From: a virus
Reading direction: 5' to 3' (one strand)
IMG/VR virus record: IMGVR_UViG_3300025420_000020
Span: 1 to 24,372 of that record
DNA: 24,372 nt
Shown: piece by piece, positions 1 to 24,372 of the stretch
How the letters are laid out: each line of letters opens with the position of its first letter
Position numbering within the stretch: the first letter of the stretch is position 1
Notes under the pieces: model-generated
The model's input: the letters and a program-made list of their open reading frames with translations, nothing else
Told to the model about the DNA's origin: nothing
Database searches by the model: none
Translations under genes and position numbers: made by a program

Positions 1-70
1 TCATCTTTTCAACCTGCTTTAGAAGGCCGTTGAAATCCTTAGATTGCTTTTTTAGATTTGCAAAGTTCAT
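1..70 (-). CDS. 32: Single-stranded DNA-binding protein gp32, N-terminal fragment
   Basis: Only the first 23 codons lie in the window; the gene continues past base 1. The visible peptide starts MNFANLKKQSKDFNGLLK, which resembles the N-terminus of gp32 in T4-like phages (MSFANLKxQS type). In T4 this basic end (the B domain) drives cooperative binding between gp32 monomers on ssDNA. A good ribosome binding site (AAGGAG) lies 7 bases before the ATG at 70. The position downstream of gp33 and gp59 matches T4 order and strengthens the call. gp32 coats ssDNA in replication, recombination and repair and represses its own mRNA in T4. Its leader here is structured (see 127-178). Family assignment rests on a short match plus synteny. 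Confidence 0.8.
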   Translation of the reverse strand, partial: MNFANLKKQSKDFNGLLKQVEKM

Positions 71-126
71 CGTATTCTCCTTGTATAACGTTGTATGTTG
101 TCTTATCCACTTTATCATGATGTAAG

Positions 127-178
127 AGAGTATGGATTTGCCAAGTCCGTATCCCGAACCGGTTTTATACCATACTCT
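127..178 (-). promoter_or_regulatory. Stem-loop in the gene 32 leader, possible autoregulatory element
   Basis: The arms AGAGTATGG and CCATACTCT (170-178 and 127-135) are perfect 9-base complements. Between them a second small hairpin can form (GTTCG with CGGAC). The predicted transcription start of the promoter at 187-215 is only a base or two upstream, so the mRNA would begin with this structure. About 56 unstructured, A-rich bases follow before the gp32 start. In T4, gp32 represses its own translation by binding cooperatively from a 5' pseudoknot across an A/U-rich leader. This layout is similar, but the sequence is not the T4 pseudoknot, so the role is inferred. Confidence 0.55.
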
Positions 179-186
179 ATTCTTGT

Positions 187-215
187 ATAATAACAGGGGC
201 CGAAGCCCCTGTCAA
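187..215 (-). promoter_or_regulatory. Sigma70-like promoter for gene 32, with a hairpin as its spacer
   Basis: On the minus strand TTGACA (215-210) is followed by a 17-base spacer and TATTAT (192-187), close to the sigma70 consensus. The spacer is itself most of a perfect hairpin (see 193-212). The predicted start is near 180, just before the leader stem-loop of gene 32. Confidence 0.65.
193..212 (-). terminator. GC-rich UUCG hairpin, probable terminator overlapping the gene 32 promoter
   Basis: ACAGGGGC and GCCCCTGT pair perfectly over 8 bp around a TTCG tetraloop. It lies just after the stop codon of the 55-residue gene (219-386) and is followed by TATTATAC, a modest U-rich run. This is the usual form of an intrinsic terminator, though the U-tract is imperfect. 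The same bases make up the spacer of the gene 32 promoter, so one DNA element may end one transcript and start the next. Confidence 0.6.
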
Positions 216-218
216 GTA

Positions 219-386
219 TTATTTTTCACCGAGTTCTTTACCGGTGTCTTTATGAAGGATCTTACCTTTGATAATATGATAATTACCGTGATCCATCCAT
301 AAATCCCAAATTAGATTAGAAGCAAGTTCTGGATTATTATCCACGATAAGAATATACATTGCCTTAATCAAGTCTTCTTTAGTCAT
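219..386 (-). CDS. Small unknown protein between gp59 and gp32 (55 aa)
   Basis: I chose the ATG at 386 (MTKEDLIKAMYILIV) rather than an upstream ATG at 434, because AAGGAGATAAAGAAG puts a strong ribosome binding site just before it and a T4-type late promoter (451-458) lies about 65 bases upstream. The product is 55 residues, mixed charge, with a helical N-terminal half and no membrane segment or metal motif. I do not recognise the family. Its place just ahead of gene 32, with a terminator hairpin right after its stop, suggests its mRNA is mostly separate from the main gene 32 transcript. Confidence 0.75.
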   Translation of the reverse strand: MTKEDLIKAMYILIVDNNPELASNLIWDLWMDHGNYHIIKGKILHKDTGKELGEK

Positions 387-450
387 CTTCTTTATCTCCT
401 TATAAGATGTTGCTAATATCTCACAAGAAAACATAACAATAATGTATCTC

Positions 451-458
451 TATTTATA
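451..458 (-). promoter_or_regulatory. T4-type late promoter (TATAAATA)
   Basis: The minus strand reads TATAAATAG, the exact T4 late promoter core recognised by the gp55 sigma factor with gp33 and the sliding clamp. It overlaps the stop codon of the 57-residue gene and lies about 65 bases before the start of the 55-residue gene, in a sensible place to drive it and, by read-through, gene 32. gp33 itself is encoded about 1 kb upstream. One other exact copy lies inside the RNase H gene and is not counted. Confidence 0.6.
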
Positions 459-627
459 CAATCAGTAAAAACAACTCTAGGTAAAACTCTACCTCTTCTG
501 TTATTGCCAAAACCTCTGTAGTTTCTTCGTGTATTAATACCAATTTGCCGTGATGGTGTTTGATGTGATACAGGCCCTCGGCAAAGTCTCTTAGGATATC
601 TGATGCGTTACCTTCTAGAAGTCTCAT
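454..627 (-). CDS. Small acidic unknown protein overlapping the end of gp59 (57 aa)
   Basis: This ORF runs ATG 627 to TAA 454 and overlaps the last 20 bases of the gp59 gene in another frame. AAGGAGAAAATAG supplies a strong ribosome binding site before the ATG. The product starts MRLLEGNASDILRDFAEGLY, has a HHH run near the middle and an acidic then hydrophobic tail (EEVEFYLELFLLIV). There is no match I can name. It looks like a helper or regulatory gene co-translated with gp59. It is supported by start site quality and tight packing, not by homology. Confidence 0.7.
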   Translation of the reverse strand: MRLLEGNASDILRDFAEGLYHIKHHHGKLVLIHEETTEVLAITEEVEFYLELFLLIV

Positions 628-1213
628 CTATTTTCTCCTTGAGTATGCGTTTGAATTTATTCTTATCGTATTTTACAAAAGGTTTGTATTTACGTAGTTT
701 CAACGCCACCTTGGACCAGATGGGATCATTATTACCCATATATTTATCAAACTTTTCGGTGTATCCTATAAAGTCATTCAGTATGACCATGGACTCAGGA
801 GAAATACTACCCCTAAGATATAGGCAAACAATATAAGGATACTCACCGTCCCTAACATCAAAAGGAAGATCGAGGCCATATTTAAAAACTCGCTCAACGT
901 CATTCTCGAAGTGATATGTGAGTGCCTGTTTTCTTCCTTTGTATTGAATATAGTTTTCTTGTGCTTCGTCTTCCAATAACTCAGTGACATAGTTACGATC
1001 CTTCAATCTATTAGCAATAAAAAAATCTCGTAGTTCTCTGTCTTCATACTCTTTGGCAACCTTATCAAAGAACCATTTGTCTGGTCTCTTTTCGTAGGTG
1101 GCCCTGGATGCTTTTACTTTATGGTGCGTAAAGAGGTCAAATGTAGGACTCTCAAAGTGAGTTCTGATGGTAACAAAGACCACGTATGCACCATACGCGG
1201 AAAAATGACTCAT
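608..1213 (-). CDS. 59: gp59, loader of the gp41 replicative helicase
   Basis: The product is 201 residues (T4 gp59 is 217). It aligns by eye with T4 gp59 through the block ATYEKRPDKWFFDKVAKEY, equivalent to AAYQKRRDKYFFQKLSEKY in T4, followed by EL..FFIANR. gp59 binds forked DNA and gp32, and places the gp41 hexamer on gp32-coated ssDNA at forks and recombination intermediates. The ATG at 1213 overlaps the gp33 stop in an ATGA arrangement, which implies translational coupling. The first 25 residues also align with the T4 N-terminal HMG-like region, so the start is sound. The 33-59-32 order is the T4 order. Confidence 0.88.
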   Translation of the reverse strand: MSHFSAYGAYVVFVTIRTHFESPTFDLFTHHKVKASRATYEKRPDKWFFDKVAKEYEDRELRDFFIANRLKDRNYVTELLEDEAQENYIQYKGRKQALTYHFENDVERVFKYGLDLPFDVRDGEYPYIVCLYLRGSISPESMVILNDFIGYTEKFDKYMGNNDPIWSKVALKLRKYKPFVKYDKNKFKRILKEKIDETSRR

Positions 1214-1434
1214 ATTGGTAGTTTAGCAGTTTTAGATTTCTTAAGGAAGTTGAGGTCTTCAGCCTCGATTTGGATCTTTGCCTTGAGGACTCCTGATACA
1301 AGTTTACCAGCCGTCTCAGTCTCAAGGTTGTTTTGTTCACAGAATAAACAGATGGCATCGATGTAAGGAATGTCCTTCATGTATACCATCTCTTCAATTG
1401 CCATAGAAAATTTATTGATATCTTCTGGCGTCAT
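1210..1434 (-). CDS. 33: gp33, late transcription co-activator
   Basis: I start at ATG 1434 (MTPEDINKF) because TAGGAG lies 10 bases upstream; the longer frame from 1527 runs into a neighbouring gene. The 74-residue product resembles gp33 of T4-like phages, with the pattern IPYIDAICLFCEQNN then KLVSGVLKAKIQIEAEDLN and a short C-terminal LPI, matching YLEATTAFLEENS and IIEKIQSEAIDENLLR in T4. gp33 binds the RNA polymerase beta flap and, through its C-terminus, the sliding clamp, linking late transcription to replication. It is shorter than T4 gp33 (112 aa), lacking most of the N-terminal part. Its position directly before gp59 supports the call. Confidence 0.8.
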   Translation of the reverse strand: MTPEDINKFSMAIEEMVYMKDIPYIDAICLFCEQNNLETETAGKLVSGVLKAKIQIEAEDLNFLKKSKTAKLPI

Positions 1435-1447
1435 AATATTATATCTC

Positions 1448-1579
1448 CTATCGGATTGCGTGAGTGTTTTTGCCTTTGAAGGACTTCTTGAGGAGTTTAA
1501 ACCAAAACTTCCTCTCCTTCTTGGCATCTTTATTCAGTATAGCACGATAGAACTTTAAAATCAACTTTTTTGTTTTCAT
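1448..1579 (-). CDS. Very basic small protein (43 aa) upstream of gp33
   Basis: ATG 1579 to TAG 1448, with AAAGGACACTAAA as ribosome binding site, only 11 bases after the oxygenase gene stops. The end of the gene lies next to the gp33 ribosome binding site, so the two are probably co-transcribed. About a third of the residues are Lys or Arg (starts MKTKKLILKFYRAILNKDAK), with several aromatic residues. It could bind nucleic acid or RNA polymerase, but I know no family for it. Confidence 0.6.
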   Translation of the reverse strand: MKTKKLILKFYRAILNKDAKKERKFWFKLLKKSFKGKNTHAIR

Positions 1580-1590
1580 TTTAGTGTCCT

Positions 1591-2094
1591 TTAAATAAAG
1601 ATTTGAATTGTTACCCTAATTGGACTATTTTTAGTTAAACAAGTTACCGCATGTGGAACACCACCAACTTGTTCAATTGCTAAATTTTTTTCAGGTATTA
1701 TACCCTTAATTTCATTATTGTCCTCATAAAGAAATAATCCACCATCGTTTCTATTCCAATAATCATTAATATAAATTGTGAGTCCTCCTTTATGAACACC
1801 ATCATTATGCCAAGATATGTGACTTCCAGGAGTCCAAAAATAAATCATAATTCGTGATTTATTCATAATATTAAGTTTTTTTTCTACTTGATTTTTTATT
1901 TTATGATAAATAATATTATTAGTATCAATATCATGAATTAGTATTACATTACTATCTAATATAATACCTTTATGCCAAGAATAATTTGTTCTGAAAGAAT
2001 TTTTTCCGTTGGTGCATAGTGAATTGGAATACTCAACAACTTCGAAAAAAATTTCCGAATCAAAAAAATTTTTATGTTGTTTAATATATTTCAT
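1591..2094 (-). CDS. 2OG-Fe(II) oxygenase (prolyl 4-hydroxylase-like)
   Basis: The start is ATG 2094 (MKYIKQHKNFF); a longer frame from 2148 would run into the tmRNA. The 167-residue product has the double-stranded beta-helix signature: HND at WHNDG (the HxD pair of Fe ligands), the distal His at GGVPHAVT and a downstream Arg (SPIRVTIQ) for 2-oxoglutarate. Such enzymes hydroxylate proteins, nucleic acids or small molecules; the substrate here is unknown. AAAGGATCC serves as ribosome binding site and overlaps the 3' end of the tmRNA. The gene is much richer in A+T than its neighbours (6 G/C in the 60 bases at 1861-1920), which suggests recent gain. It is one of three such genes in the window. 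Confidence 0.85.
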   Translation of the reverse strand: MKYIKQHKNFFDSEIFFEVVEYSNSLCTNGKNSFRTNYSWHKGIILDSNVILIHDIDTNNIIYHKIKNQVEKKLNIMNKSRIMIYFWTPGSHISWHNDGVHKGGLTIYINDYWNRNDGGLFLYEDNNEIKGIIPEKNLAIEQVGGVPHAVTCLTKNSPIRVTIQIFI

Positions 2095-2104
2095 TTTAGG
2101 ATCC

Positions 2105-2396
2105 TTTGTGAGGTGCCGGATTCTGTTTCTAGGCTCCGGCGGGCCCAATGATTATGCTGCTAGAGCAAGATCAAATGATGCAAAGTTATCGTTAGCACCT
2201 AACGTTGCTTTCGGTCTCCTTGAACCCTTACTACACCAGTCGATCCTATTTCTGCCCCATCAAAGATACACCAATAATCCCTCACTTTCTTAGGCAACCC
2301 TTTCGGGTCTGGGGCCCTTGACGTATCTATGGTGGAGCAGCCGGGTACCGCCCCCGGGTCCTGAGTGTCTATGCCGTTCCTCTCAACGACCTAAGC
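2105..2396 (-). ncRNA. ssrA: Transfer-messenger RNA, circularly permuted (two-piece) form
   Basis: Read on the minus strand, an acceptor piece (about 2396-2330) comes first, then a spacer (2329-2259), then the coding piece (2258 to about 2105). The acceptor piece ends in CTGCTCC-ACCA, whose first seven bases pair with GGGGCAG at the start of the coding piece, including the G3-U70 wobble that marks alanine tRNAs. GGATCGACTGG matches the conserved D-loop region of tmRNA. The tag frame (2196-2152) encodes ANDNFASFDLALAA and stops at TAA; with the charged Ala the tag is 15 residues. CCTCACAA near the coding 3' end can pair with TTGAGAGG of the acceptor piece with one mismatch. The spacer arms AGATAC and GTATCT close the loop to be removed. 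ANDN tags and permuted genes are typical of alphaproteobacteria. Piece ends are approximate. Confidence 0.93.
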
Positions 2397-2405
2397 ATAT
2401 TATTT

Positions 2406-2433
2406 ATTATATACTATTTTTTGGAAATGTCAA
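2406..2433 (-). promoter_or_regulatory. Sigma70-like promoter of the tmRNA
   Basis: TTGACA (2433-2428), 16-base spacer and TATAAT (2411-2406) on the minus strand, both hexamers perfect. The predicted start is near 2399, just before the acceptor piece of the tmRNA. The -35 box lies inside the last codons of the 63-residue gene. It should work with host polymerase early in infection. Confidence 0.75.
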
Positions 2434-2605
2434 GGGGTATTTTTTGCCAACTCAATGTGCCATCTGAGGAATAACCAATATAAACTTCACCGGTTTCCAT
2501 GTCTATTAGTTTCCATTTTTCAGGACACTTGGTATAAACTGTTAGTGTTTTGGCATTTTTGAGTTCAATAACTTCTTCGCCTGTTATGAGTTTTCTTTTT
2601 TTCAT
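2414..2605 (-). CDS. Small unknown protein (63 aa), upstream of tmRNA
   Basis: The product starts MKKRKLITGEEVIELKNAK and is rich in Lys and beta-forming residues (KWKLIDMETGEVYIGY). It looks like a small all-beta domain and resembles short hypothetical proteins of T4-like phages, but I cannot name a function. The ATG at 2605 has only a modest ribosome binding site (CAGGTG) and lies 2 bases after a TAA in an upstream frame. Its 3' end carries the tmRNA promoter. Confidence 0.7.
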   Translation of the reverse strand: MKKRKLITGEEVIELKNAKTLTVYTKCPEKWKLIDMETGEVYIGYSSDGTLSWQKIPLDISKK

Positions 2606-2674
2606 TATTATTGCACCTGATTTTCAAACTCTTCCATCTGTGGCGCACCAACACCACGATGGTCACGGGAACCA

Positions 2675-2788
2675 TTAGTTACAGGGGCGACTAGTGTTGT
2701 CCCGTATAAGGCAGTCTGCGATGGTGATAGTGTTACAGCTAGCCAAACCAAGACAAAGAAACACCATTATTGGTAGAAAGTATTTCAT
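2675..2788 (-). CDS. Small predicted lipoprotein (37 aa)
   Basis: ATG 2788 overlaps the stop of the exonuclease gene (ATGA), and GGGAGG lies about 9 bases upstream. The peptide MKYFLPIMVFLCLGLASC is a signal peptide ending in a lipobox (LASC), leaving a mature lipoprotein of about 20 residues with two more Cys. Small outer membrane lipoproteins of this size in phages are often o-spanins (Rz1-like), but the proline-rich tail typical of Rz1 is absent, so immunity or entry-exclusion roles are also possible. A second frame over the same DNA (ending 2608) also looks protein-like; see findings. Confidence 0.6.
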   Translation of the reverse strand: MKYFLPIMVFLCLGLASCNTITIADCLIRDNTSRPCN

Positions 2789-3474
2789 AGTTCATATTCC
2801 TCCCTAAACTGGACAATCTTATCATATAATCCTTTAACATAATCTGTCCGTCTTTTGACGAATACCTGTGGATGGATTTCGTGGTCTACGGATATCAATA
2901 CAACAATCTGTCTGGCCTGGATGCCAGTCATATCCTCATACATCAAAGAGTATGCGGTGCATTGTTCAAAGTAGTTTAAAATCCATTCCTCTTTCTTAGG
3001 TTTCAATGAGGTCTTGAAGTCAATAATGGAAGTGAGACCATCAAACTCGGCAATACAATCAACCTGACCTGCCAGTCCGATGGCCTCACTATACAGCATT
3101 GCCTCAACATAATGGACGTTATCAATACGTTCCAATGTTGGCAACATATTACGGAATGCCTGTTTCATATCAGGCATAAGAGCATCATTATAGTATGTGG
3201 AATGTTCCTCGTTCTTGATGTAGGATTCCATTAACGAGTGGAACTTGGTACCTCTAGAAGATGCTCTTGCAGAAACTCTATTTGCTTCTTCTTCACCAAC
3301 CCGTTTCCGCCACTTTGCAATGCTATCGCCTTTAAAATGAGACAAGAAGGTTGTAACAGATGGCAGTTTAGTGCCATTTGGAGAGATGTAGTATCGTTTT
3401 CCATTTATTTCTTCCCTTTTCAGAGTAGTTAGAAAGTGGTCATGGTTTAAATGATTAAAAGTTTTCACTAGCAT
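2785..3474 (-). CDS. PD-(D/E)XK superfamily exonuclease, RecB/Cas4-like
   Basis: The 229-residue product carries the nuclease core in the order seen in RecB-family exonucleases: RGTKFHSLMESY (motif with His near residue 78), GLAGQVDCIAEFDG (metal-binding Asp) and SIIDFKTS (D-x-K catalytic pair), followed by EQCTAYSLMYEDMTG, the QxxxY motif. Such enzymes in T4-like phages are thought to act in recombination or DNA degradation. The ATG at 3474 lies about 25 bases after the predicted start of its own promoter (3508-3536), with GAGGACG as a distant ribosome binding site; GTG at 3468 is an alternative start. It ends in an ATGA overlap with the lipoprotein gene. Confidence 0.85.
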   Translation of the reverse strand: MLVKTFNHLNHDHFLTTLKREEINGKRYYISPNGTKLPSVTTFLSHFKGDSIAKWRKRVGEEEANRVSARASSRGTKFHSLMESYIKNEEHSTYYNDALMPDMKQAFRNMLPTLERIDNVHYVEAMLYSEAIGLAGQVDCIAEFDGLTSIIDFKTSLKPKKEEWILNYFEQCTAYSLMYEDMTGIQARQIVVLISVDHEIHPQVFVKRRTDYVKGLYDKIVQFREEYEL

Positions 3475-3507
3475 CCAACATCAAAGTCGTCCTCAACTGT
3501 TTCATCC

Positions 3508-3536
3508 ATTATACTACACCTCTCCGTAAATGTCAA
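3508..3536 (-). promoter_or_regulatory. Sigma70-like promoter of the exonuclease unit
   Basis: TTGACA (3536-3531), 17-base spacer, TATAAT (3513-3508), both perfect on the minus strand. It lies in the short gap after the PhoH stop and should start transcription near 3501, giving a leader of about 25 bases for the exonuclease gene. Confidence 0.75.
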
Positions 3537-3539
3537 CCT

Positions 3540-4265
3540 TTACAGGCCCATTTCAGTCTTCTGTATTATATATTCTTTCACCACACCGCTTCGCACGATG
3601 TCCTCAATGTTAAACTCAATGTGATTAAATGATGGCATACGGCGAGTAACAGCCATCAATTCTTTAATACCTGTTTTCTCATGTGGTTTATGAAGATCGG
3701 TTTGGCGATAGTCACCACAGAAAATAATACGAGAGTTTTGACCTATACGGGTCATAACTGTATCAATCTCTTGGAAAGTCATATTATTGCACTCGTCAAC
3801 AATGATAATACAATCGTTAAATGTCATACCACGTAGAAAGGAAGTAGTAGTAAATTCTACTAGGCCCTTTAACTTCAAAATCTTCCATCCATCACCACGA
3901 CCAAATAAGTCATCACAAATTTCTTGGTAAGGTTGTTCGTAAACTTCCGATTTTTGTTTGTCGGTTCCTGGTAGGAATCCCATGTCGCGGCTTGGTACGA
4001 CCGATCGGATGATAACAACCTTCTTATATGTCTTTTCGTGTAGAACTTCTTTTAATGCGAGATAAGATGACAGAAAGGTTTTACCGGTGCCGGCATAACC
4101 GTGTAACATAAGATTTGCTCCGCTATCATAGGCGTCCCACACTCTTTGCTGGTTTACTGTTAGTGGATTTATGTGACGCAATTCAAAGTGGTTTTTCTCA
4201 GCGGCGTTTTGTGCAGATATCTCATGGTTTGGATTACGGTTATTTTTCTTTCTTTTTACAGACAT
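3540..4265 (-). CDS. phoH: PhoH-like ATPase
   Basis: I start at ATG 4265 (MSVKRKKNN) with AAAGG upstream, because the longer frame from 4397 would translate a strong terminator hairpin (4302-4340). The product is 241 residues. It has Walker A GYAGTGKT (about residues 56-63), Walker B IIIVDE (about 153-158) and the PhoH signatures RSVVPSRDMGFLPG and GDYRQTDL. PhoH proteins are RNA/DNA-linked ATPases related to the N-terminal part of superfamily 1 helicases. They are very common in marine phages, where a role in phosphate stress was proposed but is unproven. The basic N-terminal 20 residues suggest nucleic acid contact. No promoter of its own is visible. Confidence 0.92.
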   Translation of the reverse strand: MSVKRKKNNRNPNHEISAQNAAEKNHFELRHINPLTVNQQRVWDAYDSGANLMLHGYAGTGKTFLSSYLALKEVLHEKTYKKVVIIRSVVPSRDMGFLPGTDKQKSEVYEQPYQEICDDLFGRGDGWKILKLKGLVEFTTTSFLRGMTFNDCIIIVDECNNMTFQEIDTVMTRIGQNSRIIFCGDYRQTDLHKPHEKTGIKELMAVTRRMPSFNHIEFNIEDIVRSGVVKEYIIQKTEMGL

Positions 4266-4301
4266 ATCTTTACCTTTTTGTTTTTCGTTATTCACCTTCT
4301 C

Positions 4302-4340
4302 ATAAACAAAAGAGGCCAACGCCTTGCGGGCGCGGCCTCT
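4302..4340 (-). terminator. Strong intrinsic terminator before phoH
   Basis: AGAGGCC (4340-4334) pairs with GGCCTCT (4317-4311); inside it CGCC and GGCG pair around CGCAA. The stem runs into TTTTGTTT on the minus strand. It follows the stop of the FmdB-like gene by about 30 bases, ending the virion-gene unit. This element also argues against the long PhoH start. Confidence 0.85.
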
Positions 4341-4372
4341 ATTCGTGGATTTCTTGGGCGGTTGAGACAGTT

Positions 4373-4636
4373 CTAAATCTCCTTTGGAATGTCCCATCGT
4401 CTGCTAGCAACGGCTGACGCTTCTGGGACGGCTGACTTAATCCTACCTAATACATATTTCTGAAAATCTGATGGTGGTTTAGTTACTCCGATATTAACAG
4501 GGTCGGCTACTGCAAAGTTACCTAATACTTGTTCTAGATGTGGTTTGTCGTCAAGATATGTGTCATGCTCCGCCATGGTCATATTCTCAATAAACTGTTC
4601 ACCGGTTTCTTTATTGCGGAATGTATAGTTTGGCAT
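4373..4636 (-). CDS. FmdB-like small protein without zinc ligands (87 aa)
   Basis: The N-terminus MPNYTFRNKETGEQFIENM resembles FmdB-type zinc ribbon proteins (MPxYxYxC...), but all four Cys are gone, a variant common next to structural genes in T4-like cyanophages. The middle is Pro/Val rich and the C-terminus (RIKSAVPEASAVASRRW) is basic. The gene starts 3 bases after the preceding stop and ends shortly before the terminator at 4302-4340. Its role is not known; a virion or assembly role is a guess from context. Confidence 0.75.
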   Translation of the reverse strand: MPNYTFRNKETGEQFIENMTMAEHDTYLDDKPHLEQVLGNFAVADPVNIGVTKPPSDFQKYVLGRIKSAVPEASAVASRRWDIPKEI

Positions 4637-4639
4637 AGT

Positions 4640-5059
4640 TTAGAATACTCCACTTCCTGTTGAGATTACATAGGTGTTTGGTGCTACACAAGTCAAGGTA
4701 GCAAAACCTCGTGGTGCCAATATTCTATTTCCAGTTAGGGAGTTAGCTGTAGCACTTAGAACATTTGAATAATGTATTGTAACACCAGTATTTTGTGTAA
4801 TCGTTAATGTATTGGTTGAGTTGGCATTATAAATGTGTATCTGATCACCTGGGTTATGTGCTTTAACGGTGATGAAAACATTTCCAGATGAAACTGAAAT
4901 AATACCGCCAACATCTGTATTCGCCGCGGCATATCCTGTATTCTGTGTTGAAAATGATTTGGTGAATGAGGCCTTTACAGCAACATTAGCGGCTGTATTC
5001 GCTACAGTAAAACCAAGATTTGCAATTCTTTTGTCAATGTAAGTATATAATGGGTTCAT
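4640..5059 (-). CDS. Probable virion surface or tail-fibre-type protein (139 aa)
   Basis: After a short helical start (MNPLYTYIDKRIANLGF) the protein is rich in Thr, Asn, Ser and Gly and almost all beta. The segment with GDQIHIYNANSTNTLTITQ, then GNRILAPRGFATL, then VAPNTYVISTGSGV matches a domain type seen at the C-terminal end of many phage tail fibre and head decoration proteins (..TITQ..GV.., NR.LA..G.ATL..V..N..VISG). AGGACATTCTA gives a clear ribosome binding site. The exact place in the virion cannot be told. Confidence 0.6.
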   Translation of the reverse strand: MNPLYTYIDKRIANLGFTVANTAANVAVKASFTKSFSTQNTGYAAANTDVGGIISVSSGNVFITVKAHNPGDQIHIYNANSTNTLTITQNTGVTIHYSNVLSATANSLTGNRILAPRGFATLTCVAPNTYVISTGSGVF

Positions 5060-5074
5060 TAGAATGTCCTAAAA

Positions 5075-5362
5075 TTAAGTATTGGATGATACATTTTCTA
5101 CAACAATCCAATCATTTGCAAAAAGTGCTGGTTTAGATAATACCCACTGAATTACTATTGTTTCAGGAGGTTGATTAGGATCAATAGTTCTTTCAAGGTT
5201 TATATTAATGTTAGGTAAATTAGTAATATCGGTATTTGCAGGATCAAATGTAAGATACAATGTGCTATTAGCCATACCCATTCTACCGGTATCTGTTTCC
5301 CAAATTTTTCTTTTTATATGTTGACCGTTCATTAATGCGATAGACGCATTGGCAAAGTCCAT
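5075..5362 (-). CDS. DUF2829 family protein, Tad2-like anti-Thoeris candidate (95 aa)
   Basis: The start is ATG 5362 (MDFANASIALMNGQHIKRKIW), with TAGGAG upstream; the longer frame from 5407 overlaps the previous gene. The pattern F..A...L..G..I.R..W near the N-terminus, LYLTF in the middle and QWVLSKPALFANDWIVVE at the C-terminus fits DUF2829. The Thoeris inhibitor Tad2 belongs to this family: it sequesters the cyclic ADP-ribose signal (1''-3' gcADPR) made by ThsB and so blocks ThsA activation. Length (about 90 aa) also fits. Many DUF2829 members are untested, so the anti-defence role is an inference. It lies between a conserved hypothetical and a virion-like gene. Confidence 0.65.
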   Translation of the reverse strand: MDFANASIALMNGQHIKRKIWETDTGRMGMANSTLYLTFDPANTDITNLPNININLERTIDPNQPPETIVIQWVLSKPALFANDWIVVENVSSNT

Positions 5363-5364
5363 TT

Positions 5365-5907
5365 TTATGCTCCTATAATCCATTCGGGCGGTTGACGGTT
5401 CTTCCACCTATGTAGGTGCACCTTACCAACCTTGTAATAGTTCCGATAGTTGATTATCGGATCTTTTGATATAATGTATTTAGGATCCATGGCACTTGGA
5501 GGTTCGGTGAAATATATTAAAGGTGTGTTATGTGGTGTATATCTAAGGTCATACAAAAGACCGTCTGCCTCAACTTTATGTGTCTTGCCATAACGATAGG
5601 TATATTCTTTACAGTATTCACGGAGCAATGACCACAACCAGAGATAGTTGGACTCGGTTTCACGGCACCACACGGCCGATGGATGATTGACATGAGTTGC
5701 TGAGTATAGTTGAGCATTGCGGTCATCATCAAGGCGCCACCGCTTTACCTTGCGTTTTCCACCATCGTCTATATACTCATGACCGTCTAGCACTCGGTGA
5801 GCCGTGGATAAAAGTTGGGCACTCTCAAGGATCATCTTAACACAGTGAGAGTCCACGGACCACTCGGCACACATTTTAGGATCATTATCAAGATAAAATA
5901 TATTCAT
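5365..5907 (-). CDS. Conserved T4-like phage protein of unknown function (180 aa)
   Basis: I start at ATG 5907 (MNIFYLDNDPKMCAEWSVDSH), where GAGGACATCTA precedes the ATG and the upstream gene ends TAATG. I recall the block CVKMILESAQLLSTAHRVLDG and THVNHPSAVWCRE as typical of a protein widespread in T4-like cyanophages and relatives. It has many conserved His, Asp, Arg and Trp residues, as expected of an enzyme, and a C-terminal ISKDPIINYRNYYKVGK block. No function is known to me. It ends 2 bases before the start of the Tad2-like gene, so the two are co-translated. Confidence 0.82.
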   Translation of the reverse strand: MNIFYLDNDPKMCAEWSVDSHCVKMILESAQLLSTAHRVLDGHEYIDDGGKRKVKRWRLDDDRNAQLYSATHVNHPSAVWCRETESNYLWLWSLLREYCKEYTYRYGKTHKVEADGLLYDLRYTPHNTPLIYFTEPPSAMDPKYIISKDPIINYRNYYKVGKVHLHRWKNRQPPEWIIGA

Positions 5908-6062
5908 TAGATGTCCTCGTAAAACATATCCCACCAACCATCACACCACACATTGTAAAGTATCTCATGGACTCCTTCATAAGGATTATCCATAGGGCAT
6001 ACCTTATCAAAATATGCCTCTTTACCTTCACTATAAGCGATTTGTTTTAGATAATCGTTCAT
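5907..6062 (-). CDS. Small Rmf/CrpP-like protein (51 aa)
   Basis: ATG 6062 overlaps the oxygenase stop (ATGA) and the TAA at 5907 overlaps the next start (TAATG), so the gene is locked into the operon on both sides. GGAAAG lies 8 bases before the start. The product (MNDYLKQIAYSEGKEAYFDK...) has the layout of ribosome modulation factor: A...G..A..., then CP, then W..GW (here VWCDGWWD). Rmf dimerises ribosomes in stationary phase, and Rmf-like peptides occur in several phages and plasmids. The similarity is short, and the basic residues of true Rmf are mostly replaced by acidic ones, so the role is open. Confidence 0.65.
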   Translation of the reverse strand: MNDYLKQIAYSEGKEAYFDKVCPMDNPYEGVHEILYNVWCDGWWDMFYEDI

Positions 6063-6574
6063 TTAATTCTTTCCCAATCATTTGTAGGTATACTGAAACC
6101 AAATATCCATAAAAATCTAGGATTATTAAGAACCTCACCAACTTCATGTGGAGATTTACACACATTATAACACATCAAATCACCAGCGGGCAAATTATAT
6201 TTTATCCCATCGACGGTAATTTCAGCACCATCACTATTTTGAATTATTACGTTACAGTGTATAGTTTCTGTATCAGGATACCATGTAGGATCTGTATGCG
6301 CAAAACATTTATCTCCTTCATAGGCAACGCTGGCCACCATACCATCTGGAAATGGAGGATATTTAAAATCTTTTATCTGTAAATGATCTATAATTCTATT
6401 CTGAATTTCATACGCCACCTTTGGATACTCAATTTTATCCGAAAAACGAGTAGTTTTTCTATTAGTGCTAGTCTGAAAAACCTTCTGAAAATTATTTGTA
6501 TCTTTATTAAGAAGGATCCAGTTTTTTAATATTTCTATTTCATCTTGTGATAGAAAATTTTTAAAAATTTTCAT
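6059..6574 (-). CDS. 2OG-Fe(II) oxygenase
   Basis: The 171-residue product (MKIFKNFLSQDEIEILKNW) has the Fe(II)/2OG signature: HTD at CFAHTDPTWY, distal His at CKSPHEVGEV and Arg at NNPRFLWIFGF. The N-terminal helical part followed by the beta barrel fits the small phage oxygenase type. The start overlaps the upstream stop (TAATG) and its own stop overlaps the Rmf-like start. It is clearly AT-rich compared with adjacent genes, like the other two oxygenase genes, but not closely similar to them in sequence. Substrate unknown. Confidence 0.85.
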   Translation of the reverse strand: MKIFKNFLSQDEIEILKNWILLNKDTNNFQKVFQTSTNRKTTRFSDKIEYPKVAYEIQNRIIDHLQIKDFKYPPFPDGMVASVAYEGDKCFAHTDPTWYPDTETIHCNVIIQNSDGAEITVDGIKYNLPAGDLMCYNVCKSPHEVGEVLNNPRFLWIFGFSIPTNDWERIK

Positions 6575-6774
6575 TAAGACCTCTCAATAATATCCAGTAA
6601 ATCTTCCAGAAACACCAACTCATTATAATATGCCGCTTCTGTAAAGTCAAGGGGACCGTATTCATCTATTTGCATATTCTGTATGAAAGGACGGAGAGTG
6701 CGGAGGCGATCATACAGTTTTTCTTTTACTTCATCCAACGCTTGTGTTGGATCTTTTGGAAGAAACTCGGACAT
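6574..6774 (-). CDS. Small acidic helical protein (66 aa)
   Basis: Begins MSEFLPKDPTQALDEVKEKL and is predicted nearly all helical and acidic, without membrane segment or Cys. GAGGTAAAGAAAA gives a good ribosome binding site. It overlaps the last 44 bases of the SWIM-protein gene and its TAATG joins the oxygenase start. I do not recognise the family. Confidence 0.72.
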   Translation of the reverse strand: MSEFLPKDPTQALDEVKEKLYDRLRTLRPFIQNMQIDEYGPLDFTEAAYYNELVFLEDLLDIIERS

Positions 6775-7126
6775 TTTTCTTTACCTCGTTTGTGTGACTA
6801 CACCATTTGCGATAATGATATGCGGTACAGTTACATGAATAGCGACCAAAGTTACCACGGGTAACTACATATATTTTTTTATCACCATTTACTAGAGTGA
6901 CGCCATCATCATACTTGTCATTGCCAGTCCATGCCTCCAATATATCACGTTTATCTAATATGCGAGCCGGTGCGTCAGCATCACCAGTGGTTAACATAAA
7001 CTCATTTTCAGATAAACCTTTTGGTTTAGGAAGAACCACACGACCTTCATAATAGTTATAAGGTGCGGAATAAGCATAAGAACCCGGCTTGTAGGCCGAG
7101 TTCCTGTATTTCACTTTAAGGCGCAT
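6731..7126 (-). CDS. SWIM zinc finger-like protein (131 aa)
   Basis: Residues about 95-115 read YSCNCTAYHYRKWCSH, a CxC...CxH SWIM zinc-binding motif, known from DNA- or protein-binding domains of recombination mediators, MULE transposases and SNF2-type proteins. The preceding part (KKIYVVTRGNFGR) matches the beta strands that lead into this motif. The N-terminal half is Tyr-rich and has no recognisable domain. AAGGATAATAT precedes ATG 7126. A nucleic acid-binding role is likely but the partner is unknown. Confidence 0.75.
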   Translation of the reverse strand: MRLKVKYRNSAYKPGSYAYSAPYNYYEGRVVLPKPKGLSENEFMLTTGDADAPARILDKRDILEAWTGNDKYDDGVTLVNGDKKIYVVTRGNFGRYSCNCTAYHYRKWCSHTNEVKKNVRVSSKRSNTSVG

Positions 7127-7135
7127 ATATTATCC

Positions 7136-7738
7136 TTAGATGATTTTTGAGAGGTCAACACCGTCGATGGAGTCCCAATCTTTGTCAACCGAGAATGAGG
7201 TAGCAACCTCACCACTGGTACCAAACTGCTCCGTAACATCATCAAAGTCACGGACTTTCTTAGCGACCTTTTTCTTAGCGGCCACTTTCTTCATACCCAT
7301 GTCCTTAGCAACCTTGCGGAGTGTATCAAGGTTCTTTGCCTTGATTTCAGCAACATTTTCAGCTTCAGTAACGGCATGAACAATAGCGGCATTTTCAGCA
7401 GCCAATGCCTTAGAAGCAGTAAACTTTTTATTTACTTTTTTGACAACCGTAGAAAGTTTAACCGTCTTGGCCTTAGGTGCCTTAGGAGTAGCACTACGCA
7501 ACTCGGCAGCATTAGCAGGTTCGGCAATCATAGTATAAGAAACGACCTTGCGGCCATCTTTATTGGCGGTGATAGTGAAACCATACCGCGTATTGAGGAA
7601 GGACACATACTTGGCGGCATAGTCGCCAGTGCCGACGTGGTCATTAATTTCGGCAGGCGTAACAGTTTTACCCATCACAAGAACCGCAAGGGCGCGGATT
7701 TCAGGACGGATACCGTTGGATGCAGATACTTTAGGCAT
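7136..7738 (-). CDS. Putative DNA-binding protein with N-terminal winged helix and basic linker (200 aa)
   Basis: Start ATG 7738 (MPKVSASNGIRPEIRALAV) has AAAGGAAATCGA upstream; an ATG at 7753 has none. Residues 10-75 look like a helix-turn-helix with a beta wing (TPAEINDHVG...YGFTITANKDGRKVVSYTM), similar in outline to DUF3489-type domains. Residues about 85-165 are very rich in Lys and Ala (KKVAAKKKVAKKV), as in histone-like linkers, and the tail is acidic (DKDWDSIDGVDLSKII). It could be a nucleoid-type or regulatory protein. It is the only gene of the unit started by the promoter at 7775-7802 before the SWIM protein gene. Confidence 0.7.
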   Translation of the reverse strand: MPKVSASNGIRPEIRALAVLVMGKTVTPAEINDHVGTGDYAAKYVSFLNTRYGFTITANKDGRKVVSYTMIAEPANAAELRSATPKAPKAKTVKLSTVVKKVNKKFTASKALAAENAAIVHAVTEAENVAEIKAKNLDTLRKVAKDMGMKKVAAKKKVAKKVRDFDDVTEQFGTSGEVATSFSVDKDWDSIDGVDLSKII

Positions 7739-7774
7739 TCGATTTCCTTTCAAGATTTCTCATTTAATACGGAC

Positions 7775-7802
7775 ATTATAACACAACGGACGGATATGGC
7801 AA
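7775..7802 (-). promoter_or_regulatory. Early-type sigma70 promoter, cassette copy 1
   Basis: TTGCCA (7802-7797), 16-base spacer, TATAAT (7780-7775) preceded by TG one base away (extended -10). The sequence upstream, from the GTTTACA through CGATTTTG and the TCCGTCCG in the spacer, is shared with copy 2 at 8302-8330, so the two are related by duplication. It starts the gene for the 200-residue DNA-binding candidate. Confidence 0.65.
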
Positions 7803-7823
7803 CCAAAATCGTTTGTAAACACA

Positions 7824-7840
7824 TGCGACAGGTTGTCGCA
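7824..7840 (-). repeat. TGCGACA stem-loop, copy 1
   Basis: TGCGACA and TGTCGCA (7 bp arms, 3-base loop) directly after the stop codon of the 65-residue gene and about 20 bases before the next -35 box. It is followed on the minus strand by TGTGTTTAC, so it may act as a weak terminator, an RNA processing site or an operator. Three more copies are at 8352, 9878 and 10127. Confidence 0.75.
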
Positions 7841-7841
7841 C

Positions 7842-8039
7842 CTATAGGTTGTGGTGTTGACAATAGAAATCCTCTCTATAGAAATCGTCTATAATACGAT
7901 TGATTTGCTCTATAGGGATTGTCAACGCCAGTCGGTCGTTTACATACGTCTGGACTTGCTGTTCCGTCTGGGCACCGTATTCGATGGCCTGAACCACCAA
8001 CTCATCCACTTCCAAAGCAAGGTCGGACATTCTGGACAT
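7842..8039 (-). CDS. Small acidic unknown protein (65 aa)
   Basis: Starts MSRMSDLALEVDELVVQAIEY after a near-perfect ribosome binding site (GGAGGGTTAATA). The product is helical and acidic, with a heptad-like pattern and a Cys/His end (DFYCQHHNL). It starts 2 bases after the stop of the 76-residue gene, so the pair forms one operon from the promoter at 8302-8330. Unknown function. Confidence 0.72.
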   Translation of the reverse strand: MSRMSDLALEVDELVVQAIEYGAQTEQQVQTYVNDRLALTIPIEQINRIIDDFYREDFYCQHHNL

Positions 8040-8041
8040 TA

Positions 8042-8272
8042 TTAACCCTCCACAAGATTATTGATATCGGATTGCGAAACGACCGTGACGGTCAAACCTT
8101 TCAACCATTGGTTAATATGCTTTGAGGTTGTGCGAGAATATTTTTCTTCGGTCATTAACCAACCTTGAATAGGATGGAAAGCGGCAACTGGAGTCTGGTA
8201 TGAGAAAAGCACCTTAATGCCGTTCTCAAAGACAACCACATTTTGGTTTGAACCTTTTGGAATGAGTTTCAT
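8042..8272 (-). CDS. Small unknown protein (76 aa)
   Basis: ATG 8272 (MKLIPKGSNQNVVVFENGIK) is chosen over the ATG at 8311 because AGAAAGGATAGTAAACAT lies upstream and the promoter -10 sits at 8302-8307, so 8311 would be upstream of the transcript. The product appears to be a small alpha/beta domain with several aromatic residues (FHPIQGWLM). The last third contains INQWLKGLTV. I know no family. Its leader is nearly identical to that of the 45-residue gene at 9912-10049. Confidence 0.72.
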   Translation of the reverse strand: MKLIPKGSNQNVVVFENGIKVLFSYQTPVAAFHPIQGWLMTEEKYSRTTSKHINQWLKGLTVTVVSQSDINNLVEG

Positions 8273-8301
8273 ATGTTTACTATCCTTTCTGATTATGTCT
8301 A

Positions 8302-8330
8302 ATAATAGCATAAACGGACGGAACAGTCAA
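8302..8330 (-). promoter_or_regulatory. Early-type sigma70 promoter, cassette copy 2
   Basis: TTGACT (8330-8325), 17-base spacer, TATTAT (8307-8302) with TGC before the -10 (extended -10). About 40 bases covering the -10 and leader (TATGCTATT, TTAGACATAATC, AGAAAGGAT, GTAAAC) are repeated almost exactly at 10050-10090. Confidence 0.7.
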
Positions 8331-8351
8331 TCAAAATCGTATGTCAACAGA

Positions 8352-8368
8352 TGCGACAGGATGTCGCA
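8352..8368 (-). repeat. TGCGACA stem-loop, copy 2
   Basis: TGCGACA and TGTCGCA arms with a 3-base loop, identical to copy 4 at 10127-10143. The 8369-8445 stretch between it and the next gene carries GTTTACA-type motifs at about 8381-8388 and 8405-8412 but no gene. Confidence 0.75.
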
Positions 8369-8445
8369 CCTTGCGATTGTAAACCTTCTTCGAGTTGACA
8401 ATCCTCTGTTTACATACAGGATTGCGGAGTGCCTTGGCAACTGGA

Positions 8446-8670
8446 TTAACAGTCTGGATCAAAGTCATGCCATTCTTGCGCTTCGTCCGGTTGACCGTCA
8501 TAATCATCTTCCTCCTCTGCTAGTTCACCATAAAACTCGGCATAATAAGAACTTAAAAAATTGGCGACCTCGGACTCGGACAGATAGTTGAGAAGGTCGC
8601 GGATAAGTTCATCACGATCCAACACACCCTCATCCTTGGCCTCAATAACGGCATTAGTAAACTCACGCAT
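8446..8670 (-). CDS. Acidic unknown protein (74 aa)
   Basis: ATG 8670 (MREFTNAVIEAKDEGVLDRD) follows GGAGGAACGCA, a strong ribosome binding site; longer frames from 8757 are shadows of the next gene upstream. The first 45 residues are helical. The last 25 are extremely acidic (AEEEDDYDGQPDEAQEWHD), which can mimic DNA, as in several anti-restriction or anti-defence proteins, or simply keep a small protein soluble. It is the last gene of the small-gene operon that starts at 9824. Function unknown. Confidence 0.72.
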   Translation of the reverse strand: MREFTNAVIEAKDEGVLDRDELIRDLLNYLSESEVANFLSSYYAEFYGELAEEEDDYDGQPDEAQEWHDFDPDC

Positions 8671-8821
8671 TGCGTTCCTCCATCGACCATGTGACAAAAT
8701 TTTCATCTTTTGTATAATGAGCAATATAACGGTCAACAGCAACCCGTGAGATACCACGGAATGTAATAGACGTACCGTTATTTCCCCAAATTGTAAGATT
8801 GAAAGTCTTTACATTAGCCAT
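8663..8821 (-). CDS. Small unknown protein (52 aa)
   Basis: ATG 8821 to TGA 8663. It overlaps the previous gene by 8 bases and the next one by 8 bases, and GGAGAAACAAA lies before the start. The product (MANVKTFNLTIWGNNGTSIT) begins with beta strands and continues as a helix (RVAVDRYIAHYTKDENF). The chain of short overlaps, each with a ribosome binding site, is the main support. Unknown family. Confidence 0.65.
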   Translation of the reverse strand: MANVKTFNLTIWGNNGTSITFRGISRVAVDRYIAHYTKDENFVTWSMEERNA

Positions 8822-8957
8822 TTTGTTTCTCCATCACATAAGTCCATTTACCATCGGACCATTGTTTAGATTTTACAATTTTATAACCTTGAGCATCAAG
8901 TTCCTCAATACGCTTTGCGACATAACGGAAAGAACCAGACACGATTACTTGCTTCAT
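8814..8957 (-). CDS. Small unknown protein (47 aa)
   Basis: ATG 8957 (MKQVIVSGSFRYVAKRIEEL) has a near-ideal TTGGAGGATTAAT upstream; the longer frame from 9161 is a shadow of two other genes. The peptide looks like a compact beta-alpha-beta unit (VIVSGSFR, then helix, then GYKIVKS and WTYVMEK). Overlaps the next gene by 8 bases. Unknown function. Confidence 0.65.
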   Translation of the reverse strand: MKQVIVSGSFRYVAKRIEELDAQGYKIVKSKQWSDGKWTYVMEKQNG

Positions 8958-8958
8958 A

Positions 8959-9087
8959 TTAATCCTCCAAAGTTCCAGGAACAGCCCAATATGAGATATC
9001 AACTGGTAAAATAGTATTGTGTAACCAGGTGATAAAATCAATACGGCGAGTGCCATATTTACCATTGCTGGAATAAAAGACAACCAT
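8959..9087 (-). CDS. Small unknown protein (42 aa)
   Basis: ATG 9087 to TAA 8959 with GGAGGTTAAT before the start. The stop precedes the next start by one base. The product begins MVVFYSSNGKYGTRRIDFIT, followed by WLHNTILPVDISYW and an acidic end; no membrane segment. Unknown; support comes from the ribosome binding site and packing. Confidence 0.62.
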   Translation of the reverse strand: MVVFYSSNGKYGTRRIDFITWLHNTILPVDISYWAVPGTLED

Positions 9088-9088
9088 A

Positions 9089-9190
9089 TTAACCTCCGAA
9101 GTATGCGATTAGACAAACGCCGAACATAAGACCGACCAACGTTAAGAACAGGCCAAGGCATTGGACCATTTGTTCATCATCTTTAAACAT
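9089..9190 (-). CDS. Small single-span membrane peptide (33 aa)
   Basis: ATG 9190 to TAA 9089. After an acidic start (MFKDDEQMVQ) comes one hydrophobic segment, CLGLFLTLVGLMFGVCLIAYF, about 20 residues, enough for a single membrane span. It overlaps the preceding gene by 8 bases. Such peptides in early phage regions often alter host membrane enzymes or transporters, but there is no direct evidence here. Confidence 0.6.
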   Translation of the reverse strand: MFKDDEQMVQCLGLFLTLVGLMFGVCLIAYFGG

Positions 9191-9272
9191 TATCAGACTC
9201 CGAGAGTAAAGCAACAAGAGCAAAAGAAACTGGAATAGCCAGCGATACGGTTAGAGCGATTATTTCCAACAT
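9183..9272 (-). CDS. Very small membrane peptide (29 aa)
   Basis: ATG 9272 to TAA 9183, preceded by AAAGGTTAATA and starting 2 bases after the stop of the 72-residue gene. Nearly the whole peptide is one hydrophobic helix (LEIIALTVSLAIPVSFALVA) with a short acidic tail (SESDNV). It precedes a second membrane peptide, so the two may form a pair. Called on position and ribosome binding site only. Confidence 0.55.
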   Translation of the reverse strand: MLEIIALTVSLAIPVSFALVALLSESDNV

Positions 9273-9274
9273 TA

Positions 9275-9493
9275 TTAACCTTTCTTTGTAGCAAGTTTAC
9301 CAGACCGACGTAAAGCAACCGACTGGTGACCGCTGTGAGCCACGGTACCACGAATAAGCGGGAACGAGGTGTTGGCCTTGTTACGTTTACCACGTTTACA
9401 AACCGTGATAGCACCACCATTTTCAAAGTATGCCTTGATGGCATCGGTTGTATCGATAGAGAAAGATTTAGGAGCAAAACGAGCAACTGACAT
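9275..9493 (-). CDS. Small basic unknown protein (72 aa)
   Basis: Starts MSVARFAPKSFSIDTTDAIK with GAGGTAATAAA upstream and directly follows the GIY-YIG gene. The product has GGAITVCKRGKRNKAN and ends in a Lys/Arg-rich tail (RRSGKLATKKG), suggesting contact with RNA or DNA. Unknown family; resembles short hypothetical proteins of phage early regions. Confidence 0.7.
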   Translation of the reverse strand: MSVARFAPKSFSIDTTDAIKAYFENGGAITVCKRGKRNKANTSFPLIRGTVAHSGHQSVALRRSGKLATKKG

Positions 9494-9497
9494 TTTA

Positions 9498-9824
9498 TTA
9501 CCTCACATCCGTGTTAAGTTTAGGTTTGCGGGATTTGATTAATTCACGTTCTAAGGTATGAGCAGCGGACTTACCGCGGACCACGTCCAATACAGTAACG
9601 TCAAAGGCATCAGCGCCATATTTGCGTATAGCAACACAGAGCTTCCAGTTTTTGTTTTCTGTAAGGGCCCGTCGGACATGTTTCTGCCACCTTCTGGTTA
9701 GGGATTTCTTAACAGCCGACCGTTCGACAAAGGTCACACCAATGTATTCCTGTCCGTTTACAGACAGACTGTAAACAAGGTGTTTACGATCAGACCGTGA
9801 TTTCCGTTTTTGTGTTTTCATCAT
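9498..9824 (-). CDS. GIY-YIG nuclease domain protein (108 aa)
   Basis: The domain is nearly the whole protein: VYSLSVNG-x-EYIG (GIY-YIG motif, residues about 17-28), the conserved Arg in LTRRWQKH, the metal-binding Glu in TLERELI and the final Asn in KLNTD. The set of catalytic residues looks complete. It has no DNA-binding module, unlike Seg or I-TevI homing enzymes of T4, but has a very basic N-terminus (KTQKRKSRSDRKH). The ATG at 9824 lies only 7 bases after the promoter -10, so the mRNA should be leaderless unless ATG 9821 or a longer transcript is used. It heads the small-gene operon. Confidence 0.8.
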   Translation of the reverse strand: MMKTQKRKSRSDRKHLVYSLSVNGQEYIGVTFVERSAVKKSLTRRWQKHVRRALTENKNWKLCVAIRKYGADAFDVTVLDVVRGKSAAHTLERELIKSRKPKLNTDVR

Positions 9825-9830
9825 GGACGT

Positions 9831-9859
9831 ATAATAGCACTAAGGAACGGCAAAGTCAA
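9831..9859 (-). promoter_or_regulatory. Early-type sigma70 promoter, cassette copy 3
   Basis: TTGACT (9859-9854), 17-base spacer, TATTAT (9836-9831) with TGC before the -10. GTTTACA directly abuts the -35 box upstream. The predicted start falls on or next to the first base of ATG 9824. Confidence 0.7.
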
Positions 9860-9877
9860 TGTAAACTGGCATAAAAT

Positions 9878-9900
9878 GGGTGCGACAGAACGTCGCACCC
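9878..9900 (-). repeat. TGCGAC stem-loop, copy 3 (longest)
   Basis: GGGTGCGAC and GTCGCACCC pair over 9 bp with a 5-base loop, then ATTTTATG on the minus strand. Of the four copies this one most resembles an intrinsic terminator. It follows the 45-residue gene by about 12 bases. Confidence 0.78.
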
Positions 9901-9911
9901 GTAAGTCATTG

Positions 9912-10049
9912 TTATTCTTCGGGGAGATTATCGTATGTAAACCCTAGTTTACATTGTAATAATAAAGCATATTTACAAAAAGGCCAGGGCAGCTCTAATG
10001 TAGCTCTAGCAAATGCTACGGTAATTTTGCGTCGAATATATAGAAGCAT
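9912..10049 (-). CDS. Small unknown protein (45 aa) in its own transcription unit
   Basis: ATG 10049 to TAA 9912, preceded by AGAAAGGATTGTAAAC and a promoter at 10077-10105. The product begins MLLYIRRKITVAFARATLEL and contains WPFCKYALLLQCKLGF, amphipathic or partly membrane-seeking, with an acidic end. Stem-loops lie on both sides, so it is transcribed as a single gene. The leader is a near copy of that at 8273-8300. Unknown function; the coding call depends on the strong start context. Confidence 0.58.
   Translation of the reverse strand: MLLYIRRKITVAFARATLELPWPFCKYALLLQCKLGFTYDNLPEE
9935..9954. promoter_or_regulatory. GTTTACAT palindrome, candidate operator
   Basis: ATGTAAAC and GTTTACAT, perfect 8 bp arms with a 4-base centre (CCTA). 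It lies inside the 3' part of the 45-residue gene. Single half-sites (GTTTACA) occur next to the -35 boxes at 9860, 10105 and near 7817 and 8405, so a shared DNA-binding protein is possible. Confidence 0.5.
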
Positions 10050-10076
10050 GTTTACAATCCTTTCTGATTATGTCTA

Positions 10077-10105
10077 AGAATAGCATAAAGGAAAGGAATT
10101 GTCAA
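10077..10105 (-). promoter_or_regulatory. Early-type sigma70 promoter, cassette copy 4
   Basis: TTGACA (10105-10100), 17-base spacer, TATTCT (10082-10077) with TGC before the -10. Two GTTTACA motifs lie just upstream. Drives the 45-residue gene. Confidence 0.7.
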
Positions 10106-10126
10106 TGTAAACATGATTGTAAACGA

Positions 10127-10143
10127 TGCGACAGGATGTCGCA
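10127..10143 (-). repeat. TGCGACA stem-loop, copy 4
   Basis: Same 17 bases as copy 2 (7 bp arms, 3-base loop), followed by CGTTTAC. It lies about 40 bases after the stop of the methylase gene and before the promoter at 10077-10105. The 10144-10181 stretch holds another GTTTACA motif and no gene. Confidence 0.75.
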
Positions 10144-10181
10144 CCCTGACCTTGGCCGTTTACATACCTCTATAAAGTCTA

Positions 10182-11099
10182 TTAAATTGGTAGAGTGTTT
10201 ACATTCTCAGGATCAGAGTAGAATAAAACATCCGGTGCCTCGGTTCTAAGATGTTTTTCTTTCATCTTCCATCTACCACCTGTATAAGAACCACCACCAA
10301 TTTTAGTGGTTTTAAGACTACCTGTTTTACCTTCCCAGAAATTATCATTTAGTTCTCTATTACAGAAAAAGACTTTACCTTTATTATCATTGATATCTAC
10401 GCAAAACTGTAACAGTTCGTCCTGATCATCATCTGTAAAAGGATCACCAAAAGCGGGATAGGAAATCACACTCTCACGATAAGGTGGATCAAAGAAGAAA
10501 AAGGTATTCTGTTTTGGAATATCCTTAACAACTTCCTTCCAATCTAGATTTGTGATAGTGGTGGTTTTAAATGCCTGATGCCATGCTCTAATGTTTTCAG
10601 GTTCATAGATGCTTTTGGTTAACTGTTTTGTTGAACCAATGGCCGTGGAAAACCTATCGTTGAACTTTTTACTTTTCAACTGCATACCACAAAAACTGGT
10701 TCTAATAAGGAAGAATAGGTTTGCTGCCTCTTCCGTCTTAGTCCATTTTTCATAATGCCAGGCATGTTCATGTCTAACATCCGAATAGAATGTTTTACGA
10801 CCTTTATCATCCAATGGAATATATGCTTTATCAAGGCGGTCAACCACCTCAATAAAGTTTTCTACATCATTCTGGATTGCTAGATAGATGTTTACAATAC
10901 CAGTGTTAATGTCATTAATGTGACATTTAAGGTTTGGTTTTTGGTTCTTCAAATGACAGAACATAGCACCAGCACCAAAGAATGGTTCCACATAGGTATT
11001 GTAATCGGAAGGATCAGGTAGTAAAGGTAGGTAATTCTTAATCATCCTACGTTTACCACCGGCCCATGGAAAAAGAGGAGTCATTTTGTTTTTAACCAT
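10182..11099 (-). CDS. Dam-type (D12 class) DNA adenine methyltransferase (305 aa)
   Basis: Start is ATG 11099 (MVKNKMTPLFPWAGGKRRM) or ATG 11084; the frame from 11198 is inside the nuclease gene. The domains follow Dam and T4 Dam: PWAGGKRRMI and VEPFFGAGAMF (AdoMet binding, FxGxG), NDINTGIVNIY, then FFFFDPPYRE with the catalytic DPPY, and a C-terminal GGGSYTGGRW region. The target-recognition insert lies between. It transfers a methyl group to N6 of adenine; the site may be GATC but this is not shown by sequence alone. It overlaps the putative nuclease gene by 8 bases, an arrangement expected of a restriction-modification pair. Confidence 0.88.
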   Translation of the reverse strand: MVKNKMTPLFPWAGGKRRMIKNYLPLLPDPSDYNTYVEPFFGAGAMFCHLKNQKPNLKCHINDINTGIVNIYLAIQNDVENFIEVVDRLDKAYIPLDDKGRKTFYSDVRHEHAWHYEKWTKTEEAANLFFLIRTSFCGMQLKSKKFNDRFSTAIGSTKQLTKSIYEPENIRAWHQAFKTTTITNLDWKEVVKDIPKQNTFFFFDPPYRESVISYPAFGDPFTDDDQDELLQFCVDINDNKGKVFFCNRELNDNFWEGKTGSLKTTKIGGGSYTGGRWKMKEKHLRTEAPDVLFYSDPENVNTLPI

Positions 11100-11619
11100 G
11101 CAAGAAACTTTTCCAGTAATGTTGCTGTAATTTTTCTTTATCTCCAGAAAAACCTTTTTGGCCGGTTTTCTTATCTTTCTGACCATGAGAAAGACCAAAG
11201 ATTTTTAAAGTCTTTTCTTGTTCTCTGGTAAACCTATAAAGGGTTACGCGGCCATCAGGATCAAAACCTGCTAAAACAAGCCATTTATAATCATACTCAT
11301 CACGGATCTGATTAAACCAATAACTATTATCACTGGTGTTTAGAAAAGCACCTTTTAATTCATACTTTTCATCATTTGCAATAAAATCATATTCACCATT
11401 TTTAGGACCAGGTATAATTTTCATTTTATCTTCCGTTTGAAGATAATACCTGACAATCTTTTCAAAAATGGATCCTTTACTTACGGAATGTCTATTTCGC
11501 AAGTGATAGAATGGACTGGATTCCCAAATAGCATCATCATCAGGAGGTGCAAGGAATTCATCAGGAATTTTAAATTTAGTAGGTTTAGGAAGATTATCTG
11601 TAAACAGAGCGGTTCTCAT
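11092..11619 (-). CDS. Putative type II restriction endonuclease-like nuclease (175 aa)
   Basis: Residues about 75-90 read GEYDFIANDEKYELKGA: an Asp in YDF followed by ELKG, which fits the D...(D/E)xK active site of PD-(D/E)XK restriction enzymes. SIFEKIVRYYLQTE before it matches the usual first helix, and YWFNQIRDEYDYKWLVLAG after it the following strand. The gene lies directly upstream of an adenine methylase and overlaps it. Together they may be a restriction-modification system that destroys host or rival DNA while phage DNA is methylated. Other PD-(D/E)XK nuclease types are possible. AAAGGAATAAATC is the ribosome binding site and is half of a long inverted repeat (11625-11677). Confidence 0.68.
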   Translation of the reverse strand: MRTALFTDNLPKPTKFKIPDEFLAPPDDDAIWESSPFYHLRNRHSVSKGSIFEKIVRYYLQTEDKMKIIPGPKNGEYDFIANDEKYELKGAFLNTSDNSYWFNQIRDEYDYKWLVLAGFDPDGRVTLYRFTREQEKTLKIFGLSHGQKDKKTGQKGFSGDKEKLQQHYWKSFLHG

Positions 11620-11624
11620 GATTT

Positions 11625-11677
11625 ATTCCTTTTCCCAAGGTTTCAGTATTTACTATTATACACCTGGGAAAAGGAAT
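11625..11677. repeat. 13-bp perfect inverted repeat spanning the promoter and RBS of the nuclease gene
   Basis: ATTCCTTTTCCCA (11625-11637) and TGGGAAAAGGAAT (11665-11677) are exact reverse complements, 27 bases apart, extendable by a G-U and a G-C pair. One arm covers the AAAGGAAT ribosome binding site of the nuclease gene; the other lies between its -35 and -10 boxes. In read-through RNA the two would form a hairpin hiding the site. RNA starting at the promoter would lack the upstream arm. Confidence 0.85.
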
Positions 11678-11682
11678 GTCAA
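11655..11682 (-). promoter_or_regulatory. Sigma70-like promoter of the nuclease/methylase unit
   Basis: TTGACA (11682-11677), 16-base spacer, TATAAT (11660-11655), both perfect. The spacer is formed largely by one arm of the 13-bp inverted repeat. A GTTTACA-type motif (about 11703-11710) lies further upstream, next to the stop of the 64-residue gene. Confidence 0.75.
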
Positions 11683-11710
11683 GCTCTATTTTGTTGACAA
11701 TTGTTTACAA

Positions 11711-11905
11711 TTAGTGTTCGTAAAAATCGTCCACTTCGTCAAAGTCCTCGGTGTGTTCCATCCACGCCTTCTTTAGGTTCTTTAGTGGACGACGATCACG
11801 ACGCATTTCGGACTCTGGACGTTCCAGTTTGCGGCCGCCATACTTGCGGTCTTCTTCTTGTAGTTCAACATAAGGATCTTTGAAAGTATTTTTTAGTTGC
11901 TTCAT
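11711..11905 (-). CDS. Highly charged small protein (64 aa)
   Basis: Starts MKQLKNTFKDPYVELQEEDR with AAGGTAACATGAC upstream and begins right after the SprT stop. The middle is strongly basic (RPESEMRRDRRPLKNLKKAW), the end strongly acidic (TEDFDEVDDFYEH). Short proteins of this type, with K/R-rich middle and D/E/Y-rich tail, are common in T4-like cyanophages, with no known role. It closes the long operon before the promoter at 11655-11682. Confidence 0.75.
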   Translation of the reverse strand: MKQLKNTFKDPYVELQEEDRKYGGRKLERPESEMRRDRRPLKNLKKAWMEHTEDFDEVDDFYEH

Positions 11906-11906
11906 G

Positions 11907-12314
11907 TCATGTTACCTTATAAAGTTTTATACCTTTTACTTTGAAATTATCACTCCAGCATACAAACGATGGACCGTGTGCCACTGGTTCATTATGTGAA
12001 TTTTGGAAATGGTGTATCATTTCATGGGCCAAAATCTCCACAAAAGTTTTTTTGTTGGGGAAGGATGTTGTCACGGTGATTTGTGTTCTACCATGTCTTT
12101 TATGTCTTTTCTTATAATAACCATAGAATCCATAAATGTCTTTTAACTTTCTAACTCGGAGTCTTGTTACAGATTGTAGTTTGTTTCCGAATAGTTGTTG
12201 ATTGAGTATTACAAACCATTCTTGCAAGTCTTCCTTCTTGGGGTGAAACTTGACACTATCATCCAGTTCCCTAAGGAGTTTACGATTGTGGTAGTAATCC
12301 TGGGAACGCTTCAT
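11907..12314 (-). CDS. SprT-like zinc metallopeptidase family protein (135 aa)
   Basis: I use ATG 12314 (MKRSQDYYHNRKLL) with GAGG 9 bases upstream; the longer frame starts at a TTG. The domain is SprT-like: LQEWFVILNQQLFGNKL at the N-terminus, GYY... and ITVTTSF strand, then EILAHEMIHHFQ with the HExxH zinc-binding helix, and a further conserved AHGPSFVCW. Members include eukaryotic Spartan, which cleaves DNA-protein crosslinks, but phage versions are untested. The C-terminal zinc ribbon of bacterial SprT is missing. It overlaps the previous gene by 35 bases. Confidence 0.85.
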   Translation of the reverse strand: MKRSQDYYHNRKLLRELDDSVKFHPKKEDLQEWFVILNQQLFGNKLQSVTRLRVRKLKDIYGFYGYYKKRHKRHGRTQITVTTSFPNKKTFVEILAHEMIHHFQNSHNEPVAHGPSFVCWSDNFKVKGIKLYKVT

Positions 12315-12717
12315 TGACAAGTGCCTCAGTTAAATGTGGTACCTTCTGGTCTTTTAGAATGATACCCATATACACATCTGCCTCTTTAGGCTCTAGACTT
12401 TCTAATACCTGTAGTAAAAGTTCTTTCTTTCTTTTTTCCGTGAGTGCGGGAGGTGTGCGTGGATGGTTTTCCATGAAGAGATAGATTTTATCCAATGCCT
12501 GTGACATATTGCTATAAGCCATACCAGGTGGTAGATTTACTTCTTTCTTCCAGATAGGTGCTTCTTTGATTACGAATTTAGCACCTGGATGAAATGTTCC
12601 TCTTAGGACATTTACCAAGGCAGAGGTTTCATTCTCTTTTAGAACCGCGATACGGTCTTTCTTAGTCTTAGCCTTGCGGAAGTCATCAAAGACTTCATAT
12701 ACATTTTTCTTACTCAT
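12280..12717 (-). CDS. Conserved T4-like phage protein, DUF6433-like (145 aa)
   Basis: ATG 12717 (MSKKNVYEVFDDFRKAKTKK) has GAGGATTATA upstream. The pattern SALVNVLRGTFHPGAKFVI, LPPGMAYSNM, ENHPRTPPALTEKRKKELL and LESLEPKEADVY is one I recall from a protein present in most T4-like cyanophages and relatives (DUF6433). The ends NEAFPGLLPQ are also conserved. Helical, probably soluble. Function unknown; its constant company with RNase H and replication genes hints at a DNA metabolism role. Confidence 0.78.
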   Translation of the reverse strand: MSKKNVYEVFDDFRKAKTKKDRIAVLKENETSALVNVLRGTFHPGAKFVIKEAPIWKKEVNLPPGMAYSNMSQALDKIYLFMENHPRTPPALTEKRKKELLLQVLESLEPKEADVYMGIILKDQKVPHLTEALVNEAFPGLLPQS

Positions 12718-12725
12718 TATAATCC

Positions 12726-13586
12726 TCAAAAATCGTTGATGGACTCAATCATTACTTTGAGGCCCTTATCTATAAAGTAGTTCAACATTTTCTCTTTCGT
12801 CGCCACTTTGGTATTTTCAAACGCGGAAACGATGCTTGCCTGAATGTCTCCTGGTATATAGTCAAAATCAACCAAAGTTTGATTACGTTTATAACCACGT
12901 AGCATAATATCCGTAGTGCAGAAAGTTTCAGCATCCTGACTAATCCATTCTTGAAGACGTTTACTATTTATAACCTTTTGACGTTCACCAGCCGCAAAGG
13001 TATTATCTGGTGATAGAAAGTTAGGAATGCCATCACCACGGTCACCTTTAAGAATGTGTTCGCGGATGAATGTGGTAGGGTTATCAATCTTAATGAACCG
13101 CTTTAGAATAGGAGAATACTGGGTTACATTAGGATATTTTTGGAGTTGCCCAAAGTCTTTGTCCGACGACAAAATGAGAATGTTGGCGCTCGACGACAAT
13201 CTTGCAGTAAGGACGGCAATGATATCATCCGCCTCGGCACCTTCTACATCCAACACCTTGTAAGGGAAACTCTCTTTAAACTCATCACGGATTTTGTTGA
13301 GTGTATCAAAGATAAGGTGCCAGTCTAAACCACTGGCCTCACGGTCGTGTTTACGCTGGGACTTATAGAATGGAAAGTAATCACGGCGCCAATACTTTTT
13401 GGAGTCGCAACAAAGGATTACATTAGGATACTTTGATTTGAACTGTCTTACATTTGACCTTATTGTATTGATAGACATATGACGAATAAGGTCCTCATTC
13501 ATCTCATGTGACTTACTAATTTGTTTCAGGTGTTGCATCAGATTGGAAATGAGGACCTGATTAAGATCCACCATGATATAAGACAT
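12726..13586 (-). CDS. rnh: RNase H, T4-type 5'-3' flap/RNA exonuclease (286 aa)
   Basis: It follows the T4 RNase H plan (T4 is 305 aa): MVDLNQVL with the first Asp, CCDSKKYWRRDYFPFYK with Asp, Arg and Tyr of the active site, DVEGAEADDIIAVL and ILSSDKDFGQL with the acidic metal ligands, and KGDRGDGIPNFLS, the helix-hairpin-helix Asp motif. It removes RNA primers and short flaps from lagging-strand fragments, helped by gp32. AAGGAAAGAAA precedes ATG 13586. It overlaps no neighbour but stops just before the DUF6433-like gene. It is distant from gp33 here, whereas T4 has them nearly adjacent. Confidence 0.9.
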   Translation of the reverse strand: MSYIMVDLNQVLISNLMQHLKQISKSHEMNEDLIRHMSINTIRSNVRQFKSKYPNVILCCDSKKYWRRDYFPFYKSQRKHDREASGLDWHLIFDTLNKIRDEFKESFPYKVLDVEGAEADDIIAVLTARLSSSANILILSSDKDFGQLQKYPNVTQYSPILKRFIKIDNPTTFIREHILKGDRGDGIPNFLSPDNTFAAGERQKVINSKRLQEWISQDAETFCTTDIMLRGYKRNQTLVDFDYIPGDIQASIVSAFENTKVATKEKMLNYFIDKGLKVMIESINDF

Positions 13587-13595
13587 TTTCTTTCC

Positions 13596-14060
13596 TTACA
13601 TTAGAGATTTAGCATACGCACATCTGTTGGCAAAACCGCTGCCGTTTTCTGGATGATCTTTTGTGTAACCGTGTGGACGTTCATAACCAATAGCAACCTT
13701 TAGGGCATCATCAATATTGGTTGTTGCTTTTAGTGCCTTACCAACTGGTATTTCAGAACCCATCAATAGTTCCCAGTTTACGAAACGGGCCTGTGTATCG
13801 AGGTCACCAATTGGTTTGTCCAGATTATTGGCAAAGTGTTCCAAATCAGCAAGGCGTTGCCCTCGCCATTGGGCAATACCAAATGCTGTATGATGGTCGC
13901 CCCATACATTACAACGAAGGTCTGTATAGGATTCCTGCATAAACTGACCGACCATAGCAGCAGCTTGGAAATCTTTCCAACCAAGGTCCATTAATACCTT
14001 CTTTACGTATAGTGGACGATCCTTACCTTTAAGGGTATTTGGATCTACTGTATCTACCAT
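13596..14060 (-). CDS. Phage tail-type lysozyme/endolysin (154 aa)
   Basis: I use ATG 14060 (MVDTVDPNTLKGKDRPLYVK) with GAGGAAGAATGAT upstream; the longer frame starts at TTG. The domain resembles phage tail lysozymes (Phage_lysozyme2): AAAMVGQFMQESYTDLRCNVWGD followed by TAFGIAQWRGQRLADLEHFA, with the likely catalytic Glu in FMQES. These cut the glycan strand of peptidoglycan. There is no signal peptide or membrane helix, so it would need a holin or be a virion part. It starts at the end of the 133-residue gene. Confidence 0.8.
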   Translation of the reverse strand: MVDTVDPNTLKGKDRPLYVKKVLMDLGWKDFQAAAMVGQFMQESYTDLRCNVWGDHHTAFGIAQWRGQRLADLEHFANNLDKPIGDLDTQARFVNWELLMGSEIPVGKALKATTNIDDALKVAIGYERPHGYTKDHPENGSGFANRCAYAKSLM

Positions 14061-14061
14061 A

Positions 14062-14463
14062 TCATTCTTCCTCTTCTTTGTCAAGTTTTTCTTTTGATGC
14101 CAACAAATCCTCGATCATTTTTTGGATCTGTTCCTCATTCATGTCTTCCATTGCTTTAGCATCTGCTTTGGAAATGATGGTTATGTTATCTTCTATAAAA
14201 GGATGTAGGTGATGCTCGAAACCAAACTGGCGATACACAGTGGCACGGAGAGCATCCACAACAAGGACAAGATCCTTTGCAAAGGACTCTTCCTCAACAC
14301 TTACATAAAAATTATCAAGTTCGGTAACAATAATTGCGGTGAGGTCACTTACGATGGCATCCGCCATTTTCATATCAGCGCGTCTTGCTCTTTCTTCTAA
14401 AACTTCTCCTGGTACATCACGAACAACTTTGTGTTTTGGGAACTCGATAACTTTATCGGTCAT
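14062..14463 (-). CDS. Conserved phage protein of unknown function (133 aa)
   Basis: Starts MTDKVIEFPKHKVVRDVPGE with AAGGATAAGTAA upstream. Mostly helical, acidic, with LVLVVDALRATVYRQFGFEHHLHPF in the middle and an EEQIQKMIEDLLASKEKL coiled-coil-like end. The block is familiar from hypothetical proteins of T4-like phages, especially the xVDALRA...Y pattern. No catalytic motif seen. It overlaps the ribosome binding site of the lysozyme gene, so both are translated together. Confidence 0.75.
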   Translation of the reverse strand: MTDKVIEFPKHKVVRDVPGEVLEERARRADMKMADAIVSDLTAIIVTELDNFYVSVEEESFAKDLVLVVDALRATVYRQFGFEHHLHPFIEDNITIISKADAKAMEDMNEEQIQKMIEDLLASKEKLDKEEEE

Positions 14464-14473
14464 TTACTTATCC

Positions 14474-15097
14474 TTATTTTTTGGTTTTTTCTTTAAAAAA
14501 AACAAAATTTAAAACTAATCTAGTTTTGTGTTTTCTAGGAGGTGAACCTGTATGTAAGTATGTGGAGTCAAATAAAATTAATCTGCCTTTTTTTGGACTA
14601 ATTCTTTTTTGTATTTTTAATTCATTATCAAAAACTTTTACTTCATTTGAATCAATTTTTTTATTAAAAATAAACGTGTCTCCATCTGTATCATTTACAT
14701 AATAAAGTAATGTTTCAACATCTGAACCAGTCATATATGTATCAACATGTGGTATATTATGAGAATTATCACAAAAATTGGGATTCTGCCACATTAGATT
14801 GGCCTTCACTCTATGTATTCTATCAATATAATTTTTACCAGTATATTTTTCTAGATTATAAATTATTGGTTCGACCAATTTAAAATGGTCCGATTGGACT
14901 TTACCTTGAGCATTAAATACATGCACAAATTGAGGAACATCCTTTACCATATCGGTTAATGTAAAACCTTTACCTAAATTTAGGAGTGAATTAGTATTAT
15001 CGTTATAGTACCATGGAAAATTAGGAGATTTTAAAATACAATCTAATGCATCTTGGTAGGTTTCATTTATTAGATTGTCTATAATTTCAAAATCCAT
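14474..15097 (-). CDS. 2OG-Fe(II) oxygenase (207 aa)
   Basis: The signature is complete: NIPHVDTYMTG (HxD), LLYYVNDTDGDTFIF for the barrel, then LFDSTYLHTGSPP (distal His) and KTRLVLNFVF (2OG-binding Arg). The N-terminal half (MDFEIIDNLINETYQDALDC) is the family's helical support. This class is frequent in T4-like cyanophages. The gene is AT-rich (12 G/C in the 60 bases at 14581-14640), unlike its neighbours. AAGGAC lies 12 bases before ATG 15097. Substrate not known; host protein, nucleobase or metabolite hydroxylation are all possible. Confidence 0.87.
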   Translation of the reverse strand: MDFEIIDNLINETYQDALDCILKSPNFPWYYNDNTNSLLNLGKGFTLTDMVKDVPQFVHVFNAQGKVQSDHFKLVEPIIYNLEKYTGKNYIDRIHRVKANLMWQNPNFCDNSHNIPHVDTYMTGSDVETLLYYVNDTDGDTFIFNKKIDSNEVKVFDNELKIQKRISPKKGRLILFDSTYLHTGSPPRKHKTRLVLNFVFFKEKTKK

Positions 15098-15099
15098 AA

Positions 15100-15240
15100 T
15101 TATTTTTTGTCCTTATTCTTTACATCTAAGTAGGTTCCATACAGTACCAAAAGCATAGAAATGACACCAACGAACATACCAAAGTAGATCATGAACCAAA
15201 TCAGATCAATTTCCGTTGTTTTTAGAATAGTTGAGACCAT
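15100..15240 (-). CDS. Small single-span membrane protein (46 aa)
   Basis: ATG 15240 to TAA 15100, with GAGGTAATGGAAT before the start. It overlaps the last 35 bases of the 70-residue gene. The product has a short N-terminus (MVSTILKTTEIDL), one long hydrophobic segment (IWFMIYFGMFVGVISMLLVL) and a basic tail (DVKNKDKK), predicted N-out, C-in. It might be a host-membrane modulator or a holin-like peptide, but it is distant from the lysis genes. Unknown family. Confidence 0.68.
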   Translation of the reverse strand: MVSTILKTTEIDLIWFMIYFGMFVGVISMLLVLYGTYLDVKNKDKK

Positions 15241-15418
15241 ATTCCATTACCTCACTCTTGGTTCTCTCGTATAAACCTTCATGTTGGTCTTTACTCCAAC
15301 CATCTTTACATACATGCTCATACCAATAAAGATAGGCCAACTTTTGTATCATGTCATGGTCTTCAACCTTGATCATAGTTTTATATGCTAATCCACCTGT
15401 TGGAATACCTTTGCTCAT
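15206..15418 (-). CDS. Small unknown protein (70 aa)
   Basis: Starts MSKGIPTGGLAYKTMIKVED and contains MIQKLAYLYWYEHVCKDGWS, an aromatic-rich helix. The ATG overlaps the stop of the 365-residue gene (ATGA), so translation is coupled. The first residues (SKGIPTGGLAYKT) recall hypothetical proteins of T4-like phages, but I cannot assign a role. Confidence 0.72.
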   Translation of the reverse strand: MSKGIPTGGLAYKTMIKVEDHDMIQKLAYLYWYEHVCKDGWSKDQHEGLYERTKSEVMEYGLNYSKNNGN

Positions 15419-16512
15419 TTTATAATCCTCAGTAGTATTGTTTCTTCATTACATCGGCCATTGGCCTTGGTTTCGGTAGTTTTGATGACACTCATAATCT
15501 TACGCAAACCAACTTTACCCTCGTTTAACACTTGAGGGATTACTTGTTCTGGTTTTCGGAGTTTTTTGGTGATACTAGTATCTTGATCATATCCGATGAT
15601 CGTAGTCCCTCTGACAGAAAGGCCGCTAGGACCCAAGGCATTATACACAGAAAGATTACGATACTTAGTATTGTAGACCCAAAGTTGTTGCGCATGAATA
15701 ATATCCTTGGATTGGACACTCTTGATATTTAGGTCCTTGTCTTCAACTTTATACTTTAACTTAGAAACCAATACATGAGCGGGTTTCTCTTTCTTCTTAC
15801 GTGGTTTACGAATAGAGACCTGTGCTGCTGCCGCTTCATCAAGGTGATCTATGATCTTTTTGATGAAAAGGGCCATAATTTTAAGAACCGGCTTACGCCA
15901 TCCTTTATATGCTTCCACAAGGTCTGGATCTTCACCTTTGAGTGCTTCGGTGATTTCTTCGTATTGCGGGCGGAAGTGGTCTGTAATCCTCTTCGCCACT
16001 GGCGGTTTGATTGCCTTCTCAAGGGCCCACTTCTTAACGTCAAACTGGATCACTCCTTCTTTGTAGAAAACATCTAGTTCCTCTTCAAGTTCCGCAATAA
16101 GGTCCGATGCTTTCGAGTTAATGCGGTCTTGAATTGATATGACGGGAACTTGGTTCTTTTCTCCACTTTCTTCAGTTTCCGGATCGACCAACACCTCGCT
16201 GACCAGGTCCATAATTCGCTGCTCAATAGATTCCCAGATTCCGTCAGGTAGGGATGACCCGGTGTGGAGGAGCCGACAGTTCCATCCCACGGAACATGGA
16301 ATGGACTTAATCTGATGTAGTCTGGTAATGGTGTCTTTGTCATAGTTAATACTCTTTAGATAAGATATGGTGAAGTCTTTGGCATGATCACTTGTGTAAA
16401 AGTAGTTAAACCAGTTATATGCAACAGCCAACTCGGCCTGTGTGGATTTCTCCGTAACAGTTGGTTCTGAACCAAGATACTTTTCATCCGCAAACTTAGG
16501 ACGAGTTTTCAC
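15415..16512 (-). CDS. Conserved unknown protein (365 aa), GTG start
   Basis: I choose GTG 16512 because TGAGGAGAAGAAA lies directly before it; the ATG at 16542 has no such site and would overlap the previous gene. The protein has a region YNWFNYFYTSDHAKDFTISY near the start, then a long charged helical part and a C-terminal alpha/beta domain (LVSKLKYKVEDKDLN, then RNLSVYNALGPSGLSVRGTT). A basic linker (IRKPRKKKEKPA) separates the two. I recall similar large hypotheticals in T4-like cyanophages. No catalytic motif is evident; structure suggests nucleic acid binding. Confidence 0.78.
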   Translation of the reverse strand: MKTRPKFADEKYLGSEPTVTEKSTQAELAVAYNWFNYFYTSDHAKDFTISYLKSINYDKDTITRLHQIKSIPCSVGWNCRLLHTGSSLPDGIWESIEQRIMDLVSEVLVDPETEESGEKNQVPVISIQDRINSKASDLIAELEEELDVFYKEGVIQFDVKKWALEKAIKPPVAKRITDHFRPQYEEITEALKGEDPDLVEAYKGWRKPVLKIMALFIKKIIDHLDEAAAAQVSIRKPRKKKEKPAHVLVSKLKYKVEDKDLNIKSVQSKDIIHAQQLWVYNTKYRNLSVYNALGPSGLSVRGTTIIGYDQDTSITKKLRKPEQVIPQVLNEGKVGLRKIMSVIKTTETKANGRCNEETILLRIIK

Positions 16513-16522
16513 TTTCTTCTCC

Positions 16523-16816
16523 TCAGACAAAGATATTACCAAATGATTTGAAGTCGGAAATTACACAAACACCGTCTTCAGTAGGATCACTATTATGCTC
16601 TAATTCCTCCGCAAAGTCAAGAGCCTCGTTTATTGTATAGAAAACAGGCACTTGCGCAAAGGTGTCAAGGATTGCTTCAACATTTCCTTCATATTTTCCT
16701 GTTTCAGAATTCCATTCACCATAGATGTTATCAATGGCATTGGCTCGGGAAACACGGTATTCTGGGCCTCTTTCGGACTCAGTTAGTAGAACGTAAATAC
16801 CATTATCTGCTGACAT
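16523..16816 (-). CDS. Small conserved unknown protein (97 aa)
   Basis: Starts MSADNGIYVLLTESERGPEY with GAAGGATAAAACAA upstream. The start MSADNGIYVL and the AQVPVFYTINEALDFAEELE block are typical of a small phage protein family of unknown role. Predicted alpha/beta with an acidic C-terminal half. It is followed directly by the GTG-started 365-residue gene, whose ribosome binding site overlaps its stop. Confidence 0.76.
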   Translation of the reverse strand: MSADNGIYVLLTESERGPEYRVSRANAIDNIYGEWNSETGKYEGNVEAILDTFAQVPVFYTINEALDFAEELEHNSDPTEDGVCVISDFKSFGNIFV

Positions 16817-16821
16817 TTGTT

Positions 16822-17097
16822 TTATCCTTCACTTAGAACTTGCTTGACCGAATCCAAACGGAACGAACGCCATCCGCCAGCATCAATGTCCCATACAGGT
16901 TGGACACTATCATTAATCTGCCTTGTGTTTTTAGGAACTTGTCCGTCATATTCGGACAACATCTGTGGTTCTACCTGTGGAACATAAAGATCGGAAAGAG
17001 TGCAACGCATTGTTCGTTCCGTTCCGTCAGTCTTCTCAAAAACAACGGTAACGACTCCATTCTGTAGTTGTTCCTTTAGAGCATATTTATCAATCAT
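16822..17097 (-). CDS. DUF2693/WYL_2-like small protein (91 aa)
   Basis: ATG 17097 is preceded by AGGAGTTAAGTG. The features VVTVVFEKTDGTERTMRCTL near the N-terminus and VWDIDAGGWRSFRLDSVK at the C-terminus are those of DUF2693 (also called WYL_2), a small SH3-like beta-barrel found widely in phages. WYL domains sense ligands or bind nucleic acids in bacterial regulators, but this short form is uncharacterised. It starts just after the preceding stop. Confidence 0.78.
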   Translation of the reverse strand: MIDKYALKEQLQNGVVTVVFEKTDGTERTMRCTLSDLYVPQVEPQMLSEYDGQVPKNTRQINDSVQPVWDIDAGGWRSFRLDSVKQVLSEG

Positions 17098-17100
17098 CAC

Positions 17101-17346
17101 TTAACTCCTACTTTCAACATGGTCATAATAATCATCAACGGCCCTACGGATAAGATGGTCACCATTCATATAGTATTCCGGATCCATAATTGCCATCAAT
17201 AGATCCTCATAGTCCTTTTTAGGTAAAGTTGCTTTAGCCTTTTCAAGGAATTCTCGACGAGTCCTGCGGGTATCTCTATTCTTGGTAACTGCCGTATAAC
17301 CTACACGCATATCTGGTGTTACAGTAGGAAAAGGAAGTATATTCAT
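17101..17346 (-). CDS. Small unknown protein (81 aa)
   Basis: Starts MNILPFPTVTPDMRVGYTAV with AAGGAACAGAC upstream. The middle is basic (NRDTRRTRREFLEKAKAT) and the end helical and acidic (LIRRAVDDYYDHVESRS). No family recognised. It sits between glutaredoxin and the WYL_2-like gene with gaps of under 10 bases. Confidence 0.74.
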   Translation of the reverse strand: MNILPFPTVTPDMRVGYTAVTKNRDTRRTRREFLEKAKATLPKKDYEDLLMAIMDPEYYMNGDHLIRRAVDDYYDHVESRS

Positions 17347-17355
17347 GTCTGTTCC

Positions 17356-17583
17356 TTAGTGAGTTAGTAGCAAATCATACAACTCATTATAACCGCCGAT
17401 GAACTCTTTGTCAAGTGTTATTACAGGAAATGTTCGTGCCTGTGGGAATAGTTCCAAAAGGGTGTCTCGGTTAAAGTCCTTATCAAGTTTATACTCAATA
17501 AACTCAATTGCTTTCATTTTTAGTAGGTTCTTGGCCTTATCACAAAAGGCACAGTTATCTTTAGAATAAAGTATGATTTCCAT
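17356..17583 (-). CDS. grx: Glutaredoxin (75 aa)
   Basis: A complete small thioredoxin-fold protein: MEIILYSKDNCAFCDKAK with the CxxC pair (C-A-F-C), TFPVITLD with the cis-Pro, and IGGYNELYDLL with the glutathione-binding GG. Length is normal for phage glutaredoxins (T4 NrdC is 87 aa). It may reduce the C-terminal cysteine pair of NrdJ (19447-21339) or host targets. AAGGATATAAC precedes the ATG. Confidence 0.9.
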   Translation of the reverse strand: MEIILYSKDNCAFCDKAKNLLKMKAIEFIEYKLDKDFNRDTLLELFPQARTFPVITLDKEFIGGYNELYDLLLTH

Positions 17584-17592
17584 GTTATATCC

Positions 17593-17943
17593 TTATATTA
17601 AGTGTTGTGCTAGTACCATACAAGAGATCCAGGCCCAAAGGGTGTTGAATCCCACTAATGTTGGAAGGAGTTTCTTATTGCTGGCCCAGATTAATGTTAG
17701 AGAAGTGAATAGAGTTAGAAAGTATAACCACCAGATTTGAATGTGAAAAATTAAACCAGGAACAATAATGATTGCCTTGGCAAACCAAGAAACAAACTCT
17801 ACAATATTATAATCAGTCCAATACTCTTTGTTGAACCACATACTATAGCAATTTTTTATTTTGGTAAATGTTATATGCTTATAGACAATTAGTAGTAAAA
17901 CGGACCAAACACCTGATGCTATTAGAATTTGTTGTGTTGTCAT
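17593..17943 (-). CDS. Integral membrane protein, about four spans (116 aa)
   Basis: Hydrophobic segments at about residues 5-22, 50-68, 70-88 and 95-112 (MTTQQILIASGVWSVLLLIV; FAKAIIIVPGLIFHIQIWW; LYFLTLFTSLTLIWAS; LVGFNTLWAWISCMVLA), with Trp-rich boundaries. GAGGTAAC precedes ATG 17943. No motif for transport or lysis stands out. I cannot tell whether it is a holin, a transporter-like protein or an exclusion factor; the number of spans is unlike the single-span T4 holin. Confidence 0.75.
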   Translation of the reverse strand: MTTQQILIASGVWSVLLLIVYKHITFTKIKNCYSMWFNKEYWTDYNIVEFVSWFAKAIIIVPGLIFHIQIWWLYFLTLFTSLTLIWASNKKLLPTLVGFNTLWAWISCMVLAQHLI

Positions 17944-17949
17944 GTTACC

Positions 17950-18342
17950 TCACTTTTTGATATGGGACTTTCTTACTCGTACCATGATCCATGTATTGTA
18001 GTAATCTTCTGTCATCAAGGCATCTCTGGCAAACTGCTCCTTTGCCTCAAGGTATGAAGCCTCACCTTTTGATTTACAAAGATATAGGATTTCTCGTTTG
18101 AACTTGTCTTTGCCGTATAGTTCCACATGTTCATTTAGTTCTTTGTTAGAACCATAATAATCTAACCAATCGGAGTCAACTTGTTTCTTCACCCGCTTAC
18201 CTTTTCGTTTGGTAGAGCGGGTGAACTTAAACAGTTTCTTTCCGATATACTTACGGCCTGTTACTTCGTTTGTGATAAGATAGACAAACGAAACATAACC
18301 ATCTGGTATTTCTTCAAGGGGTGCATTGTTGTATAACCACAT
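17950..18342 (-). CDS. GIY-YIG family putative endonuclease (130 aa)
   Basis: VYLITNEVTGRKYIGKK near residues 20-36 is a GIY-YIG motif with the usual T-N-x-x-N/T-G pattern. DWLDYYGSNKEL and the following KREILYLCKSKGEASYLEAKEQF carry the conserved Tyr/Gly and Glu positions. The linker (FTRSTKRKGKRVKKQ) is strongly basic. Proteins of this type occur in T4-like phages as free-standing homing-like endonucleases. It has no neighbouring intron or split gene that I can see. The start (ATG 18342) has a weak site, TAGGTGT, only 3 bases away. Confidence 0.72.
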   Translation of the reverse strand: MWLYNNAPLEEIPDGYVSFVYLITNEVTGRKYIGKKLFKFTRSTKRKGKRVKKQVDSDWLDYYGSNKELNEHVELYGKDKFKREILYLCKSKGEASYLEAKEQFARDALMTEDYYNTWIMVRVRKSHIKK

Positions 18343-18357
18343 ACACCTATGTAGTCA

Positions 18358-18576
18358 TCAGTCCTCTTCGTCTTCCATCTCAGGTGGATACTTTTCGTTC
18401 CACACCTCATCCCATGCTTTATCATTCTCAAGACATTCATCTAAGTTCTTAGCATCAAAGTCCTCAAAGACTTCCAGCAATATTTCATAAACGATTTTAC
18501 GATCATCATATGAAACTTCGCTATCAACCAGTTTTTCAATAATCTGATCTAGTATTTGGGAACCTAAAACTTTCAT
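18358..18576 (-). CDS. Small very acidic protein (72 aa)
   Basis: Starts MKVLGSQILDQIIEKLVDSE with AAAAGGAAAAACTA upstream. Helical; the second half is dominated by Asp and Glu (FEDFDAKNLDECLENDKAWD and a terminal EMEDEED). Could mimic DNA or bind a basic partner. No family recognised. Confidence 0.73.
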   Translation of the reverse strand: MKVLGSQILDQIIEKLVDSEVSYDDRKIVYEILLEVFEDFDAKNLDECLENDKAWDEVWNEKYPPEMEDEED

Positions 18577-18588
18577 TAGTTTTTCCTT

Positions 18589-18990
18589 TTAGTTTATTAT
18601 TCTTATTGTTGTACCATTAATATCCTGTTTCACAATCTCATAGAGCATGGCCGCGTGACGAGGTGATAGACGGACACAACCGTGACTAGCAGGGTGACCC
18701 AAAGCACCCACATGAGGCGTAGCATGAATAGCATAACCACCAGAGAAAAAGATAGAGTGAGGCATAGGAGCATTATCATACTTTCTAGAATAGTGCATTG
18801 GATGTAATGAGTATGGATGGAATGTTCCAGTTGGTGTATAATATCCTTTACGGGCCGTTGAGACTGGCCATTGGTAGGTTCCTTCATCTGTATCCACCTG
18901 CATTAGTTGTTGTGATTTACTGATAGTGATATCAGTTTGTGCCATTGCTGGTGTGGCAAATAGCATCATGGCGATAAGTAGTTTCTTCAC
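18589..18990 (-). CDS. Exported L,D-transpeptidase (YkuD domain), 133 aa
   Basis: I choose GTG 18990, since GGAGACTAAT lies before it and the peptide then begins with a clean signal peptide, MKKLLIAMMLFATPAMA (cleavage before QTD). ATG 19002 would add four residues and lacks a ribosome binding site. The YkuD core follows: WPVSTARKGYYTPTGTF, then YAIHATPHVGALGHPASHGCVRLS with catalytic His and the SHGCVR Cys motif intact. These enzymes make 3-3 crosslinks or attach lipoproteins in the periplasm. A complete one in a phage is unusual. It overlaps the stop of the HNH-like gene (TAATGTG), so both are co-translated. Confidence 0.88.
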   Translation of the reverse strand: MKKLLIAMMLFATPAMAQTDITISKSQQLMQVDTDEGTYQWPVSTARKGYYTPTGTFHPYSLHPMHYSRKYDNAPMPHSIFFSGGYAIHATPHVGALGHPASHGCVRLSPRHAAMLYEIVKQDINGTTIRIIN

Positions 18991-18991
18991 A

Positions 18992-19459
18992 TTAGTCTCC
19001 ATTACAGTTAGTTATACCATAAACCTCACAGTAAGATTTAGTCCAGTCTCCTGAAATCTTCTCCTGTGCCTCTTTCAAGGTCATCTGACCACTACACACC
19101 AAGGCATGTAGTTTATTCTCAAGTTGATCTTTCACATGGGCATTCCAAGGCATCGTTATGTATGACTGTGGCCAAAGATTGCTTATCTCATTAGAACCAC
19201 CTAACTGCAAACTGATTAGGTGATCAATCTCATACTGACCGGGTTTGCGAGATGTTATACCATAAATCTGGTATGCTTTGTTCTTCACAAACTGCGGCAC
19301 ATTTCTAACACGACCAGCATAACCAGGAACGCAAACCTCTTTCTCTGTTACAGGAAGAGTTGCGCCTGGTGTTAGTTGGTGGTTTGGAAGAAGGGGATCC
19401 AGTGCCCAAGCGGGCCCGAGGCATAGGATCCCGAGGAAGGCGATGATCAGATTTCGCAT
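18992..19459 (-). CDS. Exported HNH nuclease-like protein (155 aa)
   Basis: ATG 19459 (MRNLIIAFLGILCLGPAWA, signal peptide) overlaps the last 13 bases of nrdJ. The core reads QYEIDHLISLQLGGSNEISNLWPQ, an HNH-type motif with DH...N...., then WNAHVKDQLENKLHALVCSG and the C-terminal ISGDWTKSY. I recall small exported HNH-like proteins of this layout in Proteobacteria. Four Cys may form disulphides in the periplasm. It could cut incoming DNA or host DNA fragments, but the nuclease activity is not shown. The short distance to the L,D-transpeptidase gene suggests they work together. Confidence 0.78.
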   Translation of the reverse strand: MRNLIIAFLGILCLGPAWALDPLLPNHQLTPGATLPVTEKEVCVPGYAGRVRNVPQFVKNKAYQIYGITSRKPGQYEIDHLISLQLGGSNEISNLWPQSYITMPWNAHVKDQLENKLHALVCSGQMTLKEAQEKISGDWTKSYCEVYGITNCNGD

Positions 19460-21339
19460 GTGCCACTTGTGCAAGCTAGTGTCTGCACCCCTTCAACATT
19501 GTCTTCCATCTCAACCAAACTATCCCAGTCAAGGTGTTTTGGAATAGATGGTAACATGGCCTCGTATAAATCTTTTGTAATCTCCTCGTAAGGTGCCTGA
19601 CGGTATGAACCACCATCGTGTGGCAAGAATGATACACCGGACATCTCATCAAAGTGATCATACACCCACGCACCAACTTTCATCCATTCTTCCTCTTTGA
19701 CGTTGATTGTAACGGATGGTTTATGCTCACACCAGGCCTCTTGATAGATGGCCCATAGTTCAAGGTGACTGATAGCATTGATATCGTCACGAACAACAGC
19801 ATCTTTTGGTGCTTTCTGTGGGAAGGAGAATACAGTTGTGGAATCAGGTTTCATCACATCTGCTTCCCAAGGCACACCCTTCTCTTTCATAAACTTGGTT
19901 AGAGGATCCTTGTTATCAGCGCGTACCCGACGGATATAATATAAGCTATGGCGTGGATGGATGCCACTTGCCGAGTCACATAACTGGGAAACAGTTCCTG
20001 AAGGCTTAACGCAAGTAATAGCAGCAGCGCCATTAATACCAAGAATAGTTGCAAGTTCATTATTCACCTCAACAGCATAGTCACGGAGAGAAGCAAGGCG
20101 TTCCTTGATTTCTTTATCTTGTGGATTGTTAAATAACTTGGAGTCATAGATGCCTGTAAGTGATACACCAAGTAGGCGTTCCTCTTCGGCGTTTTTCTTC
20201 CAAACTTTTCTTAGGTAGGGAAAATCCGTAAGAGTAGATTGAAAAGTACCGAGGATAGTTGCAATCTTAACTTTATCTCTAATAGTTTCCATCGTGTCAT
20301 CTGACCGCACGACAACTTCAGTAAGGTTGCAAAAGCCATATGGTCTAAGGATGATCTCCGAACACGGATTGGTTCCAAATGCTTGGTCTGGATTTCGTCT
20401 GCCATTTCTCGCAGCGATTTTTTGACATGCTTCACGACTGAATAAACCTCTCTCGCCTGACTTGGATTCATATAATGATAACCACTCGGACATGAAAGAT
20501 CCAATCTCTGGTTTCTCATTATAGACGGCCGAGTTGTTTGACAATGCCCGTTGTGGGTTTGCTTCCCACCATGCGCCCGCCTTGGCGTGACGCATACGGT
20601 CATCGGATAGGTTAGATAGAGAAATCATAGCAGAACGACGGACACCGCCAACTACAACAACCTCACCAATCTTACACATTATATCGTGACACTCGATGGA
20701 AGTCAGGCGACGACCATGAGCATTACGGAATACTTTTACAACAAACTTGAATAGGTCATTTAGAGGACCTGGCCCAGATGAACGACCACCAAAGGTCTTC
20801 AACGGAGCACCAGCAGGACGCACCTTGGTTAGGTCCCACTTAGGAATCTCACCTGTGTATAGGAGAGCAATAAGCATACGGAGAGCCTTAGCCCAACCTT
20901 CTTTGCTATCTCTCACGGAAATGGTGGTATCGGAGTCATACATCTTCTCCGGAATCTCTGGCAACTGATTTATGAACTGCCTCTCAACGGAGAAACCAAC
21001 ACCCGTTCCACACAGTAGAATGAACATGGCCTCATCAAAGGCCTTAGGGTCATCAATAGTTAGAAAGGAGCAGTTATAACCACATGTATGGTCTCGCTCT
21101 AATGCCTTGCCAGCAGTCATAAGGGACCGCATAGATGGCATAACTTTTAGTTTGATAATGTAATCTTTTATCTCTTCACGATAAGGTGCCATATCAAAGT
21201 TATAAGTATCGGCGAGGTGATTAGACATAAAGGTAATATAGCGTTCAACGGTCTCCTCCCAATTTTCTCGACGGTTTAGTTCTGGTACGTAACGAGCATA
21301 ACGGCTCTTGTAAATAAACTCTTGATATAAACTATCCAT
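19447..21339 (-). CDS. nrdJ: Class II (adenosylcobalamin-dependent) ribonucleotide reductase (630 aa)
   Basis: Start is ATG 21339, overlapping the ThyX stop (TAATG) after GAGGAAGAATA. The monomeric RTPR type is seen from CGYNCSF (first active Cys), LLCGTGVGFSVE, NPCSEIIL (NxCxE finger loop with radical Cys and Glu), PYGFCNL (second redox Cys), CVKPSGTVS and the terminal CTSGTCEI pair that reduces the active site. It turns NTPs or NDPs into deoxynucleotides using vitamin B12 coenzyme supplied by the host. No nrdA/nrdB of the usual T4 class I enzyme is in the window. It follows ThyX, and a glutaredoxin lies downstream. Confidence 0.95.
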   Translation of the reverse strand: MDSLYQEFIYKSRYARYVPELNRRENWEETVERYITFMSNHLADTYNFDMAPYREEIKDYIIKLKVMPSMRSLMTAGKALERDHTCGYNCSFLTIDDPKAFDEAMFILLCGTGVGFSVERQFINQLPEIPEKMYDSDTTISVRDSKEGWAKALRMLIALLYTGEIPKWDLTKVRPAGAPLKTFGGRSSGPGPLNDLFKFVVKVFRNAHGRRLTSIECHDIMCKIGEVVVVGGVRRSAMISLSNLSDDRMRHAKAGAWWEANPQRALSNNSAVYNEKPEIGSFMSEWLSLYESKSGERGLFSREACQKIAARNGRRNPDQAFGTNPCSEIILRPYGFCNLTEVVVRSDDTMETIRDKVKIATILGTFQSTLTDFPYLRKVWKKNAEEERLLGVSLTGIYDSKLFNNPQDKEIKERLASLRDYAVEVNNELATILGINGAAAITCVKPSGTVSQLCDSASGIHPRHSLYYIRRVRADNKDPLTKFMKEKGVPWEADVMKPDSTTVFSFPQKAPKDAVVRDDINAISHLELWAIYQEAWCEHKPSVTINVKEEEWMKVGAWVYDHFDEMSGVSFLPHDGGSYRQAPYEEITKDLYEAMLPSIPKHLDWDSLVEMEDNVEGVQTLACTSGTCEI

Positions 21340-22025
21340 TATTCTTCCTCTTTCCAATATTCTCTAAGTGATGGGAAATGCATTAGTATTTCCTCACGGG
21401 CAGCAATAGCAATATCTCTGTGTTCTTTCTGTGTGCCTTCTGTAGCACGGACATCAATGTAATGAATCCAAGAACGGAGTGTACCTGACATATATAGTCG
21501 TGTCTTGGTTAGACCTTCTGGTAGAACTGCTCTGGCCTGTTCTTTGGCAATACCCATTTCAATAGCAGTCTTATAATGTCTAACTGCAAGATCACCAACA
21601 ACACCTTGAAGATAATTCCAATCATATTTAAGATTGTCATCCTCAACCTCAATACTATTCTGACGGTTCTTATGGTCCTGTAGGCGGGCTTCTCTTGTAA
21701 CAAAACCCATATCCTGTGTAGGATCGGCATAACGCTGGCTAAACTCTTGGAATGAAAATGACCTATGACGGATAATCTGGTGTGAAATGTCACGGGTTGT
21801 CTGAATATCCATAGTGATAGACACCATCTCAAATGGAGACCAGTGCTTATTCTTGATTAGGTATTTGAGTAGTTTAGGTGCGGTTAATGTGTTGTTTTGG
21901 TTGGATGGGTTTGATACTCTGGCTGTGTAAGCAATGAATGCCTCGGCACCGATTGCTCGTTCTGTCTGTGTTTCCCACGCCGAAAGTATCGGTTGGGTTA
22001 ATGCTATAATCTTCGCAGTATTCAT
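21339..22025 (-). CDS. thyX: Flavin-dependent thymidylate synthase ThyX (228 aa)
   Basis: The family signature RHRSFSFQEFSQRYAD (RHRxxSxxExSxR) is complete around residue 86, preceded by SPFEMVSITMDI and RDISHQIIRHR for the FAD and dUMP site. ARAVLPEGLTKTRLYMSGTLRSW is the second ThyX block. It makes dTMP from dUMP with methylene-tetrahydrofolate and FAD. The ATG overlaps the preceding stop (ATGA). Coupling to nrdJ puts deoxynucleotide and thymidylate synthesis on one transcript with primase. Typical T4-like phages carry the ThyA-type enzyme instead. Confidence 0.95.
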   Translation of the reverse strand: MNTAKIIALTQPILSAWETQTERAIGAEAFIAYTARVSNPSNQNNTLTAPKLLKYLIKNKHWSPFEMVSITMDIQTTRDISHQIIRHRSFSFQEFSQRYADPTQDMGFVTREARLQDHKNRQNSIEVEDDNLKYDWNYLQGVVGDLAVRHYKTAIEMGIAKEQARAVLPEGLTKTRLYMSGTLRSWIHYIDVRATEGTQKEHRDIAIAAREEILMHFPSLREYWKEEE

Positions 22026-22237
22026 TTTGTTGCCTCATTAATAATCTTGATAACTTGTGATAAACTTTCTTCTACTGTCCATTCTGTGGAACTTGGTCCT
22101 CCAAAAATAACTGTGGAAACACTACCACCATCTCTTCGGCGTTTTTCATACACAGCAACGATCCAATCAGAATTAATGTAAATTGGCATGTCAATTACAT
22201 TATCGTTTGACATATTACTAAATTTCAACATACTCAT
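22022..22237 (-). CDS. Small unknown protein (71 aa) between primase and ThyX
   Basis: Starts MSMLKFSNMSNDNVIDMPIY; ATG 22237 overlaps the primase stop (ATGA) and the gene's own TGA overlaps the ThyX start, so the three genes are locked together. An internal Met (MSNDNVIDM) could also be the start. Beta-rich middle (DWIVAVYEKRRRDGG) and a helical end. No known family. Confidence 0.72.
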   Translation of the reverse strand: MSMLKFSNMSNDNVIDMPIYINSDWIVAVYEKRRRDGGSVSTVIFGGPSSTEWTVEESLSQVIKIINEATK

Positions 22238-23247
22238 AATCTACTCCAGATATTCAAGTTCATCGTAGCCTCAAATCCGCTGTGTGTGTTTATATCTATA
22301 ATGTGTTGAAGAATGGCAGGAGACAATCCTGAAAGAACCATTTCATTAATATCTTTTTCTTTCACAGTATTGGGCCAGATACAAATCTTATAACCCAAGT
22401 CAATGGTTTTCCGCATATTGGAAACAATCTGTTTGTTTCTCGGTTCATTATCGTAAATGAAAATGTATTCTTTGTCAAGACCTACAATGTTAGGAGCATT
22501 AAACAGTGCTGCATCCATAGTAGCCAGAGAATTGTTAAGGAAAAGACTGTCGATGGGTCCCTCAACAACATATACAGGCACATCAAGGTTAAGTTTATCC
22601 CAACCAAAAATCTTTGGGTTCTCTTCGTCACTTTTGATCGTGATATACTTGATCTTGGAATGTCTGTCAATGGATCGCCCCTGTATTCCCAGTAGTTGTC
22701 CGTCCCTGTTATAGAACGGGATTATTATGCGAGGTTCCTTATATAGTGTTTTTGCGTGTGCAGGAAATGTGACAGAAACGAAGTTTGCGAAGTCTTCCGC
22801 ATACCACATATCATCAATAGGAACCTTCCTATCTTCTAGGTATTTTCTAGCCGGATGATAAGGATTCAATCCATTAACACGAACGGCATCACTGTATAGT
22901 AGAGTAGGTTGTTTCTTAAATACTGGTCTGGTGACAAAATCCGTGGCGTCCACAACGGTGTTGGTCGTGTTAGGTTGGACGAACGAGTCCAATACAAAAT
23001 CACGATATAACATCGGATCTTCGTCTTTAAGGAACTTTTGAAATGTGGTCGACGTATGGCAATTGTGACACATAAAGAAGAGGTGTTCCTTCTTCTTGTA
23101 AATGTAACCACGAGCCTTTAGTTTGTCCTTTTTGGAATCACCACATATGGGGCAAGAAAAATTCCATAAAAATTCCCCCCTCTGCTTGAAGTTTTTCAAC
23201 TTGGGCGAAAGGAGGGAAACATATTTTTTATCTATGTATAAGGACAT
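22234..23247 (-). CDS. 61: DNA primase, T4 gp61-like (337 aa)
   Basis: The N-terminal zinc domain is visible: CPIC (32, 35) and CHNC (60, 63), spaced as in gp61-type and DnaG primases. A TOPRIM domain follows: IIIPFYNRDGQLLGIQGRS, then VYVVEGPIDSLF (Glu) and YIFIYDNEPRN (acidic pair). Length matches T4 gp61 (342 aa). It makes RNA primers for lagging-strand synthesis together with the gp41 helicase. It begins the transcript from the promoter at 23277-23305; the leader is about 20-25 bases. Confidence 0.93.
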   Translation of the reverse strand: MSLYIDKKYVSLLSPKLKNFKQRGEFLWNFSCPICGDSKKDKLKARGYIYKKKEHLFFMCHNCHTSTTFQKFLKDEDPMLYRDFVLDSFVQPNTTNTVVDATDFVTRPVFKKQPTLLYSDAVRVNGLNPYHPARKYLEDRKVPIDDMWYAEDFANFVSVTFPAHAKTLYKEPRIIIPFYNRDGQLLGIQGRSIDRHSKIKYITIKSDEENPKIFGWDKLNLDVPVYVVEGPIDSLFLNNSLATMDAALFNAPNIVGLDKEYIFIYDNEPRNKQIVSNMRKTIDLGYKICIWPNTVKEKDINEMVLSGLSPAILQHIIDINTHSGFEATMNLNIWSRL

Positions 23248-23276
23248 ATTTTACCATAATCATAACGAAGTTTTTT

Positions 23277-23305
23277 ATTATACTTGGTAGTTGGCTCTAT
23301 GTCAA
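23277..23305 (-). promoter_or_regulatory. Sigma70-like promoter of the primase/ThyX/NrdJ operon
   Basis: TTGACA (23305-23300), 17-base spacer, TATAAT (23282-23277) on the minus strand, both perfect. The -35 begins directly after the stop codon of the membrane/coiled-coil gene. It probably drives primase to at least the L,D-transpeptidase gene. Confidence 0.75.
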
Positions 23306-23650
23306 CTACTTTCTTGGTGGCAGTTCCCTTTTATGTTGTTGTTCTATGTTTTGTAAGGACTGCTTAATATCATTTACCTCGTCCCAAAGACTTTTACGGT
23401 CATTATCTGTCAATTCTTTTCTCTGACCAAGGTAATCTTCAATATGTTGGACTCTGGACTCAAGATAGGTCACTTTTGTTTTAAGTTCCATATCTCCCAC
23501 TTTAAGGTCACTAATGGTCCATAATAGTGATACACCTATACCACACACGGCAATTATAGCTGTAATAGCATGTGGTAAGAAATTTAGAACATTGAATCCA
23601 CCTCCATCATCGCCAATCTCGTCGTTATGGTTGTGGTCGTGTTTTAACAT
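23306..23650 (-). CDS. Membrane-anchored coiled-coil protein, possible lysis partner (114 aa)
   Basis: Begins MLKHDHNHNDEIGDDGGGF, a His/Asp-rich end, then one membrane segment (VLNFLPHAITAIIAVCGIGV up to SLLWTI), then a coiled coil (MELKTKVTYLESRVQHIEDY and ESRV..DIKQSLQNIEQQHK). It follows the M15 endolysin. One span with a long periplasmic or cytoplasmic coiled coil fits an inner-membrane spanin or a holin-type protein, but neither can be settled. AGGAGAAAGTAAACCAAA lies before ATG 23650. Confidence 0.7.
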   Translation of the reverse strand: MLKHDHNHNDEIGDDGGGFNVLNFLPHAITAIIAVCGIGVSLLWTISDLKVGDMELKTKVTYLESRVQHIEDYLGQRKELTDNDRKSLWDEVNDIKQSLQNIEQQHKRELPPRK

Positions 23651-23690
23651 TTTGGTTTACTTTCTCCTGTTTAAACCTCCATCCTATAAA

Positions 23691-23719
23691 TCGTCGCCCT
23701 CACAGGACCGGGGCGACGA
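23691..23719 (-). terminator. GC-rich hairpin between the endolysin and the membrane protein gene
   Basis: TCGTCGCCC and GGGCGACGA pair over 9 bp with an 11-base loop, starting one base after the endolysin stop. The tail TTTATAGG is only weakly U-rich. It may be a weak terminator or a stabilising 3' structure. The following gene (23650) still needs read-through or a start I cannot see. Confidence 0.6.
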
Positions 23720-23720
23720 A

Positions 23721-24248
23721 TTAGTATCTCCAAGCAGCCTGAAAATGCATCGGGTCGTTATCGCCGGGTCTACCGCGCCACCACAATCCGTGCTTCTCTA
23801 GTATATCTGCAAACTCGTGGTTCAGCATACCTTCATGCCATGATGATGGCCAAGGATTTCTTGCTGGGTCCATATCAATGGCTATACCCCATGAATGGAC
23901 TGATAATCTAGAACCACCGCGCATTAGTCTGTAGTTAAATGAACCACCAGACTGATCGAGGTGTAACTTCTTAATATTATCTTTACCAAAGTGTTCTAAC
24001 ACCTCAGTAAATGCGGCAGTATAAACATCAACTACCTTCTTGTGTAGTTTCATTGTTTTGAACTGCTGGCCACTGGCATTAAAGAACATAGGATAAGGTG
24101 GTTCCCACTTTACAATGTTCTCTTTAAACCAAGTCGGATCCACATCTCCGTTTTTACCAGATGGATCACCGAAGAATTTATTTAGGTTTAGAACGTCTTC
24201 GTGTGGAAAAAGTTCTTTACACTTTTCGTTTGTTGGTGTCGAGGTCAT
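23721..24248 (-). CDS. M15 peptidase-type endolysin (175 aa)
   Basis: The zinc site is SVHSWGIAIDMDP (HxxxxxxD) and, further on, DPMHFQAAW with the last His; GGSFNYRLMRGGSRLS lies before. This matches the D-alanyl-D-alanine carboxypeptidase / L-alanoyl-D-glutamate peptidase group (Peptidase_M15_4), as in phage endolysins of the T5 type. It cleaves the peptide part of host peptidoglycan. There is no signal peptide. AAAGGAAATACAATT precedes ATG 24248. A distinct lysozyme lies at 13596-14060. Confidence 0.88.
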   Translation of the reverse strand: MTSTPTNEKCKELFPHEDVLNLNKFFGDPSGKNGDVDPTWFKENIVKWEPPYPMFFNASGQQFKTMKLHKKVVDVYTAAFTEVLEHFGKDNIKKLHLDQSGGSFNYRLMRGGSRLSVHSWGIAIDMDPARNPWPSSWHEGMLNHEFADILEKHGLWWRGRPGDNDPMHFQAAWRY

Positions 24249-24262
24249 AATTGTATTTCCTT

Positions 24263-24372
24263 TTATCCTTTCCCATACCTCACATAACGCATTTCAGAAG
24301 TTGTAGCATTTCTAACTATAATAGGACCTTTATTTTTTTTGGCCCACTCTCTTATTTCCATATAACTATCAT
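24263..24372 (-). CDS. C-terminal end of an unknown gene, running out of the window
   Basis: An open frame enters from beyond 24372 and ends at TAA 24263 with DSYMEIREWAKKNKGPIIVR then NATTSEMRYVRYGKG. A start at MEIREW (24360) cannot be ruled out but no good ribosome binding site is visible before it. The few residues do not allow an assignment. The stop is 14 bases before the endolysin start, so it is probably in the same operon. Confidence 0.5.
   Translation of the reverse strand, partial: DSYMEIREWAKKNKGPIIVRNATTSEMRYVRYGKG

Follow-up and report, generated by a model that had tools for sequence, protein, structure and literature searches.

A circularly permuted two-piece tmRNA gene of alphaproteobacterial type beside gp33 and gp59 in a T4-type phage

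A gene that very probably encodes a functional tmRNA of the circularly permuted, two-piece alphaproteobacterial type, and that would be a stable part of the early/middle region of a T4-type phage, was found in the IMG/VR record IMGVR_UViG_3300025420_000020, of which positions 1 to 24,372 were analysed and are termed the window hereafter. The Rfam model RF01849 (alpha_tmRNA) matched the minus strand at 2437-2112 over its whole length (model positions 1-355 of 355), with 114.1 bits against a cut-off of 50 and an E-value of 8.8e-31, and the model RF04321 (tmRNA_permuted) matched the same strand at 2391-2152 with 96.4 bits against a cut-off of 47. The initial annotation, which was made from the letters alone, had proposed such a tmRNA and named covariance models as the check on it; both scores are significant and strongly support the proposal. 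A separate search returned the same match in the window, with Caulobacter vibrioides being the sole positive among 14 control genomes, while ARAGORN reported no tmRNA in the window. The strand, which had been left unstated beforehand, is the minus strand.

The Rfam alignment places the acceptor piece 5' of the coding piece with a spacer between the two (Table 1), which is the order that had been predicted. The acceptor stem GGGGCAG/CTGCTCC with its G3-U70 pair, the CCA end, the stem in the spacer and a tag of the ANDN...ALAA form are likewise all present as first described. The tag, ANDNFASFDLALAA, is common to the stretches L006, L014, L015 and L016.

Table 1. Features of the tmRNA gene and its neighbourhood in the window
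Feature	Position	Strand	Remarks
PhoH-like protein	4397-3540	-	PF02562, 152 bits
PDDEXK (Cas4-like) exonuclease	3474-2785	-	PHROG 298, E 4e-70; PF12705
63-aa protein	2605-2414	-	function unassigned; upstream of tmRNA; its 3' end contains the -35 box
Sigma-70 promoter TTGACA-16-TATAAT	2433-2406	-	12/12 consensus positions; just upstream of acceptor piece
Acceptor (tRNA-like 3') piece	~2398-2330	-	RF01849/RF04321 alignment, pair counts; 5' end inferred from promoter
Acceptor-piece inter-piece strands	TGCT 2397-2394; GGTC 2391-2388; GAAC 2379-2376; CAC-T-CAG 2367-2361	-	
T arm	2357-2341	-	in acceptor piece
Acceptor 3' strand CTGCTCC	2340-2334	-	
Discriminator A and CCA	2333-2330	-	CCA 2332-2330
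Intervening spacer, 71 nt	2329-2259	-	presumably removed in processing
Spacer end stem	AGATAC 2328-2323 / GTATCT 2269-2264	-	stacked on acceptor stem (fold, pair counts)
Coding piece	2258-~2112	-	Rfam alignment, pair counts; 3' end inferred from model end
Acceptor 5' strand GGGGCAG	2258-2252	-	in coding piece, which also holds the D-loop block
Coding-piece strands	CTGGTG 2239-2234; GTTC 2225-2222; GACC 2216-2213; AGCA 2209-2206	-	
Tag reading frame	2196-2152	-	resume codon GCT 2196-2194, tag ANDNFASFDLALAA, then TAA
3' pseudoknot	2146-2115	-	GCCGGA 2140-2135/TCCGGC 2120-2115; GGGC 2146-2143/GCCT 2134-2131
167-aa protein	2094-1591	-	weak matches to 2OG-Fe(II) oxygenase (Pfam, below cut-off) and to a PHROG labelled 'endonuclease V'
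gp33-like late-transcription coactivator	1527-1210	-	PF16805, 72.5 bits; PHROG 254
gp59-like DNA helicase loader	1213-608	-	PF08993/PF08994; PHROG 269

Minimum-free-energy folding alone separated the sequence only modestly from its shuffles (z -2.0), and covariation was used in its place. In an alignment of 24 T4-type sequences of one length class, window included, in which 52 base pairs were counted, 87.1% of the cells pair, compared with 41-48% after a shift of the partners by 1-3 columns, and changes on both sides are found in 25 of the 52 pairs, with a covariation score of 0.374 versus 0.162 in shuffles. The acceptor stem and the T arm are paired in 100% of cells, the spacer stem in 99.3% with both-sided changes in all six of its pairs, and G3-U70 and CCA are invariant (24/24), which gives the alanine identity. 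Since this alignment is loose in the region of the 3' pseudoknot, the latter was tested on 124 distinct phage sequences, where it was found in 89% as against 13% of shuffles and with 66 different stem-1 sequences. Moreover, the 171 phage tags read among the matches listed comprise 88 distinct sequences; all 171 end in AA, 146 of the 171 end in LAA, and in 165 an A stands at position -4 relative to the resume codon; the ANDN start of the tag was imposed by the search pattern and is not counted as evidence. Each of the parts that a trans-translation RNA requires is present and, judged from these comparisons, looks selected. A hairpin of the form CGTTAG-GTG-CTAACG (2204-2190, minus), the stem of which holds part of the resume codon, is preserved in full by the window and its closest relatives alone; its six pairs are poorly kept in the 24-sequence alignment (40-76%), and it is therefore not claimed in general.

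These data also bear on the notion that the phage RNA is a decoy, which would bind host SmpB or stalled ribosomes and thereby inhibit trans-translation of the host. A precedent is offered by phage DS6A, whose tmRNA consists of the tRNA-like domain only and carries no tag frame (PMC4131195), and a molecule like this tag-less form is a strong inhibitor of tmRNA, an effect that may come from titration of SmpB (PMC4131195; also PMC11915505). A decoy would, however, have no need of a tag, whereas the tag frame, the resume codon context, the LAA end and the 3' pseudoknot are under selection in many relatives, which makes this explanation improbable.

The stretch from the inter-piece helices to the tag is about 20 nt shorter in the window than in the RF01849 model and therefore leaves no room for pseudoknot 1, an element that is usual between tRNA-like domain and tag, although it is not required by the family models and is not taken here as defining for reduced two-piece forms. 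No H-type pseudoknot upstream of the tag was detected in any of the 26 sequences of the length class of the window; in the 78-90 nt class it was found in 33%, compared with 22% of the shuffles of that class, which makes the test a weak one. An apparent loss of pseudoknot 1 in the subgroup of the window is suggested. A second viral group (L009-L013, L145, L147, L155, L168, L181, L186, L204, L236 and L248), none of which shows T4-type neighbours, has a tag that starts only 46-48 nt from the beginning of the coding piece, which leaves pseudoknot 1 no space, and its inter-piece helix is apparently a different one.

The promoter of its own that had been noted for the tmRNA was borne out as a full match to the sigma-70 consensus, and it predicts a transcript start near 2399, almost exactly at the start of the acceptor piece. 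Promoters with at least 10 of the 12 consensus positions occur in 80% of 25 T4-type relatives, as opposed to 3.4% of shuffles, at a distance that is nearly fixed in most of them. A second 12/12 sigma-70 promoter was observed at 3536-3508 (minus), directly upstream of the PDDEXK exonuclease gene. The next gene downstream, that of the 167-aa protein, starts at 2094 at a distance of 18 nt from the tmRNA, with no terminator-like site detected in the interval. The genes for PhoH, the PDDEXK exonuclease, the 63-aa protein, the tmRNA, the 2OG-like protein, gp33 and gp59 follow one another on the same strand. The initial annotation had placed the tmRNA beside genes 33, 59 and 32, which is confirmed for gp33 and gp59 but not for gene 32: at the left edge of the window there is only a 39-aa open fragment, the 23-aa core of which matched no PHROG.

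That the sequence is a piece of bacterial chromosome mis-binned as viral is scarcely credible in such surroundings, even though the record is an IMG/VR fragment: the T4-type genes for PhoH, gp33, gp59 and T4 RNase H flank the tmRNA on both sides on the same strand, and the isolated phage Melnitz (MZ577097, Kyanoviridae) shares an alpha-type permuted tmRNA, annotated there as SsrA, in the same order, PhoH-PDDEXK nuclease-small genes-tmRNA-gp33-gp59. In addition, the 20-base string GGGGCAGAAATAGGATCGAC has a single match in genome_contigs (84,980 species), which by inspection lies outside any tmRNA.

Scans of IMG/VR with a permuted-tmRNA pattern gave about 248 stretches at least, window included, many of which are short, so that no frequencies are derived from them. 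In at least 107 of the 248 stretches listed, gp33/gp59 lies no more than 3 kb downstream or PDDEXK/PhoH no more than 5 kb upstream; at least 67 carry both together. ARAGORN reported a tmRNA in 160 of 251 pattern-positive stretches and missed it in 91 (among the matches listed), and censuses based on this program may accordingly undercount phage tmRNAs. A DNA search of phage records gave only short matches of 35-43 bases, to Rhodobacteraceae phages. The present case suggests that many marine T4-type phages stably keep the tmRNA next to their gp33-gp59 module and that it is no accidental capture. It is true that many mobile elements integrate at ssrA and that capture by a temperate phage has been suggested as a possible origin (PMC9004378), from which one might picture a host ssrA copy, acquired recently, for example through prophage excision, and now decaying without function. 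Such a history is highly improbable, since it is contradicted by the compensatory changes across diverged phages, by the conserved position of the promoter and by the location between PDDEXK and gp33, which is shared among phages with gp59 proteins of often no more than 30-50% identity; moreover, no integrase was found among the window genes examined. A more far-reaching proposal is that a large marine T4-type clade harbours a phage-specific, vertically inherited lineage of minimal two-piece tmRNAs lacking pseudoknot 1, which would be dedicated to early-infection rescue with host SmpB and would perhaps steer tagged proteins differently from the host tmRNA; we consider it conceivable but rather unlikely.

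The kind of gene described here is already known, as two-piece tmRNAs in the corresponding position of marine relatives were published before. In 2022, a two-piece alpha-type tmRNA with an early promoter upstream was reported directly upstream of gp33 in the T4-like phage Melnitz, together with a set of 53 two-piece tmRNAs from phage genomes, of which 50 are marine or aquatic, and with a tmRNA in 17 of 47 Melnitz-like contigs (PMC9004378); a further compilation lists 79 bacteriophage tmRNA sequences (PMC11915505). With these cases and the T4-type neighbourhoods counted above, the expectation that a permuted tmRNA would be unusual in a T4-type phage is not supported. The modestly new points are the lineage itself, how broadly the synteny extends, and the apparent loss of pseudoknot 1 in a subgroup; a clear, structurally supported case is hereby added to the little-studied phage tmRNAs. 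The window differs from Melnitz in tag and acceptor stem and in the extra 2OG-like gene between the tmRNA and gp33. Melnitz also has a glutamine riboswitch 3' of its tmRNA (L018:3434-3482), whereas none was detected at window positions 1500-3000 up to an E-value of 5, and by inspection it seems to keep a pseudoknot upstream of the tag, which the window appears to lack. With alphaproteobacterial tmRNAs (RF01849; Caulobacter ssrA), the gene of the window shares the permuted arrangement with the acceptor piece first, the alpha-type T loop GGCGGTA, a tag of the ANDN...AA type and the 3' pseudoknot, while its spacer is longer and contains a stem and its acceptor stem reads GGGGCAG as compared with the RF01849 consensus GGGGGCG. 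As bacterial donor of the same acceptor variant, the single genome_contigs match (L253) was considered and rejected as a chance match without tmRNA.

The reading of the gene as a functional tmRNA draws on structure, tag, covariation, promoter position, gene order and the absence of SmpB in the records searched, all of them shown by sequence; that the RNA is transcribed, processed, charged and used for tagging, and that the phage gains from it, is inferred. In tmRNAs generally, RNase P and 3' processing yield the two pieces, alanyl-tRNA synthetase reads G3-U70 and ClpXP reads the LAA end. In the phage, one precursor would be transcribed early from the 2433-2406 promoter by host RNA polymerase with the main sigma factor, and the spacer would be removed by the tRNA-processing enzymes of the host, with RNase P acting at G2258 and a 3' nuclease trimming back to the CCA at 2330. 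Both pieces would then be held together by the acceptor stem and the TGCT, GGTC, GAAC and CAC/CAG helices, and charged by alanyl-tRNA synthetase via G3-U70. Host SmpB and EF-Tu would bring the charged tmRNA to ribosomes stalled on broken mRNA, where translation would restart at GCT and append ANDNFASFDLALAA, whose LAA end would direct the product to ClpXP-type proteases while the ribosome is recycled. In infected cells, cleaved mRNAs are presumably frequent and would stall ribosomes, which would be a reason for the phage to keep a tmRNA; its gain would be that ribosomes and amino acids stay available during mRNA cleavage in infection.

A search for SmpB that was positive in 10 of 14 control bacteria gave no such gene in the window and none in 17 further records of phages, among them the complete genomes of Melnitz, DSS3_MAL1 and RcRudolph, and the SmpB of the host would therefore be used. 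An alphaproteobacterial host is plausible for the phage, because its ribonucleotide reductase is 60-67% identical to the enzymes of Roseobacter, Rhizobium, Sinorhizobium and Puniceispirillum phages. The tmRNA itself had been taken to point to the host group, which is weak ground: Melnitz combines an alpha-type tmRNA with a host of the Methylophilales (OM43) (PMC9004378), so that the host cannot be read from the type of tmRNA by itself.

Permuted alpha-type tmRNAs occur as well in the large roseophages DSS3_MAL1 and MD18 (149 kb) and in Rhodobacter phage RcRudolph (RF04321, 104-119 bits), where, unlike that of the window, they lie outside the gp33/gp59 setting. The tmRNAs of mycobacteriophages (Bxz1, Wildcat) and of Bacillus phage G, which are also phage genes, are known as one-piece forms, in contrast with the two-piece molecule of the window. 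In DSS3_MAL1 and MD18 the tmRNA is near tRNAs, and a tRNA-containing GOLLD RNA (RF02032, 160-170 bits) adjoins it just upstream (L002:1402-1865 and L004:1245-1712, respectively). The permuted tmRNAs of RcRudolph (L003:1942-2306) and MD18 (L004:1923-2338) are unannotated in the public records, and that of RcRudolph is overlapped by a coding sequence called as a hypothetical protein.
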